64,000 bases of DNA from Anaerolineales bacterium (lineage in GTDB: Bacteria; Chloroflexota; Anaerolineae; Anaerolineales; Villigracilaceae): assembly GCA_030680795.1 (NCBI GenBank), contig JAUXUL010000001.1:124001-188000 (forward strand), read 5' to 3'. The translations under genes and the position numbers were made by a program. Positions 1-64,000 of the stretch are shown here, piece after piece (the stretch's first letter is position 1; the number at the start of each line of letters is the position of its first letter). The notes beneath the pieces were generated by a model. The model was not told the origin of the DNA. It was given only the letters and a program-made list of their open reading frames with translations, and made no database searches.

Positions 1-1
1 C

Positions 2-1186
2 CTGTTCAGCGCTCTTATCGGCGGCCTCATGGTCTTCTGGAAAGGGTTGTCCATCACCAATCTCACCGACCGTGTGCCGTGGGGCTTGTGGATCTCGATT
101 GACCTCTCCGCCATTGCAGTTAGCGCAGGCGCATTTAGCTTCTGCGCAGGCGTATATCTTTTCGGTCTCAAACGCTACGAACCGATTGCCCGCACAGCCA
201 CCTTCATCGGCCTCATCGGCTATACCATGGCCATGCTGTCTCTTCTCCTTGATATCGGCCGCCCGGACCGCTTCTGGAAAGCATTGGTGTACTGGAACAC
301 ACATTCCCTCTTATGGGAAGTGACCATGTGCGTGATGCTTTACCTGACTGTGCTTGTCTTTGAATCCATGCCCATCCTCGCATCCTTTGAATGGTTTCGC
401 AAAAAATATCCGCGCATCGCAGAAAAAATGGAAAAGGTCCATCACTATGCACCTGTGCTGGCCATCATCGGCCTCGGGCTTTCCAGCCTGCATCAATCCT
501 CGCTGGGCGCAGTGTATGGCGTCATCAAAGCCCGCCCGATTTGGTACAAACCCGAGATGGCTGTCTTGTTCATGCTCTCTGCCATTGTAGGCGGCCTGGC
601 CCTGACCCTGCTGGCTTCCATGCTTTCAGCGCGGCTGACGTCCAAAGCAAAAATCAACGACGCGCTGATTGAACGAGCGGCTCACTTCGTTGGTTATTTG
701 ATGATCGGTTATTTGTACTTCCGATTTTGGGATTGGCTGGCGCAGACCTACACCTACGAACCCGGACGCACCGAAGCATTTGAAATGCTTACCAAAGGGA
801 CCCTCTCCTTCAACTTCTGGTTTGGCGAGATGATCTTCGGCGCGCTTCTTCCGACCTTCATCCTGCTCTACCGACCCATGCGTTTATCTCCCTTCTGGCG
901 GATGCTGGCCCTGGCGATGATCGTGGGCGGCGTGGTTGCCCTGCGTTTCGATACCAATCTCGTCGGCTTGCTGACAGTGATCTCATACCTGCCCGGTCAG
1001 GCGACGGTGTCATACACGAGTTACACCCCGTCTCTTGTGGAATGGGTGACAGGGCTGGGCATCATCGCTTACGGTCTGCTGGCCTTCTCGCTTGGCGTAA
1101 AATATCTGCGGGTGGTCGATCACCGCTTGACAAGCAAAGAACATAAATCTGTGGATGTGAATGCAATGGATGCGGTCAGAATATAA
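2..1186 (+). CDS. NrfD/HybB-family membrane subunit (5' partial)
   Basis: Integral membrane subunit of the NrfD/HybB (polysulfide reductase NrfD) family. Such proteins pass electrons between the quinone pool and an iron-sulfur partner in respiratory hydrogenases and molybdoenzyme-type complexes. The reading frame is open from base 2 through the Met at 29, so the true start lies before the window. About nine or ten hydrophobic helices are visible. The stretch LHQSSLGAVYG followed by a PIWYKPEM region matches HybB, where the same region reads MHQSSMGS...PLWQSYEM. A hydrophilic tail follows the last helix. The iron-sulfur and catalytic partners would lie upstream, outside the window. The next gene is on the opposite strand, so this ends its operon. 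The family call is firm; which complex it serves cannot be told. Confidence 0.85.
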   Translation: MFSALIGGLMVFWKGLSITNLTDRVPWGLWISIDLSAIAVSAGAFSFCAGVYLFGLKRYEPIARTATFIGLIGYTMAMLSLLLDIGRPDRFWKALVYWNTHSLLWEVTMCVMLYLTVLVFESMPILASFEWFRKKYPRIAEKMEKVHHYAPVLAIIGLGLSSLHQSSLGAVYGVIKARPIWYKPEMAVLFMLSAIVGGLALTLLASMLSARLTSKAKINDALIERAAHFVGYLMIGYLYFRFWDWLAQTYTYEPGRTEAFEMLTKGTLSFNFWFGEMIFGALLPTFILLYRPMRLSPFWRMLALAMIVGGVVALRFDTNLVGLLTVISYLPGQATVSYTSYTPSLVEWVTGLGIIAYGLLAFSLGVKYLRVVDHRLTSKEHKSVDVNAMDAVRI

Positions 1187-1248
1187 ATCTCAACCTGGAG
1201 TGCCATCAAGAAGACTGCTGCTTCGACAATAATCAACCCCTGCATATC

Positions 1249-1402
1249 TTCATAACTCACCTTACGCAATGTCATTCTGAGCGGAGCGACACTTGCGCCG
1301 CGCGCCAGTGCGGTGAGAATCTCTACGATTGTCTCAGAGACCCTTCGCTATCGCTCAGGGTGACATGCCTAAAAGCGTTAAAGTGCGTAAGGTGAGTTCA
1401 TA
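1249..1402. repeat. MITE-like element with 15-bp terminal inverted repeats (copy 1)
   Basis: Perfect 15-bp inverted ends aactcaccttacgca (1254-1268) and its complement (1384-1398) enclose about 115 bp of partly palindromic sequence. A 6-bp direct repeat ttcata (1249-1254 and 1397-1402) abuts the ends and could be a target duplication. A diverged second copy lies at 19443-19585. There is no coding capacity, so any transposase would act in trans. Confidence 0.7.
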
Positions 1403-1407
1403 AAAAA

Positions 1408-1524
1408 TTCTCTACCGTACATTTTAATCCTGGGGCGCAGATTCACGCTGGATTAAGAGAATACATCTGCGTTCTCAGCGTTTCGCTTCGCGTGCGTCCC
1501 GCCTGAATTTTGTACGGTAGAGAA
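1408..1524. repeat. Second MITE-like element, 13-bp inverted ends
   Basis: Ends ttctctaccgtac (1408-1420) and gtacggtagagaa (1512-1524) are perfect inverted repeats around about 90 bp that cannot encode a protein. It directly follows the preceding element, so together they fill the 400-bp gene-free gap between the NrfD-like and PIG-L genes. A single similar end (acggtagagaaacaaaaa) occurs near 41600, just after rpe. Confidence 0.6.
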
Positions 1525-1587
1525 ATAAAAAAGAAGAATGCTGTATTGAATTTCGCCGCTTTTACCCTGTAGCTTAATGTTGTTCGG

Positions 1588-2313
1588 TTAATCAGGAGAC
1601 CACAGACGGATACCGCCATTTTCAAGCCAATATTGATGGATTTGCTCGCGCATCGCATCCTGACTTCCGAACAAATAATCCACCTGCGAGGCATACGCGG
1701 CAATCGCCTCCTGCCAGGACTTTAGGCTTGCTTCGCCAACTGCATAGGCATTTGACTTCATCCCAGCCGTAATCGGAGCGAGTTCCTCGGGTGTTTTAAA
1801 TAGATATGGCACGTCAGCGTAATAAAGCACGGGGCGCTGCAGCAGATCCACCGCGCGGCGGACGAGGACATGGTCTACGTGTGAACCAAGTCCAAGTTGG
1901 CAGACCAGTTGATCGGTCGGTTGGAGGCGGGTGGAAATGGTTTCCGCCATTCGAGCGGGAAAATCCTGTTCGTCCTCATGCTGGGGTAGAAAGATATATC
2001 CATACAGCCAATCGCCATTTTTGGCACGACGATAAATGCAGTCAAGATAATCAAAATGAATAGGCCTGGCGCCGGCGGTTTGGCAGGCTTGCCGGTCTTC
2101 CTCACGGCGCGCACGGATAAGATCACTTACCGAGGGGATGCCCCATTCGTGGTGAAGCAGTTGGGCGTAAGGAGAGAGTTCTTCGCTCGGCGGAAAGCCG
2201 CACAGGATCGTCCAGATTTCAACTTGCAGGCCTGCGCGAGTTTGTTCGTAAATTAAACCGCCTGCAGAAAGCACGGCATCATCAAGGTGAGGGGAAATGT
2301 ATATCCAGCGCAT
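1588..2313 (-). CDS. PIG-L/LmbE family deacetylase
   Basis: Zinc-dependent N-acetylglucosaminyl deacetylase fold (LmbE/PIG-L), 241 residues, a usual length. The metal-binding motif is SPHLDDAVLS near the N-terminus (family consensus AHPDDxxL). The third zinc ligand sits in the later GSHVDHVLVRRA segment (family HxxH/HxDH). Members deacetylate GlcNAc-linked substrates such as mycothiol or bacillithiol precursors or antibiotic intermediates; nothing nearby fixes the substrate. It is a single gene on the minus strand, convergent with the NrfD-like gene and divergent from the methyltransferase at 2447. Cytoplasmic, as no signal peptide is seen. Confidence 0.85.
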   Translation of the reverse strand: MRWIYISPHLDDAVLSAGGLIYEQTRAGLQVEIWTILCGFPPSEELSPYAQLLHHEWGIPSVSDLIRARREEDRQACQTAGARPIHFDYLDCIYRRAKNGDWLYGYIFLPQHEDEQDFPARMAETISTRLQPTDQLVCQLGLGSHVDHVLVRRAVDLLQRPVLYYADVPYLFKTPEELAPITAGMKSNAYAVGEASLKSWQEAIAAYASQVDYLFGSQDAMREQIHQYWLENGGIRLWSPD

Positions 2314-2446
2314 TGGGTATTTTTACCACAAAACCGCAATGAAGTTTAATTGCAGGGTCATGTAAACTTGATAACTTATAACCGCATCTTTTATCTTTTG
2401 GTCTTTAAAGTGGTAAGAAATATTTGTGTGGGGGATTCCAAGTAAC

Positions 2447-3223
2447 ATGACTACACCTTATCTCGATTACGATTCCATCGCGAACGATTACAACCAGCGT
2501 TATCCATCCTCCCGGCAATGGGAGCGTGGAGATGCGCTGCTTAACTTTGCCAAACAGATCAAGGCCAAGACCATCCTCGAAGCGGGTAGCGGAACAGGCT
2601 TTTGGCTGAATCTGCTTCACCAGGTCACACCGCAGCTTTACGGGTTGGATTTTTCAGCGGGGATGATCGCGCAGGCGCGCAAACAGCCCGCTCCCCTAAA
2701 GTTGGCCCGCAGCAGGGCGACTCAGCTCCCGTATCAATTTGCGACCTTTGACCTGATCTATTGCGTGGATGCCATTCATCATTTTGACGACCACCATGCT
2801 TTTATCCGCGAAGCGTTCCGCCTGCTCAAACCTGGCGGCGCGCTTGCAATCATTGGACATGATCCGCACAAAGCAGGCCCATCCAGCTGGTATATCTATC
2901 GTTACTTCGACAGCGTATATGATACCGATCTGCGCCGTTATCCCGCAGGGACTTCTGTATTGAAGTGGATGAACGAAGAAGGGTTTAGGAACCCTACCTC
3001 GCAACTTGTGGAACATATCCATAATGAATATGAGGGTGAAGACGTATTTGCGGATCCATTCATTAAACATAACGCCACATCACAACTGGCTTTGTTAAGT
3101 GACGAATCTTATCAGGCGGGTTTGCAAAACATACGGGCATCCCTCCTGCGATCTAAAGAAAGAAATAAACCGATTACTTTCCATTCCGAGATATTTATCA
3201 GGATGTGGGTTGGATTTAGATAA
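2447..3223 (+). CDS. Class I SAM-dependent methyltransferase
   Basis: Methyltransferase with a Rossmann-like fold of the Methyltransf_11/25 type, 258 residues. Motif I is LEAGSGTG at about residues 44-51. An acidic loop DLIYCVDAIHHF corresponds to motif IV, and LLKPGGALAIIGHD follows as the post-motif strand. I chose ATG 2447 (MTTPYLDYD) over GTG 2426 because family members begin just before the 'YDSIANDYN' segment. Its stop lies only 11 bp before the amine-dehydrogenase-like gene, so the two are probably cotranscribed. The substrate is not deducible; a small-molecule or quinone methyltransferase would fit equally well. Confidence 0.8.
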   Translation: MTTPYLDYDSIANDYNQRYPSSRQWERGDALLNFAKQIKAKTILEAGSGTGFWLNLLHQVTPQLYGLDFSAGMIAQARKQPAPLKLARSRATQLPYQFATFDLIYCVDAIHHFDDHHAFIREAFRLLKPGGALAIIGHDPHKAGPSSWYIYRYFDSVYDTDLRRYPAGTSVLKWMNEEGFRNPTSQLVEHIHNEYEGEDVFADPFIKHNATSQLALLSDESYQAGLQNIRASLLRSKERNKPITFHSEIFIRMWVGFR

Positions 3224-3234
3224 AGGAAATAAAC

Positions 3235-5301
3235 ATGACCTCCAGTTACGATATTCTCTTCCAACCCATCCAGATCGGCCCCGTCACCGCGCCGAATCGA
3301 TTCTATCAAGTGCCGCATTGCAACGGATTTGGTCACCGCATGCCACAAGGTATGGCTGCCATGCGCGGCATGAAAGCAGAGGGCGGCTGGGGCGTGGTCT
3401 GCACTGAAGAAACAGAGATCCATCACACCAGCGACCTCTCCCCATTTATCGAAGGGCGCATCTGGAGTGACGGCGATATTCCCACATGGCAGTTGATGAC
3501 CGAAGCCGTACACAAGCATGGCGCGCTGGCTGGCATTGAATTAACTTATAACAGTCACGATGCGGCGAATTTATATTCGCGGGCTTCTGCTTTTGGCCCA
3601 CGTTCGATGGGCATCACTGGCGGCAGCGGCTATGAGCCAGGTCAAACGCGAGCCGCATCGAAAGACGACTTGAAGCAGGTCCGTAAGTGGCATCGTAATG
3701 CCGCCATCCGCGCGAAGAAAGCAGGCTTCGACATTATCTACTGCTATGCCGCGCATAATATGACCCTCGCTTTTCATCTCTTGTCTAAAGACAATGACCG
3801 CGCCGACGAATACGGCGGTTCGCTTGAAAACCGCATGCGCTTCCTGCGTGAATTGATCGAAGATACAAAAGATGCCGTTGGCGACACTTGCGCGGTGGCC
3901 GTCCGTTTTGCAGTGGACGAACTGCTCGGCGCAGATGGAATGCAGCATGACGGCGAAGCGCATGACATCGTATCCACGCTGGCAGAACTCCCCGACCTTT
4001 GGGATGTGAACATCAGCGCGTGGAAAAATGATTCCATCACCTCGCGTTTTGGCGGGGAAGGTCATCAGGAAAAATATATTTCCTTCGTCAAGAAATTAAC
4101 CACAAAGCCAGTGGTTGGCGTTGGCAGATACACCACACCCGATTCAATGGTCTCAGCCATCGAGCGCGGCATCATGGACCTGATCGGCGCGGCGCGTCCA
4201 TCCATTGCCGATCCGTTTTTGCCGAACAAAATTAAGGAAGGCAGAACCGAGGATATCCGCGAGTGCATCGGTTGTAATATCTGCGTCACGGGTGATACCC
4301 GTTTCGTTCCCATTCGATGTACGCAGAATCCAACCATGGGCGAAGAGTGGCGGCGCGGCTGGCATCCTGAAATTATTTCACCAAAGAAAAGCGAAGATGA
4401 AATCCTCGTCGTTGGCGCGGGACCTGCGGGTCTCGAAGCCGCGCGCGCCTTGGGCCAGCGCGGCTACCATGTCATCCTCACCGATGCGAACCGTGAAGCA
4501 GGCGGGCGCGTGGCGCTTGAATCACAACTCCCCAACCTTAGCGAATGGCGGCGCGTGATTGACTGGCGCATGACACAGATCAACAAAACAGAAAATATCT
4601 TTTTCTATCCATCCAGCCCAATGACTGCAAAGGATGTTCTCGAAGCGGGCGCGCCGCACGTCATCCTCGCCACTGGCGCAAAATGGAGCCGCGATGGAGT
4701 TGGTCGAAATATCCCGCGTCCCATTCCTGGCAATGCTAAAATTTTCACCCCCGATGATTTTCTTGAATCGGGCGGCTTGCCGCCTGAACTGCGGGAGCAA
4801 GCCGCCGCAGTTCAGAAAGTCCTCATCTACGACGACGATCATTACTACATGGGCGGAGTCCTCGCTGAACTGTTGGCCGCAAACGGATTCGAAGTCACCT
4901 TGATGACGCCCGCTCCCGTCATTTCTTATTGGACTGAATACACCCTTGAACAGGATCGCGTTTATAAGCGACTGCTTGACCTGAACGTGACTCTGCTCCC
5001 ACACCACCTTCTCGCCTCTTTCTCCCCGACATCTGCCACTGTCACCCACACCATCACCTCCGCTGAAGCCACTCTCCCCTGCGATGCCATCGTGCTCGTC
5101 ACAGACAGAATCCCCAACGATGTGCTCTATCACGAACTCAAGCCCGCGCTCGTGGATGGCAAATTAAAATCTTTGCGTTTGATCGGCGATGCCGAAGCGC
5201 CCAACATAATTGCGCAAGCCGTGTTCGCTGGTCACCTCGCCGCGCGTGAATTTGACGAAGTCGTTGATCCCGATAATACCCCGTTTAAACTGGAACGTTA
5301 A
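3235..5301 (+). CDS. Trimethylamine/histamine dehydrogenase-like flavoprotein
   Basis: A 688-residue iron-sulfur flavoprotein closely resembling Methylophilus trimethylamine dehydrogenase. The FMN TIM barrel spans about 1-340. Cys29 in FYQVPHC matches the Cys that forms 6-S-cysteinyl-FMN. A 4Fe-4S cluster has Cys344, 347, 350 and 362. An ADP-binding domain starts at VVGAGPAGLEAA (about 395). Catalytic Tyr171/His174 (YAAH) and Asp266 are kept. Of the three aromatic substrate-cage residues, only the Trp (263) remains: Tyr60 is Glu59 and Trp355 is Asp354. As I recall, histamine dehydrogenase also carries Asp at the latter site. It probably oxidatively deaminates or demethylates an amine and passes electrons to a flavoprotein. 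The start follows aaaggaaataaac. Function is firm at family level, substrate open. Confidence 0.88.
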   Translation: MTSSYDILFQPIQIGPVTAPNRFYQVPHCNGFGHRMPQGMAAMRGMKAEGGWGVVCTEETEIHHTSDLSPFIEGRIWSDGDIPTWQLMTEAVHKHGALAGIELTYNSHDAANLYSRASAFGPRSMGITGGSGYEPGQTRAASKDDLKQVRKWHRNAAIRAKKAGFDIIYCYAAHNMTLAFHLLSKDNDRADEYGGSLENRMRFLRELIEDTKDAVGDTCAVAVRFAVDELLGADGMQHDGEAHDIVSTLAELPDLWDVNISAWKNDSITSRFGGEGHQEKYISFVKKLTTKPVVGVGRYTTPDSMVSAIERGIMDLIGAARPSIADPFLPNKIKEGRTEDIRECIGCNICVTGDTRFVPIRCTQNPTMGEEWRRGWHPEIISPKKSEDEILVVGAGPAGLEAARALGQRGYHVILTDANREAGGRVALESQLPNLSEWRRVIDWRMTQINKTENIFFYPSSPMTAKDVLEAGAPHVILATGAKWSRDGVGRNIPRPIPGNAKIFTPDDFLESGGLPPELREQAAAVQKVLIYDDDHYYMGGVLAELLAANGFEVTLMTPAPVISYWTEYTLEQDRVYKRLLDLNVTLLPHHLLASFSPTSATVTHTITSAEATLPCDAIVLVTDRIPNDVLYHELKPALVDGKLKSLRLIGDAEAPNIIAQAVFAGHLAAREFDEVVDPDNTPFKLER

Positions 5302-5329
5302 TCATTTCAGAGGCTTAATAAATACCATT

Positions 5330-5530
5330 GCCCGTCACTCGGTGGTAAAATAAACCAGTAAATAAATAACGATCAGAACGCGGCGAAGTTGGTGTAAATC
5401 CAACACTGTCCCGCAACTGTGAGGTTAGATGAATAGTTATGTAGTTACGAAGTTTGGTAGTTCAACTATCAAACTATCGAACTAACTAAACTACCAAACT
5501 ACCCAAGTCAGGTCGCCCGCTGCTGATTGG
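5330..5530 (+). promoter_or_regulatory. Cobalamin (B12) riboswitch
   Basis: The conserved core reads gttggtgtaaatccaac, then actgtcccgcaactgtga (about 5388-5422), with the 3' partner aagtcaggtcgcccgc (5505-5520). These are the hallmark blocks of the adenosylcobalamin riboswitch. It precedes btuF and the whole corrinoid salvage locus, so it should repress uptake and salvage when B12 is plentiful. The variable arm between the two halves (5434-5503) is filled by a hairpin of 'tagtt'/'aacta' units, a repeat also present in the SAM riboswitch of this window. A tccccag/ctgggga hairpin (5591-5611) and a 13-bp inverted repeat at 5635-5647/5680-5692 lie before the btuF start and are candidate expression-platform structures. 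Confidence 0.93.
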
Positions 5531-5634
5531 TTCATCACACTCTCGTGGAAAGGAGGTGGATGGCGGCATGCACGGATTGCCTCTCCAACCTCCCCAGTCA
5601 TCGGCTGGGGATTTCGATTCTCGTAATAAAAAAA

Positions 5635-5692
5635 ACCCTAAAGGTTTTTGAAGACGGTCAACACGTGAATCTTTCAAATAAACCTTTAGGGT
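5635..5692 (+). promoter_or_regulatory. Long-range inverted repeat before btuF
   Basis: accctaaaggttt (5635-5647) and aaacctttagggt (5680-5692) form a perfect 13-bp stem with a 32-nt loop ending 28 nt before the btuF ATG. No clean U-run follows, so it is not a textbook terminator. It may act as an anti-element or a leader stabiliser below the B12 riboswitch. Confidence 0.5.
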
Positions 5693-5720
5693 CTATATAC
5701 CAACTCTATGGAGATATAAA

Positions 5721-6686
5721 ATGTTTCGTAAAACCTTACTCTTGACTGTACTGTTCGCGCTCTTTATCGTAGGATGCGCCCCCGCAGCCACCTCGACCGA
5801 GATGCCCGCCCCTGTTTCGACAGAAGCTCCCGCCACTGAGTCCCCTGCATCAGCGGCGATCACCCTCACAGACGGACTCGGCAGGTCTGTTATCCTGAAT
5901 GAAGCGGCAAAGCGCGTTGTCTCGCTGGCGCCATCCAATACTGAAATCCTGTTTGCAATCGGCGCAGGTTCGCAAGTGGTCGGCCGCGATAATTTTTCGG
6001 ATTATCCCGAAGCGGCAAAGGATGTCACAGATATTGGTTCGGCATTTGAAGCGTTGAATACAGAGTTGATCGTCTCCCTGAAACCCGATTTGATCATTGC
6101 CGCCGAAGTCAATACACCCGAACAGGTGAAGGCGCTCGAAGATCTCGGGTTGACTGTTTACTACTTGAGCAATCCAACCACACTGGAAGAGATGTACACA
6201 AACCTTGAGATCGTGGCGCAGTTGACCGGGCATGAAGCCGATGCCGCCACATTGATCGAGTCGCTCAAAGCCCGCGTGGCTGCAGTGGATGAGAAGATCA
6301 TGCCGCTTAGTTCACGCATCAGTGTTTTCTATGAATTGGACGGCACGGACCCAGCCAAGCCTTATACCGCAGGCGGAGGCACGTTCATTACATTATTGAT
6401 TGACCGCGCCGGTGGATATAACATTGCATCAGATATTGCAGGGTATCCGCAACTGAGCCTGGAGCAGGTGGTAGCCGCTGACCCAGCTTTTATTATCCTC
6501 GGCGATTCGGCTTATGGCGTCACGCCTGAGTTAGTGTCTGCCCGTCCCGGTTGGGAGAATCTCAGCGCCGTGAAGAGCGGACAGGTTTTGCCCTTCGATG
6601 ATAATTTGCTCAGCCGCCCCGGCCCGCGTTTGGTGGATGGGTTGGAAGCGCTGGCGAAGTTGTTGAGGCCGGAGTTGTTTAAGTAA
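5721..6686 (+). CDS. btuF: Corrinoid ABC transporter substrate-binding lipoprotein BtuF-like
   Basis: A 321-residue periplasmic-binding protein of the BtuF/FhuD (helical-backbone, class III) type. The N-terminus is a lipoprotein signal with lipobox FIVGC at about 15-19. An Ala/Pro/Thr linker follows, and then the domain opens with LTDGLGRSVILNEAAKRVVSL, cut here after the typical strand. It captures cobalamin or cobinamide outside the membrane for BtuC. Start ATG 5721 has ggagat just upstream. It is the first gene behind the B12 riboswitch, and the permease follows. The binding-protein family also serves ferric siderophores, but the riboswitch and the salvage genes make corrinoid uptake the clear reading. 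Confidence 0.9.
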   Translation: MFRKTLLLTVLFALFIVGCAPAATSTEMPAPVSTEAPATESPASAAITLTDGLGRSVILNEAAKRVVSLAPSNTEILFAIGAGSQVVGRDNFSDYPEAAKDVTDIGSAFEALNTELIVSLKPDLIIAAEVNTPEQVKALEDLGLTVYYLSNPTTLEEMYTNLEIVAQLTGHEADAATLIESLKARVAAVDEKIMPLSSRISVFYELDGTDPAKPYTAGGGTFITLLIDRAGGYNIASDIAGYPQLSLEQVVAADPAFIILGDSAYGVTPELVSARPGWENLSAVKSGQVLPFDDNLLSRPGPRLVDGLEALAKLLRPELFK

Positions 6687-6691
6687 AAAAT

Positions 6692-6727
6692 GTAATTGGT
6701 AAATGGTAATTACCATTTACCAATTAC
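6692..6727. repeat. Perfect 36-bp palindrome between btuF and btuC
   Basis: An 18-bp arm (gtaattggtaaatggtaa) is followed directly by its exact complement, with no loop. It sits between the btuF stop and the btuC start, an extreme cruciform or processing-hairpin candidate. No T-run follows, so read-through to btuC is expected. Such hairpins can set different mRNA stability for binding protein and permease. Confidence 0.8.
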
Positions 6728-6735
6728 CATCCACC

Positions 6736-7731
6736 ATGCCCCGCCCATATCTTTCTTCCTTCATCTTTCTTCTAATCGCCTTGCTTCTCAGCCTCGCGAT
6801 TGGCTCTATCTTCATTCCTCCAGAAGAATTGTGGCGCGCGTTAAGCGGAACAACGAACAACGAAACCTTCCGCATAATTTTATGGGACATTCGTTTGCCG
6901 CGCACAATATTGATCGCGTTGGTCGGAGCGGCATTGGCTGGAAGCGGCGCGGCGTATCAGGGATTGTTTCGCAATCCGCTGGCTGACCCGTATTTGATCG
7001 GCGTAGCTTCGGGAGCGGGGCTGGGCGCGATTTTGGCGATGTCTGTTCAATGGCCATACACCCAGCTTGGATTGCTGGCTGTGCCTCTCGCCGCTTTCAT
7101 CGCCAGTTTGTTGACGGTTTATCTGGTTTATATTTTTGCAAATGTCGGCGGGACTGTCCCAACGACAAGTTTGATCCTCGCGGGCGTGGCATTCTCGTCC
7201 TTTGCAACTTCGCTGACATCTTTTCTCATGCTGCGTTCCACAGGTGAGTTGCGCCGCGCAATTGGCTGGCTGTTGGGTGGGGTAAGCCTGATCGGCTGGG
7301 ATGTGACTCTGGCTCTTGTTCCTTATTTGTTGATCGGTCTGACAACGCTGGTCTTGAACGGGTACGCGCTGAATCTTTTGCAATTTGGCGATGACCAGGC
7401 GCTTCAAATGGGATTGAATGTGCGCCGCGCAAAATTTATCATCATCGTGGCGGCGTCGCTTGTCACTGCGGCGGCGGTTTCGTTCGCGGGGATCATCGGC
7501 TTTGTCGGCTTGATCGTTCCGCATGTGGTGCGCATCTGGTGGGGCGTGGACTATCGCCGCATCATTCCGCTTAGCATTGTTGGCGGAGCGAGCGCGTTGT
7601 TGCTGGCTGATGTGCTGGCACGCGTAGTCCTTGCGCCGCGGGAACTACCGTTGGGCATCGTTACAGCGTTGGCGGGTGCGCCGTTTTTTCTATGGGTATT
7701 ACGAAAGGCAAAGAATCAAGGCATATGGTGA
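6736..7731 (+). CDS. btuC: Corrinoid ABC transporter permease BtuC-like
   Basis: A FecCD-family permease of 331 residues with about ten transmembrane helices. It forms the membrane channel for corrinoid import, pairing with BtuF outside and the BtuD-type ATPase encoded at 14754. Family features include [19 protein letters not shown] near the first third and the [16 protein letters not shown] segment that holds the ATPase-coupling helix. I chose ATG 6736 (MPRPYLSS) over ATG 6703, because codons from 6703 translate part of the palindrome just upstream. Its ATPase is not adjacent but nine genes downstream. Confidence 0.9.
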
Positions 7732-7742
7732 GAGAAAAAAAT

Positions 7743-8279
7743 ATGAATCAAAAGAATCCAAAAAAAGGACTACTCATCGTCAACACAGGCGATGGAAAAG
7801 GAAAAACCACTGCCGCGCTTGGAATCGTCTTACGCGCATGGGGGCGCGGTTTTCGCATTTGCGTCATTCAATTCATTAAAGCGGAAACAGGTCAATGGGG
7901 TGAGATCAAGGCTGCGAAGAAACTTGGCATCGAATGGCACACGACAGGCGATGGCTTCACCTGGCTTTCAAAAGATATGGATGAAACCACAGCCCGCGCA
8001 CTGCATGGCTGGGAAATCGCCAAGGAAAAAATCGCGAGCAATCAATATGACTTGATCATGCTGGATGAATTTACCTACACAATGGTTTACAAATGGCTGG
8101 ATGCGGATCAGGTAATGGAATGGCTGCGCCTCAACCGGCCCTCGAACCTGCATCTTGTGATAACAGGCAGGTCCGCACCTGATGCATTGATCAAGCAGGC
8201 AGACCTCGTGACCGAAATGAAAGCCATCAAGCATCCTTATGAGCAGGGCATCACCGCCCAGCCTGGGATTGAGTTTTAA
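7743..8279 (+). CDS. cobO: Cob(I)yrinic acid a,c-diamide adenosyltransferase (CobO/BtuR type)
   Basis: Corrinoid adenosyltransferase that attaches the 5'-deoxyadenosyl group from ATP to cob(I)alamin, cobinamide or cobyrinate diamide. It is 178 residues, typical of the CobA/CobO/BtuR family. The modified P-loop is [13 protein letters not shown] near residues 17-29. The Walker-B-like strand is [14 protein letters not shown] glycine-rich VITGR segment follows. The start at 7743 is preceded by ggtgagag; Met at 7725 is an alternative, and the gap to btuC is 11 bp. It is placed logically after the importer, since imported corrinoids are adenosylated first. Confidence 0.92.
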
Positions 8280-8280
8280 C

Positions 8281-8404
8281 ATGTCGTTGCGCGGGCGCTC
8301 TCCCCGAAGCAATCTCCCGTTGACCAGAAAAATCTTATCGATGGATAGCATTCACTTAACCGGGGATTGCTTCGTCGGGGCGAGCGCCCTCCTCGCAACG
8401 ACAT
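8281..8404. repeat. Palindromic repeat, 'cattgcgagg' family, copy 1
   Basis: Ends atgtcgttgcg (8281-8291) and cgcaacgacat (8394-8404) are perfect inverted repeats. The interior has the family blocks 'gaagcaatctcc' and 'ggattgcttcgtcgg', which pair with each other. It fills the cobO-cobT gap. Further copies are at 24401, 25500, 46238, 49749 and 54109, with a fragment at the end of rpe. Confidence 0.85.
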
Positions 8405-8425
8405 AATCATAATATGGAGGACTTT

Positions 8426-9484
8426 ATGAAACTTGAAGAATTAATCAAACAAATACAACCGCTTGATCAATCTGCCATGCAAGCGGCGCGTGATCGTCAG
8501 AATATGTTAACCAAGCCTGCGGGAAGTTTGGGACGCCTAGAAGAACTGTCCATTCAACTGGCGGGGATGATGGCGAATCCGTTCCCTTCGGTGGAGCGCA
8601 AGGCTATCATCGTGATGGCGGCGGATCATGGCGTGGCGCTCGAAGGGGTGAGCGCGTATCCGCCTGAAGTGACGATGCAGATGGTGTTGAATTTTCTGCG
8701 CGGCGGCGCCGCGATCAATGTCTTGGCGCGTCAGGCTGGCGCGCGTGTCATTGTGGTGGATGTGGGTGTCGCGGCGGATTTCGATTCGGCGCCGGGACTC
8801 GTTCAGCGTAAGGTAATGCCTGGGACGCAAAACCTGGCTACAGGTCCAGCAATGAAGCGTGCCGAGGCGGAGGAAGCGCTTCAAGTGGGCGTCAATATTT
8901 TTAACGAAGAATATGCCCGTGGACTGGACATCGTCGCAACGGGTGATATGGGCATTGGCAATACCACGCCGTCTGCGGCGATTGTATCTGTGATGACGGG
9001 TTTGCCTGTTGCGCAAGTGACCGGGCGCGGCACGGGTGTGGATGATGCCGGGCTGGCGCACAAGATCAAGATCATCGAACAGGCGCTGCGTGTGAATCAA
9101 CCTGACGCGAACGATGCGTTGGATGTGTTGTGCAAAGTGGGCGGACTGGAGATCGCGGGGCTGGCGGGTGTGATGATCGCCGCTGCGAGCCGGCGCGTGC
9201 CTGTGGTTGTGGATGGATTCATTTCAACCGCTGCCGCGATGATCGCTGTTGGCATGGCGCCCAGCGTGCGCGATTATTTGATCAGCGCGCATCAATCGGT
9301 GGAGATTGGTCATCAAGCCATGCTCAAACATTTGAAATTGAAACCTGTGTTGGATTTGGATTTGCGTCTCGGAGAAGGCACGGGCGCGGCGCTCGCTTTT
9401 CATTTGCTTGAGGCGTCAACAAGAATTTTGCGCGAGATGGCGACCTTTGGCGAGGCAGGTGTGAGCGAGAAAGGAGACAAGTAA
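8426..9484 (+). CDS. cobT: Nicotinate-nucleotide:dimethylbenzimidazole phosphoribosyltransferase
   Basis: Activates the lower-ligand base by moving phosphoribose from nicotinate mononucleotide to dimethylbenzimidazole or a similar base, giving alpha-ribazole phosphate. It is 352 residues, the normal CobT length. The N-terminal TKPAGSLGRLEELSIQLAG block and DHGVALEGVSAYP are family signatures. The C-terminal RLGEGTGAALAF contains the catalytic Glu. Start ATG 8426 is fixed by ggagg six bases upstream; the ATG at 8414 overlaps that site. It follows a palindromic repeat and precedes cobS, its pathway partner. Confidence 0.95.
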   Translation: MKLEELIKQIQPLDQSAMQAARDRQNMLTKPAGSLGRLEELSIQLAGMMANPFPSVERKAIIVMAADHGVALEGVSAYPPEVTMQMVLNFLRGGAAINVLARQAGARVIVVDVGVAADFDSAPGLVQRKVMPGTQNLATGPAMKRAEAEEALQVGVNIFNEEYARGLDIVATGDMGIGNTTPSAAIVSVMTGLPVAQVTGRGTGVDDAGLAHKIKIIEQALRVNQPDANDALDVLCKVGGLEIAGLAGVMIAAASRRVPVVVDGFISTAAAMIAVGMAPSVRDYLISAHQSVEIGHQAMLKHLKLKPVLDLDLRLGEGTGAALAFHLLEASTRILREMATFGEAGVSEKGDK

Positions 9485-9550
9485 ACAGGTATACAGGTAG
9501 ACAAGTAGCCGCGTGGTTACGTGTCTACCTGTTTCCGTGTCTACATGTTC
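9484..9550. repeat. 'caggtagaca/tgtctacctg' inverted repeat
   Basis: Between cobT and cobS, acaggtagacaagtag is mirrored by a gtgtctacctgt block about 30 bp later, with further 'gtgtctac' echoes up to 9545. It looks like another member of the short intergenic repeat population. No gene is visible here. Confidence 0.55.
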
Positions 9551-9572
9551 TCATTACGTTTACACTTTCGCC

Positions 9573-10355
9573 ATGATCTCAATAATCGCCGCATTTCAAT
9601 TCCTCACCATCTTTCCCGCCCTCATCAAGCGCATGTTCACCCCGCAAGAGATGGGGCGCGCGGCGGGATGGTTCCCGCTGGTTGGCGTTGTGTTGGGCGC
9701 ATTACTGTATGCTGTACATTATTTCGCGCAAATGGCTTTCCCTGCCTCCATCTCTGCTGCGCTGACATTGATTGCATGGGTTCTGCTCACACGCGCCCTT
9801 CACCTCGACGGTTTCATGGATACCTGCGACGGTCTCTTCGGCGGCTGGACTCCCGAACGCCGCCTTGAAATTATGAAGGATTCGCGCGTGGGCGCATTTG
9901 GAGTGGCGGGCGGCGCGCTGGCTTTGTTGTTGAAATACACCGCGCTCGCTTCTTCTCTTAATACTTCGACCCTTCGACAAGCTCAGGACGGCGCTGCGCT
10001 CAGTACAAGCCTGTTGCCTGCTCTTGTGACCTCGGCAGTTCTCGCCCGTTGGGGGATGACTCTCGCCATCTTCGCTTTTCCCTACGCGCGCGAACACGGA
10101 CTTGGACGGGAGATGAAAGATAATATCGGCTGGATGCAAATTATTTTGGCGACGTGTACCGCCTTGATCGTTGCCTGGTTTGCAAGCGGAATGATGGGAC
10201 TGATCGCCTTCGCGCTGGCGAGTCTCACCTTATGGCTTGGCGCGCGTTATATTCTGCGATTGATCCTTGGTCTTACAGGCGATAGTTACGGCGCATTGTG
10301 CGAAGGGATCGAACTGGTCGTTTTGTTATTCTTTGCAGCGCGAGGCGTTTTATGA
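9573..10355 (+). CDS. cobS: Adenosylcobinamide-GDP ribazoletransferase (cobalamin synthase)
   Basis: Integral membrane enzyme joining adenosylcobinamide-GDP with alpha-ribazole (phosphate), the last step of nucleotide-loop assembly. It is 260 residues, slightly above the usual 245-255. The catalytic acidic motif is DGFMDTCDGLFGG. A helix-rich remainder has about six membrane segments. I use ATG 9573 (MISIIAAFQFLT), where family similarity begins, rather than 9513. Residues of about 132-146 (STLRQAQDG and neighbours) come from the genomic repeat cccttcgacaagctcaggac (9970-9989), inserted in frame in a loop between helices. The stop overlaps the next start (ATGA). Confidence 0.93.
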   Translation: MISIIAAFQFLTIFPALIKRMFTPQEMGRAAGWFPLVGVVLGALLYAVHYFAQMAFPASISAALTLIAWVLLTRALHLDGFMDTCDGLFGGWTPERRLEIMKDSRVGAFGVAGGALALLLKYTALASSLNTSTLRQAQDGAALSTSLLPALVTSAVLARWGMTLAIFAFPYAREHGLGREMKDNIGWMQIILATCTALIVAWFASGMMGLIAFALASLTLWLGARYILRLILGLTGDSYGALCEGIELVVLLFFAARGVL

Positions 10356-10996
10356 ATTGCGAATTTCCATCCGTCACCCTCAGCATGGACGATGAAGCGC
10401 TCATCGTCCACAGCCTTGAACCGATGCTGGCAATTACATCCAGCATCACGGGCGGGGGGATTTTGCCAACGCGTTATATCCTCAATATGCACGTGAATAA
10501 AAATTACAACTGCAATTCTCCCGCTGAGGATCTGGCATCTTTTGCGCGACGAAGGGGAATTAACGAACCTTTTCACGGCTTTATAACGGCTGTGTATTTG
10601 AATAAGACGAGGTCTATTACGCTTCGGGAACAGGGTATCACCGTGACCGCCTTGCTGACTGCGGGCGTGAGCAATGCAACCTCCGCAGGTATTTCTGAAC
10701 CTGCATCCTTTACACCTGGCACGATCAATATCATCCTGCTTGTGGATGCGAATCTCACCCCCGCCGCGCTGGTCAATGCAGTGATCACTGCCACAGAAGC
10801 CAAAACAGCCTCATTACAGGAAAAGAATATTCGCACCCCTGATGGACTGTTGACCACAGGCACATCCACCGACGCAATTTGTATTGCCTGTACTGGCCGT
10901 GGTGAACCAACAGATTATGCTGGCTCTGCAACCGTAGTGGGCTGGTTGATGGCGCGCGCTGTGCGTGAATGTTTGCATGAAGCACTTGCAACGTAG
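10352..10996 (+). CDS. cbiZ: Adenosylcobinamide amidohydrolase CbiZ
   Basis: CbiZ cleaves the aminopropanol side chain of imported adenosylcobinamide (or pseudo-B12) to give adenosylcobyric acid, so the ring can be rebuilt with the cell's own nucleotide loop. It is 214 residues. The call rests on AITSSITGGG near the start, ALLTAGVSNATSAG in the middle, and TGTSTDAICIACTGRG near the end; these blocks are typical of the family. The start at 10352 overlaps the cobS stop in ATGA. With cbiB next, the pair covers hydrolysis and re-amidation, marking this as a remodelling and salvage pathway. Confidence 0.9.
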   Translation: MNCEFPSVTLSMDDEALIVHSLEPMLAITSSITGGGILPTRYILNMHVNKNYNCNSPAEDLASFARRRGINEPFHGFITAVYLNKTRSITLREQGITVTALLTAGVSNATSAGISEPASFTPGTINIILLVDANLTPAALVNAVITATEAKTASLQEKNIRTPDGLLTTGTSTDAICIACTGRGEPTDYAGSATVVGWLMARAVRECLHEALAT

Positions 10997-11012
10997 ACAG
11001 TAGACACGGAAC

Positions 11013-11062
11013 ACGGGTCTCGATACGCCCCTCTAAAATCGTTCGGGGCTACTCGACCACCA
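11013..11062. repeat. 'ggtctcgatacg...ctactcgacc' repeat, copy 1
   Basis: Ends ggtctcgatacg and ctactcgacc enclose a short variable middle. Related copies lie at 15532-15583, 19739-19780 and 37015-37060. It fills part of the 95-bp gap between cbiZ and cbiB. Confidence 0.75.
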
Positions 11063-11091
11063 ATCAATATTCATCCTTTATCCTTTCCCTC

Positions 11092-12042
11092 ATGCCTCTC
11101 CTCGCCCTCCTTCTCGATCTTCTTTTCGGCGACCCGCCCAATCGATTCCATCCCACCGCATGGATGGGAAGTTTGATCCGCTGGTTGATGCGTTTTCGTC
11201 CGCGTGGAAATTGGCTTGTTGAATTTATATTTGGTTTTTTTATTCTTCTTGTAGGATTTGCTTTAACAACAGGCACAGGATTGGCAATTACTTTTCTTGC
11301 GAGTCGTCTTCCGATCTGGGCAGGTATTTTGTTGCAGGCATTTGCGTTGAAATTAACTCTCTCCCTGCGCGGGCTTGACCGTGCCGCCAAAGAAGTGCAA
11401 TCTGCGCTCGAAACTAAAAACCTGCCTGAAGCGCGGCGATTGCTTTCATGGCATTTGGTCAGCCGTGACACGTCACAATTGAACGAGTCTCAGGTCTCTG
11501 CCGCCGCGATTGAGTCGGTTGCCGAAAATGCATCAGATGGGATCATTGCCCCGTTGTTTTTTTACGCAATCGGCGGGTTGCCTGCGGCGTTTACATATCG
11601 CTTCGTCAACACTGCGGACTCCATGCTCGGCTATCGTGATGCCGAACGCGAATGGCTCGGAAAATTCCCTGCCCATTTGGATGATGTGTTGAATTTCATC
11701 CCCGCGCGGCTGACGGGATTATTCATCGCGTTATCCGCCCCATTTTGCGGAGCAAGTCTTGCGCAGGCATGGAGCATCATGTGGCGTGACGCGCGCACAA
11801 CGGCAAGCCCCAACGCAGGCGTTCCCATGAGCGCCATGGCAGGCGCACTCGGCGTGGAACTCGAAAAAGTGAATCACTATGCACTCGGCAAAGAACTTCG
11901 CCCGCCTGCACTTGCTGACCTTGTTCGCACACGGGTTATTCTTTTTATAACTGTGCTTCTCTCTGCTTTTGGATTCGCCTTTTTATCCTTCATCCTTCAT
12001 CCTTTATCATTCATCCTTTCGCCATTCATCCTTTCCCCATGA
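11092..12042 (+). CDS. cbiB: Adenosylcobinamide-phosphate synthase CbiB/CobD
   Basis: Membrane enzyme that condenses adenosylcobyric acid with aminopropanol (phosphate) to form adenosylcobinamide (phosphate). It is 316 residues. Family motifs are FGDPPNRFHPTAWMG at the N-terminus, ENASDGIIAPLFF and NTADSMLGYRD in the middle. Four or five membrane helices are visible. The C-terminus ends in FILHP/FILSP units translated from a 'catcctt' micro-repeat (about 11983-12037). The same micro-repeat stands just upstream of the start codon (11068-11090), so it brackets the gene. The stop overlaps cobC in ATGA. Confidence 0.93.
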   Translation: MPLLALLLDLLFGDPPNRFHPTAWMGSLIRWLMRFRPRGNWLVEFIFGFFILLVGFALTTGTGLAITFLASRLPIWAGILLQAFALKLTLSLRGLDRAAKEVQSALETKNLPEARRLLSWHLVSRDTSQLNESQVSAAAIESVAENASDGIIAPLFFYAIGGLPAAFTYRFVNTADSMLGYRDAEREWLGKFPAHLDDVLNFIPARLTGLFIALSAPFCGASLAQAWSIMWRDARTTASPNAGVPMSAMAGALGVELEKVNHYALGKELRPPALADLVRTRVILFITVLLSAFGFAFLSFILHPLSFILSPFILSP

Positions 12043-12668
12043 AACTTCTCCTCGTCCGTCACGGACAAACTGATTGGAACGTCGCACAACGCTTTCAAGG
12101 TCAAGGCGATGTGCCGCTTAATGGAATTGGGCGGCAACAGGCAAATGCTTTGGCAGATCGTTTGTCGGCTCAACCCATTGATCTTGTTTACGCCAGCGAT
12201 CTGCAACGCGCTCTTGAAACCGCAAACGTCATTGTTCGCAGGTCGGGCTGCCAACCCAATCTACATCTGGACTCGCGCTTGCGTGAAATGAATTTTGGCG
12301 TGTGGGAAGGGTTGACCTATAAAGAAATTAAACAAAGCGACCCAGCTGCTCTCGCCGCATGGAAAGCGGATGTTTCCACAACTGCCGCGCCAAACGGTGA
12401 AACGCTCAATCAATTGTCCGCGCGTGTGCAATCATTCCTAGATGACCTTCGCGCACAACACGCGGACAAAACCATTTTGATTGTGACGCATGGCGGCGTA
12501 CTGCAAACCTTGCTTTGTAGCGCACTTAACTTGAAACCGACCATGTACTGGCAGTTCCATCTTTCGCCCGCCTCGCTTTCAGAAATTGCATTTTACCCTG
12601 CTGGCGCGATCATCAATTTGATGAACGATACATCTCATTTGTCCCCTCTCCCGAAGGGAGAGGGCTAG
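12039..12668 (+). CDS. cobC: Alpha-ribazole phosphatase / histidine phosphatase
   Basis: Histidine phosphatase superfamily protein of 209 residues. It carries the phospho-accepting LVRHGQTDWN motif at 4-13, a central FGVWEGLTYKEI block, and a second catalytic His in VTHGGVLQT. CobC removes the phosphate from alpha-ribazole-5'-phosphate or from cobalamin-5'-phosphate. The general family also includes phosphoglycerate mutases, but the position between cbiB and cobQ supports CobC. The last dozen residues (HLSPLPKGEG) are read from the repeat cccctctcccgaagggagag (about 12645-12664), which looks like an acquired tail. Confidence 0.87.
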   Translation: MKLLLVRHGQTDWNVAQRFQGQGDVPLNGIGRQQANALADRLSAQPIDLVYASDLQRALETANVIVRRSGCQPNLHLDSRLREMNFGVWEGLTYKEIKQSDPAALAAWKADVSTTAAPNGETLNQLSARVQSFLDDLRAQHADKTILIVTHGGVLQTLLCSALNLKPTMYWQFHLSPASLSEIAFYPAGAIINLMNDTSHLSPLPKGEG

Positions 12669-12684
12669 GGTGAGGGAGATTCTC

Positions 12685-14208
12685 ATGACCTCCAAAGTAT
12701 TGATGATTCAAGGCAGTAGTTCATCCGCAGGCAAGAGTCTGCTCGTCACCGCGTTGTGCAGAATTTATGCGCGGCGCGGAATTCGCGTTGTGCCATTTAA
12801 AGCGCAGAACATGTCCAACAATGCGGCTGTTTGCGCGGATGGAGGCGAGATCGGTCGCGCTCAGGCCTTGCAAGCCGCCGCCGCCTGCCTCGAACCCACG
12901 GTGGATATGAATCCCGTGCTGATCAAACCCGAAGCCGATTCGCGTTCGCAGGTCATTCTCATGGGTCGTCCCTGGCAGACACTTGAAGCGAAAACATATT
13001 ACGAAAAGAAAAAGATTCTCTGGGAGCATGTCACTCAATCCCTGGGTCGTTTGCGCGCCGCACATGACCTCGTCATCATCGAAGGCGCGGGTAGTCCCGT
13101 GGAACTCAATCTCAAGCGCGGTGATATTGTCAACATGGCGGTGGCGCGTCATGTTCAATCCCCCGTTTTGCTCGTCGGCGATATTGATCGCGGCGGCATC
13201 TTTGCTCAACTGCTCGGCACGCTCTGGCTTCTCGAACTTGAAGAGCGCGATCTTGTGCGCGGCTTCGTCGTTAACAAATTTCGCGGCGACCTTTCCCTTT
13301 TTGATGATGGCATTCAAATCCTCGAACAAAAAGGGGGAATTCCTGTGCTGGGAGTGATTCCCTACTTAAGAGGACTTTCCCTGCCCGACGAAGATGCCGT
13401 CTCTGTGGAAGTCGCTTCGCACGCCGCCCAGCCCTTCGATCAAACTCAGGACAAGCCTGCTTCCACATCTCAAACAGATATCGCCGTTTTGGCATTGCCG
13501 CGCATTGCCAACTTCGACGACTTCGATGCCCTGCGTGCCGAGCCTGGAGTCCACATTCGTTACGTGGATTCAGCGAGTCAACTTGGGAAGCCGTACGCAG
13601 TCATCATCCCTGGCACGAAAAGCACAATGGCAGATTTGGAATGGCTGCGTCAAACAGGACTCGCAGACTCGATCATTGGCTTCGCAAGAAATGGCGGCGC
13701 GGTGGTCGGGATTTGCGGCGGCTATCAAATGCTGGGGCAGTCCATCCATGATCCCTTTCATGTTGAATCGCCAAATGATTCAGCGCAAGGTTTGGGATTG
13801 CTGCCTGTCATCACCACGTTTGCCGAGAAGAAAGCCACATATCAAGTTCGCGCGCAGATTTTGAATTTCGCGCCCTGCGCGTCACTTGCTGGCGAAATGA
13901 TCGAAGGCTATGAGATTCACGCGGGCGAGACGAAGGGTCAAATGCCGTGGGTAGAGATCACTCATCGAAACGGTCAGCAGGCCAAAGTCCAGGATGGATG
14001 CGTTTCGTCAAATGGCAAAGTGTGGGGCTGTTACCTGCATGGACTGTTCGCCAACGATTCCTTTCGTCATGCCTGGCTGAAAAGTCTGGGCTGGCAGGGC
14101 GAGGTTGCTTCGCAATCGGCGCGTTTTGAAACGTCACTTGAAAAACTGGCGGATGCAGTTGAAAACGCATTGAACATGGATTTACTGGAGAAGATCATCT
14201 ATGGGTAA
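12685..14208 (+). CDS. cobQ: Cobyric acid synthase (glutamine-hydrolysing)
   Basis: Amidates side chains b, d, e and g of adenosylcobyrinic acid a,c-diamide using glutamine and ATP. It is 507 residues, the standard two-domain enzyme. The N-terminal dethiobiotin-synthetase-like P-loop is MIQGSSSSAGKS. The C-terminal class I amidotransferase domain has the nucleophile Cys in VVGICGGYQMLG and a late His in CYLHGLFAND. ATG 12685 is preferred over GTG 12670 because the P-loop then lies at the normal distance. A short insert PFDQTQDKPAS at about 250-260 (bases 13432-13459) comes from the 'cccttcga...ctcaggac' repeat and sits in the linker between domains. The stop overlaps cobU. Confidence 0.95.
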   Translation: MTSKVLMIQGSSSSAGKSLLVTALCRIYARRGIRVVPFKAQNMSNNAAVCADGGEIGRAQALQAAAACLEPTVDMNPVLIKPEADSRSQVILMGRPWQTLEAKTYYEKKKILWEHVTQSLGRLRAAHDLVIIEGAGSPVELNLKRGDIVNMAVARHVQSPVLLVGDIDRGGIFAQLLGTLWLLELEERDLVRGFVVNKFRGDLSLFDDGIQILEQKGGIPVLGVIPYLRGLSLPDEDAVSVEVASHAAQPFDQTQDKPASTSQTDIAVLALPRIANFDDFDALRAEPGVHIRYVDSASQLGKPYAVIIPGTKSTMADLEWLRQTGLADSIIGFARNGGAVVGICGGYQMLGQSIHDPFHVESPNDSAQGLGLLPVITTFAEKKATYQVRAQILNFAPCASLAGEMIEGYEIHAGETKGQMPWVEITHRNGQQAKVQDGCVSSNGKVWGCYLHGLFANDSFRHAWLKSLGWQGEVASQSARFETSLEKLADAVENALNMDLLEKIIYG

Positions 14209-14740
14209 ACTGACTTTTATCCTCGGCGGCGCGCGCAGCGGCAAAAGCGACTACGCCGAACAGATCGGGCGCGAATCAGGCAAGTCCGTGCTCTTCATTG
14301 CAACCGCCACTGCCTTCGACGACGAAATGCGCGAGCGTATTCATCATCACCGCACGGCACGTCCGCATGAATGGCAGACTCTCGAAGTGCCCATGAACGT
14401 CGGTGCGGCGTTGCTCACTGAAAAATTCAAAGCCGAGGTCGTTATTGTGGATTGCATTACATTGCTTGCCAGCAATATTTTGATTGCACTGCCTGAAGAC
14501 TCGTCTTTTGAAATGGCCATGCAAAAAGTAAAAGATGAAATTGACTCTTTGTTGGCCGCGCAGGAAAAGATCGGCGGCGAATGGCTGATCGTCTCCAATG
14601 AAGTCGGTCTCGGCTTGGTGCCGCTATATCCTTTAGGACGTATTTATCGCGATGTGCTTGGCCGCGCCAATCAAATGCTCGCGCGCGCCGCGCAGCGTGT
14701 TATCTTTATGGTGGCGGGTATTCCAACCGTCATTAAATAG
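14201..14740 (+). CDS. cobU: Adenosylcobinamide kinase / cobinamide-phosphate guanylyltransferase
   Basis: Bifunctional enzyme that phosphorylates adenosylcobinamide and then transfers GMP to it, making the activated substrate of CobS. It is 179 residues, normal length. The P-loop is LGGARSGKS at about residues 8-16. The HHHRTARPHEW segment contains the His-containing stretch where the GMP-accepting residue lies. NEVGLGLVPLYPLGRIYRD is a strong family signature near the C-terminus. It starts inside the last codons of cobQ, an 8-bp overlap, implying translational coupling. Confidence 0.94.
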   Translation: MGKLTFILGGARSGKSDYAEQIGRESGKSVLFIATATAFDDEMRERIHHHRTARPHEWQTLEVPMNVGAALLTEKFKAEVVIVDCITLLASNILIALPEDSSFEMAMQKVKDEIDSLLAAQEKIGGEWLIVSNEVGLGLVPLYPLGRIYRDVLGRANQMLARAAQRVIFMVAGIPTVIK

Positions 14741-14753
14741 CAGGCAGGTTCTC

Positions 14754-15518
14754 ATGCTCAAAATACAAAATCTTTCCGTCTCTTATAATGGACATCAAGT
14801 TTTGCACGATGTTTCTTTTGATGTGAAAAATGGCGAAGTGCTCGCGCTCATCGGCCCGAACGGCGCGGGCAAATCCACGATCATACGCGCCGCCAGCGGT
14901 GTGATTTCATCCACGGGTCACATTCGCACCAACGGCGACGACTTTCACTCTCTCACTCCCATTCAACGCGCGCGCTATCTCGCCGTTGTCCCCCAGGCGA
15001 TTTCATTGCCGCCCGCCTTCACAGTTTGGGAGACTGTCTTGATGGGGCGCACTCCCTACCTCGGATTCCTCGGTCACGCCTCATCCCTCGACGAGGAACT
15101 GGCTCGGCAAGCCCTGGGCAGGGTCAACGCTTTGGCATTTTCCGAGCGCCGCGTCGGAGAGTTGTCAGGCGGAGAGGCACAGCGCATCCTGCTCGCCCGC
15201 GCATTGTGTCAATCCACGCCGATTCTTTTACTGGATGAACCCACCGCGCATTTGGACCTGCAATATCAAGTCAGCTTGCTGGAACTGATCCGTGAACTGG
15301 CGCAGGCTGAAAATCTTGCGGTGTTGATCGCCATGCATGACCTCAACCTCGCCGCGCGCTATGCAGACCGGGTCGCCCTGCTCGTCGGCGGGCATCTCAA
15401 AGCCATTGGCACCCCGCGCGAAGTATTGACCACGGAATCAATCTCCCATGCCTACTGCCTGCCCGTGCAGGTTGTGGAGCATCCGTTTTTGGATGCGCAG
15501 TTGGTATTGCCAAAGTGA
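14754..15518 (+). CDS. btuD: Corrinoid ABC transporter ATPase BtuD-like
   Basis: ATP-binding subunit of the FecCD-type importer, 254 residues. Walker A is GPNGAGKST, the signature is LSGGEAQR, Walker B is ILLLDEP followed by TAHLDL, and the H-loop is AMHDLN. It should pair with BtuC (6736) and BtuF (5721) from the head of the locus. Start ATG 14754 gives MLKIQNLSVSYNG, the usual beginning of the domain, 13 bp after cobU. Closing the operon with the ATPase rather than placing it next to the permease is unusual but keeps it under the same B12 riboswitch. Confidence 0.88.
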   Translation: MLKIQNLSVSYNGHQVLHDVSFDVKNGEVLALIGPNGAGKSTIIRAASGVISSTGHIRTNGDDFHSLTPIQRARYLAVVPQAISLPPAFTVWETVLMGRTPYLGFLGHASSLDEELARQALGRVNALAFSERRVGELSGGEAQRILLARALCQSTPILLLDEPTAHLDLQYQVSLLELIRELAQAENLAVLIAMHDLNLAARYADRVALLVGGHLKAIGTPREVLTTESISHAYCLPVQVVEHPFLDAQLVLPK

Positions 15519-15531
15519 TAATCTTTGTTAT

Positions 15532-15583
15532 GGTGGTCGAGTAGGGTTGAGTAGCGAAGCGTATCGAAACCCGTATCGAGACC
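15532..15583. repeat. 'gtcgagtag...gtatcgagacc' repeat, copy 2
   Basis: Starts ggtggtcgagtag and ends gtatcgagacc, with an internal duplicate of the end block. It lies between the converging btuD and TSUP genes. Confidence 0.75.
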
Positions 15584-15587
15584 AGAC

Positions 15588-16349
15588 TTACCTTACCAAA
15601 TAAATGATCGCAACGGTCACGCCGATTGTCACAACCGTCCAACGCAGGGTGGACGGTTTAATCCTGCCGGCAAGTTTTCCGCCCAGCATTCCGCCGATCA
15701 ACGCTCCCACAGCCATCACCAATGCCGCAGGCCAAAGCACCTGCCCGGAGAACAGGAAAAATATCGCAGCGGCAACATTGACCGAGAAAGCAATCGCCTG
15801 CTTGAGCGCGTTAAGACGCGTCAGCGTATCCTCCAAAGTTAATCCCAAGGCCGAGAGCACGATCACGCTTAATCCCGCGCCAAAGTACCCTCCATAGACC
15901 GAAGCCAAAGCGACTGGCAGCCATGTTAATTTTTCCAAACGCGGGCCATGACCTTCACCCATGCGGCGCGTCAACCACGCGCGGAAAAGGTCTTGAATGG
16001 CGAGCAGTCCCGAAGCCAGCAAAATTAAATAGGGAACCAGATCCTTGAATAATTTCTCACCTGTTTGCAGAAGCAGAAACCCGCCCAGCACGCCGCCCAC
16101 AATACTGGCAGGGACAATCAGCCACAGCCTGCTTTTTTGCCCGCGCAGATCCTTCCATTGCGCAAGTGTCCCGCCAAAATAACCGGGGCAAAGCGCCACA
16201 GTATTGGTCACATTCGCCATGACAGCCGGAACCCCCACAGCTGTTAACATGGGAAAGGTAATCAGCGTCCCGCCGCCCGCAAGCGCGTTGATCGCGCCCG
16301 CCAAAAGAGCCGCGAACCCGACAAGTACAAAGTCAAATCCATCGAGCAT
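15588..16349 (-). CDS. TSUP family (TauE/SafE) membrane transporter
   Basis: A 253-residue membrane protein of the sulfite exporter TauE/SafE (TSUP) family. Eight helices are visible, arranged as two similar halves. The first half has [13 protein letters not shown] and the second [16 protein letters not shown], the paired glycine-rich motifs of the family. Family members move sulfite, sulfoacetate or other organosulfur anions. Proximity to the B12 locus could hint at cobalt or sulfur traffic, but there is no operon link because it is on the opposite strand. The transport direction and substrate are unknown. Confidence 0.85.
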
Positions 16350-16699
16350 GGTCTTGGAATCCTTTTGTGCTTGATATTGAACAAGTATAGCATCGTTGCT
16401 CTTTAGCCGAATAATGGTCGAACCGTAATTGAATCAGAGAAAGTTTCCTTTTATGGGTATAGTGCACCACGTGAAATATTGAAAGTCGATTCTCTCTCGC
16501 TTGCCTGTTTTATATCCGTACAAGTTGAAAAGGATCTATTGCTGGGTGAGCGTCTGATTCAAAATGACTGTATAATTAAATATATCCTATGGCTTTCTAA
16601 AATATTATTGTATAAGGAAGGCGCGACTGTTGAAGTGGCTCCACGAGACACGCTGGTAAAAAAAGGATGTAGTACATTGCATCTTCAACCTGAAATAAA
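16350..16699. other. AT-rich gene-free gap
   Basis: About 350 bp between divergent genes, clearly richer in A/T than its surroundings. A TATAAT hexamer (near 16571) stands in it without a convincing -35. A 74-codon open frame across 16479-16703 has no recognisable protein character. I see no repeat, RNA fold or operator that I can support. Confidence 0.5.
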
Positions 16700-18166
16700 A
16701 TGAAAGACTCCAAACTCATCCTCGTCACCGGTCCCACTGGTTATATCGGTGGGCGACTCGTGCCAAGACTTCTTGAAGCCGGCCATCGCGTTCGTTGTCT
16801 TGCGCGCGATGCAAAACGGTTGGATGGCTATCCCTGGCGGAAACAGGTTGAGGTCATCGAGGGCGATGCGCTGGATCCATCCTCTCTGGTGGCGGCCATG
16901 AGGAAGGTGTCGGTCGCGTATTACCTGATCCACGGCAAACAAGGCGGCAGAGCCAATGCCGAACATGATCTGGCGATGGCCCGCAATTTTTCCGAGGCGG
17001 CTCAAGAAGCGGGCATCGAACGGATTATTTATCTCGGCGAGCTGGTAGACCCAACGACAAATCTTTCACAATACTTGCGTTCACGCCATGAGACCGGCCA
17101 TCTTTTGCGCCGCGGTAGTGTGCCCGTGACGGAGTTCCGCGCGGGCATGTTCGTCGGCTCCGGCTCCGCATTGTTCGAAATGATTCGTTATCTTACCGAA
17201 CGTGAACCTGTGTTGATTTGTCCCGCCTGGTTTTTTTCTCAAGCCCAGCCAATTGCTGTCCGTGATGTGCTGGCTTATCTGATCGCAACCCTGGACACGC
17301 CCGAAAGTGTCGGACGAATAATCGAGATCGGCGGGCCGACTCTCCTAACTTATGCAGACATGCTGTTGGAATATGCCAGCGAGCGCGGCTTCAAACGCAC
17401 TTTGATCCGCACACCGTTTTACGCGCCGTTGCTCTCGGCTTATTGGGTCCACATGATTACACCGATCCATTGGCGTATGATATTGCCTTTGATCGAAGGC
17501 CTGCATGCAAAATTGATCGTTCGCGATCAGCTAGCCAGAAAACTTTTCCCGAATATCGAGCCAATCGATTTTCACACCGCCCTGCGCCTCGCCTTGGCAC
17601 GCATTCAAGGCAACCACGTGGAAACTTCTTGGTCAGACGCGCTGGTCACAGCAGTTGGCGATGTCAAACCGTATGCTTTCAGGGTGGAAGAAGGGATGTT
17701 CATTGAGCGCCGTCGGAATCTTATTGAGGTCGCTCCTGATTTCGTTTTCCATTCATACACCGGAATTGGCGGTCAGCGCGGTTGGCTGTATATGGATTGG
17801 GCCTGGGCCTTGCGCGGTTGGGTGGACAAAGTCATTGGCGGGGTAGGCATTCGTCGCGGTCGCCGCCATCCAGACGAAATTCGTGCGGGCGAATCACTGG
17901 ATTTTTGGCGTGTTGAGGCGGTGGAGGAAGATCGTCTGCTTCTTCTGCGCGCCGAGATGAAGGTGCCGGGTAAAGCCTGGCTGGAGTTTAGGTCCGAACC
18001 TCAAGAAGGCAGAACCCTGTTAACCGTCACGGCCTACTTCGCGCCACGCGGACTTTCAGGATTTCTTTACTGGTACGCCATGTGGCCCTTTCATGCTTTT
18101 CTCTTCAATGGACTAACGCGACGCCTGGCTGAGCGTGCGCGCCTGCTGTCTCATTCTTATGGATAA
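16700..18166 (+). CDS. SDR-type NAD(P)-binding protein with DUF2867-like C-terminus (paralogue 1)
   Basis: A 488-residue protein. The N-terminal atypical short-chain dehydrogenase domain (NmrA/TMR-like) has the nucleotide motif VTGPTGYIGGRL at residues 9-20. The typical catalytic YxxxK is not obvious; AYYLIHGKQGG follows the fourth strand. The C-terminal 150 residues resemble DUF2867 domains, ending in a hydrophobic ARGLSGFLYW-like segment, here APRGLSGFLYWYAMWP, with a probable membrane-associated helix. It is adjacent to and overlaps a paralogue. Such pairs are often annotated 'SDR family oxidoreductase'. The reaction is unknown; a role in lipid or quinone modification is only a guess. Confidence 0.8.
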   Translation: MKDSKLILVTGPTGYIGGRLVPRLLEAGHRVRCLARDAKRLDGYPWRKQVEVIEGDALDPSSLVAAMRKVSVAYYLIHGKQGGRANAEHDLAMARNFSEAAQEAGIERIIYLGELVDPTTNLSQYLRSRHETGHLLRRGSVPVTEFRAGMFVGSGSALFEMIRYLTEREPVLICPAWFFSQAQPIAVRDVLAYLIATLDTPESVGRIIEIGGPTLLTYADMLLEYASERGFKRTLIRTPFYAPLLSAYWVHMITPIHWRMILPLIEGLHAKLIVRDQLARKLFPNIEPIDFHTALRLALARIQGNHVETSWSDALVTAVGDVKPYAFRVEEGMFIERRRNLIEVAPDFVFHSYTGIGGQRGWLYMDWAWALRGWVDKVIGGVGIRRGRRHPDEIRAGESLDFWRVEAVEEDRLLLLRAEMKVPGKAWLEFRSEPQEGRTLLTVTAYFAPRGLSGFLYWYAMWPFHAFLFNGLTRRLAERARLLSHSYG

Positions 18167-19448
18167 TGTGATCCTAGTCACTGGCGCAACAGGATATATT
18201 GCCAGCCGTCTCATTCCAGGATTATTAGACTCTGGCTATCACGTCCGTTGCCTTGTGCGCGATCCGCTTCGACTCAAAGGGCGAGGCTGGTTCCGTCATG
18301 TGGACATTGTCCAGGGCGACGCGACTCTTCCATCCACTCTCGCGCCCGCGCTGAAGGGTGTTCATACCGCGTATTATTTGATCCATAACATGTCCTCCGG
18401 GCGCGGCTACCTTCCTCGTGAATTGGCATGCGCGCACAACTTTGCAGTCGCAGCGGGGGAAGCCGGGATCGAACACATCATCTATCTTGGCGGGTTGGCC
18501 GACCCTGAACGACATCTTGCTCCTCACATGCGTTCGCGGATTGAGACGGGTGAAATGTTACGGCATGGCAAAGTCCCGGTTACAGAATTTCGGGCGGGTG
18601 TCATCATGGGATCAGGCAGTATCTCGTTTGAGATGATCCGTTTCATGACCGAGCTGTTCCCCATCATACCCGGACCCTTGTGGATGAAGAACAAATCCCA
18701 GCCGATCGCAATCAAAAATGTGATTGATTACCTGCTGTCCGCACTTAAAACTCCCCATGCACGCGGCGGGATTTTCGAGATCGGTGGCCCCGAAGTTACA
18801 TCCTACGCTGACATGCTGTTATGTTACGCGCGCGTTCGCGGACTCAAACGGAGGATGTTTTTGCTTCCTGGAATTCCTGTCTGGGTGATGGCATTTGGTG
18901 TTGGGCTGATGACCCCGGTGCCACGCTCGATCGCACAGGCTTTGATCTCCGGGCTTACCAATGACAGCGTCGTTCAATATAATCAGGCACTGCGCGTCTT
19001 CAAGGATATTCGTCTCATCAGCATGGATGAAGCGACAGAATATGGGCTTCAAAGGACCAAACCTGCCCTCGTTGAGCGTGTCTGGGAGGATGGCAGTCCC
19101 GGCCCAAAAGCTCTTAAACATGAAGGCTTCTTCATTAACTATCGCAGAATGGATCTAAATATTGCGCCCGAAAATGCCTTTCGCGTTCTCAGGCGCGTGA
19201 TCAACAAACCGCACTGGCGCGTGGAAATTAATGAACAAAATCAACGCATCGTTGTACGTGAAATGGACCTTCACAGCGGCGATCACTGGATCGAATGGAA
19301 GGCGGATCAATCCGGTGAGTTGACTTGCCTCAGCCAGACTGTATTTTTCTCCCCGCGCGGCCTGCCAGGATTTTTATACTGGCTTTTACTTTATCCCTTC
19401 CATCTTGTTTATATGAATAGATTGGAGAAATCCGTGAGGGAGAGTTAA
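18159..19448 (+). CDS. SDR-type NAD(P)-binding protein with DUF2867-like C-terminus (paralogue 2)
   Basis: A 429-residue paralogue of the preceding gene, with the same order of segments. VTGATGYIASRL at 6-17 is the dinucleotide-binding loop, AYYLIHNMSSG follows, and PRGLPGFLYWLLLYP is near the C-terminus. The start at ATG 18159 lies 8 bp inside the end of the previous gene, so the two are translationally coupled and probably act together, perhaps as a heterodimer. It lacks roughly 60 residues of the linker region found in paralogue 1. The tandem arrangement suggests local duplication followed by divergence. Confidence 0.8.
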   Translation: MDNVILVTGATGYIASRLIPGLLDSGYHVRCLVRDPLRLKGRGWFRHVDIVQGDATLPSTLAPALKGVHTAYYLIHNMSSGRGYLPRELACAHNFAVAAGEAGIEHIIYLGGLADPERHLAPHMRSRIETGEMLRHGKVPVTEFRAGVIMGSGSISFEMIRFMTELFPIIPGPLWMKNKSQPIAIKNVIDYLLSALKTPHARGGIFEIGGPEVTSYADMLLCYARVRGLKRRMFLLPGIPVWVMAFGVGLMTPVPRSIAQALISGLTNDSVVQYNQALRVFKDIRLISMDEATEYGLQRTKPALVERVWEDGSPGPKALKHEGFFINYRRMDLNIAPENAFRVLRRVINKPHWRVEINEQNQRIVVREMDLHSGDHWIEWKADQSGELTCLSQTVFFSPRGLPGFLYWLLLYPFHLVYMNRLEKSVRES

Positions 19449-19585
19449 ATTATCACCTTACGCACCAAGCATGATTCCCTGAGCGATAGCGAAGGGTCTC
19501 TGAGATAGTCGTAGAGACCCTTCGCTATCGCTCAGGGCGACATTTCTATAAAAGCGTGAAAGTGCGTAAGGTAAGTTAAATTATC
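19443..19585. repeat. MITE-like element, copy 2, with 12-bp flanking direct repeat
   Basis: Inner ends accttacgca (19455-19464) and tgcgtaaggt (19563-19572) match copy 1 at 1254-1398. The interior shares 'gagacccttcgctatcgctcaggg', cut here to its key blocks. A perfect 12-bp direct repeat agttaaattatc flanks it (19443-19454 and 19574-19585), the best target-site-duplication candidate in the window. Confidence 0.75.
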
Positions 19586-19685
19586 GCCTCTGCCGGAAGT
19601 ACTGAACCGTCCACGGACGACGGTTGAGGCAAATATATAGCCTGCCCGTCTTCTGGGTTTTTCCCTGAGGCGGGTGATTTGTTTC

Positions 19686-19714
19686 TTGACTCTCAACCCG
19701 TCGGCTCGTATAAT
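19686..19714 (+). promoter_or_regulatory. Sigma-70-type promoter of the valS leader
   Basis: ttgact (19686-19691), a 17-bp spacer, then tataat (19709-19714): nearly consensus. Transcription would start near 19721, about 60 nt before the T-box RNA, so the RNA also carries the 'gtcgagtag' repeat at 19739-19780. Confidence 0.8.
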
Positions 19715-19738
19715 CCCGCCATTCAGAAGTAGTACGCG

Positions 19739-19780
19739 TGTGGGTCGAGTAGTGGCGCTATAGCGCCACGTATCGAGACC
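19739..19780. repeat. 'gtcgagtag...tatcgagacc' repeat, copy 3 (in valS leader)
   Basis: Short form of the family, with a central palindrome tggcgctatagcgcca. It lies between the promoter and the T-box, so it is transcribed as part of the leader. Confidence 0.75.
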
Positions 19781-19783
19781 AAA

Positions 19784-20030
19784 TGCTGATAGAGAAGGAA
19801 GTCATAGGCTGGAAACTTCCACTGCAAAAAGCCGCTGAAGTCGTCTGATGAATTTGCCGAAGAAAACCAGTGATTAGTTTTCAGTAATCAGTGATCAGTA
19901 GAACGGCACGGGATTGCCCGTTACAGCATGGACTGATGAATGTCAGTCACAGAGCGCAGCCGAAAGGTTGAACTGAGGTGGTACCGCGGAGCACACGCTT
20001 CGTCCTCTAAATGGACGAAGCGTTTTTATT
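19784..20030 (+). promoter_or_regulatory. T-box leader (tRNA-Val sensing) of the DinB-like gene and valS
   Basis: The conserved T-box sequence gaggtggtaccgcgg (19975-19989) is followed by an intrinsic terminator whose stem is acgcttcgtcc / ggacgaagcgt (19995-20005 / 20013-20023) plus a T-run. Stem I starts near 19784. GTC triplets, fitting a valine specifier, occur in the agtcgtctgatg stretch, but I have not folded the RNA to prove which is read. Uncharged tRNA-Val should favour the antiterminator and express valS. The apical or linker part (19867-19901) holds a 'cagtaatcagtgatcag' repeat, a third regulatory RNA here carrying such an insertion. Confidence 0.92.
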
Positions 20031-20051
20031 TAAGATCGACTGGAGAATGAA

Positions 20052-20519
20052 ATGGATACAAAGCAGATACTTCAATCTCAATATCTTTCTGCGCTTGCCA
20101 TGTTGAAACAGGCAATCGTCAAATGTCCGCCGGAAGCATGGGATAACCCGCAAGACAAAGACAAGTTCTGGTTTGTCGCCTATCATACACTTCAGTATGC
20201 CCATCAGTACTTGAAGGCGCGAGACAAGGGTTTCCCTCGTTGGGAGCAGCGCCTGCATTCCCAGCCGGGCAGTCCGTTTTCGAAAGAAGAAATTCTTGAA
20301 AGATTTGTGATGGTCGAGCTTGATGTCACCGAGCAGATATCTATCATGAACCTCAACGAAAAAACTGGTGCAACAGGGCACCTCGCAAACAAATTGGAGT
20401 TACAAATTTATAATATCCGCCATATTCAACAACATACTGGTGAGCTTTATGAAAGACTGAGCGCCTACCCCGTCAAACTTGGATGGGCGTCACAGCGAAT
20501 CAAGGAGAAGAAAAAATGA
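20052..20519 (+). CDS. DinB-like putative metal-dependent protein
   Basis: A 155-residue protein with the pattern of the DinB/YfiT four-helix fold. His-containing helices AYHTLQYAHQYL (about 40-51) and NIRHIQQHTGELYERL (about 122-137) supply the likely three-His metal site. It is cytoplasmic. Family members include thiol S-transferases, maleylpyruvate isomerases and damage-induced proteins, so the chemistry is open. It sits between the T-box terminator and valS and overlaps the valS start in ATGA, so its expression should respond to valine-tRNA charging, an unexpected regulation for such a protein. Confidence 0.75.
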   Translation: MDTKQILQSQYLSALAMLKQAIVKCPPEAWDNPQDKDKFWFVAYHTLQYAHQYLKARDKGFPRWEQRLHSQPGSPFSKEEILERFVMVELDVTEQISIMNLNEKTGATGHLANKLELQIYNIRHIQQHTGELYERLSAYPVKLGWASQRIKEKKK

Positions 20520-23239
20520 CCAAACACGAACTGCCGAAAGCCTACGACTTCAAAGCGACAGAAGATCGTATTTATGCCATGTGGGAAGCCGGTGGATTCT
20601 TCAAGCCGCATAATGACCCCAATAAACCTGATTTCGACCCGAATGTAAAACCATTTGTTATTTCAATTCCTCCTCCTAACGTCACGGGTGAACTGCATAT
20701 CGGTCACGCCATGTTCGTGAGCGTCGAAGACCTCATGATCCGCTATCACCGCATGAAAGGTTACTCCACGCTTTGGGTTCCCGGCACAGACCACGCCGGC
20801 ATCGCCACGCAACTGATGGTGGAACGCGATTTGTTGAAAAATGAAGAAGTGACACGCGAAGAAATCGGCCGTGAGGAATTCGTCAAACGCACGTGGGAAT
20901 GGAAGAGAAAATATGGAAGCATGATCACGAATCAGATCCGGCGCCTGGGCGCCTCCTGTGATTGGGATAGAGAACGCTTCACTCTTGACGAAGGCTTGAG
21001 TCGAGCAGTGCGGGAAGCCTTTGTGCGCCTGTACGAAAAGGGACTGATCTATCGCGGCCCTCGTCTCATCAATTGGTCGCCGGGGCTTAAGACCGCTGTA
21101 TCGGACCTGGAAGTGGAATACAGCGAAGAGGAAGCAAAATTGTATTATTTCAAATACATGCTCAAAGATTCAGACGAATTCATCCCCGTCGCCACGATTC
21201 GCCCTGAAACCATCCTCGGCGATACGGCTGTGGCAGTTCACCCGGATGATGAACGCTTCAAGAAATTCATCGGCAAGACTGCCATTGTGCCGATCCTTGG
21301 ACGAGAGATTCCAGTCCTCGCGGATGAATACGTCAGCATGGAATTTGGCACAGGCGCACTCAAGATCACGCCGGGTCACGACCCGAATGATTATGCCATC
21401 GCCCAGCGGCACAACCTGCCGATCATCTCCATGCTCGATGTGGAGGCCAAGGTCAACGAAAACGGAGGCAGATATAAAGGTCAGGATAGATTCGAAGTGC
21501 GTAAAAATCTGTGGGCTGATATGAAAACGGCAGGTCTCGTCATCAAGGAAGAAAAATATAGGACGACCATCCCACGCTCGCAACGCGGCGGCGAAATTAT
21601 CGAACCGATGATCTCGACTCAATGGTTCGTGAAAATTGAATCGTTGGCAGGAGCCGCGCTTGCCGCCGTCAAAGATGGGCGCATCAAGATCGTGCCTGAG
21701 CGCTTCGAGAAGACCTATTACAACTGGCTGGACGCTTCGCGCATCAAGGATTGGTGTATCAGCCGCCAGTTGTGGTGGGGACATCGCATCCCCGTCTGGT
21801 ATTGCCCCGCTAACCACATGACCGTGGCGCGCGAGACCCCTGCGCAATGCGCGGCCTGCGGCTCGAAAGATATTCGTCAGGACGAAGATGTCTTGGATAC
21901 CTGGTTCTCCTCCGGCTTGTGGCCCTTCTCAACCCTTGGCTGGCCTGAAGAAACACCTGATTACAAATATTTCTATCCCACTTCCTACATGGAAACGGGC
22001 TATGACATTTTGTTCTTCTGGGTAGCGCGCATGATCATGAGTGGATTGGAATACACGGGACAGATTCCTTTCCACACCGTCTACCTGCATGGAACAATTC
22101 GCGATGAGTTCGGCCGTCGCATGAGTAAAACCTTCGGGAATGGGATTGACCCGCTGATCGCGATGGATCAATTCGGTACGGATGCACTTCGCTTCACCTT
22201 GCTTGTAGGCTCGACGCCCGGCAATGATATGAACCTAAGCATCAGTAAAGTGGAAGCGAACCGCAACTTCGCAAACAAATTGTGGAATGCAGGACGCTTT
22301 GTGATCAATGCAATCGCTTCGCTCGACGATGGACCGCAGACCGTAGACCATGGTCAATCGTCCACGGTCCACGATCCAGACTGGACTCTTGCTGACTCCT
22401 GGATCTGGGCAAAACTACAAAACCTCATCCGCGATGTGGAACGCCAATTCCAGAACTTCCAATATGGACAGGCTGGCCAGCAAATTTATGATTTCATCTG
22501 GTCTGACTTTGCGGATTGGTATGTGGAAATTGCAAAAGGGCAATTGCAGAGATTAGAGACCAGAGACCAGACCGTTACTACCCTTGCTCGCGTGTTTGAT
22601 ATATGCCTGCGCCTATTGCATCCATTTACGCCGTTCGTGACCGAAGAAATCTGGGGTCACTTGCATAGCGCCTTGCGTGAGTCTCCAATCTCCAGTCTCT
22701 CAAAGGGCTGGCCTGATGCGTTGATCGTTGCCGAATTCCCCGAGCCGCGCAATGCCGAAGGCTGGGAAGAAGCCAAGGTCGCCGACTTTGAGTTGATTCA
22801 GGAGATTGTGCGTTCCATCCGCAACCTACGTGCGGAAAAGAACATCAGCCCCGCGAAGAGACTCGCTGCGACGATTGGCGCGGGCGATCAATTCGATTTA
22901 CTTAATGAACAATCAACGACCATTGCATCACTGGCTGGGCTTGACCAATCTCTAGTCTCAATTCTCCAATCTCTAAAAGAGAAACCCAAAGACTCCGCTG
23001 CCCTCGTGGTTGGCTCTGTCGAAATCTACCTGCCCCTTGCCGGCCTGGTGGACCTCGCCAACGAAAAAGCCCGCCTTGAAAAAGAACTTAAGGAAGCCGA
23101 GTCGCATATTCAACGACTCGAGAATTTGCTTGGCGGCGATTTCGCCGACAAAGCCCCCGCCGCGCTGGTTGCAAAAGAACGCGAGAAGTTAGCCGCGTAT
23201 CAAGACACTGCCGGGAAGATCAAGGCACAGTTGAGGTAG
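20516..23239 (+). CDS. valS: Valyl-tRNA synthetase
   Basis: Charges tRNA-Val, 907 residues, class I synthetase. The HIGH motif appears as NVTGELHIGHAM near residue 60, and KMSKS as RRMSKTFG near 540. The editing domain lies between them, with zinc-ligand-like CPAN and CAACGS pairs. The C-terminal coiled coil (NEKARLEKELKEAE onward) contacts the tRNA. Start ATG 20516 follows aaggagaag. Four short segments of the C-terminal third are translations of genomic micro-repeats: bases 22328-22372, 22542-22574, 22679-22702 and 22943-22980. All keep the frame and fall in surface linkers of the anticodon-binding region. Confidence 0.97.
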   Translation: MTKHELPKAYDFKATEDRIYAMWEAGGFFKPHNDPNKPDFDPNVKPFVISIPPPNVTGELHIGHAMFVSVEDLMIRYHRMKGYSTLWVPGTDHAGIATQLMVERDLLKNEEVTREEIGREEFVKRTWEWKRKYGSMITNQIRRLGASCDWDRERFTLDEGLSRAVREAFVRLYEKGLIYRGPRLINWSPGLKTAVSDLEVEYSEEEAKLYYFKYMLKDSDEFIPVATIRPETILGDTAVAVHPDDERFKKFIGKTAIVPILGREIPVLADEYVSMEFGTGALKITPGHDPNDYAIAQRHNLPIISMLDVEAKVNENGGRYKGQDRFEVRKNLWADMKTAGLVIKEEKYRTTIPRSQRGGEIIEPMISTQWFVKIESLAGAALAAVKDGRIKIVPERFEKTYYNWLDASRIKDWCISRQLWWGHRIPVWYCPANHMTVARETPAQCAACGSKDIRQDEDVLDTWFSSGLWPFSTLGWPEETPDYKYFYPTSYMETGYDILFFWVARMIMSGLEYTGQIPFHTVYLHGTIRDEFGRRMSKTFGNGIDPLIAMDQFGTDALRFTLLVGSTPGNDMNLSISKVEANRNFANKLWNAGRFVINAIASLDDGPQTVDHGQSSTVHDPDWTLADSWIWAKLQNLIRDVERQFQNFQYGQAGQQIYDFIWSDFADWYVEIAKGQLQRLETRDQTVTTLARVFDICLRLLHPFTPFVTEEIWGHLHSALRESPISSLSKGWPDALIVAEFPEPRNAEGWEEAKVADFELIQEIVRSIRNLRAEKNISPAKRLAATIGAGDQFDLLNEQSTTIASLAGLDQSLVSILQSLKEKPKDSAALVVGSVEIYLPLAGLVDLANEKARLEKELKEAESHIQRLENLLGGDFADKAPAALVAKEREKLAAYQDTAGKIKAQLR

Positions 23240-23298
23240 GGACACTGCGCTCCTGTTTTCCTACGGGATGCGTTATAATCACAGCAACAAAATATTCA

Positions 23299-23461
23299 AC
23301 CTTCGGGGCAGGGTGCAATTCCCGATCGGTGGTAAAGCCCACGAGCCACTCTGGAGTGCAGGAGCTTGCTCCTGCACTTTCGAAAGCAAGCTGTCTGACT
23401 CCAGAGGGCATGACTCGGTGTAACTCCGAGGCCGACAGTTATAGTCTGGATAGAAGAAGGT
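23299..23461 (+). promoter_or_regulatory. FMN riboswitch (RFN element)
   Basis: Conserved blocks ccttcggggcagggtg, gatcggtggtaaagccc, actcggtgtaactccgagg and ccgacagttatagtctgga are all present in order. It precedes a riboflavin-type ABC importer. The variable arm (23349-23406) is long: outer stem ctctggagt/actccagag, with an inner perfect stem agtgcaggagc/gctcctgcact (23355-23378). Binding FMN should trigger the terminator at 23500-23530 and shut down riboflavin import. A TATAAT hexamer ends at 23279, 20 bp upstream. Confidence 0.95.
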
Positions 23462-23499
23462 AAAGACAACAGGACTCGCGTCGCTGTTTCGATTCACGC

Positions 23500-23530
23500 C
23501 CCGGAAACGTTCGCTGTTTTCGGGATTTTT
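23500..23530 (+). terminator. Intrinsic terminator of the FMN riboswitch
   Basis: Stem cccggaaac (23500-23508) pairs with gttttcggg (23516-23524) with one G-T pair and a 7-nt loop, then attttt. It lies 40 nt after the aptamer, a sensible expression platform. Confidence 0.7.
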
Positions 23531-23633
23531 CTTTGTGGATGCAACCGCTTCGCGCGCCGCTGATGCCTGATTCTGCGCCCCGAAGGCTTGCCCTGAACGA
23601 CAGTGAAGGGTCTCCAAGCGAGGCGCATTTTTT

Positions 23634-24395
23634 ATGTCCGTATTCAAGCGTGTTCAAAATATCCTGCCTGCGATCCTCTCGATCATCTTCGCTTTACTGG
23701 CCTGGCAATTGACTGTGCAGGTGACCCAACTGCCGCGTTTTATCCTGCCCGCGCCCGCAGACGTTTGGTTACGCTTCCTCAAAGCGCTCGATGATGGCAG
23801 CCTGCTTTATCATACGGGTATTACCCTGGCAGAGATCGTGCTGGGCTTGCTGTCTGGCATCCTCTTTGCCACAGCCACAGGCTACGTGCTTGCAAAATCA
23901 CGCTCGCTTGAAAAAATCCTTTCGCCGTATCTTGTGGCAAGCCAGGCAATCCCTGTTGTGGCGATCGCGCCACTGCTGGTCATCTGGCTTGGGGATGGGA
24001 TTCTCTCGAAGGTTGTCATCTGCGCGTTGATCGTGTTCTTCCCTGTTTTAGTGAATACAGTGGTCGGTGTTCGCGCCGTTCCGCCCGCATTGTATGATTT
24101 GATGCATTCCATCCGTGCCACACGCTTGCAGATTTTACTGAAACTGGAAGTTCCTGCTTCACTGCCCGTGTTGTTTGGCGGATTGAGGATTGGTGCAACC
24201 TTATCCGTGATCGGCGCAATCGTCGGTGAGCTGGTGGACGCAGAACAGGGACTCGGCTTCCTTTTACAGCTCGGCGATTTTCAATATGACACGTCCATGG
24301 TGTTTGTGGCAGTCTTCACGTTGATCGCATTGGCATTGTCATTGTACGGTGCGGTGACTTTGCTTGAAAGAAAATTTTTAAAATGGCAGAAATAA
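23634..24395 (+). CDS. ribX: Riboflavin ABC transporter permease RibX-like
   Basis: A 253-residue ABC permease of the BinPD_transp_1 (SsuC/ThiX/TauC) family with about six membrane helices. The coupling motif region is MHSIRATRLQILLKLEVPASLPVLFGGLR, of which ATRLQILLKLEVPASLP is the EAA-like loop. It should form the channel with the RibY-like lipoprotein (24516) and the ATPase (25655). The FMN riboswitch directly upstream points to riboflavin, as in the described RibXY system of Chloroflexus. Without that context it would read as a nitrate, taurine or thiamine-precursor permease. Confidence 0.85.
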   Translation: MSVFKRVQNILPAILSIIFALLAWQLTVQVTQLPRFILPAPADVWLRFLKALDDGSLLYHTGITLAEIVLGLLSGILFATATGYVLAKSRSLEKILSPYLVASQAIPVVAIAPLLVIWLGDGILSKVVICALIVFFPVLVNTVVGVRAVPPALYDLMHSIRATRLQILLKLEVPASLPVLFGGLRIGATLSVIGAIVGELVDAEQGLGFLLQLGDFQYDTSMVFVAVFTLIALALSLYGAVTLLERKFLKWQK

Positions 24396-24400
24396 TAACC

Positions 24401-24493
24401 CGTCATTGCGAGGGCGGTGTTTTCCCGCCCGAAGCAATCCCCCTCACCGTGTTGGAGATTGCTTCGTCGGGCTACGCCCTCCTCGCAATGACG
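24401..24493. repeat. Palindromic repeat, 'cattgcgagg' family, copy 2
   Basis: cgtcattgcgagg (24401-24413) mirrors cctcgcaatgacg (24481-24493), with internal gaagcaatcc / ggagattgcttcgtcggg arms. It lies between ribX and ribY. Confidence 0.88.
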
Positions 24494-24515
24494 AGGCAAA
24501 TTCAAAGGAGACAAA

Positions 24516-25496
24516 ATGTTTAAGAAATTAGTTTTACTCGTGCTAGGGCTGGCAGTCAGCCTTTCGGCTTGTGGCAATTCACAGGACGGCAATGAAGCGG
24601 AGGCAGTCCGCACGATTAAACTGCCGATGGGCTACATCCCAAATATTCAGTATGCGCCGTTCTACGTCGCGGTGGATAAAGGTTATTTTGCCGAGGAGGG
24701 GATCGAACTCGAATTCGATTATTCCTTCGAGACCGATGGCGTGGCGTTGGTGGGCGCGGGCGAATTGCCGTTTGCGGTGGCTTCGGGTGAGCAGGTTTTG
24801 CTGGCGCGTTCGCAGGGATTGCCCGTGGTTTATACATTTGCCTGGTATCAGCAATTTCCGATTTCGATCATCTCTGCGCCTGAGTTGAATATCAATGAGC
24901 CCGCCGACCTGCGCAGACAGACGATCGGCTTGCCTGGTTTGTTCGGAGCGAATTACATCGGCTTGCAGGCGCTTCTTTTTTCAGCGGGACTCACGCCTGA
25001 AGATGTGAAGATGGATGCAATTGGATTCAATCAAGTGGAAGCCTTTGCAACGAAACAGCAAAATATTGTGGTTGGTTACGCCGCGAACGAGCCGATCGTT
25101 TTGAATTCACTAGGTTTTGATGTGACCGAACTGCGCGTGGCGGACTATGTGCAGTTGACCGCAAATGGCATCCTCTCAAGTGAAATGACGATTGAGAATG
25201 AACCTGAGCTTGTGCGAAGCATGGCGCGCGCATTGGCTCGCGGCATTGCAGATACGATTGCGAATCCTGATGCGGCTTATACGATTAGTTTGAAATTCGT
25301 GGAAAATCTTGCAGACCAGGATAAGGCTGTCCAATTGCAAATCCTGAATACATCCATTGAATTTTGGGAAGCCGAACGTATTGGTTATTCAGACCCGCAA
25401 GCCTGGGAGAATATGAATGATCTTTTGGTAAAAATGGAGTTAATCCCCGCGCCAGTGGATTTGAGCCAGGCATTTACGATTGAGTTTATTCCGTAA
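24516..25496 (+). CDS. ribY: Riboflavin-binding lipoprotein RibY-like (NMT1/THI5 family)
   Basis: A 326-residue ABC substrate-binding protein of the NMT1/THI5-like family. The signal peptide has lipobox LSAC around residue 20. The mature domain begins with the usual IKLPMGYIPNIQYAPFYVA strand-loop and a VDKGYFAEEGIELEF block. It captures the substrate on the outer face of the membrane for RibX. The start has aaggag seven bases upstream. Its FMN-riboswitch operon makes riboflavin or a flavin precursor the likely cargo; the same fold also serves thiamine-pyrimidine and sulfonate uptake. Confidence 0.85.
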   Translation: MFKKLVLLVLGLAVSLSACGNSQDGNEAEAVRTIKLPMGYIPNIQYAPFYVAVDKGYFAEEGIELEFDYSFETDGVALVGAGELPFAVASGEQVLLARSQGLPVVYTFAWYQQFPISIISAPELNINEPADLRRQTIGLPGLFGANYIGLQALLFSAGLTPEDVKMDAIGFNQVEAFATKQQNIVVGYAANEPIVLNSLGFDVTELRVADYVQLTANGILSSEMTIENEPELVRSMARALARGIADTIANPDAAYTISLKFVENLADQDKAVQLQILNTSIEFWEAERIGYSDPQAWENMNDLLVKMELIPAPVDLSQAFTIEFIP

Positions 25497-25499
25497 TTT

Positions 25500-25644
25500 A
25501 TGTCTTTGCGAGGGCGTTCATTGCCCGAAGCAATCTCCTGTAAATTTTGGGATTGCTCACCGCACTCCCGAAAGAACATCGGGACGATGTGGCGTACGGC
25601 GCAAGTGTAGTCGCAAAGAATAAGAACGCTCCTCGCAATGACAT
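25500..25644. repeat. Palindromic repeat, 'cattgcgagg' family, copy 3 (with internal insert)
   Basis: atgtctttgcgag opens it and cctcgcaatgacat closes it (25631-25644). About 60 bp of unrelated sequence sits in the middle (roughly 25560-25622), so this copy has itself been invaded or rearranged. Confidence 0.8.
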
Positions 25645-25654
25645 GGAAACTTAG

Positions 25655-26401
25655 ATGACCACCAAACCCATCCTTACCGTCCAAGACCTCTCCGTTGTTT
25701 TTCCTGACAGCAATGGAGGATTGCACGCGCTCGAGGATATTTCATTCGAGGTAGCGCCGCGCGAATTTATTTGCTTCCTCGGCCCATCGGGTTCGGGCAA
25801 AACCACCCTGCTGAGGGTTCTTGCGAATCTTTTACAACCCACAGTGGGTCAGGTGCATTTCATCCCCCGCCAGAAGCCGAAGATTGGCATGGTCTTTCAG
25901 CAAGCCAGCCTCATGCCCTGGCGCACCGCGCTGGATAACATCAAACTTCCGCTTGAGTTGGAAGGCATGAGCGAATCGAAAGCGAGGGAAAAAGCGCTGG
26001 AGATGATCGAACTGGTGGGATTGCAAGGATTCGAAGACTCGTGGTCGCGCGACTTATCCGGCGGGATGGCGCAGCGCGTGGGGATCGCACGCGCGCTCAT
26101 CCATGACCCACACCTGCTCCTGCTCGATGAGCCTTTTGCCTCGCTGGACGCGCTCACCCGCGAACGCATGTGGACAGAGTTATCCCGCATCTGGCAGGCC
26201 AGGCAAAAGACAGTCATTATGGTGACACATTCTATTAACGAGTCATTGTTTTTGGCTGACCGCGTTCTGGTATTAACCCAGCGCCCCGGCAGAATAAAAT
26301 TGAATGTGGAAGTAAACCTCCCGCGCCCAAGAGAAGACGATATTCGTTATACGCCGCAATTCGGGAAACTGGCCAGGAAGTTGCGGGAGGCGATTGAATA
26401 G
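25655..26401 (+). CDS. ABC transporter ATPase of the riboflavin importer
   Basis: ATP-binding subunit of the SsuB/TauB/ThiZ type, 248 residues. Walker A is GPSGSGKTT, the Q-loop is GMVFQQASLMPW, the signature is LSGGMAQR, Walker B is LLLLDEP, and the switch is MVTHSIN. It energises RibX. It follows ribY after a palindromic repeat that carries no terminator, and a strong terminator follows the gene, so ribX-ribY-ATPase form one unit under the FMN riboswitch. No established gene symbol is certain for the ATPase in this system. Confidence 0.88.
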   Translation: MTTKPILTVQDLSVVFPDSNGGLHALEDISFEVAPREFICFLGPSGSGKTTLLRVLANLLQPTVGQVHFIPRQKPKIGMVFQQASLMPWRTALDNIKLPLELEGMSESKAREKALEMIELVGLQGFEDSWSRDLSGGMAQRVGIARALIHDPHLLLLDEPFASLDALTRERMWTELSRIWQARQKTVIMVTHSINESLFLADRVLVLTQRPGRIKLNVEVNLPRPREDDIRYTPQFGKLARKLREAIE

Positions 26402-26402
26402 A

Positions 26403-26444
26403 AAAATATCCTTCGGTATAAGAACCGAAGGATATTTTATTTTT
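26403..26444 (+). terminator. Terminator after the riboflavin importer operon
   Basis: A 15-bp perfect stem (26403-26417 with 26424-26438) containing ccttcggt/accgaagg and a 6-nt loop, then tattttt. The A-run on the other side would also let it work in reverse. Confidence 0.9.
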
Positions 26445-26605
26445 CCCTGCCATACATTTTGGAAATGAGCCGCGGATCAATGCGAAGGGACACTTTTTTT
26501 AAGAATCTTCTGCGTTAATCCCCGCTCGTCTCCGTCCTGAATAAATATTGTTCGGTAGACAATTTAAGGTAAGAAACTCACAACTATGCTATTCTATAAG
26601 CATAC

Positions 26606-26625
26606 TATTGCAATAAGTTGCAATA
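26606..26625 (+). promoter_or_regulatory. Palindromic metal-regulator operator
   Basis: tattgcaa-taag-ttgcaata is a perfect 8-4-8 inverted repeat. It abuts the aaggag ribosome site of the Fur-family gene, starting nine bases later. Position and symmetry suggest autoregulation, with control of the ECF importer genes downstream. Confidence 0.7.
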
Positions 26626-26634
26626 AGGAGACCT

Positions 26635-27060
26635 ATGTCCTGTGCCGGTGATTACGCTCTTGAACTGCGCTCACGCGGTTATCGCATGACATCCCAGCGC
26701 ATGGCGATCCTGCATGTGCTTCAGCACTCTGGGAAACACCTTTCACCGACGGAAGTCTATGATCAGGCGCGCGATGAATTGCCCGGGCTGACTGAAACCA
26801 CCGTCTACCGCACGCTGGAATTCCTGGCCGAGAATGGCTTTGCGCATTCCGCTCACATGGGCAGTGGACACCTTGTTTATGAGATCGCACGCCATGAACA
26901 CCATCATTTGAAATGCCGCATTTGTGGAAATGAAATGGAGGTGGAACACGCTCTACTTACAAAACTTTATCGTCAATTGGAGTCTGCAAGCGGTTATCGG
27001 CTGACCGATAGCCATTTAACATTTTTCGGCCTTTGTCCCGATTGTCAAACAGGAGCATAA
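26635..27060 (+). CDS. Fur-family metalloregulator
   Basis: A 141-residue Fur/Zur/Nur-type repressor. The winged helix spans about 15-80, with recognition helix region TETTVYRTLEFLAENG. The dimerisation half has the His-rich HEHHHLKC metal site. Two Cys pairs, CRIC and CPDC, fit the structural zinc. Which metal it senses cannot be read from sequence. It precedes a cobalt/nickel-type ECF transporter by one base, so nickel (Nur) or cobalt is the best guess. It probably binds the palindrome just upstream. It should repress uptake when the metal is abundant. Confidence 0.88.
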   Translation: MSCAGDYALELRSRGYRMTSQRMAILHVLQHSGKHLSPTEVYDQARDELPGLTETTVYRTLEFLAENGFAHSAHMGSGHLVYEIARHEHHHLKCRICGNEMEVEHALLTKLYRQLESASGYRLTDSHLTFFGLCPDCQTGA

Positions 27061-27061
27061 C

Positions 27062-27994
27062 ATGCACTTTTCACCCGTGCCTCTTCATATCCCCGATGGT
27101 TTTCTCAGCATCCCGATCTCGATCATTTGCTGGGCCATAACGATCATCACTCTCGGGATTGCCATTTCCAGGACGAATAAAGCGCTTGGCGAAAAACAAG
27201 TACCACTCATGGGCGTGATGGCGGCCTTCATTTTTGCCGCACAAATGATCAACTTCCCTGTGGCGGGCGGCACTTCCGGTCACTTGCTGGGCGGCGCGCT
27301 TGCGGCCATTGTACTTGGCCCCTGGGCAGGGATGCTCGTAATGACTGCTGTTGTGGCTGTGCAAGGCCTGCTCTTCCAGGACGGCGGATTGCTCGTGATG
27401 GGCGCGAATATTCTCAACATGGGTTTGGTCACGGCCGCAATTGGGTATGGGCTGTACCGCGCCGTGTCCAATCAATCCAAAGCAGTCAAACTTTCTGTGG
27501 CTGGGGTTGCCGCGTGGTTGTCTGTCATGGCGGGTGCATTGTTCACTGCCCTGCAACTCTGGTTGAGCGGCACCTCTCAATTGGGAATTGTGATCCCTGC
27601 CATGCTGGGTGTGCATGTATTGATCGGATTGGGTGAAGCGTTTATCACGGTTGCAGCATTATCCTTTATTTTACAGACCCGCCCCGACTTACTCGGTGAA
27701 GATTCCGAGTCTGCAAAAGGCAGTCGCGCGTGGGTGGCAGTTGGCGGGATCATTGCGCTTGTCGTTGTCTGGCTTTCCCCTCTCGCCTCTGCCGACCCTG
27801 ACGGTTTAAATCGTGTTGCCATGGATATTGGGTTTTTCAATACCGCCCAAACTGGCGAGGGGCTTTTGGCAGGCTATACAGTTCCCTTTTTTGCAGATGC
27901 GGCTGCCTCCAAAATCATGGCTGGTGTCATCGGTGTGATCGTTGTTGGTGCGATCATCATGCTGATCGGCCGCGGTATGAAAGCCAAATCGTAA
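27062..27994 (+). CDS. cbiM: ECF transporter substrate-binding subunit CbiM/NikM with PDGLE-type C-terminus
   Basis: A 310-residue S-component of a cobalt/nickel importer. The HIPDGFLS motif, normally at residue 2, here starts at residue 9 behind MHFSPVP. The body has seven or so helices with GGTSGHLLGGALAAI. The C-terminal part carries DPDGLNRVA and one more helix, the PDGLE/CbiN-like module normally encoded separately. So M and N components are fused. In NikM the metal is held by the free N-terminus plus His2 and a second His, which makes the N-terminal extension noteworthy. Nickel versus cobalt is open; the B12 locus nearby favours cobalt. Confidence 0.87.
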   Translation: MHFSPVPLHIPDGFLSIPISIICWAITIITLGIAISRTNKALGEKQVPLMGVMAAFIFAAQMINFPVAGGTSGHLLGGALAAIVLGPWAGMLVMTAVVAVQGLLFQDGGLLVMGANILNMGLVTAAIGYGLYRAVSNQSKAVKLSVAGVAAWLSVMAGALFTALQLWLSGTSQLGIVIPAMLGVHVLIGLGEAFITVAALSFILQTRPDLLGEDSESAKGSRAWVAVGGIIALVVVWLSPLASADPDGLNRVAMDIGFFNTAQTGEGLLAGYTVPFFADAAASKIMAGVIGVIVVGAIIMLIGRGMKAKS

Positions 27995-28014
27995 ATCGAA
28001 AATCATAAATCGCC

Positions 28015-28806
28015 ATGCATTTCAACGCCTTTGATCGTTATCACGAGAAAGAAAGTTTCCTTCACCGCCTTGACCCGCGCGTAAAGGTTCTTGTGACTGT
28101 AATTTATATTATTTCAAATGCCCTGCTTCCTGATGGCGCATGGCTGGCTTTCATTTCTGCGTGGATGTTTTTGATCACCGCCAACCTGCTTTCACAGTTG
28201 GGAATTGGATATACATTCAAGCGCTCGATCATTGCTTTGCCATTTGCGTTGATCGCTGTCACGGTATTGTTTTCCATTCCAGGTAAACCGGTTTCCACAT
28301 TCCAATTTTTGATGTGGGACCTTACCATTACAGACGCAGGATTTCTGCGATTCGTGAGCATTTTGATCCGCTCATGGCTTTCGGTGCAAATGGCGATCTT
28401 GCTCGTGGCGGTCACACGCTTCCCGGACCTGATCCACGCACTGGAGCATTTGCGAGTCCCTGTCATTCTTACCACGATCATTGCGTTCCTCTATCGTTAC
28501 CTGTTCGTGCTGACGGATGAAGTCTTACGTCTGATTCGGGCGAGGGAATCTCGCTCGGCGGCCGTAGCAGGCAATCGGTCCGGTGGAGGCGTTCGGTGGC
28601 GGGCCAAGGTGGCGGGCAATATGGCGGGTCAACTTTTTTTACGAAGTTACGAACGCAGTGACCGCATCTACAATGCCATGTTATCGCGCGGTTATAGCGG
28701 TCATCTTTATACATTGAATCCGCATGAGATGAAATCCAGTGATTATTTCGTGACTGCATTTGTGATCGCGGTCATCTTTATTGTTCAACTTATTGGAAGG
28801 TTGTAA
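28015..28806 (+). CDS. cbiQ: ECF transporter transmembrane subunit CbiQ
   Basis: T-component of the energy-coupling-factor importer, 263 residues with five or six helices. The N-terminus LHRLDPRVKVLVTV is characteristic. Two short coupling motifs with Ala-Arg-Gly character, seen as IRARESRSA and MLSRGYSG, fit the cytosolic helices that dock on the ATPase. It follows cbiM after 20 bp and overlaps cbiO by one base (TAATG). It links the metal-binding M subunit to ATP hydrolysis. Confidence 0.88.
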   Translation: MHFNAFDRYHEKESFLHRLDPRVKVLVTVIYIISNALLPDGAWLAFISAWMFLITANLLSQLGIGYTFKRSIIALPFALIAVTVLFSIPGKPVSTFQFLMWDLTITDAGFLRFVSILIRSWLSVQMAILLVAVTRFPDLIHALEHLRVPVILTTIIAFLYRYLFVLTDEVLRLIRARESRSAAVAGNRSGGGVRWRAKVAGNMAGQLFLRSYERSDRIYNAMLSRGYSGHLYTLNPHEMKSSDYFVTAFVIAVIFIVQLIGRL

Positions 28807-29561
28807 TGCCGGTTACTCATGTAATAAATAGTTTTGAGATGCCCGAATGTGACGGCGATGTGTTGAGTGTCAAGGATTTGCATTTCTCTTACCCCGATGG
28901 TCATGCTGCTTTGCATGGTGTTTCGCTTAAATTGTGCAGGGGTGACAAGGTTGCATTGGTGGGTCCGAACGGTGCCGGCAAGTCAACTTTGATGCTGCAC
29001 CTGAACGGGATTTTAGGCGGGCGCGGCGAAATTGAGATTGCGGGCAAACGCCTCACGCGTGACAATTTGCCTGTCATCCGCGCAATGGTCGGACTCGTGT
29101 TCCAGAGTCCAGACGACCAACTTTTTTCGCCCACTGTGTTTGAGGATGTGGCATTTGGTCCGCTGCACATGGGACTGCCCGAAATAGAAGTACGCGTTCG
29201 TGTGGATGCCGCACTCGAAGCTGTGAGAATGTCTTCGTATAAGAATCGGTTGTCACATCACTTAAGTGCAGGGGAGAAGAAACGCATTGCCATCGCCACT
29301 GTGCTTTCCATGAAACCAAGCCTGTTGGTATTGGACGAACCCTCCGCTGGACTCGATCCGCGCGCCCGACGGACATTGATTAATTTATTGCGCGAGTTGC
29401 CAATTACGATGTTGGTCTCCACGCATGATATGGTGCTGGTGAAGGAATTATTCCCGCGCACGATCGTGATGGATGAAGGGCGGGTTGTGGCAGATGGTTT
29501 GACTCACGAGATTTTGGACGATGAAGAATTGTTGACTGCCCATGGGTTGGAGAAGCCGTAA
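28806..29561 (+). CDS. cbiO: ECF transporter ATPase CbiO
   Basis: ATPase of the cobalt/nickel ECF importer, 251 residues. Walker A is GPNGAGKST, the Q-loop is GLVFQSPDDQLFSPTV (the DDQLF string is typical of CbiO/EcfA), the signature is LSAGEKKR, Walker B is LLVLDEP, and the switch is VSTHDM. The first 20 residues precede the domain and are unusual but in frame from the overlapped ATG. It is the last gene of the Fur-regulated unit, ended by the terminator at 29593. Confidence 0.9.
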   Translation: MPVTHVINSFEMPECDGDVLSVKDLHFSYPDGHAALHGVSLKLCRGDKVALVGPNGAGKSTLMLHLNGILGGRGEIEIAGKRLTRDNLPVIRAMVGLVFQSPDDQLFSPTVFEDVAFGPLHMGLPEIEVRVRVDAALEAVRMSSYKNRLSHHLSAGEKKRIAIATVLSMKPSLLVLDEPSAGLDPRARRTLINLLRELPITMLVSTHDMVLVKELFPRTIVMDEGRVVADGLTHEILDDEELLTAHGLEKP

Positions 29562-29592
29562 AGCGCGTGATAAGTGATTCGTATTGGGTAAC

Positions 29593-29630
29593 AAAAAAGC
29601 GTCCTGGGTCCTCAGAGACGCTTTTTTATT
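29593..29630. terminator. Bidirectional terminator between cbiO and metK
   Basis: aaaaaagcgtc (29593-29603) pairs with gacgctttttt (29617-29627). The U-run exists in both directions, serving the converging cbiO and metK transcripts. Confidence 0.92.
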
Positions 29631-29655
29631 ACGTATCATGCATTACGTTCACGAA

Positions 29656-30867
29656 CTACAGCCCAGCAGCCTTCTTCAAAGTAGCGGCCTTATCAGTCTT
29701 TTCCCAGGGAAATTCGATATCATCGCGGCCAAAGTGACCGTACGCGGCAGTTTGGCGATAGATTGGGCGGCGCAGGTCGAGGTCACGGATGATCGCGCCG
29801 GGGCGCAGGTCAAAATATTCATTGACGAGCGCGGCGATCTTTTCATCCGCAATCCTGGCTGTGCCGAAGGTTTCAACATTAACTGAAAGCGGATGTGCCA
29901 CGCCGATCGCGTACGCCACCTGCACTTCCACGCGGTCAGCCAAGCCAGCGGCGACGATGTTCTTCGCCACATAGCGCGCGGCGTACGCGGCTGAGCGGTC
30001 AACTTTTGTGGGGTCTTTGCCCGAGAATGCACCGCCGCCATGACGACCCATGCCGCCATAAGTGTCCACGATGATCTTGCGGCCGGTTACGCCTGCGTCA
30101 CCCATGGGACCGCCGATCACAAAACGTCCAGTAGGATTAACAAAAACCTTTAAGTTTTTATCAACCAAATTTTTTGGCAAAGTTGGGTAAATGATATGCT
30201 CGCTAACTTGTTCAACGATCTCGGCATGAGAGATATCAGGCGCATGTTGCGTGGAAATAAGAACAGTGTCAATTCGCACAGGCTTGCCCTGTGAATATTC
30301 CACCGTCACCTGACTCTTGCCATCCGGGCGAAGCCAGGGGAGCGTGCCATCTTTGCGGAGTTCGCTCAGGCGGCGGGCTAATTTATGCGCCATATAAATT
30401 GGCATCGGCATCAAGGTGGACGTCTCATTACATGCGAAGCCGAACATCATGCCCTGATCGCCCGCGCCGACGTGTTCGATATCCTTGTCCTTCATTTCGC
30501 CGCTTTTATCTTCCAATGCATGATCAACGCCCAGCGCAATATCTGCGCTTTGGCTGGCGACGGCTGAAAGCACGGCGCAGGTATTGCCGTCAAAGCCTTT
30601 GGCACTGCTGTCATAGCCGATCTCATTGACGACTTTGCGAACGAGGCCATCAAAGTTGACGTAAGCGTTCGTGGTAATTTCGCCCAACAACGCCACGAAG
30701 CCGGTCTTAATGGCGGTTTCGCAAGCCACGCGCGACATGGGATCCTGTTCAAGGCAGGCATCCAAAACTGCATCCGAGATCTGATCGCACATCTTATCGG
30801 GGTGTCCTTCGGTCACCGATTCTGATGTGAACATCAGGCTGGGCGAAGACATAAAAGTATTGCTCAT
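29656..30867 (-). CDS. metK: S-adenosylmethionine synthetase
   Basis: Makes S-adenosylmethionine from methionine and ATP, 403 residues. Signatures are [19 protein letters not shown] at the N-terminus (methionine- and ATP-binding), [12 protein letters not shown] in the middle, and [19 protein letters not shown] near two-thirds. It is preceded by a SAM-I riboswitch, giving feedback control by its own product. It supplies the methyltransferases and radical enzymes of the cell. The start is at 30867; a second ATG 15 bases downstream would also leave the domain intact. Confidence 0.97.
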
Positions 30868-30890
30868 TTTTTGTTACTCCTTAAAATAGT

Positions 30891-30917
30891 ATTGCCCTTT
30901 CAACGTGAAAGGGCAAT
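30891..30917 (-). terminator. Hairpin between SAM riboswitch and metK
   Basis: A 12-bp perfect stem attgcccttt-ca/tg-aaagggcaat with a 3-nt loop, followed on the minus strand by actatttt. It is the likely terminator of the SAM expression platform, although the U-run is interrupted. Confidence 0.6.
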
Positions 30918-30933
30918 TATGCATAATGCTGAT

Positions 30934-31130
30934 CTACCCTCTCATCTCCCAGAAATCGATCTGTCGGATTTGGCACCGTGGGTTAGTTTCGTAGTTTTGT
31001 AGTTTTATAGTTTCGTAGTTGCCTGTTGCAGCAAGTAACTACCTAACCATCAAACTACTGAACTACCTAACTAAAATCGGTTGTCGAGGCATCGCAGGGC
31101 CGTTCCCTCCGCCTCTCTGGATAAGAGCGC
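30934..31130 (-). promoter_or_regulatory. SAM-I (S-box) riboswitch of metK
   Basis: Read on the minus strand: cttatccagagaggcggagg, then gaacggccctgcgatgcc, cgacaacc, ggtgccaaatcc, gacagat and gggagatgagag, the full order of S-box blocks. High SAM should terminate transcription before metK. Between cgacaacc and ggtgcc, the normally short P3 tip has been replaced by about 97 nt (30981-31077) of gtagtt/aactac units forming a long hairpin, closely like the insert in the B12 riboswitch at 5434-5503. Confidence 0.95.
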
Positions 31131-31139
31131 CGTATTGGG

Positions 31140-31296
31140 GCTATTGAATTGTTTGGGGAGTTTACCATAGCTATGTTATTGAGTAAAGATAATTTAAGTA
31201 GGTCATTGCGGGAAGGGCACTTGCTCTTACAGCCTCGGAATGACATAAAACATGATGAAGTGCGCAGCTTCTTTCTTGATTGTTGGTTGATCCTGT
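31140..31296. other. Gap upstream of the metK leader with a repeat fragment
   Basis: AT-rich stretch that should hold the metK promoter on the minus strand, though no clear pair of hexamers is visible. At 31202-31250 ggtcattgcgggaagggcac and a later cggaatgacata look like a degraded copy of the 'cattgcgagg' repeat. Confidence 0.4.
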
Positions 31297-32238
31297 TCAA
31301 TTATCATTCGCGCACCTGAAACCGATCCTGGCCGAACTGCGCCCATAATAAGCTGCATCAGTTGGCTGTGCCAATGGATTTGGTCCCGCAAGAAAACTGC
31401 GATTTGCAAGGCGTAAAACCACCCAGTCATCCTGATAAGAACCACCGCGTATCACACGTAGATCACTAAAGACAGTATCATCCGTGGGCCCAGTGGGGTT
31501 TTCAGCGGGGGATGTTTCATAATAGTTTGGCTTATAACGATCTGCCACCCATTCCCAGACATTGCCGGCCATATCCAAGGCTCCAAATGGACTTGCTCCC
31601 TCTGCGTATGAGCCTACACGGGACGTATCGCCAACAATATTTAGTGAATTGGAATTGTATTCATTTGGCGGCTCATCCCCCCATGGGAAATTACGTTTGT
31701 CATCGCCGCGTGCGGCATGCTCCCATTCTGCTTCGGTGGGCAGGCGCCGCTCTGCCCATTGACAATATACATGTGCATCATACCAGGCCACATGCACAAC
31801 GGGGTAATCCTGGAACTCGGGGTTTCCAAAATACTCAAGGCGGTTATCAGAACTGTTTCGTGCAGGGGGTCTGCATGAACCTGCCCGCACGCACAAGTTA
31901 TACATCCCGTTGGTCACTTCCACCTGATCGACCCAGAACGCATTGAGATACACTTCATGCGCAGGGAGTTCGTTGCTCTGCTGATAAACATCCAATCCGC
32001 CCATGCTGAATGTGCCGGATGGAATAAAGAGTTGCGTCATCCCATCTTTTGGAGAGGTTTTTATAGTTTCAGGTGTGGAAGTTGCTGGCGGTGTGGGTGA
32101 GGATGGAATCGTAGTTGGAGCAGTTGTTGCGGTTTCCTGTGGAATGACTGTTGCTGGCAATTCTGGCGCAGTCGTTGGTGCGGGTTGGCAGGCTGTCAGG
32201 AATAGAGCGATGAAGGGAAGGATGATATTTATTTTCAT
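31297..32238 (-). CDS. Secreted lipoprotein with formylglycine-generating-enzyme-like (SUMF1) domain
   Basis: A 313-residue lipoprotein. The signal peptide is MKINIILPFIALFLTAC with lipobox LTAC, then a Thr/Pro-rich linker of about 45 residues. The FGE-sulfatase domain starts near IPSGTFSMGG. Family blocks are PVVHVAWYDAHVYCQWAERRLPTEAEWE (in part), AGNVWEWVADRY and the terminal IRGGSYQDD...GFRCA. SUMF1-fold proteins include sulfatase-activating oxidases, EgtB-like sulfoxide synthases and many non-catalytic sugar-binding homologues, and the role here is unknown. The start is placed at 32238 because the upstream codons lack signal-peptide character. It is close behind the C39/TPR gene (4 bp). 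Confidence 0.82.
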   Translation of the reverse strand: MKINIILPFIALFLTACQPAPTTAPELPATVIPQETATTAPTTIPSSPTPPATSTPETIKTSPKDGMTQLFIPSGTFSMGGLDVYQQSNELPAHEVYLNAFWVDQVEVTNGMYNLCVRAGSCRPPARNSSDNRLEYFGNPEFQDYPVVHVAWYDAHVYCQWAERRLPTEAEWEHAARGDDKRNFPWGDEPPNEYNSNSLNIVGDTSRVGSYAEGASPFGALDMAGNVWEWVADRYKPNYYETSPAENPTGPTDDTVFSDLRVIRGGSYQDDWVVLRLANRSFLAGPNPLAQPTDAAYYGRSSARIGFRCANDN

Positions 32239-32242
32239 ATTA

Positions 32243-33475
32243 TTATTGCAGCAATTGCATGGCTTTGCGCGCCTGGTCTTCAAAAAAATTAGGGTTGATG
32301 CTGTCTGCTTTTTGCCAGGCTTTGAGGGCGCCCACATTATCACCATTGCGGTAGAGGCCAAAGCCATACCACAGCCATGTCTCTTCTGACATTTCTGTAA
32401 CGCCGCGCGCATAATTTGTCAGCGCGAGCAGGTCGTCATTTCTTCCGGAATGGAAATAGGACAGGAACGGACCGAATTGATAGCGGAACATGCGTAATGG
32501 CAGACGGATCTCGCGGGCTTTATCGTAAGCCAGGGCAGCTTCTTCGTAACGCTCGAAGTAGGTCAGGTTACTGCCATAGTTGAACCACGCGAATGCGTCG
32601 GTGGGGTCGGTAGCAGCAGCGGCTTGGGATGCGGCTAATGTATTTTGCCGATTCAAGTCCGGGTCCCAGTCTGAGGCGAGCAGGGTTTTCATCTCCTCTT
32701 CATATTGCGGGAAGTACAGCACCATGTAGAGATTGTTGAACGGTTTCCATTCTTCTTCGAGTTTGGAATAGGTGATTTTTAAATCTGCGCCACGATAGGT
32801 ATCCTGAACCGTGAATTCCTGCGTGGCATCATCATAGCCGGTGAGTAGAAGATAATGCGCCGCCCAAAGATCGTCGTTTGGACCAAGCGCATCGGCGGGA
32901 TTAAGGGATGTGACGCTTTCAACGATCACAGGATAATTTGCCGCGAGCAGGCGTTTGAGCAATTCGATGCCTCCGCCCACGCGATATTCAAGATTCAGCC
33001 AGCCAGCCTGTGTGCGGACGTAATAACGCAACTCTTCAGGGTTGACGTTGCGATCCTTTATATTAGGTTTAATGAACTCAGCAATTTCAGCTTGGTCTCC
33101 CTCCCAGCCATACATGTGCAATGCCATTGAAAGCGCGGCGGGGCCGCAGTTGTTGGGAGTTTGCTTTTCATATCGCGGTGATTTTATGGATACTTGTGTG
33201 GGCAATGGGGGGAAGGTGGCTACAGGAGTGAATGATGGTGTCTGCTGGATGCTGGGCGCGCTGGTTCTTACAAGTGTGGGCGTGGCGGGTTGCGGTGTGA
33301 AGGGTAATGCCGTCGGCACGGGACCCACAGGGTTAACCATGTTTTTCACGTAGATTTGGAAAACTTCAATTCGCCAAGCCAGGCGCGAATTTACAGAGGG
33401 GACTTGATAACCCAAAACAGCCAGCAGGGAAAGCCCTGCCAGCGCAATCAGGATGTTTTTAGTTCGTTTGGACAT
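32243..33475 (-). CDS. Membrane-anchored C39-like peptidase domain with TPR repeats
   Basis: A 410-residue protein. One N-terminal membrane anchor (about 8-24), a Pro/Thr-rich linker, then a peptidase C39-like papain-fold domain. The catalytic Cys sits in NNCGPAALSM (about 109-118) and the His in WAAHYLLLTGYDD. The C-terminal third has TPR-like helices (AFAWFNYGSNLTYFERYEEAALAYDKA, in part) and SEETWLWYGFGLY. C39 domains usually cleave leader peptides; detached extracellular versions of this type are widespread in Chloroflexota with unknown substrates. It forms a two-gene unit with the FGE-like lipoprotein. Confidence 0.8.
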   Translation of the reverse strand: MSKRTKNILIALAGLSLLAVLGYQVPSVNSRLAWRIEVFQIYVKNMVNPVGPVPTALPFTPQPATPTLVRTSAPSIQQTPSFTPVATFPPLPTQVSIKSPRYEKQTPNNCGPAALSMALHMYGWEGDQAEIAEFIKPNIKDRNVNPEELRYYVRTQAGWLNLEYRVGGGIELLKRLLAANYPVIVESVTSLNPADALGPNDDLWAAHYLLLTGYDDATQEFTVQDTYRGADLKITYSKLEEEWKPFNNLYMVLYFPQYEEEMKTLLASDWDPDLNRQNTLAASQAAAATDPTDAFAWFNYGSNLTYFERYEEAALAYDKAREIRLPLRMFRYQFGPFLSYFHSGRNDDLLALTNYARGVTEMSEETWLWYGFGLYRNGDNVGALKAWQKADSINPNFFEDQARKAMQLLQ

Positions 33476-33654
33476 GCGTGGGAGTTTACCACGCGTATAT
33501 GAAATGGTTTTACTGCTTATTCATATATCACTAAGCTTTTAGGTGCGAATCTGCGGGAGAAAATTTAATTTGGTTTAACAAATTGGGCAATACCTTGTAA
33601 GGTAACGAATTGCATCCTGGTTGAATCAAATAGTAACGTTTATCAATTTTTGTC

Positions 33655-33683
33655 TTGACGCGCCTCTCGCTGACAAGTATGAT
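33655..33683 (+). promoter_or_regulatory. Sigma-70-type promoter before the flavin reductase gene
   Basis: ttgacg (33655-33660), 17-bp spacer, tatgat (33678-33683). Initiation near 33690 would leave only the downstream ATG at 33712 with a ribosome site, which decides the start of the next gene. Confidence 0.75.
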
Positions 33684-33711
33684 GAATTAAACCATGGAGA
33701 ATTCAGCCGTT

Positions 33712-34203
33712 ATGACGCTTGACCCTGAAAACCTGAGAGCAGCCATGCGTGCCTGGTCTGCTGGTGTGACGGTTGTGACCACCGCGCACGAAGACCATAA
33801 ACGCGGCATGACGGTCAACTCGTTCACATCCATTTCACTCGACCCAGCCATGATCACCATCTCTTTGCAACAATCCACGCGCACGCATGAATTGATTAGC
33901 CAATCACGAGTGTTTGGGCTTACGATCCTTTCTGCTGAACAAGCAAAGATTTCCGACCTATTTGCAGGACGTTTCCCTGATGTCGAAGATCGTTTTGCCG
34001 ACCTGCAAACTGAGACTCTGGTCACTGGCTCTCCGTTGATCGTGGGTGGTTTGGCATGGCTGGACTGCCGCGTGGTTGAATCTTCCAATGCCGGCATGAA
34101 TACCCTGTTTATTGCAGAGGTTCTGGCGGCGCGCGCCATAGGTGATAGACAACCGCTGATCTATCACAACCGCAAATATTGGAGCTTGTCTCAGTTGGAG
34201 TAG
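33712..34203 (+). CDS. Flavin reductase-like domain protein
   Basis: A 163-residue FMN-binding protein of the flavin reductase/DIM6-NTAB family, the small component that supplies reduced flavin to monooxygenases. Motifs: RAWSAGVTVVTT near the start, MTVNSFTSISLDPAMITISL (the flavin-contacting loop) and LIYHNRKYWSL at the end. I place the start at 33712 (MTLDPENLR), which has ggaga ten bases upstream. An ATG at 33694 would be almost leaderless given the promoter. The stop codon lies inside the palindrome 34201-34225. No monooxygenase partner is nearby. Confidence 0.85.
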   Translation: MTLDPENLRAAMRAWSAGVTVVTTAHEDHKRGMTVNSFTSISLDPAMITISLQQSTRTHELISQSRVFGLTILSAEQAKISDLFAGRFPDVEDRFADLQTETLVTGSPLIVGGLAWLDCRVVESSNAGMNTLFIAEVLAARAIGDRQPLIYHNRKYWSLSQLE

Positions 34204-34225
34204 GTCACGGTTTAAACGTGACCTA
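34201..34225. repeat. 'ggtcacg..cgtgacc' palindrome, copy 1
   Basis: taggtcacg (34201-34209) and cgtgaccta (34217-34225) flank a 7-nt loop. A longer relative sits at 51654-51682. Its first three bases are the stop codon of the flavin reductase gene. Confidence 0.7.
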
Positions 34226-34242
34226 CTGTGCGGGAGGACAAC

Positions 34243-34839
34243 ATGACAGATCAATTAACCGATGGTGAAAAGCAAACCCTGCTGCGCCTGGCGCGTGAGT
34301 CCATGGAACACTCTGTAAAAGGTAAGGCTTTGCCGCCGCTGGATATGCAATCCCTCACTCCGGCTTTGTGTGAGAAGGGCGCATCGTTCGTGACGCTTAC
34401 CATCCATGCTGAATTACGCGGCTGCATCGGCGCTTTGGAAGCCCAGCAACCGCTCGCAGAGGATGTGCGTGAACATGCCGTCGCCGCTGCACTTGAGGAC
34501 CCGCGCTTCCGTCCCGTAGTGGAAAGTGAATTAAGCAGGATCAGGCTTGAGGTCACACGCTTGACCACTCCTCATTTGCTGGAATACTCTTCGAGTGAAG
34601 ACCTGCTCAAAAAATTGAAACCGCGTGTGGATGGGGTTATCTTGAAAGATGGTTTTCGCCGCGCAACTTTTCTTCCGCAGGTTTGGGAGAAGATCCCGGA
34701 CCCTGTTGATTTCCTCGATCGGCTTTGTATGAAGATGGGCGCAAGTAATAAAATATGGCGGGATGCAAAACTGCAGGTTTATGTATATCAGGCCGAAGAA
34801 TTCCATGAAATGAATGACGGTACATTGCCATATAAGTAG
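34243..34839 (+). CDS. AMMECR1 domain protein (AmmeMemoRadiSam system protein A)
   Basis: A 198-residue protein with the AMMECR1 domain; the hallmark LRGCIGALEAQQPLAEDV is at about 62-79. In other bacteria it is encoded with a Memo-like protein and a radical SAM enzyme, but neither is seen within this window, so the system is split or incomplete here. The start at 34243 has gggagga eight bases upstream; the preceding codons from 34228 overlap that site. The function is unknown; a redox or RNA-modification role has been proposed for the system. Confidence 0.88.
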   Translation: MTDQLTDGEKQTLLRLARESMEHSVKGKALPPLDMQSLTPALCEKGASFVTLTIHAELRGCIGALEAQQPLAEDVREHAVAAALEDPRFRPVVESELSRIRLEVTRLTTPHLLEYSSSEDLLKKLKPRVDGVILKDGFRRATFLPQVWEKIPDPVDFLDRLCMKMGASNKIWRDAKLQVYVYQAEEFHEMNDGTLPYK

Positions 34840-34843
34840 TATC

Positions 34844-34907
34844 AGACTACGGAAATCTTTAAGAAGTCTCCCTGTTTTGAGCGAATCAAGGCAGATTTCC
34901 GAAGTCT
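34844..34907. repeat. 64-bp element with 15-bp inverted ends
   Basis: agactacggaaatct (34844-34858) and agatttccgaagtct (34893-34907) match as inverted repeats with one mismatch. A further short MITE-like unit in the gap between the converging AMMECR1 and DUF971 genes. Confidence 0.6.
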
Positions 34908-35002
34908 TTACCGGAAATAATGCAGCAGCAGTAAAATCAACGCATGGTTGATGAATTGAAAGAAGAGCAACCCAGCGAGACAACATTCCGTATTTTCACT
35001 TC

Positions 35003-35347
35003 TTACTTCTTTCCCGCGCGGCATTCATCGCATGGACATAATGCCCGCAGATAATGCCAGTTGTAGATGCCATAATCGTGCCCATCCTCCCAGACAATGG
35101 TCAAAGCGTAGGAGCCAGTTGCGACAATATTGGCTAAACGTGTGGAAAGGGAGTCTTCCATTTGCCTGGTGAACACATCCGCATCAGGTTCAGATTTCAT
35201 GTTTTCATGCCCGCCGCGGCATTGAGCGCAGGGACAGGCTGCACGCAGTAATCCAAACGGATAGACGCTGGTGTGTCCGTTGGCCCATGTGACGGTGAAT
35301 TCACGTTTACTTTTATTGGCAGTTACGCCAGTCGGTTTTTCAGACAT
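35003..35347 (-). CDS. DUF971 domain protein
   Basis: A 114-residue protein corresponding to the DUF971 (gamma-butyrobetaine hydroxylase N-terminal-like) fold. Two Cys clusters, RAACPCAQCRGG and RALCPCDECRAG, at the ends of the domain probably bind zinc or iron-sulfur. Free-standing DUF971 proteins are common in bacteria and are often linked to iron-sulfur carriers such as Mrp. Here the neighbours give no strong hint. The duplicated CPCxxC pattern in one small protein suggests an internal repeat. Confidence 0.85.
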   Translation of the reverse strand: MSEKPTGVTANKSKREFTVTWANGHTSVYPFGLLRAACPCAQCRGGHENMKSEPDADVFTRQMEDSLSTRLANIVATGSYALTIVWEDGHDYGIYNWHYLRALCPCDECRAGKK

Positions 35348-35399
35348 TGATACCTCATTTATGATTTATGGAGACTCTAAGGTTTCTACAAGTTGTCTC

Positions 35400-35512
35400 A
35401 AAAGCGTCTCAATGAGCGATAGCGAAGGGTCACTACCCCGACATTACGAGACTCTTCGGTCGCAAAGCCTGCCCTGAGCCTATCGAAGGGAACTCTTCCT
35501 GAGAGTGACATG
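35400..35512. repeat. Mosaic of 'gagcgatagcgaagggtc' and 'cctgagcctatcgaaggg' repeats
   Basis: It combines the same block found inside the MITE-like elements (gagcgatagcgaagggtc), a 'gagactcttcggtcgc' block found inside lysA at 59369-59447, and the short 'cctgagcctatcgaagg' repeat (35473-35490). It looks like nested insertions between DUF971 and the SH3 gene. Confidence 0.6.
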
Positions 35513-35523
35513 GTGTTTTTGTT

Positions 35524-35997
35524 TTACGGCGATGGGACGACAGCCAGAAAATCTGCGGCGGCCCAGCCAGCGCGGGTTTCATCGTATGGCGCGACGAGAT
35601 ACCACCAGGTATATCCATCCGCGGATTGTGGGCCATCCTGCACGACGAAGACCTCCGCTTCCTCCCCGCGAAAAACAGTCTCCGTATTCAAGCCTGGTGC
35701 CGAGCGGATTCTTAATCCTTCACCTTCTGTGCCGGTGATCTGCACATAGCCGTTCACGTTGATGGAGGAGGGGTCCAATGTAGGCGTGACGAGTGGATCG
35801 TTGGTTGGGGCAACTGTAACATTGGGTGTATGGGTCGGGGCGGGGATCATGGTCAGGTCGGCAGGAGCAAACCCAACGTCAGGAGAGAAGCGGGGTGATG
35901 TCCAGCCGATGACGATCAGGGTGATGAGCAGCAAAATCCCTGCAAAGCTCAGCGTGCCAATCATCACCCAGCGATTCAAGTAAGGTCTTAAGTCCAT
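35524..35997 (-). CDS. Membrane-anchored SH3-like domain protein
   Basis: A 157-residue protein. One membrane helix (about 13-33), a Pro/Thr linker, then a bacterial SH3 (SH3b) domain. The SH3b domain opens with GLRIRSAPGLNTETVFRG and ends with the AGWAAADFL strand typical of the fold. Such domains bind cell-wall or polymer ligands. It lies one base downstream of the lipid kinase gene, so the two are cotranscribed. The precise role is unknown. Confidence 0.8.
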   Translation of the reverse strand: MDLRPYLNRWVMIGTLSFAGILLLITLIVIGWTSPRFSPDVGFAPADLTMIPAPTHTPNVTVAPTNDPLVTPTLDPSSINVNGYVQITGTEGEGLRIRSAPGLNTETVFRGEEAEVFVVQDGPQSADGYTWWYLVAPYDETRAGWAAADFLAVVPSP

Positions 35998-35998
35998 T

Positions 35999-36943
35999 TT
36001 ATCTCTTTGGGTTTTTCAACAATTGTAAAGCGTTTTTCGGCATAAGCACTTTGAGGGCGCGGTGAAGGGTGTTGATCTCTGCCTTGTTGCCGCCGAGCAC
36101 AGGATCGCCATCCACTTGAATGGAGAAGTTTGCATCGGATTCGATCCGCGCAGTGCGGAAGGGAAGCCGCCGCGCATGTTCAGAAGTGAGGTGACGACCT
36201 GATACCAGATCAAAGAAATGGCGAAACGTATCGGCCAGGCTGTCGCCGCTCAACAGCCACATGTCCATTTCGCCGTCATCCAACAAGGCATCTGGCGAGA
36301 TGACCGACATGCCGCCGACATAATGACGGATGTTGGTGGCGACTGCTACAAGATAATGTCCTTCAATGAGTTTGCCATCTGCATACACGCGCAAGTCGAG
36401 TCCGTGCCAGAAGGATGCTTCCCAAACAGTGGTGGCGAAATAATGCGGGACCGCAATGTGTTTGATTAACCGATGGCGCGGTTCTATTTTCCGAATGGTT
36501 TCCGCATCCAACCCAATGCCGGCCCATAGTAAAAATGGACGGTCGTTGCAAATGCCCACATCCACATATTGCGGTTCGACGTTTGCAAGCAGTTTTGCGT
36601 TTTCGCGCAGCGCCCACCAATGAAACCAGTTGAATGGTTTTTGTCCCTGTTCGATTGCCCAGACGTTGGTTGTTCCTGCGGGCAGCACAGCCAGTGCCGT
36701 TTCGGTTTTAACCAACCCGCTTGCCACCTGACCCACCGTTCCATCTCCGCCGATGGCAAAGACCGCGTCATATTTTTCCTGCGCAGCCTGGTGCGCCGTT
36801 TGGGTTGCGTGTGTGCCGCTTAATGTCTCTGCGATATCCACACTCCAGCCCGCTTCCTTCAATGGATGAATGACGCCGCGCACAAAACGTCCCACGGGAT
36901 AACGCCCCGCGGTTGGATTGTAGAGTAAGAGTCCCTTTCGCAT
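35999..36943 (-). CDS. Diacylglycerol kinase family lipid kinase
   Basis: A 314-residue DAGK/YegS-type lipid kinase. The N-terminal catalytic domain begins YNPTAGR, and the nucleotide-binding GGDGTVGQVASGL is at about residues 60-72. The C-terminal beta-sandwich has the DGDPVL strand near the end (QVDGDPVLGG). These enzymes phosphorylate diacylglycerol or related lipids at the inner membrane face. The start at 36943 (MRKGLLLYNP) fits the family; the open frame upstream is not conserved sequence. It is followed directly by the SH3 gene. Confidence 0.88.
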   Translation of the reverse strand: MRKGLLLYNPTAGRYPVGRFVRGVIHPLKEAGWSVDIAETLSGTHATQTAHQAAQEKYDAVFAIGGDGTVGQVASGLVKTETALAVLPAGTTNVWAIEQGQKPFNWFHWWALRENAKLLANVEPQYVDVGICNDRPFLLWAGIGLDAETIRKIEPRHRLIKHIAVPHYFATTVWEASFWHGLDLRVYADGKLIEGHYLVAVATNIRHYVGGMSVISPDALLDDGEMDMWLLSGDSLADTFRHFFDLVSGRHLTSEHARRLPFRTARIESDANFSIQVDGDPVLGGNKAEINTLHRALKVLMPKNALQLLKNPKR

Positions 36944-36993
36944 GGCGGGGATTATACCTGAGAGAGAATCGTACTGCGTTCCTTCGGCTGCGC

Positions 36994-37866
36994 TCACGCG
37001 AAGCGTGTAGTTTGGGGGTTCGAGCAGCCCTGAATGATCTTAGAGGGGCGTATCGAGACCCGTATTGCATGTTCCGTAAAGAACGTTGTCCCCTCCACCT
37101 GCCCCTCAATACAAACATATTCTTGATAAGTCTCCAGCTCGCTTGCTAGACCAGTTCCTGGCCCAGATATATTATGCACCGCAAAGCCACCGGCAAAATA
37201 AGTATTGGTGCCATCTACTGTCAGATTATAGACATCCACTATTTGATTAACTTTTGTTTTTGATGTGACCTTTTTCTTGACCAAGGAATTTTTTTCGATT
37301 ACATAGACACTATCCCCTGCCTGGAGTTCTTCTACCGTTTTAAATTCATTATTGCCGATATAAAATGGATGTTTCGCCGTCACCTTGACACTATAATTCC
37401 CTGCCACCAGATCAAAGTAATAATCTCTCCTGACTTTATAAGTCTTACTCACAACTGATTCCATAATTTCATCATTCCCAAAAGAGACCACCCTATCCCC
37501 CACTTCCAGATCCTCTATCTTCCTCCCCCCATCTGGAGTACTGACAATCGTCCCCGCCATGAAACTACTCGCCGCCGGAGCCCCTGTCCCAATGTCACAA
37601 CACACCCTATTACATATATACTGCCCTGCGAGACATGTGAGGGTCTTATAGCAGGTGTCATCAAGTGCGTTACATACTTTTCTAGCACCATCACACCCCG
37701 CAGGTGTGCCATAACAAGTCTGTGACGTATTGCCAAAACGATCAGTGTTAAATTTACACTCCCAGCCTGTACACTCAAAGGCATTAACCCGTGAAACATA
37801 ATTGGGATTAAGCATTCCAGCTACAATACCCAACGACATAAATACTAAAAGTATTATTTTTCGCAT
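36994..37866 (-). CDS. Secreted Hint-domain (intein/hedgehog-like) protein with repeat-derived C-terminus
   Basis: A 290-residue exported protein. The signal peptide MRKIILLVFMSLGIVAG is followed by a Cys-rich region (twelve Cys between about 32 and 94). The Hint domain starts at SFMAGTIVSTPDGGRKIEDL, with paired blocks VKVTAKHPFYIG and the terminal NTYFAGGFAVHN. The normal first residue of the splice or cleavage site, Cys, is Ser here (SSFMAGT). The final 18 or so residues are read from the 'tatcgagacc' repeat (37015-37060), so the original C-terminus is lost. It overlaps the upstream membrane gene by 13 bp. It could be a self-processing secreted factor or a degenerate polymorphic toxin. Confidence 0.72.
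   Translation of the reverse strand: MRKIILLVFMSLGIVAGMLNPNYVSRVNAFECTGWECKFNTDRFGNTSQTCYGTPAGCDGARKVCNALDDTCYKTLTCLAGQYICNRVCCDIGTGAPAASSFMAGTIVSTPDGGRKIEDLEVGDRVVSFGNDEIMESVVSKTYKVRRDYYFDLVAGNYSVKVTAKHPFYIGNNEFKTVEELQAGDSVYVIEKNSLVKKKVTSKTKVNQIVDVYNLTVDGTNTYFAGGFAVHNISGPGTGLASELETYQEYVCIEGQVEGTTFFTEHAIRVSIRPSKIIQGCSNPQTTRFA
37015..37060. repeat. 'gttcgagcag...tatcgagacc' repeat, copy 4 (inside the Hint gene end)
   Basis: Same family as the copies at 11013, 15532 and 19739. It supplies the last codons of the Hint-domain gene on the minus strand. Confidence 0.75.
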
Positions 37867-38390
37867 TGCACCTCCATCGTACCAGGCATAAAATACCACC
37901 AATCAAAGGCCCATATTTCTCGGAGATTACCAACGGTTCCACCATTTTCCTCATTTGTTAAAATGATTGTCACAAAACTTCCATTTTTTACTCTCTTTTT
38001 CCATTCTTTGACATCAGTATATATTTCGCGTTTTACTTCTTTCGGACCATCTTCTGGCTTAGCATTTAATATCTCCTCACTACAGCCATTAAAAAATGAA
38101 TAAACAGTATATTCGTCCCCTCGAAAATATTTAGGTCCATTTTCCCCCCACGCCAAAACGTTTCCGTATCCACCTGTGTTTACATACCCCAGCATTCCAC
38201 GATATTCATCTTCTCCACCACTGCTATAAAAAAACTGCTCTGCCTTAGTTCTTTCGTCTCCCTCCAATTTACTTATAGCTCTTGTAGCCTGGATATAATT
38301 CCCCAACCCTCCAAATTGATAGGTTAACCCCAAACCAATCGTTACAAGTATAAATACGCCAAACAACACTAGCCCAACTTTTCTATCCAT
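37854..38390 (-). CDS. Hypothetical membrane-anchored protein
   Basis: A 178-residue protein I do not recognise. One N-terminal membrane helix (VGLVLFGVFILVTIGLGL), then a soluble, probably extracellular part rich in Gly, Glu and Tyr, with GCSEEILNAKPED in the middle and a C-terminal WAFDWWYFMPGTMEV strand. It overlaps the start of the Hint-domain gene by 13 bp, implying coupled expression. Base composition is AT-rich compared with neighbours, fitting an accessory island. It could be the partner or immunity factor of the Hint protein, but that is only a suggestion from position. Confidence 0.6.
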   Translation of the reverse strand: MDRKVGLVLFGVFILVTIGLGLTYQFGGLGNYIQATRAISKLEGDERTKAEQFFYSSGGEDEYRGMLGYVNTGGYGNVLAWGENGPKYFRGDEYTVYSFFNGCSEEILNAKPEDGPKEVKREIYTDVKEWKKRVKNGSFVTIILTNEENGGTVGNLREIWAFDWWYFMPGTMEVQCEK

Positions 38391-38431
38391 TCACCCATTT
38401 AAGCAAATAAAAACCTGCCGCGCAAGCGACA

Positions 38432-39028
38432 CTACTCGTACCATCCACCACTATTCCTTGCAATATCGAATTTTAAGACCAACCCATTCGTATTGGCGAA
38501 GTTACCTTGCCTCATTTCTCCAATAATTCGCTTTACTTCCGCCTCGGTAAAATTTTCACCTGTTGCAGGATTAGTAAATTTGGTCGCTAACGTCAGGTCA
38601 GATATATTCCATGGCACTACGTTCATACGATTAGTAAAATAATCAGACCCTATTGACCAAGTTCCTTTGAAACCCGAATCCTCGTATATTACTCCAGTTA
38701 TCACGGGCCATTTTTTTGGATCTATCCCTTCGACAAAGTACGGCACCTGAATAGTTCTATATTTCTCCCCGTCTATCTCTGTGATCCCACACATCATCTC
38801 TTTTTTAAACGGCGCGGTTGTTTCGTCTTTATAATTAGGCGCAGTTTCGACATTAGGTACCAAAATTGCTCCACTTACTCCGCTCAATACAGTCATAGAA
38901 GTCATTGGGGCAAAATTAAGTTTCTCGGGATCAAACAAATCTGCGGTGAGTGTAGACTGTACAAATTTACCCTGTTCTTGCAAATCAGTAAATGCGACGG
39001 GATATTCTGGAAACTTAGTCATATCCAT
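38432..39028 (-). CDS. Hypothetical protein; possible C-terminal half of a lipoprotein split by a stop
   Basis: A 198-residue open frame with no recognised family. It starts MDMTKFPEYPVAF and contains PYFVEGIDPKKWPVITGVIYE and an EAEVKRIIGEMRQGNF helix. It is in the same reading frame as the lipoprotein gene immediately upstream (39053-39502), with a single TGA and eight codons between them. No signal peptide is present, unlike what the composition suggests. So it may be the second half of one roughly 350-residue lipoprotein broken by a nonsense change. Alternatively aaggag at about 39040 lets it restart on its own. Confidence 0.55.
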   Translation of the reverse strand: MDMTKFPEYPVAFTDLQEQGKFVQSTLTADLFDPEKLNFAPMTSMTVLSGVSGAILVPNVETAPNYKDETTAPFKKEMMCGITEIDGEKYRTIQVPYFVEGIDPKKWPVITGVIYEDSGFKGTWSIGSDYFTNRMNVVPWNISDLTLATKFTNPATGENFTEAEVKRIIGEMRQGNFANTNGLVLKFDIARNSGGWYE

Positions 39029-39052
39029 GCACCATGGGAACTCCTTAATCGG

Positions 39053-39502
39053 TCACTCCACCCCCCACTTCCCGTCCTCACTCAACGCATACCCATTTGC
39101 CACTACTCCCTTCTCGTTATTAAAGCTCACGTCAGCGGGGTTTAGCGTCACCTGCTGGTCACCTACACTCAGGCGCCAGACACCGTTTTTGTCCAGTTTT
39201 AGCCCCGGCACGCTCGTCACTCCATCTGCGGTCTTGTCCTCAACGCTCCCGTCTGCTTTGAGGGTAAATCGCTCACCGGAGGCGGCGACTTGATCCTGTA
39301 TTTCAATAAATCGTGGATGTAAAGTTGGTGTGGGGATAACAGTCGCGGTTGGAGGCGGCGAAGTGACAGTCACCTTTAATGTGACTGTCACTTGAGGTGA
39401 AGCGCAGGCCATGAGAATTAAGGAAAGAATGGGAAGCAGAATTTTTTTTATGATGTTTCCTCGATTGTGAATGTAACAATGGAACGCATAGGCTGCCTCC
39501 AT
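39053..39502 (-). CDS. Lipoprotein, probably truncated by an in-frame stop
   Basis: A signal peptide with lipobox LMAC (KKILLPILSLILMAC) is followed by a Thr/Pro linker and a small domain (GERFTLKADGSVED ... GVWRLSVGDQQVTL). The signal lies 17 residues after the only ATG. On the minus strand gaggaaac lies just before atc-ata-aaa, where a start ATG would be expected, so either ATC/ATA is used or the start has mutated. The TGA at 39053-39055 is in frame with the next open frame. Both lesions suggest a decaying accessory gene. Function unknown. Confidence 0.55.
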   Translation of the reverse strand: MEAAYAFHCYIHNRGNIIKKILLPILSLILMACASPQVTVTLKVTVTSPPPTATVIPTPTLHPRFIEIQDQVAASGERFTLKADGSVEDKTADGVTSVPGLKLDKNGVWRLSVGDQQVTLNPADVSFNNEKGVVANGYALSEDGKWGVE

Positions 39503-39589
39503 TTTGCGATTGAGTCATTATACTGTTTGCATAGCGTTGGGTATAGGCAAATAATCCCTCACACCAATAGAGACGATGTTTTGCAGAGA

Positions 39590-39646
39590 CGACTTCCCCC
39601 TCTCCCAAAGGGAGAGGGCAGGCGGTGCGCTGAGCCTGTCGAAGTG
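39590..39646. repeat. 'ccctctccc/gggagaggg' hairpin plus 'ctgagcctgtcgaag' repeat
   Basis: ccctctcccaaagggagagg forms a hairpin, followed by gcgctgagcctgtcgaag (39627-39644). The same two units are seen at the end of cobC and in the gap at 55705-55770. Confidence 0.65.
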
Positions 39647-39693
39647 GTGAGAGTTTTCCTCCCCAAAAACTCCTAATGATATAATCTCCCGCA

Positions 39694-40833
39694 ATGACCG
39701 CAGGCGCTCTTCTCAATGACCGTTATCAACTGCTTGAAAAACTCGGCTCCGGGGGCATGGCGGATGTCTATCGTGCCCGCGATCTGATGCTGGACCGCTC
39801 TGTTGCGATTAAAGTCCTGCGAAAAGATTTTTCGACAAATGCCGAATTTCAAAACCAATTTCGGCTTGAGGCTCGCGCTGCCGCGAATCTTTCGCATCCC
39901 AACATTGTCACCGTGCATGATTTTGGATTTGCCGATGACCTGCTCTACATTGTCATGGAGCAAATTCCTGGCAAAGACCTGAAACAACTCATTCGCGAAC
40001 GCGGACGATTCACCGTGCAGGATGGCATACCGCTCATCGTTCAAGCCTGCGCAGGCATCGGCTACTCACACCGCGCGGGACTTGTCCATTGCGATGTCAA
40101 ACCGCATAACATGCTTGTCTCGAAAGATGGCCGCCTCAAAGTCACAGATTTTGGCATTGCGCGCGCCCTCGCCACCATCGCAATCAGCGAACGTACGAAT
40201 CTTGTCTGGGGTTCGCCGCTTTACTTTGCACCTGAGCAAGCTGCCGGGGAGCCGCCCTCGCCCGCCTCCGATGTGTACTCCCTCGGCGTGGTCATGTATG
40301 AATTGCTCAGCGGCACACCGCCTTTCATTGCAGCCACAGCCGATGAACTCGCGCGTTTGCACATTTCTGCGCGCCCCATTCCCATCCGCGAATACATTCC
40401 AGATATTCCCTCCGCGCTCGAAGAAATTGTCATGAAGGTGCTTTCCAAGGAACCTGCCGCCCGCTATCGCACCGCCGATCAATTGGGGCGTGTGCTGCTT
40501 AAATTTGGTACCCAGCCCGATCAGCCGGAACCAGAGCCTGCCGCCCCGCCTGTTATTACGCTTAAACCTGAAGTTGCAGAACGACTTTTGAATCAAGACA
40601 GACCTCAACCTCTGCGACTGGAGGAACCTGCCTCTGCAGGATATTACTCACCCCAGCAGCCTCCTCAGATCGCACTCGCATCGTTCCCGCAGGGGGAGCC
40701 TGACGCTGCGCGTGCCTCTGAAGAAATTGACTGGGCCTCTGTCGGACTCGGCTTGCTCGCCGTGCTGGCAGTCGGCGGCCTCATTCCATTCTGGTTGATG
40801 ATTTACCTGACTTATAATCCACCCGTTCGATAA
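39694..40833 (+). CDS. Membrane-anchored Ser/Thr protein kinase (non-RD type)
   Basis: A 379-residue Hanks-type kinase. Glycine loop LGSGGMADVY (about 17-26), Lys in VAIKVL, catalytic loop VHCDVKPHNM, DFG in KVTDFGIA, and APE in YFAPEQA. The Arg usual before the catalytic Asp is Cys (HCD), making it non-RD, which often means activation-loop phosphorylation is not needed. A Pro-rich linker follows, then one C-terminal membrane helix (LGLLAVLAVGGLIPFWLM). No PASTA or other sensor domain lies outside. A TATAAT at 39680-39685, eight bases before the ATG, points to a leaderless mRNA. Confidence 0.92.
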   Translation: MTAGALLNDRYQLLEKLGSGGMADVYRARDLMLDRSVAIKVLRKDFSTNAEFQNQFRLEARAAANLSHPNIVTVHDFGFADDLLYIVMEQIPGKDLKQLIRERGRFTVQDGIPLIVQACAGIGYSHRAGLVHCDVKPHNMLVSKDGRLKVTDFGIARALATIAISERTNLVWGSPLYFAPEQAAGEPPSPASDVYSLGVVMYELLSGTPPFIAATADELARLHISARPIPIREYIPDIPSALEEIVMKVLSKEPAARYRTADQLGRVLLKFGTQPDQPEPEPAAPPVITLKPEVAERLLNQDRPQPLRLEEPASAGYYSPQQPPQIALASFPQGEPDAARASEEIDWASVGLGLLAVLAVGGLIPFWLMIYLTYNPPVR

Positions 40834-40912
40834 ATATCAGACCTGACATGTCTCATGCGAGTCGCTGCTTTTATCGGTTCCCTCGAAGACATGTCATGTC
40901 TTTTGGAATCTT

Positions 40913-41593
40913 ATGAACAATTACCTGCTTGCCCCCTCCATCATCGCCGCAGACTTTACCCGCCTTGCCGAAGAGATCGCCGCCTGCGAATCCGCCGGCG
41001 CAGACTGGCTGCATGTGGACGTCATGGACGGGCATTTCGTACCGACGATCACCGTCGGTGCGCTTTTTGTGGAAGCCTGCAAACGCGCGAGCAAACTTCC
41101 ACTGGATGTGCACTTAATGATCTCGGAACCGGAAAAACATCTAGAAGTATTTGCAAAGGCAGGAGCGGGCAATATCACAGTTCATGTGGAAACCTGTCCT
41201 GATCTGGTGGGTGCAGTAAAAAAGATAAAATCATTGGGCTGCACAGCGGGCATTACATTGAAACCTGCCACACCCGCCTCAGCATTGGAATCTGCTTTGC
41301 CATTGGCTGATCTGATTCTGGTGATGAGCGTCAACCCCGGATATTCAGGTCAGGCTTTTATGCCTGAGATGATCGGCAAAGTGGAAGAACTTCGCAATAA
41401 ATTAAACGCGCTTGGTTCACCCGCGTATCTTGAAGTGGATGGCGGCATCTCCATTGAAACACTCCCATTAATGAAAAATGCTGGCGCAAATGTATTTGTC
41501 ACCGGTAGCGCCGCCTTCAAGCATCCGCACGGAACGGCAGTGGGGGTGAGGGCTTTGAAGGAGATTGCTTCGGGAAAACCACCCTCGCAATGA
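40913..41593 (+). CDS. rpe: Ribulose-phosphate 3-epimerase
   Basis: Interconverts ribulose-5-phosphate and xylulose-5-phosphate. It is 226 residues with a TIM barrel. Metal and catalytic motifs: APSIIAADFTRL, HVDVMDGHFVPTITVG, VHLMI, MSVNPGYSGQ and VDGGI. The catalytic Asp residues are in VDVMDG and EVDGG. The last ten residues (EIASGKPPSQ) are encoded by a fragment of the 'cattgcgagg' repeat (41560-41595), and the stop codon itself is the repeat's aatgac. The natural C-terminus was therefore replaced by repeat sequence. Confidence 0.95.
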   Translation: MNNYLLAPSIIAADFTRLAEEIAACESAGADWLHVDVMDGHFVPTITVGALFVEACKRASKLPLDVHLMISEPEKHLEVFAKAGAGNITVHVETCPDLVGAVKKIKSLGCTAGITLKPATPASALESALPLADLILVMSVNPGYSGQAFMPEMIGKVEELRNKLNALGSPAYLEVDGGISIETLPLMKNAGANVFVTGSAAFKHPHGTAVGVRALKEIASGKPPSQ

Positions 41594-41659
41594 CGATGCA
41601 CGGTAGAGAAACAAAAATCACGGCGCGCGCCGTGACCTTTGATGAATGGAAGAACGAAC

Positions 41660-41845
41660 CTAAGTTGAAGATTTGCCGAGAGTCTTAATGCACTTGGCGC
41701 ACAGCGTTTTCTTGACCATGCGGCCCTTCTCCATTACCGAAACCTTCTGCAAGTTCGGTTTGAACGAGCGGTTGGTTGCATGTTGAGAGAACGAGCGCTT
41801 GTGTCCGAAGGTGGTTGCTTTACCGCAGGTGTTGCACTTAGCCAT
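41660..41845 (-). CDS. rpmB: 50S ribosomal protein L28
   Basis: bL28, 61 residues, a component of the large ribosomal subunit. MAKCNTCGK and LCAKCIK supply the four Cys of the zinc-binding C+ form, and the HKRSFSQHATNRSFKPNLQKV core is shortened here to its key HATNRSFKPN string. The start at 41845 lies after an aaggat-type site. It is divergent from the Asp23/DAK2 pair, as in many Gram-positive-type genomes. Confidence 0.97.
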   Translation of the reverse strand: MAKCNTCGKATTFGHKRSFSQHATNRSFKPNLQKVSVMEKGRMVKKTLCAKCIKTLGKSST

Positions 41846-42106
41846 GTTATAGATCCTTTCCTTACAATGATTCCGATGCCAAGGCCTCTTTTCAAAGGCA
41901 CGGGATTTTACCATACAAAGCAACCTTCTTCAAGATAAGATGTTAAAATAGGTACAGGATATATAGTAGGTCAGGTTTTTACCGCTTGTTGCATAAATTT
42001 CCAGGCTTTCTGGAAGAAGTGCGGCACTTTGTAGCCTGACAGTGTTTGAAGACAAAGGCTTTGGCGGGTTGCAATCCCGCCCTATAAATTATTACCGAGG
42101 AAACCT

Positions 42107-42463
42107 ATGGGCGAAGAAACAACATCTCTGGGCGGGATTCATGTCTCGCCAAATGCAGTGGCGACGATTGCGTATCGTGCCACTTTGGAATCGTACGGCG
42201 TGGTGGGTCTTGCGCCGAAAAACCTGGCGGATGGGATTGTAGCCACCATTACGCGGGAGCCTTCGCGCGGGGTGTCTGTCCATTACACAGGCGAGGATAT
42301 TGATATTGATATCCATGTCGTCATTGAATATGGCACACGGGTCGCGACGGTGGCTGAAAGTGTGGCCAACACGGTGCGTTTCCATGTCGAAAAAGCGCTT
42401 GGGTTGAAAGTAAACTCCGTCAACGTACATGTCGCTGATTTAAGAATCAGCAATACCGATTAG
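42107..42463 (+). CDS. Asp23/Gls24 family protein
   Basis: A 118-residue alkaline-shock (Asp23/Gls24, DUF322) protein. The N-terminal GGIHVSPNAVATIAYRA block and a C-terminal VNSVNVHVADLRI strand are family marks. It is commonly encoded just before the DAK2/FakA-like gene, as here (14 bp apart). Its role is thought to be envelope-stress or membrane-associated. An in-line hairpin ggcggg/cccgcc (about 42063-42081) lies in the leader and could slow transcription. Confidence 0.9.
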   Translation: MGEETTSLGGIHVSPNAVATIAYRATLESYGVVGLAPKNLADGIVATITREPSRGVSVHYTGEDIDIDIHVVIEYGTRVATVAESVANTVRFHVEKALGLKVNSVNVHVADLRISNTD

Positions 42464-42477
42464 GCGGCGAGAGACTC

Positions 42478-44139
42478 ATGGCTATTAATTCCGCGCGCGT
42501 TGAAATACTCCGCAAGAAAAAAATAGATGGCTTGGCTCTTAAGAAATTAATGGACGCAGGTCTTACCTGGCTTCGCACCAATAAGGAAATTGTCAATTCA
42601 TTAAATGTATTCCCCGTGCCGGATGGCGATACCGGCACGAACATGACGCTTACCCTGCAATCCGCATGGAATGAGATAAAAGATTTAGGCACACGCAATC
42701 TTGGCGAGATGGCCGCGGCGGTCTCCAAAGGCGCATTGATGGGCGCGCGGGGAAATTCAGGCGTGATCACCAGCCAGATATTGCGCGGTTTTTCGCGCGG
42801 CGTGCATGATAAAGCTGTGCTGGATGTGGCAACATTGGTCAAAGCATTTGGCGAGGCGCGTGATACCGCTTATAAAGGAGTCGTTCGCCCAGTGGAGGGG
42901 ACGATCTTAACCGTCATTAAAGAAATTGCCATTGCAACAGAAGCAGCTTTGGGGTCCGTGAAGGATGCGACAGAGATGCTTGAAGTGGTGGTCAAAGCCG
43001 CGGATGAGGCAGTCAAAAAGACGCCGGACCTGCTCCCAGTCCTCAAGCAGGCGGGTGTGGTTGACGCTGGCGGCAAAGGATTATTCTTTATTTTGGAAGG
43101 CATGCTGAGGCATGTGTATGGCGAGTCGCTTGAGACGCCGACCATGGCCGTGCAGGTGCTCTCTGCGATGGATTTACAGGGTGCGCTCGAAGAAGTGGAA
43201 GAGGGACAGGATTACGAAGTGGTGGTGGATTTTGTGCCGACGGGCGAATTGGATCTGGGTTTGTTCTATGGGCGGCTGGAAGAAATAGGCACGTCCATTC
43301 AAGTGGGCGAGGGCGAGGGCATGTATCGAATGCACATCCATGTGCCGACTGAGAATCGTTATGTGCCGATTGATTACATTATGGGTATTGGCACCGTCAC
43401 GAAGGTTGCGATTGAAAACCTGCTCGCGCAAATGGATGACATTCAAAAATCAGCGCAAATTAAATTTGCAGCGGTGGAGCCTGGCAATATTGCTGTGGTG
43501 GTGGTTTCACCGGGCGCAGGCTTAAGCCGCATCTTTGCAAGTTTGGGTGTGGCCGCAGTGGTGGCGGGCGGGCAAAGTATGAACCCATCTACACAGGATA
43601 TTTTGAGTTCGTTTGAAAATTTGCCAACCGATAAAGTGATCATTTTACCGAACAATAAAAATATTATCCTTGCCGCGAATCAGGCCAAGGAAGTGACAGT
43701 GAAGCAAGTGGAAGTTGTGCCGACTCGCACCGTTCCGCAAGGTCTCACTGCCATGCTCTCGCTCATCCCAGACGGGGAGTTGGCTTCTGTTGTTGAGAAG
43801 ATGACAAAAGCCATGAGCGCTGTGAAAACAGGCGAGATCACCATCGCAACCCGCACCGTTGAAATTGACGGCGTCAGTGTAAGGGACGGTCAGGTCATTG
43901 CCTTGCTGGATGGCAAACTGGCGCTGGCGGCCGAATCTGTGGAGCAGGCTGTCATGGACTTGCTTGAAAAAGCGGATGCTGCTGAGCAAGAATTGGTCAC
44001 ACTTTTCTATGGCGAAGGCATGTCTCATGCAGAAGCAAACCGTATTGCAGATTTGATCCGCGAGAAATATTCTTCACTCGAGATTGAGGTGCAGGAAGGT
44101 GGTCAGCCGCATTATCAGTTCATTATTTCGATTGAGTGA
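42478..44139 (+). CDS. fakA: DAK2-domain fatty acid kinase-like protein (FakA/YloV)
   Basis: A 553-residue FakA/YloV-type protein. The N-terminal DAK2 ATP-binding domain has NVFPVPDGDTGTNMTLTL and GARGNSGVITSQILRG. The central domain and the C-terminal DegV-like part complete the kinase. It phosphorylates fatty acids delivered by DegV/FakB proteins; such a FakB-type protein is encoded at 46348. This allows the cell to use exogenous fatty acids. The start follows gaga with weak complementarity. It is cotranscribed with the Asp23 gene. Confidence 0.92.
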   Translation: MAINSARVEILRKKKIDGLALKKLMDAGLTWLRTNKEIVNSLNVFPVPDGDTGTNMTLTLQSAWNEIKDLGTRNLGEMAAAVSKGALMGARGNSGVITSQILRGFSRGVHDKAVLDVATLVKAFGEARDTAYKGVVRPVEGTILTVIKEIAIATEAALGSVKDATEMLEVVVKAADEAVKKTPDLLPVLKQAGVVDAGGKGLFFILEGMLRHVYGESLETPTMAVQVLSAMDLQGALEEVEEGQDYEVVVDFVPTGELDLGLFYGRLEEIGTSIQVGEGEGMYRMHIHVPTENRYVPIDYIMGIGTVTKVAIENLLAQMDDIQKSAQIKFAAVEPGNIAVVVVSPGAGLSRIFASLGVAAVVAGGQSMNPSTQDILSSFENLPTDKVIILPNNKNIILAANQAKEVTVKQVEVVPTRTVPQGLTAMLSLIPDGELASVVEKMTKAMSAVKTGEITIATRTVEIDGVSVRDGQVIALLDGKLALAAESVEQAVMDLLEKADAAEQELVTLFYGEGMSHAEANRIADLIREKYSSLEIEVQEGGQPHYQFIISIE

Positions 44140-44203
44140 GGAAAGCCAGCGATTTCGCAATTTACGTCCCGCGCTTGCCAATCCGAGAAGGTATAATCAG
44201 CCC

Positions 44204-44443
44204 ATGTCACCAACCATTCATCGCCAGAAATCGTATCGTTTTTACTTTAACAGCAATGAAGAGACTCGTATGCACGTCCACATACAAGGACAAAGCGGCA
44301 AAGCGAAATTCTGGCTGGAGCCGATTATTGCCCTCGCAGATTATCAAGGTTTCAAAACCCATGAATTGAACGAGATGGAAGAAATGGTTGAAGAGAATCA
44401 GGAGAAGTTTATCAATGAGTGGCGCAAACATTTCCCAAAGTGA
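44204..44443 (+). CDS. DUF4160 domain protein
   Basis: A 79-residue small protein of the DUF4160 type: the HVHIQGQSGKAKFWLEP string is diagnostic. It overlaps the next gene, a DUF2442 protein, by 29 bp. These two domains commonly occur as neighbours and have the look of a toxin-antitoxin-like or regulatory pair, although no activity can be shown here. A TATAAT (44192-44197) six bases before the ATG suggests a leaderless transcript. Confidence 0.8.
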   Translation: MSPTIHRQKSYRFYFNSNEETRMHVHIQGQSGKAKFWLEPIIALADYQGFKTHELNEMEEMVEENQEKFINEWRKHFPK

Positions 44444-44678
44444 CGTAGTGACCAAAAGCCAAATTACAAGCGTTGAAAAAGACGGCTTCTGGCTATTGGC
44501 CAATGACGGCGAGTTCTTTGTCGCGTTTGAGAAATACCCCGCATTCCAAAAAGCGACAATTGAACAGATTTTTAATTTCCGTGAGCATTTTGGGGATTTT
44601 TACTGGGAGGAACTTGACATTGACATCGAACTTGATGCGCTGAAAAATCCCGAAAAATATCCTTTGAAGTTTGAATAG
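44415..44678 (+). CDS. DUF2442 domain protein
   Basis: An 87-residue DUF2442-like protein, partner of the DUF4160 gene it overlaps. It shows the fold's short strands (GFWLLANDGEFFVAF) and a C-terminal acidic DIDIELDAL segment. ATG 44415 has ggagaag (44401-44407) upstream, inside the preceding gene. A very strong terminator (44702-44738) follows directly. A DNA-binding or antitoxin-like role is possible for one of the pair. Confidence 0.8.
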   Translation: MSGANISQSDVVTKSQITSVEKDGFWLLANDGEFFVAFEKYPAFQKATIEQIFNFREHFGDFYWEELDIDIELDALKNPEKYPLKFE

Positions 44679-44701
44679 ATTTCGTAACGGGCCAGCGGAC
44701 G

Positions 44702-44738
44702 AAAACGGGCGCGGAATTCCGCGCCCGTTTTTTGTTTG
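44702..44738. terminator. Bidirectional terminator (30-bp perfect palindrome)
   Basis: aaaacgggcgcggaa (44702-44716) and ttccgcgcccgtttt (44717-44731) form a loopless, GC-rich perfect palindrome, then tttgttt. It separates the DUF2442 gene from the convergent HAAS membrane gene. Confidence 0.95.
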
Positions 44739-44740
44739 CA

Positions 44741-45757
44741 CTACATGGAAGTTTTTTGCCTGAACATCTTTACCACCGACTTGATAATATCGATGGCGAT
44801 CCGGAACATGACCAGGGCGATAATTCCCTGTGTGCCTTGCTGTGCCATTGTTCCAAGGATCTGTGCGGCTTCCGCATCGAACCCCTCGATGGCTTTCAAA
44901 GACTCGGCAGTGACTGTGATAATGGCAGGCCCAGTCAACAGGAAATATCCGATCACGATCTGGAAGACTTTGATGGCGATGGAGAACAGCCTGCTTGATA
45001 TCTGCCATTTTCCGGCACGCAGGAGCATTCCGTTGAGAAGAATTTCTGCGACCCATGCAATGTTCATTAGCGGCAGCCAGCGGAAGAAAGCCTCGGAGAG
45101 GATGGGGATGACTTTCCACTCGTTGCCTGTCATATAGTTGAGGCCGATGATCTGTGGGTTGAAGTTGAAAATGCTGATGACAATAAAGGTGAACACGATG
45201 GCAAGGATCTGCTCCCATGCCTTGATATCCTCAGGCTCAGGTTCTTTCATCAACGAGGTCGGATCCCATTTTTCATCCTCGTCCAGTTTGAATTCAGAAG
45301 CGGGTGCAAAGCGTTCGATCAGGGCAAAGACCAGTGCGATATTCCCAAATGCCGCAATGGATGTGGAGACGATATTCAGCAGACCTTCGCCGATCACCTT
45401 GAGCAATTCCATGCCCGTCATGGGGGAAAGGGTCACAACCTGGATGGCCATCACAATCGTCATGCCGAGTGTCACCGCCGCGATAACGATCTTCAGGATA
45501 ATAATGAACTTCGGGAACATGCGCGGGCCGATCAGATAAGGCGTTGGGTTGTAGGTTTCAGCCACTTTTTGCGGCGAGCCATACTCCTTAAGCAAATCAA
45601 CTTCCATGGCTTCATCGGCAGGTTTGTCTGATTTTTGTGCACGGTCTTCGAGCATGTCCTCAAGTGTGGAGCGCAGTTCGTTTTCAATATCTTTGCGCCC
45701 CTTCACAAGTGGAAGGCGTTTGCCTACTTCAGTAACATAGCGATTAATGAGTTTCAT
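44741..45757 (-). CDS. HAAS-domain membrane protein (PadR partner)
   Basis: A 338-residue membrane protein. The N-terminal cytosolic HAAS domain (about 1-70) has the LLKEYGSPQKVAETY motif. Six or seven helices follow, separated by an acidic loop EFKLDEDEKWDP. HAAS proteins are typically encoded next to PadR regulators, and here the PadR gene is immediately upstream on the same strand. They are thought to be envelope-associated sensors or transport components whose expression PadR controls. A roughly 60-bp inverted repeat (45779-45840) lies between the two genes. Confidence 0.8.
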   Translation of the reverse strand: MKLINRYVTEVGKRLPLVKGRKDIENELRSTLEDMLEDRAQKSDKPADEAMEVDLLKEYGSPQKVAETYNPTPYLIGPRMFPKFIIILKIVIAAVTLGMTIVMAIQVVTLSPMTGMELLKVIGEGLLNIVSTSIAAFGNIALVFALIERFAPASEFKLDEDEKWDPTSLMKEPEPEDIKAWEQILAIVFTFIVISIFNFNPQIIGLNYMTGNEWKVIPILSEAFFRWLPLMNIAWVAEILLNGMLLRAGKWQISSRLFSIAIKVFQIVIGYFLLTGPAIITVTAESLKAIEGFDAEAAQILGTMAQQGTQGIIALVMFRIAIDIIKSVVKMFRQKTSM

Positions 45758-45778
45758 AACAATCTCCTAATTATCACT

Positions 45779-45840
45779 GTAGGGGCGACCCGCCCATTTT
45801 GAGTGTGTCCACTCAGCCGTCATTGACGGGTCGCCCTTAC
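45779..45840. repeat. 'gtaggggcgacccg' inverted repeat
   Basis: gtaggggcgacccg (45779-45792) mirrors cgggtcgcccttac (45827-45840) with one mismatch. It lies between PadR and its target gene and could attenuate the downstream part of that transcript. Confidence 0.75.
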
Positions 45841-45847
45841 GTTTCAA

Positions 45848-46177
45848 TTACGCCAGCATCTTATTCATCACAGATACAATGGCAGCCCATTCCTTTTTCA
45901 ACTTTGGCAGGAGTTTCTTTCCCTCCGCGCTGATGACATAATACCGGCGCGGACGTGCCTCTTCGAGTTTCCAAACGGATTCCAACAACCCTTGCGCCTC
46001 CAACCGACGGAGAAGCGGGTACAACGTTCCCTGATCAACTTCCAGCCCTTGATCTGAAAGCAGCTTTTGCAGGGAGTAACCATATTGCTCGTCACTCAAT
46101 TGACTGAGCACTGCCAGCACGATCACCCCGCGCCGCAGTTCAAGGACAACATTTTCGAACGATTCGGTGTTTGTCAT
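45848..46177 (-). CDS. PadR family transcriptional regulator
   Basis: A 109-residue PadR-type winged-helix protein. ELRRGVIVLAVLSQL, the helix EQYGYSLQKLLSDQG, and DQGTLYPLLRRLEAQGLLES (the recognition and wing region) are standard. It represses its own operon and, usually, the adjacent HAAS membrane gene, in response to drugs or phenolics. A near-perfect 21-bp palindrome at 46198-46218, 20 bp upstream of its start, is its probable operator. Confidence 0.9.
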   Translation of the reverse strand: MTNTESFENVVLELRRGVIVLAVLSQLSDEQYGYSLQKLLSDQGLEVDQGTLYPLLRRLEAQGLLESVWKLEEARPRRYYVISAEGKKLLPKLKKEWAAIVSVMNKMLA

Positions 46178-46197
46178 ATCTTAGTCTATATCACATG

Positions 46198-46218
46198 ATA
46201 CTATGTATTACACAGTAT
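46198..46218 (-). promoter_or_regulatory. Probable PadR operator
   Basis: atactatgta, a central t, then tacacagtat: two 10-bp half-sites that are reverse complements except for one position. PadR proteins favour such ATAC-type palindromes, and it sits where the padR promoter should be. Confidence 0.7.
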
Positions 46219-46237
46219 GTCAAGGAGAAAATATAAC

Positions 46238-46323
46238 CGTCATTGCGAGGAGGGTGTTTTCCGACGGAGCAATCTCCAATTATGTGGGGGTTGCTTCGTC
46301 GCTCCGCTCCTCGCAACGACATG
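46238..46323. repeat. Palindromic repeat, 'cattgcgagg' family, copy 4
   Basis: cgtcattgcgagg at the left, cctcgcaacgacat at the right, internal gagcaatctcc/gggttgcttcgtcg arms. It lies between the padR operator and the degV start. Confidence 0.88.
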
Positions 46324-46347
46324 AATCTTTTATGTTAAACTTCGGGA

Positions 46348-47184
46348 ATGAAAATTGGCATTGTCACAGACTCCACCTCAGACCTCCCCACATATCTCAT
46401 TGAACAATTTGAAATCCAAGTCGTGCCTACCATCCTTATATTGGATGGAAAGGAATACGCAGACGGGATTGGTATCTCGCGCGAGGATTTTTATACACGC
46501 CTGCCCGCGCTTCAGACCGCACCGACAACTGCCGCGCCTTCCATTGGAGATTTCACCACGCCTTATGAGACTCTGCTCTCGCAAGGCTGTGACCATATCA
46601 TCTCCATCCATCCTGCAAATCAATTAACAACCATTGTAAACGTGGCGCGTCAAGCCGCACTGGAATTCCCCGCCAAAGTCACCTGTGTTGACAGCGGCTC
46701 GCTTTCACTGGGACTCGGCTTTCAAGTGGTTGCCGCCGCCGAGGAAGCGGAGTTTGGTTTGAAGCCTGCATTGGATGCGATTGAGTCCACATGCAAACGG
46801 CTTCAAGTCTCTGCCGCGCTGGATACGATGGAATATCTCAAACGCAGTGGGCGTGTCCCAGGCATGGCGGCCGCTTTGGGCGGATTGTTATCCATCAAAC
46901 CGATGATCGAATTGGTGGATGGGCAAGTGAAAGCGATTGGCGCAGTGCGAACGACGAAACAAGCGGACGAACGCATTCTGAAATTTCTACTTGAAAGGGG
47001 GGAACTCGAACGGCTTGCGATTCTGCATACCAACGCCGAACCGCGTGCGCGAAATCTACTTGACGAAATGATGTCCCGCGCACGCCAATCTGTGCCGAGG
47101 GATATTCTCATTGTGAACGTCACTGCAGTTATCGGCACACACCTTGGTCCAAACGGGTTGGGATTTGCGGCGGTGAGGAAGTAA
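46348..47184 (+). CDS. DegV/FakB-type fatty acid-binding protein
   Basis: A 278-residue DegV family protein with the fatty-acid-cradling EDD fold. The N-terminal MKIGIVTDSTSDLP is definitive, followed by GISREDFYTRL, QTAPTTAAPSIGDF and the SGSLSLGLGFQV loop. FakB proteins present fatty acids to the FakA kinase (encoded at 42478). It starts 25 bp after a palindromic repeat, with a gggaatg context and no clear ribosome site. It is followed by recG after 26 bp. Confidence 0.92.
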   Translation: MKIGIVTDSTSDLPTYLIEQFEIQVVPTILILDGKEYADGIGISREDFYTRLPALQTAPTTAAPSIGDFTTPYETLLSQGCDHIISIHPANQLTTIVNVARQAALEFPAKVTCVDSGSLSLGLGFQVVAAAEEAEFGLKPALDAIESTCKRLQVSAALDTMEYLKRSGRVPGMAAALGGLLSIKPMIELVDGQVKAIGAVRTTKQADERILKFLLERGELERLAILHTNAEPRARNLLDEMMSRARQSVPRDILIVNVTAVIGTHLGPNGLGFAAVRK

Positions 47185-47210
47185 CCTCTCCCCATGATAA
47201 AATTGACCCC

Positions 47211-49739
47211 ATGCAACCCTCCCTGGAAAAACTTAGAAAATTCTTTCGCCTCGAACACGAAAACAAATATGCGAATACCGCTATCATTGGCGGACTGGCT
47301 AAAATGCTTGATTTTTGGGAGGGGGAATCCCGCGCTGAAGGCATTACCGAGGAAGTGATCCAGGCTGTTGTGGCGCGTTTGCGTTCCTACGAAAAACTCA
47401 GCCCGGATGGACGGGCTGAAGCGCTTAAGGGACTTTGGAAACGAATCGCTGAAACCTATCCCGAAGCGGGACAAAAACCAAAACAAGCACAACAACCACC
47501 TCCGCAAGGCACCGCTACGCAGCGCCCACAAGAATTAAAACCAGAGGGCGAAAAGCCTGCACCACGCCCCGCTCAACAATCCCAACCACAACCGCCGCAA
47601 CCCAAACCGCGCCAGGTTCCACAACCGCGTTCTGAAACTGTGGCAGGCGCAAAACATAGCCAGACCCCTGCCGCATTGAATTCAAAATTGACTGTGCTTC
47701 AAGGCGTGGGTCTTAGGAATGCGGAATCACTTGAAAATCTGGGTATGCAAACCCTCGGCGACATGTTGTATTACTTCCCGCGCCGTTACGAAGACTACAG
47801 TCAGCTCAAACCGATCCAATCGTTGATGTATAACGATGTGGTCACGGTGCTGGGAACGATCCAAAGCGTGCACAATCGTCCCATTCGCGGGGGAAAATCA
47901 TCTCTTATTGAAGTCATCATCAGCGATGGCACTGGCTCGCTTCGCCTTTCATTTTTCAACCAACCCTGGTTGATGAATCGTTTTAAGCAAGGCGATGCGA
48001 TTTCCGTTTCTGGAAAAATTGACCAGTATCTTGGCCGCATCGTAATGAACAGCCCGGATTGGGAACCCGTTGAAGTTGAAAACCTGCACACCAATCGCAT
48101 TGTCCCCATTTATTCGCTGACCGAACGCATCACCCAAAAGTGGCTGCGCAATCAGATGAATCAGGTCATCATGTATTGGGCGCCGGCCGTGGTGGATGCG
48201 CTTCCCGATATGATCAAACGCGCTGCGCAGCTTGTTTCACTCGGCGAGGCGTTGACCCAAATTCACTTCCCCGATTCCCAAGCCAGGCTCAAACTAGCGC
48301 GTGAGCGTTTGGGATTTGATGAAATCTTCTACTTGCAAATGGGAGTGCTGCGCCAGAAACGGGATTGGAAATCTGTGGAAGCCCGCCGCTTCTCTATCTC
48401 GACCGAGTGGCTGAATGCGCAGTTGACCAGTTTGCCTTACACGTTGACATCTGCCCAACAAAAAACCACCGAAGACATCCGCGCAGATTTAGATTCTGGC
48501 AAACCCATGAACAGGCTTTTGCAAGGCGATGTCGGTTCAGGCAAGACCGTAGTAGCGGCTTTAGCTGCCGCACTCGTCGTCAGCGGGGGAGCGCAAGCTG
48601 CGATCATGGCGCCAACCTCCATTTTGGCGGAACAGCATTATCGCAACTTCGTCAATTTGCTGGCAGATACTGGCGGCACGCTGCAACAGAGTGAGATCCG
48701 ATTGTTGGTGGGCAACACAAGTGCAGGGGAGAAGGAAGCGATCCGTCAGGGTTTGATGGATGGCTCGGTAAAAATCGTCATTGGCACACATGCGGTCATT
48801 GAGGAGCCAATCCAATTCAAGGATTTACAATTCGTCGTGATCGATGAACAACATCGCTTTGGCGTCGAGCAACGCGCTGAACTTCGCAGTAAAGGCACGA
48901 ATCCGCATTTGCTGGTGATGACCGCCACGCCCATTCCGCGCTCGCTGGCGTTGACCGTGTTTGGTGACCTCGATATTTCTGTGATCGATGTGATGCCCGA
49001 AGGAAGACAGCCGATCAATACGTATGTGCTTCGTCCGCAGGAACGCGAACGCGCCTACACCCTGATGCGCGCACAGATCAAAAATGGCAATCAGGCCTTT
49101 ATCGTTTATCCGTTGATCGATGAAAGCGAGAAGATCGATGCCCGCGCTGCGGTGGATGATTTTGACACGCTTTCAAAAGAAGTATTCCCTGATCTGAAAC
49201 TCGGACTGCTGCATGGGCGTATGAAACCCGCTGAAAAAGATGAAGTGATGTTAAAATTCCGCGACAAGGAATTTGATATTCTCGTTTCGACCACTGTGAT
49301 CGAAGTGGGCCTGGATGTGCCGAATTCAACCGTGATGCTGATTGAAGGCGCTGACCGTTTTGGCCTGGCGCAGCTTCATCAATTGCGCGGGCGAGTGGGG
49401 CGCGGTTTAGCGCAATCCACCTGTTTGCTGATCCCCACGCATGAAAATGCAGCCGAGAATGACCGCTTGCAAGCCATGGTCAGCACCAACAGCGGCTTTG
49501 AACTTGCCGACCTTGATCTGAAGATCCGCGGTCCCGGTGAATTTTTGGGAACGCGTCAGGCAGGCTATGCCACCACATTGAAGATGGCAGGCATCAGCGA
49601 TGTCGTCTTGATCGAAAAAGCACGTGTACAAGCACAGGCCTTGTTTGAGCGCGACCCTGATCTAAGTCAGCCTGAACATGCCTTGCTCGCCGAAGCCTTT
49701 GAAAGATTCTGGGGCGGCGGTAAGGGTGATGTTAGTTAA
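47211..49739 (+). CDS. recG: ATP-dependent DNA helicase RecG
   Basis: An 842-residue branch-migration helicase that remodels stalled replication forks. The first 150 residues form an extra helical region and a Pro/Gln-rich linker (PKPRQVPQPRS), a feature also seen in cyanobacterial and other long RecGs. The wedge OB-fold domain starts around GLRNAESLENLG. Motor motifs: Walker A GDVGSGKT, DEQHRFG (motif II), TATPIPRSL (motif III), HGRMKPAEKD, and QLHQLRGRVGRG (motif VI). It lies before coaD, an order shared with Firmicutes. Confidence 0.96.
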   Translation: MQPSLEKLRKFFRLEHENKYANTAIIGGLAKMLDFWEGESRAEGITEEVIQAVVARLRSYEKLSPDGRAEALKGLWKRIAETYPEAGQKPKQAQQPPPQGTATQRPQELKPEGEKPAPRPAQQSQPQPPQPKPRQVPQPRSETVAGAKHSQTPAALNSKLTVLQGVGLRNAESLENLGMQTLGDMLYYFPRRYEDYSQLKPIQSLMYNDVVTVLGTIQSVHNRPIRGGKSSLIEVIISDGTGSLRLSFFNQPWLMNRFKQGDAISVSGKIDQYLGRIVMNSPDWEPVEVENLHTNRIVPIYSLTERITQKWLRNQMNQVIMYWAPAVVDALPDMIKRAAQLVSLGEALTQIHFPDSQARLKLARERLGFDEIFYLQMGVLRQKRDWKSVEARRFSISTEWLNAQLTSLPYTLTSAQQKTTEDIRADLDSGKPMNRLLQGDVGSGKTVVAALAAALVVSGGAQAAIMAPTSILAEQHYRNFVNLLADTGGTLQQSEIRLLVGNTSAGEKEAIRQGLMDGSVKIVIGTHAVIEEPIQFKDLQFVVIDEQHRFGVEQRAELRSKGTNPHLLVMTATPIPRSLALTVFGDLDISVIDVMPEGRQPINTYVLRPQERERAYTLMRAQIKNGNQAFIVYPLIDESEKIDARAAVDDFDTLSKEVFPDLKLGLLHGRMKPAEKDEVMLKFRDKEFDILVSTTVIEVGLDVPNSTVMLIEGADRFGLAQLHQLRGRVGRGLAQSTCLLIPTHENAAENDRLQAMVSTNSGFELADLDLKIRGPGEFLGTRQAGYATTLKMAGISDVVLIEKARVQAQALFERDPDLSQPEHALLAEAFERFWGGGKGDVS

Positions 49740-49748
49740 ATTGATTTT

Positions 49749-49837
49749 CGTCATTACGAGCCGTTCTTTGGTGAGGCAATCTCCTGCAATATGACAGGGA
49801 TTGCTCCGTCAGGAAGAACACCATCCTCGCAATGACG
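49749..49837. repeat. Palindromic repeat, 'cattgcgagg' family, copy 5
   Basis: cgtcattacgag at the left and cctcgcaatgacg at the right (49825-49837), with gaggcaatctcc/ggattgctccgtc arms. Fills the recG-coaD gap. Confidence 0.85.
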
Positions 49838-49851
49838 ACAATGGAGATTGA

Positions 49852-50370
49852 ATGGTAAGAGCCTTATTTCCCGGAACGTTCGACCCGATCCACTACGGTC
49901 ACATGGATATTGCTTCACGCGCTTCAAAATTATTTGATGAAGTTGTGGTGGCGGTTTATGACAAGCCGCTGAAATCCCTGATATTTTCCCCCGAAGAACG
50001 CATCTCTCTGGTGGCCGAAGCATTCAAGGATAATCCCAAGATCAAAGTGACAGGTTACAGCGGCTTGACAATTGATTACGCCCGTGCGATAGACGCTCAA
50101 GTTATTGTGCGCGGCTTGCGCGTGTTCTCTGATTTTGAATTTGAATTCCGCATGGCGCTTGCCAACCAGCGCCTTGCAAAAGATGCTGTTGAAACTGTTG
50201 CGCTCATCACGGCTGAACAGCATACGTTTCTGTCGTCCTCCACAGTCCGTGAGATCGCCGCGCTCAATGGCGATGTCTCCAGCATGGTGCCGCCGTTTGT
50301 GGAAAAAGCCTTGAAGGAAAAAGTAATTAATATGGGAGAGCAATCTCTGCCCAATGCTCTGCGTGATTAA
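49852..50370 (+). CDS. coaD: Phosphopantetheine adenylyltransferase
   Basis: Transfers AMP from ATP to 4'-phosphopantetheine in coenzyme A synthesis. It is 172 residues, slightly longer than usual at the C-terminus. The nucleotidyltransferase motif is FPGTFDPIHYGH near the start, RGLRVFSDFEFEFRMALANQ is the mid signature, and SSSTVREIAA is the ISSTxxR-type motif. The start is preceded by ggag, six bases upstream. It is followed by a coiled-coil protein gene, probably in the same transcript. Confidence 0.96.
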   Translation: MVRALFPGTFDPIHYGHMDIASRASKLFDEVVVAVYDKPLKSLIFSPEERISLVAEAFKDNPKIKVTGYSGLTIDYARAIDAQVIVRGLRVFSDFEFEFRMALANQRLAKDAVETVALITAEQHTFLSSSTVREIAALNGDVSSMVPPFVEKALKEKVINMGEQSLPNALRD

Positions 50371-50415
50371 TTTGTGCTAGAATTAGGTAAATAACCTTAC
50401 TTTCACGAGCACCCT

Positions 50416-50907
50416 ATGGATATTCTGCAACTCATTGACCGCTTGGAAGAACTCTTCAACGATGCAAAGGCTGTGCCTTTTACGCATAATGTCGTTGTGG
50501 ATGAAGACCGCATGTTGGAATTGATCGACCAGATGCGCATCACCATCCCCGAAGAAGTGAAGAAGGCACAGCAAGTCGTCGCTCAACGTGACCGTGTTAT
50601 GGCGCAGGCGCAAGAGGAAGCCAACCGCACTTTGCAGCTCGCGCGCGATAAGGCTGACCAATTGACTCAGAAGGACCTGATCGCGCAGGAAGCCCAACGC
50701 CGCGCAGACCAGATCATTGCGCAGGCGCGCGCCGAAGCCGAGGCCACCCGCGCCGATACCGATAACTACGTACTAGACACGCTCATGCAACTACAGGACC
50801 AAATCGCAAAGGTCAGCAACCAAGTCAGTAACGGCATTCGCATGGTTCAGGAAGACCAGATGCGAAAAACAGGCCCTGTCAATGTGACTGATAAGGCGGA
50901 AAAATAA
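50416..50907 (+). CDS. Coiled-coil protein, DivIVA/ATP-synthase-b-like
   Basis: A 163-residue soluble, charged protein. It begins MDILQLIDRLEELFNDAKAVP, with FTHNVVVDEDRMLELIDQMR following; this head is conserved in similar short proteins. The long helix (about 45-125) has Ala/Gln/Glu heptads (QAQEEANRTLQLARDKADQL region). It is often annotated as ATPase b-subunit-like because of the helix, but it has no membrane anchor. It lies 45 bp after coaD and before a strong terminator. Exact function unknown. Confidence 0.65.
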   Translation: MDILQLIDRLEELFNDAKAVPFTHNVVVDEDRMLELIDQMRITIPEEVKKAQQVVAQRDRVMAQAQEEANRTLQLARDKADQLTQKDLIAQEAQRRADQIIAQARAEAEATRADTDNYVLDTLMQLQDQIAKVSNQVSNGIRMVQEDQMRKTGPVNVTDKAEK

Positions 50908-50911
50908 ATGG

Positions 50912-50946
50912 ACATCCCCGCCAAATGGACGGGGATGTTTTCTTTT
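50912..50946 (+). terminator. Terminator after the coiled-coil gene
   Basis: acatccccg (50912-50920) pairs with cggggatgt (50930-50938), then ttttctttt. It ends the coaD transcript, opposite the end of the next minus-strand membrane gene. Confidence 0.9.
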
Positions 50947-51631
50947 ATACGCTTCTTTGCTGGACCGTAAGCCTGCCCGCCCTTTCCCAAACACGGCTCA
51001 CGCTGACGAATATCCCCGCACCCAAAAGCAATAACCCCACCCCAATCCCTGTCATGGACGTGTTGAACGCATCCGCGTAATTCACGCCGTCCCAGGTGTG
51101 TGTTGTGCCCATGCTGTATTGGATGGTAAGCGTGAGCAGGCCAAGCATGATCGCCGCCGCGCCGCCTGCAGGCTGGTTGCTTTTCATATTGCTTTTGGTG
51201 AAATTCACTCCCTGCCAGATGTAGGGAATGCGGAAGAGCAGGAAGATCGCCAGTGTGAGGACGGTGGTGTACACCACCGCATCTACAGGCATGGACTTGC
51301 CGCGTAACATGCGTGACATGTAAATGTGAATTCCACCGACGAGTATGCCAGCGATCAAAGCCTGGATGCTCATCAAATATGAATTGGATGTGCCTCTGAC
51401 GAGTTTGATGGTTGCCCAAATCCCCCAGACGCCAATAGCAACCCCTGCAATGACGAACAGAATATACAACCATTGGAACGGAACCAGCGATGCCATGCTT
51501 TCGTATTTTGTCGGGAAAAGGGCGGCGCACGTAGTGCCGATACCTCCAAGCAAGGTAAACCCACCCGTCAACCCCATCAACACGATGCCGATGAAACGCA
51601 GGAACTTGGCAAAGAAACTGTTTGTGGACAT
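50945..51631 (-). CDS. Membrane protein of the redox cluster (about 6 TM)
   Basis: A 228-residue protein with six helices; no family recognised with certainty. The N-terminal half begins with a GGFTLLGGIGTTCAALFP segment, and a cytosolic loop (RIPYIWQGVNFTKSNMKSN) divides the two halves. The start at 51631 is chosen because the upstream codons are not membrane-like. It lies about 50 bp downstream of the 6-TM gene at 51685, with a perfect 12-bp hairpin between them. It may belong to the redox cluster that begins at 57719 or may be independent. Confidence 0.55.
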   Translation of the reverse strand: MSTNSFFAKFLRFIGIVLMGLTGGFTLLGGIGTTCAALFPTKYESMASLVPFQWLYILFVIAGVAIGVWGIWATIKLVRGTSNSYLMSIQALIAGILVGGIHIYMSRMLRGKSMPVDAVVYTTVLTLAIFLLFRIPYIWQGVNFTKSNMKSNQPAGGAAAIMLGLLTLTIQYSMGTTHTWDGVNYADAFNTSMTGIGVGLLLLGAGIFVSVSRVWERAGRLTVQQRSV

Positions 51632-51653
51632 TGTGTACTCCTTTCGTAGAAAA

Positions 51654-51682
51654 AACAGGTCACGCTTCAAGCGTGACCTGTT
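51654..51682. repeat. 'ggtcacgc..gcgtgacc' palindrome, copy 2
   Basis: aacaggtcacgc (51654-51665), loop ttcaa, gcgtgacctgtt (51671-51682): perfect. Related to the palindrome at 34201-34225. On the minus strand it may act as a weak terminator or stability hairpin between two membrane genes. Confidence 0.75.
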
Positions 51683-51684
51683 TG

Positions 51685-52290
51685 CTAGCCGTATATGAAA
51701 CCTGCCACAAAAAATGCCGTCATCAGCAGGAGCAGAATGGGGAACAACCTCAAAATTATCTCTCTCGATAAGATCGGCTTCCCTGTCTTCAGGAACGAGA
51801 GTAATAGCCCGCCAATGCCGATCAATGCGCCGCCGATGCCGACGAGGGCGAACATGGGTTTCATCTGTCCCTGCATGGAGAGGATGATGGGGAGCAGGAA
51901 TATTGTCATGCCCGCAATGCCGTGAGTGACGGCGATGGTGATGACGGGCAATTTATTCTGCATGGAGATCGAGCGGGTCAATGTCACAGCGAGGAAACTG
52001 ACGATGGTGAAGAGCAGGTAAACGGTCCGAAATGAGGCGAGGTGCTGCCAGACGAGTCCCATGGCGAGGCTGAGCGGGATGATCGTCGAGACGATGACCA
52101 CAATTGGCGAGTCCAGCACATCGAAACCGAGGATAAAGATCAACAGAGCGGCAATCAGCAGAACGCCAAAGCCGATGGTATAGGCGATGATGGGCAGTGC
52201 CGAGAAACCGTCTATGCCGACTGCTACCTGGTAGGATGCGAGCAGGGCGGTGAGAAGGAGAAGGATGCGGTCGCGGGAGGTCATTTTCAT
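51685..52290 (-). CDS. Six-TM membrane protein, paralogue A (redox cluster)
   Basis: A 201-residue protein with six helices, homologous to the protein at 55776-56375. Matching blocks are HGIAGMTIFLLPI versus HGMAGLVIFLGPF and VGIGGALIGIGGLLLSF versus VGIGGVLIGLGGIALAF, with a conserved His at the start of the first. The start ATG overlaps the stop of the heme o synthase-like gene by one base (TAATG), so they are coupled. Family not recognised; a heme-related or assembly role is inferred from the neighbours only. Confidence 0.7.
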   Translation of the reverse strand: MKMTSRDRILLLLTALLASYQVAVGIDGFSALPIIAYTIGFGVLLIAALLIFILGFDVLDSPIVVIVSTIIPLSLAMGLVWQHLASFRTVYLLFTIVSFLAVTLTRSISMQNKLPVITIAVTHGIAGMTIFLLPIILSMQGQMKPMFALVGIGGALIGIGGLLLSFLKTGKPILSREIILRLFPILLLLMTAFFVAGFIYG

Positions 52291-53150
52291 TAAATGACTT
52301 CGATCACTACCAGGATCATTGCGGCGAGCATATAAATGGACGCGTACTTGAACAAACCGAAGTTGACCCGCTCGGAAGGGTTGAATGTAATTGCAACAGC
52401 AAGCATGAGCAAGCCTGCCGAAAGCACTCCGAGCAGGCGCAGGAAGCCCCACGTCATGCCGATGCCGTAGCCAGCGACGACCATCGCCGCCGCCGCCAGC
52501 ACGGATGAAATGGCAATCGTGGCGCGTGTCACTGCCAGGCCATAGGTGGAGGGAAAGGTTGGCACGCAGGCGTCGGCGTAGTCTTTGGCGAATTTCATGC
52601 TGAAGGTCAGGGTGTGGGTGGGAATCCAAAACAGGATACCAAGCGCAAGCGTAATGCCGATCCAATCCACCGCGCCCAGGCCGAGCGCGCGCCCCGCGAG
52701 AATGGGCATCGCGCCCGAAATGCCGCCCCAGAAGATGCTCCATGCCGTGCGGCGTTTGAGCCAGATGCTGTAAACAACAACATCGAAGAACAAGCCCGCG
52801 AAAACGATCAACCCATAGCGCGCGTCCATCGCAACCGCCCAGCCAACGCCGATTAAGGAAAGAATCAAACCAGCGCGCAGGACTTCATTTTCGCTCAACA
52901 GCCCTTTGGATGTGGCGCGTTTTTGTGTGCGTCGCATCTGCGCGTCGATGTCTCGGTCCCACCACATGTTGAGCAAGGTGCTTCCCGCGATGGCGAGGAA
53001 CAGGCTGGCGGACAGATTGAGAATTGCGCCAATGTTAAACACAGGACAGCGCGCGCTCATGTAACCCGCCAATCCCGTTGCAAGCAGCAAGCCCGATTGG
53101 GACGGTTTGGTCAATGACCAGTAATGGCGGAATTTATCTGTGAAGGACAT
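52290..53150 (-). CDS. ctaB: Protoheme IX farnesyltransferase-like (heme o synthase, CtaB/CyoE)
   Basis: UbiA-superfamily prenyltransferase, 286 residues with eight or nine helices. The first Asp-rich motif is NMWWDRDIDAQMRRTQKR, matching the NxxxDxxxD pattern of heme o synthase followed by the R-rich motif. The second half has FAKDYADACVPTFP. Heme o synthase supplies farnesylated heme for heme-copper oxidases. It lies next to an oxidase-like protein and a 6-TM protein. Alternatively it could prenylate another tetrapyrrole or a quinone. It overlaps the downstream 6-TM gene by one base. Confidence 0.8.
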   Translation of the reverse strand: MSFTDKFRHYWSLTKPSQSGLLLATGLAGYMSARCPVFNIGAILNLSASLFLAIAGSTLLNMWWDRDIDAQMRRTQKRATSKGLLSENEVLRAGLILSLIGVGWAVAMDARYGLIVFAGLFFDVVVYSIWLKRRTAWSIFWGGISGAMPILAGRALGLGAVDWIGITLALGILFWIPTHTLTFSMKFAKDYADACVPTFPSTYGLAVTRATIAISSVLAAAAMVVAGYGIGMTWGFLRLLGVLSAGLLMLAVAITFNPSERVNFGLFKYASIYMLAAMILVVIEVI

Positions 53151-53233
53151 GTGCTGCTCCTAAGGTGAGGTGAACAGGGAAACAAGGTCAGGCGGCAAGT
53201 ATACCTTTCCGCTTGTCTGCTTGCACGCCTGTA

Positions 53234-54220
53234 CTACCTCGCACAACGGAATCCCGCGCCAGGACTGACGTAGGTTGGCCCTGCGTTGTTTCGCACCCAG
53301 ATTCTTAGATCCATTTCGTATGTATCTTTCGAGCCGCCGCGCATGTAGCGATAATGCTGCTGATCATAAATGTCTGCTGTCCATTGCCAGACGTTGCCTG
53401 CCATGTCATATAAACCATACGGCGAAGGCGAATCAATCGTTACATAGCCGTCATAGGTTTGTCCATTGTAAAAACCAACAGGCGAAGTGCGCGAACCCAA
53501 GGAACTCATATCTTCAAATGGGTCGCGGCTTGCATAGTAATTGGCGTTGTTGCGCACGATCTCCCCGCCCCAGGGGAAGGGACGGTCGGATCCTGGGCCT
53601 GCCGTAGGACCGCGCGCGGCTTTTTCCCATTCCATTTCTGTCGGCAAACGCCAGCTGTAATAATCGCAATATGCCCGCGAGCCGAACCAGGAGACAACGG
53701 TCATGGGATGATTCTCATAACCATCTTTGACTGTGAATGTCTTGCCATCGAACTCGAGGCGAAGCGCTGGGTCATTCAACGGGATGAGCATCCAATCTCC
53801 CGCCTCGATTCTTTCCTCGTGCTTGCCTCCGTTATACTCATCGCCTGGGTAAAAGCCGACAATTTTTTCTCCGTCAACTTTTACTATCCCATTGGCGAGG
53901 GAGGCGTTCAAAAATTCCGCATATTGACTTGTGGTGACGGGATAGGTCATCATCTCGTAGTCGTGGTCAATCACGGCTTCTTTATTATGCTGACCATGAA
54001 CAAATTCACCCGCAGGGATGAACGACCATTGACTCGTGTCTGCGCCTGTGTCGAAGGCGGGCATCGAAGCGTTCAAATCAACGGGCTGGCAGGATGCCAA
54101 TAGTGCCAATGTCATTGCGAGGGCGAAAGCCCGAAGCAATCTCCCGTTAAAGAGGGGATTGCTTTGTCGGGAAGAGCGCCCTCCTCGCAATGACATAGAA
54201 TAAAAGAGGCGTTTCATCAC
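53234..54220 (-). CDS. FGE-like (SUMF1) lipoprotein with repeat-derived signal peptide
   Basis: A 328-residue lipoprotein with the FGE-sulfatase fold. The domain starts near FIPAGEFVHG and contains MTVVSWFGSRAYCDYYSWRLPTEMEWEKAARG (in part), PYGLYDMAGNVWQWTADIYD, and MRGGSKDTYEMD, ending GAGFRCAR. The signal region reads LLRAFALAMTLALLASC with Cys44 as lipobox. Residues 9-38 are encoded by a whole copy of the 'cattgcgagg' palindrome (54109-54196), so the repeat supplies much of the signal peptide. The start overlaps the stop of the upstream oxidase-like gene in ATGA. A redox partner role is possible. Confidence 0.8.
   Translation of the reverse strand: MMKRLFYSMSLRGGRSSRQSNPLFNGRLLRAFALAMTLALLASCQPVDLNASMPAFDTGADTSQWSFIPAGEFVHGQHNKEAVIDHDYEMMTYPVTTSQYAEFLNASLANGIVKVDGEKIVGFYPGDEYNGGKHEERIEAGDWMLIPLNDPALRLEFDGKTFTVKDGYENHPMTVVSWFGSRAYCDYYSWRLPTEMEWEKAARGPTAGPGSDRPFPWGGEIVRNNANYYASRDPFEDMSSLGSRTSPVGFYNGQTYDGYVTIDSPSPYGLYDMAGNVWQWTADIYDQQHYRYMRGGSKDTYEMDLRIWVRNNAGPTYVSPGAGFRCAR
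54109..54196. repeat. Palindromic repeat, 'cattgcgagg' family, copy 6 (inside a coding region)
   Basis: atgtcattgcgag (54109-54121) and cctcgcaatgacat (54183-54196) frame gaagcaatctcc/ggattgctttgtcgg arms. It is the only complete copy lying within a gene. Confidence 0.9.
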
Positions 54221-55683
54221 TTCACCTCCTGCGAAAGCTCGTGATCTATTTCTTCCGTCCAGCGGCCCTGCTTTTTGAACAAGTCTGATAAGCGCCAGAT
54301 CATCAACATGGCAAGGATGACCAACAGCATGCCAAGTCCGAGGTCGGCCAGGATCATCAAAGTGTTGACCAGCGGTTGCTGTTCGGCTTCGCTGATGAAA
54401 AGACGTTTGAGTTCAAAGATGGTGACAGATGCAAATGCAATATCTGAAAGAACGAGGATGCCCCAGCCAAACCACTGGCGGACTTTGCCCTTCAAGCCGA
54501 CCATGTCGCCGTAGTACATCAGGATGATGGTGGCAATCAGCGCGGATAAAATGTGCCAGTGACCAGTGAGTGTGATGCGTTCTTCGCGCCAGGGGATGAC
54601 ACGCATGATCTCGTCGAGTTTGACTGCCATAAAAATACCCACGCCGCTGACGGTGAAGTTCATAAAGACCATTTGCCAAAGCGGACCAAACTTGAGCGGG
54701 TCGCTCACGAGCGCTCTTATTTTTTGTCCGATTGTGGGTTTTGTGATGTGCGCTGTGCCCTCGCGGATAAATTTGCCCCAGCCGAAGATAACCAGCATCA
54801 AGGCCGAAAGCATCACTAAAACTGAGCCGACATAAATAATGGTGTGCGCCCAATCCACGATCACAACAGACCAAGCGCCCAATGAAATGACAATCGTGCC
54901 AGTCCACATCAGGTGCATGGAAACAGTATGGAGTTTTCCTTTGAAGTCCAGCCAGCGCCCAACTATGAGGGAGAGCGCAACAGCAATAAGTGTGAGCATG
55001 ATATGCAGGTGACCAATGACCGCATCTTCCAGATATGTTTTATGCGGTTGGCGAATGACATTCTCCGCCAGAAAGACTTCAAAGCCATTGCCGAAATACG
55101 AGCCAGGGATCGCGCCGAACAAAGTGGAGCCAAGTGTCGCGACAGCCATTGTAAAGAAGGCAATGCGTTCCACGCTTACACCTTTTTTCGTGTGGGCATG
55201 GTTTTTGTCTGTGACGTAGTATTCAGGGTTCCAAGGATTCAAAGCCACAGCCAGTATGATGCCTGCGAAAAAAATCAAAGACAAGCCGAATATGTAAAGT
55301 CCATGGAAGGCCCAATTATGCCCGAAGTAGGCAAATCCCATACCGAAGATCATCGCGAAGAGATAACCAACGGTGATGGTCGCGTTAATGGCTGACTTGA
55401 AAAATTCCTTCATCTTCAACAGGCTGGTGATGATGTAGACTTCAATGGAAACAACAGCCATCGCAATCGAATGATACAAAATAATGATGCGTCCTTCGCG
55501 TTCGGCCTGGATCAGCTTCATACCAAGCAGGCGTACGACGACTTCTCTCACGCCTAATTCCGCCATCGGACCTGACAACATACCCCAAACCGCAGTGACC
55601 ATCCCGATCATGGCAATTGCAACGAGGATCAGTCCCTTTGTGGATGTGAAAAGATAATTGAAACGTATTTTTACGAATTGCAT
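54217..55683 (-). CDS. Heme-copper oxidase subunit I-like membrane protein (divergent)
   Basis: A 488-residue protein with 12 or more helices. Candidate heme ligands: His in LYHSIAMAVVS, the His pair in IGHLHIMLTLIAVAL, His in VSMHLMWTG, and the pair in TGHWHILSALIATI. The twin GHxHI patterns recall the HxH helix of oxidase/nitric oxide reductase subunit I, but the standard copper-site His-Tyr and His-His motifs are not seen. So it is a distant relative or a different multi-heme b protein. It overlaps the FGE-like gene and is followed downstream by heme o synthase. No subunit II or III is in the window. Confidence 0.5.
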   Translation of the reverse strand: MQFVKIRFNYLFTSTKGLILVAIAMIGMVTAVWGMLSGPMAELGVREVVVRLLGMKLIQAEREGRIIILYHSIAMAVVSIEVYIITSLLKMKEFFKSAINATITVGYLFAMIFGMGFAYFGHNWAFHGLYIFGLSLIFFAGIILAVALNPWNPEYYVTDKNHAHTKKGVSVERIAFFTMAVATLGSTLFGAIPGSYFGNGFEVFLAENVIRQPHKTYLEDAVIGHLHIMLTLIAVALSLIVGRWLDFKGKLHTVSMHLMWTGTIVISLGAWSVVIVDWAHTIIYVGSVLVMLSALMLVIFGWGKFIREGTAHITKPTIGQKIRALVSDPLKFGPLWQMVFMNFTVSGVGIFMAVKLDEIMRVIPWREERITLTGHWHILSALIATIILMYYGDMVGLKGKVRQWFGWGILVLSDIAFASVTIFELKRLFISEAEQQPLVNTLMILADLGLGMLLVILAMLMIWRLSDLFKKQGRWTEEIDHELSQEVK

Positions 55684-55704
55684 GTGTTTACCTCTTACAC
55701 CAGC

Positions 55705-55770
55705 TACCTTGCCCCTCTCCTAACCCTTCGACAAGCTCAGGACAAGTTTGGGAGAGGGGTTGGGGTGAGG
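55705..55770. repeat. 'cccctctcc' and 'cccttcgacaagctcaggac' repeat mosaic
   Basis: A hairpin made of gcccctctcc and ggagaggggt brackets cccttcgacaagctcaggac (55724-55743). The same repeats occur at 39590 and inside cobS, cobQ and the RodZ-like gene. Confidence 0.7.
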
Positions 55771-55775
55771 GAAAA

Positions 55776-56375
55776 TTATCCCTTCTTCGCAAAACCAATC
55801 GCAAACGCGCCGGTCATGGGGAAGAGCAGGGGAGTGAGGATCAACATGACAAATTCAGGGCTGAAGAACAGCAGTTGCTTGCCGAGTGAAATGAACGCCA
55901 AAGCAATGCCGCCCAAGCCGATCAAAACGCCGCCGATGCCGACCCACCAGAACCCCTTGGGCGCGCCTTTGGCATAGAAGGGTCCGAGGAAGATCACCAG
56001 TCCCGCCATGCCGTGGAACAAAGGCACTGCGATCTTCTTGAGCGTGTCCATGTCGCCGATGCTGGTAATGGCAATTGCAACAAAGCCGATCGCTGCGAAC
56101 CATTTGAAATAAGTCTTCCATTTCGGGAAGTACTCTTCAGCCAGTCCCATCGAAATTCCAAGCGGGATCAGGCTGGCGACGGTCAATACATAGGGCGATG
56201 CCAAGATTCCCAGGCCGAGGAAGATCAGCAAAAGCCCTGAAATCAAAAGCACTGCAAACCCCATCAGATAGTAGATGTTGTGCAGTGCTTTGTTCAGGTT
56301 GTAGCGCTGGTAAAAATACCAACACAAGTAGGCCGCTAACAGGCCCGTGAGCAACAGGAAGATTATGTCTTTCAT
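55776..56375 (-). CDS. Six-TM membrane protein, paralogue B (redox cluster)
   Basis: A 199-residue protein with six helices, clearly related to the protein at 51685-52290. Shared segments are HGMAGLVIFLGPF and VGIGGVLIGLGGIALAF, plus an SLIPLGISMGLA block. It lies directly upstream of the oxidase-like gene, and its start is preceded by two Crp-like sites (56408-56423 and 56440-56455). Having one copy by the oxidase-like gene and another by heme o synthase suggests the family is structural to the system. No known family name. Confidence 0.7.
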   Translation of the reverse strand: MKDIIFLLLTGLLAAYLCWYFYQRYNLNKALHNIYYLMGFAVLLISGLLLIFLGLGILASPYVLTVASLIPLGISMGLAEEYFPKWKTYFKWFAAIGFVAIAITSIGDMDTLKKIAVPLFHGMAGLVIFLGPFYAKGAPKGFWWVGIGGVLIGLGGIALAFISLGKQLLFFSPEFVMLILTPLLFPMTGAFAIGFAKKG

Positions 56376-56407
56376 TTCATTCTCCTTTTGATTAGTATGA
56401 TTGACAA

Positions 56408-56423
56408 TGTGAATTATAGTACA
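56408..56423 (-). promoter_or_regulatory. Crp/Fnr-type operator upstream of the oxidase-like operon
   Basis: tgtgaattatagtaca. The same sequence with two changes stands at 57747-57762. Its centre is 40 bp upstream of the 6-TM gene start. Confidence 0.6.
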
Positions 56424-56439
56424 AACAGAGGTGGAACAC

Positions 56440-56455
56440 TGTAACTTTTATCACA
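56440..56455 (-). promoter_or_regulatory. Second Crp-like site
   Basis: tgtaacttttatcaca, matching the TGTGA-N6-TCACA pattern with one change, 32 bp beyond the first site, about three helical turns. Confidence 0.5.
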
Positions 56456-56515
56456 TTTATTGGAAGAATTCCTTGCTTTTCACGACATAATCCTACTCCG
56501 TTTAATAGATATTCC

Positions 56516-57283
56516 TTATTCCGTCCACCTTTCCCAAATTCCAGGCCAGACAATAATCACAACTAATGCCAAAGAGGCAATTGGTCCCAAAGCGAACAAG
56601 GAGAAACGTCCCAGTTGCTGAGCAGTGACGAAAGCTAGGGGGACACCCACAACCAACTCAGTCGTTCCAGCCACAAGCCCGACGACTCGCATCCAATCTT
56701 TGGGTTTGGTGAGCAATCCGACAGTAATCACAGCCCAACCGAGCATGGCAAACCAGTGCAGACGTTGTACCAGCACAAAGATCGGCGCTCCAGTGGTAAT
56801 AATGCGGCTGGTACTTGATACACCATTCATAAAGCAGAAGATATAGGCAATGCCGGTTAACAAACCCAGCAGGGTGCGGCTCCAGGATATATTTCCAACA
56901 CCTCTCATCAACAGGAAGTAGATAATCAAATAGGGCCAGAAGAGAGGAAAATAGATTGGAGGCAGGCTGGCGGCCATATAAGGCACATTGATAAACCAGC
57001 TTCCCAGCAAAGCCAGCACGATCCCAATGACAGACAATAGGAAGGCCCAGTTCTTTTTGGTGAAGAATCCATACGCGCTGACTGCAAATAAAATGCCTCC
57101 GAGAATGCCGAGATCTGCCATGGCAGGGTGAATGTATTTCAGCAGGATCTCACAGCCCGGCTCCGCGGATTCCGCGCCCATGCCGATTTGATACCACTTG
57201 AGGAAGATGACAAAGTGGCCGATGATGCCCATCAGGGCGCTGACGGTAGCAAGTATTCCTCCGAGAAAATTCTTATCTTTCAT
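56516..57283 (-). CDS. Membrane protein of the redox cluster (about 8 TM)
   Basis: A 255-residue protein I cannot assign. About eight helices are visible. A first extracellular loop has SAEPGCEILLKYIHPAMADLG with Cys and His, and later helices contain VLVQRLHWFAMLGW, so His residues lie near membrane surfaces where heme or copper could bind. It starts 28 bp after the Cys-rich lipoprotein gene and is probably cotranscribed with it. Part of the Crp/Fnr-linked cluster. Confidence 0.55.
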   Translation of the reverse strand: MKDKNFLGGILATVSALMGIIGHFVIFLKWYQIGMGAESAEPGCEILLKYIHPAMADLGILGGILFAVSAYGFFTKKNWAFLLSVIGIVLALLGSWFINVPYMAASLPPIYFPLFWPYLIIYFLLMRGVGNISWSRTLLGLLTGIAYIFCFMNGVSSTSRIITTGAPIFVLVQRLHWFAMLGWAVITVGLLTKPKDWMRVVGLVAGTTELVVGVPLAFVTAQQLGRFSLFALGPIASLALVVIIVWPGIWERWTE

Positions 57284-57311
57284 GTTTCATTCTCCTTTAC
57301 AAAATGCCTGA

Positions 57312-57719
57312 TTAGGGTTGTTCGCCAGTATGGCAGGAACACCCGTTGTAATAAGCCGCATCATTGTGATATGCGACGTAAACGACCGTACCCGGTTCAA
57401 TTGAAAGGTTACAACTTTTCAGGAAGAGAGGCTCTCCCTCCCACTTGAAAACCTGAACATCACATGCGACATAGACTATTCCCTTCCAGCTGCCATGGCA
57501 CAGCGGACCTGCTACCACTTTGTTTACTGTTGTCATTTTGCTGTTGATTTCAACCTCGATAGGGGTTGGAGACAGGTCAGGTATGGACGGCGACTTCTCA
57601 AATTCAGAATTGATTAAATAGTGCGGCGTACCAGTTACCGGTGGGCACGTTGGTGCAGATTGACAGGCTGTTAAGAGTAGTGTGATGCTTGCGAACAAGA
57701 GGCAACGGTAATGCTTCAT
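57312..57719 (-). CDS. Cys-rich lipoprotein of the redox cluster
   Basis: A 135-residue lipoprotein. The signal peptide MKHYRCLLFASITLLLTAC has lipobox LTAC. The mature part has five further Cys in the last 65 residues, in PLCHGSWKG, VACDVQVF, KSCNLSIE and the tail YYNGCSCHTGEQP. A CxCH tail is not the CxxCH heme-c motif, but Cys and His together suggest metal or heme binding. It is the first gene of the cluster, divergent from the Crp/Fnr regulator, with a matching operator (57747-57762) in its promoter. Family unknown. Confidence 0.6.
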   Translation of the reverse strand: MKHYRCLLFASITLLLTACQSAPTCPPVTGTPHYLINSEFEKSPSIPDLSPTPIEVEINSKMTTVNKVVAGPLCHGSWKGIVYVACDVQVFKWEGEPLFLKSCNLSIEPGTVVYVAYHNDAAYYNGCSCHTGEQP

Positions 57720-57746
57720 CTTTATCTACGATATAATGTTATTGCA

Positions 57747-57762
57747 TGTGAAATATAGCACA
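57747..57762. promoter_or_regulatory. Crp/Fnr-type operator between the lipoprotein and regulator genes
   Basis: tgtgaaatatagcaca, an imperfect palindrome like TGTGA-N6-TCACA, shared with 56408-56423. It lies between the divergent lipoprotein and regulator starts, next to a tataat at 57732-57737. Confidence 0.65.
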
Positions 57763-57849
57763 AGTTGAGTTGGGTAGTCTTTGCCTTAAAGCAAATCCAG
57801 CCAAGAATTTCTTTGCACTCGTGGATGACTGGATAGAAAGCGTTGATTC

Positions 57850-58530
57850 ATGGACAAAATACAATTGTTCACCCAAGCCAGCATTTTTGCTCATCTTGAT
57901 CAAGATGAAATCAACAGTCTGGTTGAAATGGCGCAAATACGCCATTATTATGCCGGTGAATGGATCGTTCAATATGGAGATGTATGGCCTTTTCTGTTCT
58001 TCATCAAAAGCGGTGAAGTAACAGCACTCAAGGAATCATTTGAGGGCCGCAGTCTGATCCTTACCAGCCTTCGGAATGGCGATGTATTTTGGGGGTTGGC
58101 CTTTTTTATTCAAGATGCACCCATGCCTGCATCCCTCGAGGTTTCAAAGGACAGCGAACTTATGCTTTGGTCTCACGAGAGCATATTACCCCTTCTCTTA
58201 AAGAATGGGCGTTTCTCCTGGGAATTATCCCGCCTGATGATCCAGCGCGTCCAACTGGCAAGCGAAATCGTTGAGAAACTGGCCTTTCAACCAGTAGGCG
58301 GAAGACTGGCTCGTTTGCTTGTTGAGTTCGCTGGAAACACTTCCCAAGGGCCGATCGCTCGCAACCTGACACTTGACGAAATGGCAGCGCGCATTGGGTC
58401 CACTCGAGAGGTGGTTTGTCGTTTTCTACATCGTTTCTCGGATCAGGGGCTGATCGAAATAACTCGTACTGAATTCTCTATTACAAATCGTAAGGGATTG
58501 GAGGATTTTTCCAAACAGGTTAAGGGATAA
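57850..58530 (+). CDS. Crp/Fnr family transcriptional regulator
   Basis: A 226-residue regulator. The N-terminal cyclic-nucleotide-binding-type barrel (about 15-125) has GEWIVQYGDVWPFLFFIKSGEV. The C-terminal winged helix has LTLDEMAARIGSTREVVCRFLHRF as its helix-turn-helix. The four Cys of Fnr are absent, so it is not a classical oxygen-sensing cluster protein. A heme- or NO-responsive Dnr-like role is possible given the neighbours. Its promoter region contains the operator at 57747-57762, and the same site appears before the oxidase-like operon, so it likely controls the whole 56-58 kb cluster and itself. Confidence 0.88.
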   Translation: MDKIQLFTQASIFAHLDQDEINSLVEMAQIRHYYAGEWIVQYGDVWPFLFFIKSGEVTALKESFEGRSLILTSLRNGDVFWGLAFFIQDAPMPASLEVSKDSELMLWSHESILPLLLKNGRFSWELSRLMIQRVQLASEIVEKLAFQPVGGRLARLLVEFAGNTSQGPIARNLTLDEMAARIGSTREVVCRFLHRFSDQGLIEITRTEFSITNRKGLEDFSKQVKG

Positions 58531-59874
58531 TCATAACCCAAAATCCCGTTTCAGCAAATCGTCAGCAGTTTCCCTGCGAACAATCAAACTTGCTTTTCCA
58601 TCCTCAAGCCAGACGACTGCAGGCCGATATGAACCATTGTAGTTGGATGACATGGCCAAATGATACGCGCCTGAAGCGGGGATGGCAATCAACTCGCCCT
58701 CTTCGATATTAGGCATGGGTAGATCTTCGATGAGGACATCCCCAGACTCGCAATACGGACCCGCGATGGAAACCTTCTCGCTTCTTTCCCTGCCGACGCC
58801 TGTTACCGGCAAACAAGAGTATCTCGCCCCGTACATCGCATAACGTAGATTATCCGTCATGCCGCCGTCTGTTAATACCCAAACTTTGTTCCCGCGTCTT
58901 TTTATTGCACCGACACGATAAATAGCCACGCCCGCCCGCGCCACCAAACTACGCCCCGGCTCCAAATGTAAATGGGGGAGAGTGAGTCCGCGCACTTTGC
59001 AGCCCTCAATTACATTCTCCGCGATCACGCGGACATATTCATTCGTATCAGGCTGTGGAAGTTCATCCTCGTGATACGCCACACCCCATCCGCCGCCCGG
59101 GCTGAAATGCCAATCATTCGCAAACCCGATTTCTTTTGCGAGGTCAAGTCCGAGCTCAATTGCGGCTTTCAATGGGCTCGCATCGCGGAAATTTGAACCT
59201 TGATGAAAGTGAAATCCCTTTAAAGGTAAATTGTTATTCCTGCAAAATATTGCGGCTTCGAGAATTTCTTCGCGTGTCATGCCAAACTTGCTGTCATGTT
59301 GACCTGTCTGCGTATGGGCGTGGTGTGTATCCACTGCAATGCCGGGCAGGAGGCGAAGCCAAAGGACTATGTCACTTTGAGGGAGCATGGCGACCGAAGA
59401 GTCTTGCATAACGCGCGAGAGATTCTTCGCTTCGCTCAGAATGACATGAATTCTTTTGAGTTCTGTGAGATTATCCACAGCAATCGTTCCCGCATGTTGG
59501 ATTGCAGATTTCAAATCATTGGTGGATTTGTTAACTCCATGCACAAGGATATGCTCACGCGGCACACCGCCAGCCAAAGCAATTGCGATTTCGCCTTCGC
59601 CTGTGCAATCAACATGCAAACCATGTGCCTGAGTCCATTGCGCGATGGCTGTGCAGAGGAATGCCTTGCCTGCATAGGTAACAGAAGCAGGCGCGGGGTA
59701 GTGTAAAGCGAGCGCTTTTTTGTAATCCAATGCCGAGGCTTCCAGGGTCGCCTTGTCATATAAATACAAGGGTGTGCCATATTCTTCGGCTAGTTTTACA
59801 GGATCGCGCCCCGCAATGGTAAGGGAGTCGTTTTTGATTTTTGCTGAAATGGGAAAGAGATCAAGCCTGTCCAT
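58531..59874 (-). CDS. lysA: Diaminopimelate decarboxylase with repeat-derived insert
   Basis: PLP enzyme that makes lysine from meso-diaminopimelate, 447 residues. PLP Lys is in VTYAGKAFLC, the glycine-rich phosphate-binding loop in HFHQGSNF, with FSPGGGWGV and EPGRSLVARAG. The tail IPASGAYHLAMSSNYNG carries the other active-site residues. A roughly 27-residue insert at about 143-169 (HVILSEAKNLSRVMQ and so on) is the translation of a repeat (59369-59447) and falls in a loop between strands of the barrel. The start at 59874 overlaps the upstream GGDEF gene by 14 bp. Confidence 0.93.
   Translation of the reverse strand: MDRLDLFPISAKIKNDSLTIAGRDPVKLAEEYGTPLYLYDKATLEASALDYKKALALHYPAPASVTYAGKAFLCTAIAQWTQAHGLHVDCTGEGEIAIALAGGVPREHILVHGVNKSTNDLKSAIQHAGTIAVDNLTELKRIHVILSEAKNLSRVMQDSSVAMLPQSDIVLWLRLLPGIAVDTHHAHTQTGQHDSKFGMTREEILEAAIFCRNNNLPLKGFHFHQGSNFRDASPLKAAIELGLDLAKEIGFANDWHFSPGGGWGVAYHEDELPQPDTNEYVRVIAENVIEGCKVRGLTLPHLHLEPGRSLVARAGVAIYRVGAIKRRGNKVWVLTDGGMTDNLRYAMYGARYSCLPVTGVGRERSEKVSIAGPYCESGDVLIEDLPMPNIEEGELIAIPASGAYHLAMSSNYNGSYRPAVVWLEDGKASLIVRRETADDLLKRDFGL
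59369..59447. repeat. 'cattctgagcgaagcgaagaatctc' repeat inside lysA
   Basis: atgtcactttgag (59369-59381) and ctcagaatgacat (59435-59447) are imperfect inverted ends. The interior gattcttcgcttcgctcag translates on the minus strand as LSEAKNL, a string typical of this repeat wherever it is read in frame. Confidence 0.8.
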
Positions 59875-61825
59875 TATTTTTTTGATCGCTCGCAAGGTAG
59901 ATTTGGTTTTTACCGAGGCGCTTGGCTCTTAATGCAGCCTGGTCTGCTGCGAGCAGGAGGGTGACAAGGGTATTTCCATCATTTGGAAATGTGGCAATGC
60001 CCATGCTGATGGTATAGCCAGCAACGCCTTTTTCCTCAATCGGTGTCTCCGAGGTGCTTGCCTGGGCCGCATGATGCAGGCGTTTGGCAAATTCGAATGC
60101 GCTGCTCTGGTCTGTGTTTGGGAGGATGATGGCGAATTCGTCGCCGCCGTATCTAGCGGCCATATCATATTTGCGTAAATTATTGCGGACCAAGTCTGCA
60201 GTGGCCTTGAGTCGAAGATCACCTGCGGGGTGTCCCCATTCGTCGTTGTAGTCTTTGAAGGAATCAAGGTCGAAGATGATGAGCGAAAGGTGATGCCCAA
60301 ATCGTGTGGCGCGTTCCACTTCGCCGTTCAGGGCTTCTTCAAAGGCATGTCGGTTGGGAAGACCGCTGACGGCATCTGTCATTGCCATTGCTTTGACTTG
60401 CGCGTGCAGGCGGGCATTATCTACAGCAAGAGTGATCGGGATGGCAAGTGTGGTGAGCATATCTAGGTCGGACTGGGTGAGGTGCGAATCCGCAGCTCCT
60501 TCCACATTGATCGTTCCGAGAACAATATTATCTTTTAATAATGGGACACAGATCTCACTTGAGATATTGTTGTCAGCGGATAAATAAATCGGCTCTTTGG
60601 TTACATCTTGAATGAATTGTGCTTTCCTGGTTTTTACTGTTCGCCCATGGACTCCCTGGCTGATGTGGATTTTTCGGAACATCGTTTCTTCAGGGTATCC
60701 GATCTGTGCGCCTATATGAAGATAGTCTTCTTTTAATAAGTAAATACTGACATGTGTGTACCCAAAATTTTTCTTAAGTTCCTTTACTACAGATTCAAAG
60801 ATTGTCTCCAGATCGAGTGAACTGGAAATGACACGCGAAACAGCCTGTACTGTGGACATGATACGCAAAAGTTCCTGTGAGCGCGAATACAATGAAGCTC
60901 TTTGGAGGGAGGCTGAGACCTGCTGTGCAAGCGTTTCGAGGGTGCTTGCGTCCTGCTGGTTAAATTCATGAAATTCTTCGCTTTCAACATATATTACACC
61001 AATCAAACCTAACTCATTTAGAATCGGGACGCAAATCGCTGAGCCATGATGTTCTTCATTGGAGAAGTAGTAAGGATCATTGGCAACGTGTTTTGAGATA
61101 TACGTTTTACGGATTGCGGCGGTGTGACCGATCATCCCTTTTCCCATTTCCTGTCGAAAACCCGGTCTGAAGCCAAAATCCCGAGTTCCGGCAATGGCGG
61201 CAACTTCCAGCATATTGTCATCTGTCAAAAGCGAGATGGCCGCTTCAGCATATCCAAAGCGATTGACAACCGCATCAATGGACCGTTGCAGGATTTCAAT
61301 TTTATTGAAACTTTCCGCCACCTGCCTGCCAACTTCTTCAAGAAGCCCGAGCTGGGCGGAGCGGTGGACCTCCGCTTCCAGCAGTTCCTGTTCCTGCGTT
61401 ATGTCGTGGATGACGATCACGCGTCCAAGTAGTGCGTTATCCGCCCGATGTAATTGCCTGATGGACGCTTCTAACCAGGCTGGCTGGCTGTTTTTAACAA
61501 TTTCCAATTTTATGATCGTGTTTGGAATGTCCCACTTTCTTCTGAATGTATCGGGTTGCGGCAAAATGTCGAATACTGACATTCCAACCGAATTGTCTTT
61601 TATGCCAAGCCATTTTTTGGCGGCGTTGTTAATATTGGTAATGCGGTCTTTTCCATCCACAGCGATGATCGCATCGCGCAGGTTTTCAAGGATAAACGGC
61701 GTGACGTTTGTGGATTCGTGTGTGTTGTTTTTATACTGTCTTAAGAAAGCAAAATAGGCTATACCTGCTGTGAGTATGACAAGAAGCCCAAGACCTGCGG
61801 AGTAGTATAGTAAATTAACTTGCAT
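59861..61825 (-). CDS. PAS-GAF-GAF-GGDEF diguanylate cyclase
   Basis: A 654-residue signalling protein. One N-terminal membrane helix, a PAS domain (LRDAIIAVDGKDRITNIN region, about 48-150), two GAF domains (about 170-310 and 330-470), then GGDEF with the intact catalytic motif YGGDEFAI near 565-572. It should make cyclic di-GMP from GTP in response to ligands bound by the sensor domains. No EAL domain is seen. No RxxD inhibitory site is evident four or five residues before the GGDEF motif. It overlaps lysA, so their expression is linked. Confidence 0.93.
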   Translation of the reverse strand: MQVNLLYYSAGLGLLVILTAGIAYFAFLRQYKNNTHESTNVTPFILENLRDAIIAVDGKDRITNINNAAKKWLGIKDNSVGMSVFDILPQPDTFRRKWDIPNTIIKLEIVKNSQPAWLEASIRQLHRADNALLGRVIVIHDITQEQELLEAEVHRSAQLGLLEEVGRQVAESFNKIEILQRSIDAVVNRFGYAEAAISLLTDDNMLEVAAIAGTRDFGFRPGFRQEMGKGMIGHTAAIRKTYISKHVANDPYYFSNEEHHGSAICVPILNELGLIGVIYVESEEFHEFNQQDASTLETLAQQVSASLQRASLYSRSQELLRIMSTVQAVSRVISSSLDLETIFESVVKELKKNFGYTHVSIYLLKEDYLHIGAQIGYPEETMFRKIHISQGVHGRTVKTRKAQFIQDVTKEPIYLSADNNISSEICVPLLKDNIVLGTINVEGAADSHLTQSDLDMLTTLAIPITLAVDNARLHAQVKAMAMTDAVSGLPNRHAFEEALNGEVERATRFGHHLSLIIFDLDSFKDYNDEWGHPAGDLRLKATADLVRNNLRKYDMAARYGGDEFAIILPNTDQSSAFEFAKRLHHAAQASTSETPIEEKGVAGYTISMGIATFPNDGNTLVTLLLAADQAALRAKRLGKNQIYLASDQKNNGQA

Positions 61826-61839
61826 TCGTCAGTTTAAGA

Positions 61840-62217
61840 TTAATCGTTGAAGAATAAATCCCACCAGATTTCCCAATTTTGCATTGGGGTGGGGGTTGGG
61901 ACCGGGGTATTCACGATCACCGGCTGACTGCCCGGTTGCTCCACGGGGATGACCGGGTGATCGCCATCCTTAAGGTAATGTCCCTCAGTGCGAGCCCACT
62001 CATCAACTGCCGCGATTGACCCCGCATACGCAACCTGCGTCTGCAGCGCCATTTGGGTTTGCATGGCCTGTGTGGCAAGAAGGCGCACCTGGTCGCGTTG
62101 GTTGTTCAAGCGGTTCAGTTCTTCAAGGCGTGAATTGAACTCAATCAGAAATAAGATCAAAACAAAAATCCCGGCAAAAATCGCTACGCGCCGAAAACTA
62201 AAGGGAATCTGAGGCAT
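61840..62217 (-). CDS. FtsB/DivIC-like septum formation initiator
   Basis: A 125-residue protein with one N-terminal membrane helix (VAIFAGIFVLILFLIEF) and then a coiled coil (RLEELNRLNNQRDQVRLLATQ), the layout of FtsB/DivIC. The helix-to-coil junction and the ARTEGHYLKDGDHPV segment (compare 'AREELGMVKPGE') are the family marks. A Pro-rich tail ends the protein. It would act in the division machinery beside FtsL/FtsQ-type proteins. It is 15 bp upstream of the GGDEF gene. Confidence 0.85.
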   Translation of the reverse strand: MPQIPFSFRRVAIFAGIFVLILFLIEFNSRLEELNRLNNQRDQVRLLATQAMQTQMALQTQVAYAGSIAAVDEWARTEGHYLKDGDHPVIPVEQPGSQPVIVNTPVPTPTPMQNWEIWWDLFFND

Positions 62218-62338
62218 ACCTTATCTTAATCGTATTTTGTTGCATTGGCAAGAAAGGATTTCTTTATGGTACAATCCTGCCCCGCAGGGCGTAGTACCCT
62301 TCGTCCTGACATATCCTGCCAGAAAGGGCTTATAGAAA

Positions 62339-62902
62339 ATGAAAGTATTGCTTGTTAAAGATGTTTACAAACTTGGACGCGCCGGGGATATTAAGAAAGT
62401 AGCTGATGGCTTTGGCCGTAACTTCCTTATCCCGCAGGGATTTGCTGTGCTTGCCACCGAAGGCGCACTGAAGCAGATCCAGAAGATCAAGGCACAGGCT
62501 GAGATCCGCCGCAGCGCTCAAAACGATGAACTCAAAGGTATTGCCGACCAGATCAAGGAAGTTACTCTTACCTTCCCGGCCAAGGCTGGTGATACCGGCA
62601 AATTGTACGGTTCCATCACCAACCAGGATATCGCCACCGCGCTTTCCGAACAAATCCGCTTTGAAGTGAAACGCCAGCAGGTGGATATTCAACCCATCCG
62701 CTCACTCGGCGAATTCATTGCCCGCATCCGCCTGACGATGGACCTCGTTCCAGAGATCAAGATCATCGTCCACCGCGAAGGTGAAAGTCTTGAAAGCGCA
62801 ATGGAAAAAACGGAAGCTGAAACGGTTGAGAAACCTCAAAAGAGTTCTCATAAGCCAAAAGAAGTAGCTACGGCGGGAGAACCCGCTGCTACAACCGAAT
62901 AA
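62339..62902 (+). CDS. rplI: 50S ribosomal protein L9 with repeat-derived tail
   Basis: bL9, 187 residues. The N-terminal rRNA-binding domain shows KVLLVKDVYKLGRAGDIKKV and GFGRNFLIPQGFAV, the classic signature. A connecting helix and the C-terminal domain follow to about residue 150. The last 37 residues exceed the usual length. The final part (EVATAGEPAATT) is read from a gtagc...gctac hairpin repeat (62864-62892), and the rest is Lys/Glu-rich. A tacaat box at 62270-62275 may be its -10 element. Confidence 0.95.
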   Translation: MKVLLVKDVYKLGRAGDIKKVADGFGRNFLIPQGFAVLATEGALKQIQKIKAQAEIRRSAQNDELKGIADQIKEVTLTFPAKAGDTGKLYGSITNQDIATALSEQIRFEVKRQQVDIQPIRSLGEFIARIRLTMDLVPEIKIIVHREGESLESAMEKTEAETVEKPQKSSHKPKEVATAGEPAATTE

Positions 62903-62956
62903 GAACAACATCCCATCACCGGCGTAAGTCGGTGATGTTTGTAATACAATACAACC

Positions 62957-64000
62957 ATGCCAGAATCAATTGGTCAACGCCTGAAACAGATGCGCGAAGC
63001 CCGCTATCTCACGCTTGAAAAAGCGTCGGATGATACGCGCATTCGCGTAATTTTTTTGCAGGCATTGGAAGCGGATGATTACTCTGTCATACCATCTGCC
63101 GCGCAGGGGCGTGGATTTTTGCGGAACTATGCCGAATACCTCGGTCTCAATATGGATGAGATGATCGCAGACATTCAGAAAAATGCGCCTGCCCCCGCCG
63201 AAGTAAGCGGACCTCTGCCGCAGGTCAACCTCGTTGAAACAGAAATCCCTCCATTAACCGATTCACAGGATGAAAAAAAAGCGCCTCCTTTCTGGACCGT
63301 TTGGTTTGCCCGCCGTCCGAAAGCAGAATCGGTGACTGAGACAGAATCCACCCTTCGACAGGCTCAGGACAACGCCGAACCTGTGCTGGAAGAATCTCCC
63401 GCTCCAATTGCAGAAACTGAAGAAATGGAACAACCCAAGCCGCACGGCAGGAAGAAAAAGAAAATTGAAGAAGAGCCTCCCCCGCCAGCAGAAGGGACGG
63501 AAATAAAAGCCGAAGCTGCGACTCTGCCGCTTGAGATTGAGCAGGTTGAGGTTAAGGATGAGGCGAAACCGGGTCTCATATCGAAGTTAATTTCCTTTAT
63601 CCATTTCCGAAAGAAAAAAGAATTAGATACTGTCCCTGAAATTGAAGAGGAAAGCGCACCCGCGATGGAGTCGGAAATAATAACGCCAGCCCTGCCTGCG
63701 GATGTGATCTTTGCGGAGATTGGCGTGCAGTTGCGTGCGCGGCGTGAGTTGATCAGCCTGACCGTTGAAGAAGTGGAACGTCATACGCGTTTACGCGCAG
63801 TGTTTGTAAAGGCTTTGGAGGCAGGCTTGTTCGATAAATTGCCTTCACCCGTACAAACGCGCGGGATGCTTGCAAATTATTCAACTTTTCTTGGCCTGGA
63901 TGCCGATGTTATTTTGTTGCGCTTTGCGGATGCATTACTGGCCAGGCGGCGTGAGAAGTATGCGGAAACGCCGCGTGAAAAGATACAGATGGAAGTGGTC
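62957..64000 (+). CDS. RodZ-like helix-turn-helix protein, two HTH domains (3' partial)
   Basis: At least 348 residues, running off the window end. The N-terminal HTH_25-type domain, IGQRLKQMREARYLTLEKAS followed by FLRNYAEYLGL, is that of RodZ, which anchors the rod-shape cytoskeleton. A long acidic Pro/Glu/Lys linker follows. A second, similar HTH copy is near residue 255 (VQLRARRELISLTVEEVERH then TRGMLANYSTFLGL). Tandem HTH in one RodZ-like protein is unusual. A STLRQAQDNAEP stretch in the linker comes from the 'cccttcgacaggctcaggac' repeat at 63351-63370. The membrane helix expected next is outside the window. Confidence 0.8.
   Translation, partial: MPESIGQRLKQMREARYLTLEKASDDTRIRVIFLQALEADDYSVIPSAAQGRGFLRNYAEYLGLNMDEMIADIQKNAPAPAEVSGPLPQVNLVETEIPPLTDSQDEKKAPPFWTVWFARRPKAESVTETESTLRQAQDNAEPVLEESPAPIAETEEMEQPKPHGRKKKKIEEEPPPPAEGTEIKAEAATLPLEIEQVEVKDEAKPGLISKLISFIHFRKKKELDTVPEIEEESAPAMESEIITPALPADVIFAEIGVQLRARRELISLTVEEVERHTRLRAVFVKALEAGLFDKLPSPVQTRGMLANYSTFLGLDADVILLRFADALLARRREKYAETPREKIQMEVV

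Follow-up and report, generated by a model that had tools for sequence, protein, structure and literature searches.

To our knowledge, the same six histidines serve to recognise all members of the heme-copper oxidase superfamily described so far. In the known enzymes, CuB or FeB sits in the distal site, bound by a His of helix VI and a His pair of helix VII. Heme o and heme a are used mainly at high-spin heme sites, and either can be present at the active site of oxygen reductases. Other described proteins come close to single members of the locus treated here: NnrS is a membrane protein of NO regulons with heme-copper content, NirV is an FGE-fold protein, and formylglycine-generating enzymes carry a catalytic Cys pair after a GGS motif.

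The locus is located in a stretch of 64,000 nucleotides from an Anaerolineales bacterium (contig JAUXUL010000001.1), which was analysed as a whole and is called the window below. Its central component is a protein of 488 residues (HCO488). The eight genes which the first-pass annotation had placed on 51685-58530 are all present in the order given there (table 1). A further conserved neighbour, the last row of the table, lies beyond that range.

Table 1. Features of the HCO488 locus (positions are those of the window)
Feature	Position	Strand	Basis and remarks
Crp/Fnr-family regulator	57850..58530	+	PF13545 3.6e-15, PF00027 2.2e-13; divergent from the cluster; no FNR-type Cys cluster
Operator-like palindrome TTTGCCTTAAAGCAAA	57780..57795		in the divergent promoter
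Small Cys-rich lipoprotein, variable member	57312..57719	-	lipobox-like start, PF08139 0.0078 (below cut-off); relatives in 8/100 loci
8-helix membrane protein, no conserved His	56516..57283	-	conservation and hydrophobic segments
7-helix membrane protein, one invariant His (H121)	55776..56375	-	conservation, segments, model
HCO488, predicted heme-copper-oxidase-fold protein of 488 residues, central component	54217..55683	-	predicted fold, invariant residues
FGE/SUMF1-fold lipoprotein	53234..54220	-	FGE-sulfatase domain, PF03781 6.4e-36; lipobox-type Cys44 in 96% of 99 rows
Heme o synthase (CtaB-type UbiA prenyltransferase)	52290..53150	-	TIGR01473 3.9e-62
Second 7-helix protein, homologue of 55776-56375, invariant H124	51685..52293	-	homology, conservation; numbering from the frame at 52293
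Membrane protein, further conserved neighbour	50945..51670	-	relatives in 43/100 loci; invariant R25, C48, H191, N197 (42 rows)

HCO488 has no match in Pfam (E up to 1), in NCBIfam or among PDB sequences. Its AF2 model (pTM 0.85) has the 12-helix fold of heme-copper oxidase subunit I, in agreement with the earlier description of the protein as oxidase-like. A Foldseek search with this model places only oxidases and NO reductases at ranks 1-45 (best E 1.7e-3); the next chain of any other kind follows at a probability of 0.13. The best VIA Z, 22.5, is to CcoN (8smr_E; 412 residues aligned, rmsd 3.9), and that to the cNOR 4xyd is 20.4. The comparison by profile is negative: hhalign finds no significant similarity to oxidases (E 0.03, probability 1.6%; CcoN alone 0.1%). 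Since that alignment also pairs helices VI-VIII of HCO488 with oxidase helices II-IV, no mapping of ligands was drawn from it. A search against viral structures gave no convincing match (best E 0.69). HCO488 is judged to be an undescribed oxidase-fold family.

The association of the genes is conserved. Relatives (E up to 1e-4) of the FGE-like lipoprotein are found in 99 of the 100 HCO488-homologous loci, of CtaB in 94, of the 7-helix protein in 80, of the 8-helix protein in 57, of the Crp regulator in 47 and of the 50945-51670 protein in 43. These counts are lower bounds, because the flank of loci L001-L020 extends to about 1.5 kb per side at most. HCO488, the FGE-like lipoprotein, the heme o synthase and the related 7-helix proteins form a block common to several phyla, and the grouping goes beyond chance. 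A set of chance neighbours with an over-read membrane fold would fit the lack of significant sequence-profile similarity to oxidases and the fact that no Foldseek E reaches 0.001. This explanation is highly improbable and is already contradicted, as the gene order recurs in 98 locus maps and the matches to oxidases score much better than those to unrelated chains. Because the fold is predicted to be that of an oxidase and the association is kept across phyla, neither a known non-heme family nor a loose neighbourhood was found, the two outcomes named beforehand as speaking against the first-pass annotation.

Invariant His of HCO488 occur in helices II, VI and X. H71, H127, H225, H227, M229 and H280 are present in 101/101 rows, and H375 and H377 in 100, with one gap. 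Alignment A1 takes in 43 of the 80 genome-contig loci and the window, L022 being left out for an in-frame stop. H71 and H375/H377 fall in the second and tenth predicted helices, which is the oxidase pattern when matched by helix number rather than by superposed residues. In the model, H225 and H227 are in helix VI, which carries the invariant H-x-H-x-M, and H280 is at the start of helix VIII. All seven His are kept in two relatives of 37-39% identity. The standard copper-site motifs are missing, as had been reported, in that the helix VII His-His is absent and no HH occurs within residues 245-290 in any of the 101 rows.

CcoN (cbb3 subunit I, C family) shares with HCO488 the 12-helix fold, the helix II His and the helix X G-H-x-H. 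On the contrary, HCO488 lacks the helix VII His-His, has HxHxM in helix VI and shows 8% identity to CcoN over the structural alignment. Its cluster in the window has no CcoO or CcoP gene and has its own CtaB. NorB/cNOR, qNOR and eNOR resemble HCO488 in fold and possibly in substrate, and HCO488 co-occurs with an eNOR-like class. The qNOR and eNOR-like proteins examined keep the His-His and a Glu or Gln four residues after the helix VI His, whereas HCO488 has Met229 in that place. The Glu/Gln typical of NO reductases is absent in all 101 rows; Met229 follows H225, and Thr, Ala or Ser at 231 follows H227. Met229 thereby takes the position of an acidic, Tyr, Gln or Asn residue.

Oxygen reductases (CcoN, ba3) head the structural matches and can have heme o in the active site, which speaks for an oxygen reductase or scavenger whose distal metal site is unusual. 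This is unlikely, since HCO488 has neither a Tyr four residues after the helix VI His nor the helix VII ligand pair. In addition, 13 carriers are without a PF00115 oxidase (a search that leaves bd oxidases aside), and some neighbours indicate nitrogen oxides rather than O2.

The cluster's heme o synthase belongs to the family of CtaB/CyoE and has its motifs. It matches TIGR01473 marginally (210.6 bits, cut-off 210.3), and N61, D65, D69, R74, R78 and H179 are conserved in 0.99-1.00 of 77 rows, with N61-D65-D69 intact. It is separate from the canonical copy, which in the same genome lies near a caa3-type oxidase (C1:121203). Heme o synthesis next to HCO488, proposed at first for the window, is supported, as the cluster's own CtaB travels with HCO488. 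Among 23 carrier genomes chosen from the loci regardless of COX1, 11 have no PF00115 match; G049 and G056, already known to have none, were added to give the above 13. In each of the 13, a strong match to CtaB is present (6.2e-61 or better), which coordinate comparison places only in this cassette; seven of these pass the TIGR01473 cut-off and six fall just short.

It is rather unlikely that HCO488 is an electron-transfer or proton-translocating cytochrome which has retained the His for heme binding but lost the binuclear centre, and which shuttles electrons among quinol, the 7-helix proteins and other partners, for example a polyferredoxin. The missing helix VII pair and Met229 are consistent with it, and so are the single invariant His in each 7-helix protein and the presence of a NapH-like polyferredoxin (PF12801) near 15/100 loci. 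The same applies to the lack of a subunit II gene beside HCO488 within the window, where the first-pass annotation was right. On the other hand, HxHxM is invariant even at 37% identity, and a dedicated synthase for heme o would be difficult to account for if there were no high-spin heme, where heme o and a are mainly known to be used.

The two smaller membrane proteins were first described as having six transmembrane segments. Seven hydrophobic segments are found in each, and seven helices are also predicted for the first in its model. They are homologous, so that the second is indeed a copy; its ORF start at 52743 is too far upstream, and the part homologous to the first copy begins near 52293. 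H121 is invariant in 65 rows of the first and H124 in 58 rows of the second. The best matches of the 7-helix model (pLDDT 94.7) are G-protein-coupled receptors at Z 13.8, which is close to a level common for helical bundles, and thus no function was drawn from them. In the case of the FGE-like lipoprotein, the window protein reads RGGSKDTYEMDLRIW and has no Cys where the catalytic pair would follow the GGS motif; its conserved Cys outside the lipobox are Cys185 and Cys326 (GFRC). By description only, it resembles NirV as an accessory beside a nitrogen-oxide enzyme. NirV accompanies NirK according to PMC4770552.

The Crp/Fnr regulator faces the palindrome TTTGCCTTAAAGCAAA, of the form TTTGC-N6-GCAAA. 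The exact palindrome occurs almost only at HCO488 clusters, while sites with one mismatch are near background (41 matches vs 18 for the reversed control). In 23 rows (the window and 22 orthologues), the FNR-type Cys cluster is absent and the sole conserved Cys is Cys190 in the HTH. In PMC1274295, the NnrR motif is given as ctTTGcgnnnncgCAAag; compared with it, the palindrome has the same TTTGC/GCAAA arms and spacing but different inner bases. A shared DNA half-site carries no information on the signal sensed.

The Crp regulator next to the cluster and the operator-like palindrome it faces would also suit a gas sensor, in which HCO488 with heme o would bind NO, CO or O2 and signal via the FGE-like lipoprotein or Crp. 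The co-occurrence of HCO488 with a CODH-like match (12/17 vs 14/44) points in the same direction, as do the GGDEF genes immediately upstream of the cluster in L095 and L097. A sensor is very unlikely, however: HCO488 has no Pfam signalling domain, and Crp relatives were detected beside it in fewer loci than those of CtaB and the FGE-like lipoprotein.

The links of the cluster to NO are suggestive. In one genome (G026, locus L153), the cluster faces three Crp genes followed by nirS (PF02239 2.7e-127) and by a gene that shares 47% identity with the NnrS-like protein of L060. Among 61 relatives, HCO488 is present in 10/12 with NirS and in 16/49 without it (Fisher p 0.0025, uncorrected). NnrS-like genes are near 6/100 loci; they score under the PF05940 cut-off, and for the L153 gene no Pfam match is found at 0.001. 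They carry an invariant mid-protein H-x-H (H172, H174 of alignment A5), similarly to HCO488, and no further H-x-H is among the invariant residues of A5. HCO488 itself matches neither PF05940 (E up to 1) nor, at a significant level, the profile of the NnrS-like alignment. In the phylum, 6/201 genomes have NnrS at E up to 1e-10, the genome of the window not being one of them. Both diverged HCO488 relatives adjoin DUF438-hemerythrin-type genes, and one of them an ODP diiron-type protein. The distance between HCO488 and a qNOR in G017 is about 9 kb.

Other observations point away from NO. No relatives of NirS, NirK, qNOR or ODP are found in the flank examined of the first 100 loci, and an eNOR-like gene is in the flank of one (L030). 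In a Pfam survey of 103 neighbour proteins (99 hand-picked from 150 listed of 439 eligible in L021-L100, and four from L137/L138), the commonest of 144 families are Fer4_5 (7), two PAS families (5 each) and GGDEF, ABC_tran and TetR_N (3 each). None of the 25 families listed out of these 144 is NO-specific. In the 61 relatives, NirK does not co-occur with HCO488 (15/30 vs 11/31, p 0.31), and within the genus the same is true of any Nir (16/28 vs 5/9). Other respiratory genes co-vary with HCO488, namely CODH (p 0.009) and a COX1 class of about 580 residues (p 0.001); NirS may therefore only mark a respiratory lifestyle. The CODH counts refer to frames of 668-721 residues, taken as probable CO dehydrogenases by length and superfamily. 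No hybrid cluster protein is above the TIGR01703 cut-off in the 61 relatives, and the weak matches to this model, in 17 genomes, are in such frames with one exception.

Of two specific roles considered, the first is weakened and the second rejected. That HCO488 fills the place of a missing NO reductase is unsupported, because the absence of a NOR-type COX1 is not specific to carriers: among Nir-positive genomes it concerns 8/20 carriers and 13 or 14/17 non-carriers (G059 is ambiguous), full-length COX1 motifs being checked in the carriers that have one and in a minority of non-carriers. The eNOR-like class of about 580 residues is already in 16/26 carriers. As to a NosB-like accessory of nitrous oxide reductase, the genome of the window has no nosZ over the cut-off, and HCO488 is in one of the four nosZ genomes among the 61 relatives. 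The cluster is also carried by a bacterium in culture, Thermanaerothrix daxensis GNS-1 (L052); the paper on its genome names NirS, NrfA, an A-family oxidase and bd but no NO reductase (PMC4653793).

A new oxidase, an NO-handling or a gas-sensing complex had been proposed for the locus; indirect evidence favours the second. HCO488 probably represents an oxidase-fold family which handles NO. Our preferred, though tentative, explanation is a membrane complex built on this undescribed protein, most likely binding and reducing or detoxifying NO under low oxygen. The low-spin heme would be held by His71 (helix II) and His377 (helix X), and the high-spin heme on His375 would be heme o made by the cluster's CtaB. 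For the distal site, helix VI may provide a new set of ligands, H225-x-H227-x-M229, possibly joined by H280. The two 7-helix proteins may pair through their single His to hold a further heme, the NapH-like polyferredoxin may bring electrons in some genomes, and the Crp/Fnr protein would control the cluster from the palindrome, its predicted operator. It is possible, if doubtful, that all of the following hold together: a new oxidase-fold branch with an HxHxM copper site and heme o from its own CtaB, acting as an NO reductase or detoxifier in several phyla, in some bacteria with no other detectable member of the superfamily.

No description of the cluster was found in the portions available of the open-access PMC literature searched, including PMC8756737, PMC4770552, PMC1274295 and PMC4653793, and as far as that literature goes the system is an undescribed one, as first supposed. 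If a widespread and highly conserved family does combine the fold and the heme ligands with another distal site, the superfamily is broader than sequence searches of Pfam, NCBIfam and PDB can see. An uncounted gas-reactive enzyme could then join nitrogen cycling in Anaerolineae, Aminicenantes and Neomarinimicrobiota, and the role of heme o in bacteria without a PF00115 oxidase becomes a testable question.

Two divergent transcription units are located in the window, that is, a Crp/Fnr regulator and a membrane cluster which encodes the 488-residue protein (HCO488).

Genes and palindrome of the divergent cluster, positions in the window; minus-strand genes in order
Feature	Position	Strand	Remark
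Crp/Fnr regulator	57850-58530	plus	
Palindrome of the divergent promoter	57780-57795		
Lipoprotein		minus	
8-helix protein		minus	
7-helix protein		minus	
HCO488	54217-55683	minus	488 residues
FGE-like lipoprotein		minus	
CtaB-like heme o synthase		minus	
Second 7-helix protein		minus	
Additional conserved membrane protein	50945-51670	minus	

HCO488 matched nothing in Pfam and NCBIfam (E up to 1), nor anything among PDB sequences, whether searched as a single sequence (E up to 1) or as a 44-row profile (E up to 10). Its AlphaFold2 model consists of 12 long helices (mean pLDDT 79.5, pTM 0.85; pLDDT below 50 at residues 347-374). Foldseek returned nothing from the PDB at E up to 0.001 (best E 1.7e-3, TM 0.64); the chains ranked 1-45 are all oxygen or NO reductases, and the highest-ranked unrelated chain has a probability of 0.13. 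VIA-align gave Z of 22.5 for CcoN, 20.6 for ba3 and 20.4 for cNOR, with 7-12% identity to the structural matches (VIA rows), and hhalign of the profile against oxidases was not significant (E 0.03). The same predicted fold, with such low identity and no significant profile match, thus indicates a remote family.

Oxidases and NO reductases are defined by six histidines. With correspondence assigned by helix number, the HCO488 family keeps, without variation, H71 in helix II and the pair H375-x-H377 in helix X; H127 in helix IV and H280, where helix VIII starts, are likewise invariant. Invariance refers to 101 rows, 44 rows and two relatives of 39 and 37% identity. H225-x-H227-x-M229 stands in helix VI, and His-His is absent from residues 245-290 in all 101 rows, a range that covers helix VII of the model (250-271). 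In three genomes, a second subunit-I-like protein without any His-His (loci L143:704-2206, L144:343-1794 and L146:2178-3758; 500, 483 and 526 residues) adjoins a full oxidase/eNOR-like subunit I and possibly represents another degenerate oxidase family. Frames of ~274 residues with weak two-part PF00115 matches (genomes and contigs G017:C2:2696972-2697745, G029:C24:64457-65164 and G018:C17:11646-12344) are perhaps small oxidase-like proteins of two 4-helix units.

HCO488 relatives occur in 26 of 61 genomes (own genome and 60 relatives) and in 13 of 301 sampled evenly across the phylum, own included, two of the 13 being diverged (E 1e-95 and 2e-87). Among 84,980 species genomes, relatives were present at 185 of 221 candidate places, and the best 80 of the 185 were used. 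By record title, these belong to Anaerolineae, other Chloroflexi, Aminicenantes, Neomarinimicrobiota, Ignavibacteria, Melioribacteraceae, KSB1 and a few others, all MAG labels except Thermanaerothrix daxensis. One copy (L022:2713-4173) has an in-frame stop and is either decayed or an assembly error.

Neighbors were counted at 100 loci (20 from the 61 genomes and these best 80; relatives at E up to 1e-4), with flanks no longer than about 1.5 kb in 20 of them (L001-L020). FGE relatives are present at 99, CtaB at 94, 7-helix at 80 (the two 7-helix queries cross-match each other in 127 frames), 8-helix at 57, Crp at 47, the additional membrane protein at 43 and the lipoprotein at 8. The usual order in maps of 98 loci is HCO488-FGE-CtaB-7-helix, several maps showing a wrong-frame ORF where FGE or CtaB belongs (overlap filter). 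Upstream extras at some loci are 8-helix-type relatives, a NapH-like polyferredoxin (PF12801; 15/100) and an FmdE-like protein (6/100). Two FmdE-like lipoproteins of the extended cluster (L066:3542-5098, L153:11040-12566) match PF02663 below cut-off, apparently with two domain copies. A protein beside the cluster of G043 (L154:3247-4959) begins like a Tat substrate and has weak matches, under the cut-offs, to reductive dehalogenase and 4Fe-4S families.

The cassette CtaB has intact motifs and scores barely above the equivalog cut-off; a second, canonical CtaB of the own genome lies ~3.5 kb from a caa3-type oxidase gene. PF00115 matches are absent from 11 of 23 carrier genomes picked from loci regardless of COX1 (completeness of the 11 unstated); G049 and G056, carriers whose PF00115 absence was known beforehand, bring the total to 13. 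Each of the 13 shows a strong match to CtaB (14 in total, 1.1e-60 or better; family cut-off passed in seven genomes), and by coordinates each strong match sits inside an HCO488 cassette, the remaining ones having E 1.3e-14 or worse. Since the heme o of these cassettes has no other known client, HCO488 is likely the client of heme o made by the cassette CtaB. Four points are solid at the level of sequence and model: the fold predicted for HCO488, its lack of the copper pair, the conservation of the cassette and the connection with heme o.

FNR-type cysteines are absent from the specific Crp orthologues (23 rows including the window's). Upstream of these, 14 of 23 regions carry a TTTGC-N6-GCAAA palindrome with no more than one of its 10 positions deviating (200 dinucleotide shuffles: mean 0.44, largest 4 regions), a test that gauges motif strength and not discovery, since the motif was found by inspecting those same regions. 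Exact CTTTGMCTTAANGCAAA has 14 copies across the 61 genomes, in 12 genomes which are all carriers, some having also supplied the motif; 13 copies lie no more than 17 kb from HCO488, whereas the remaining one, in G005, is on a different contig and adjoins cluster-type genes. With up to one mismatch allowed, 41 matches stand against 18 for the reversed control, and one-mismatch sites are thus near background, including the one in G021 that precedes a Crp gene with nirS behind it. At this tolerance the own genome has a single site. Compared with the published NnrR motif ctTTGcgnnnncgCAAag (PMC1274295), the arms and spacing are identical but the inner bases are not.

Several neighborhoods suggest a link to nitric oxide. 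In G026 (L153), the cassette shares one stretch with a pair of 8-helix genes and with polyferredoxin, FmdE-like and similar membrane genes; facing it are three Crp genes, then nirS, a cupin and an NnrS-like gene on the other strand. NnrS-like relatives are near 6 of 100 loci and also in L154; the PF05940 matches of L060 (E 1.7e-4) and L154 (E 4e-4) are below cut-off, with none at 0.001 for the end-cut L153 copy. The diverged relative of G070 adjoins an ODP diiron-type protein that showed no flavodoxin match at 1e-4, as well as a DUF438-hemerythrin-PAS protein, which has a relative at one of the first 100 loci; that of G248 adjoins COX1 and a relative (54% identity) of the same DUF438 protein. 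In G017, qNOR lies ~9 kb from HCO488.

Among the 61 genomes, HCO488 is present in 10 of 12 with NirS versus 16 of 49 without (p 0.0025, uncorrected, six markers tested), that is, 7/7 versus 14/30 in the same genus and 3/5 versus 2/19 in others. For any Nir, the figures are 20/37 versus 6/24 (p 0.035 overall, uncorrected) and 16/28 versus 5/9 within the genus. NirK and NosZ show no co-occurrence; presumed CO dehydrogenase (weak matches) and a ~580-residue COX1 class do, the motif GHPAQQ of the latter resembling the Gln diagnosis of eNOR (PMC8756737). In the own genome, a NirK above cut-off (C8:140332-141222; L200:2303-3709) shares its frame with a cytochrome c-like part, and the sole PF00115 protein is Tyr-type.

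Against a nitric oxide role, the available flanks of the first 100 loci contain no relatives of NirS, NirK, qNOR or ODP, and one eNOR-like relative. Only Tyr-type full-length COX1, or none, is found in 8 of 20 Nir-positive carriers (G000, G003, G009, G025, G040, G043, G046 and G056) but apparently also in 13 or 14 of 17 Nir-positive non-carriers (G059 ambiguous; COX1 motifs verified for a minority). HCO488 is therefore not simply the missing NO reductase, as non-carriers mostly show the same COX1 state. An electron-transfer cytochrome, the main rival, seems rather unlikely; a nitric oxide function of the HCO488 cluster, though tentative, is the best inference.
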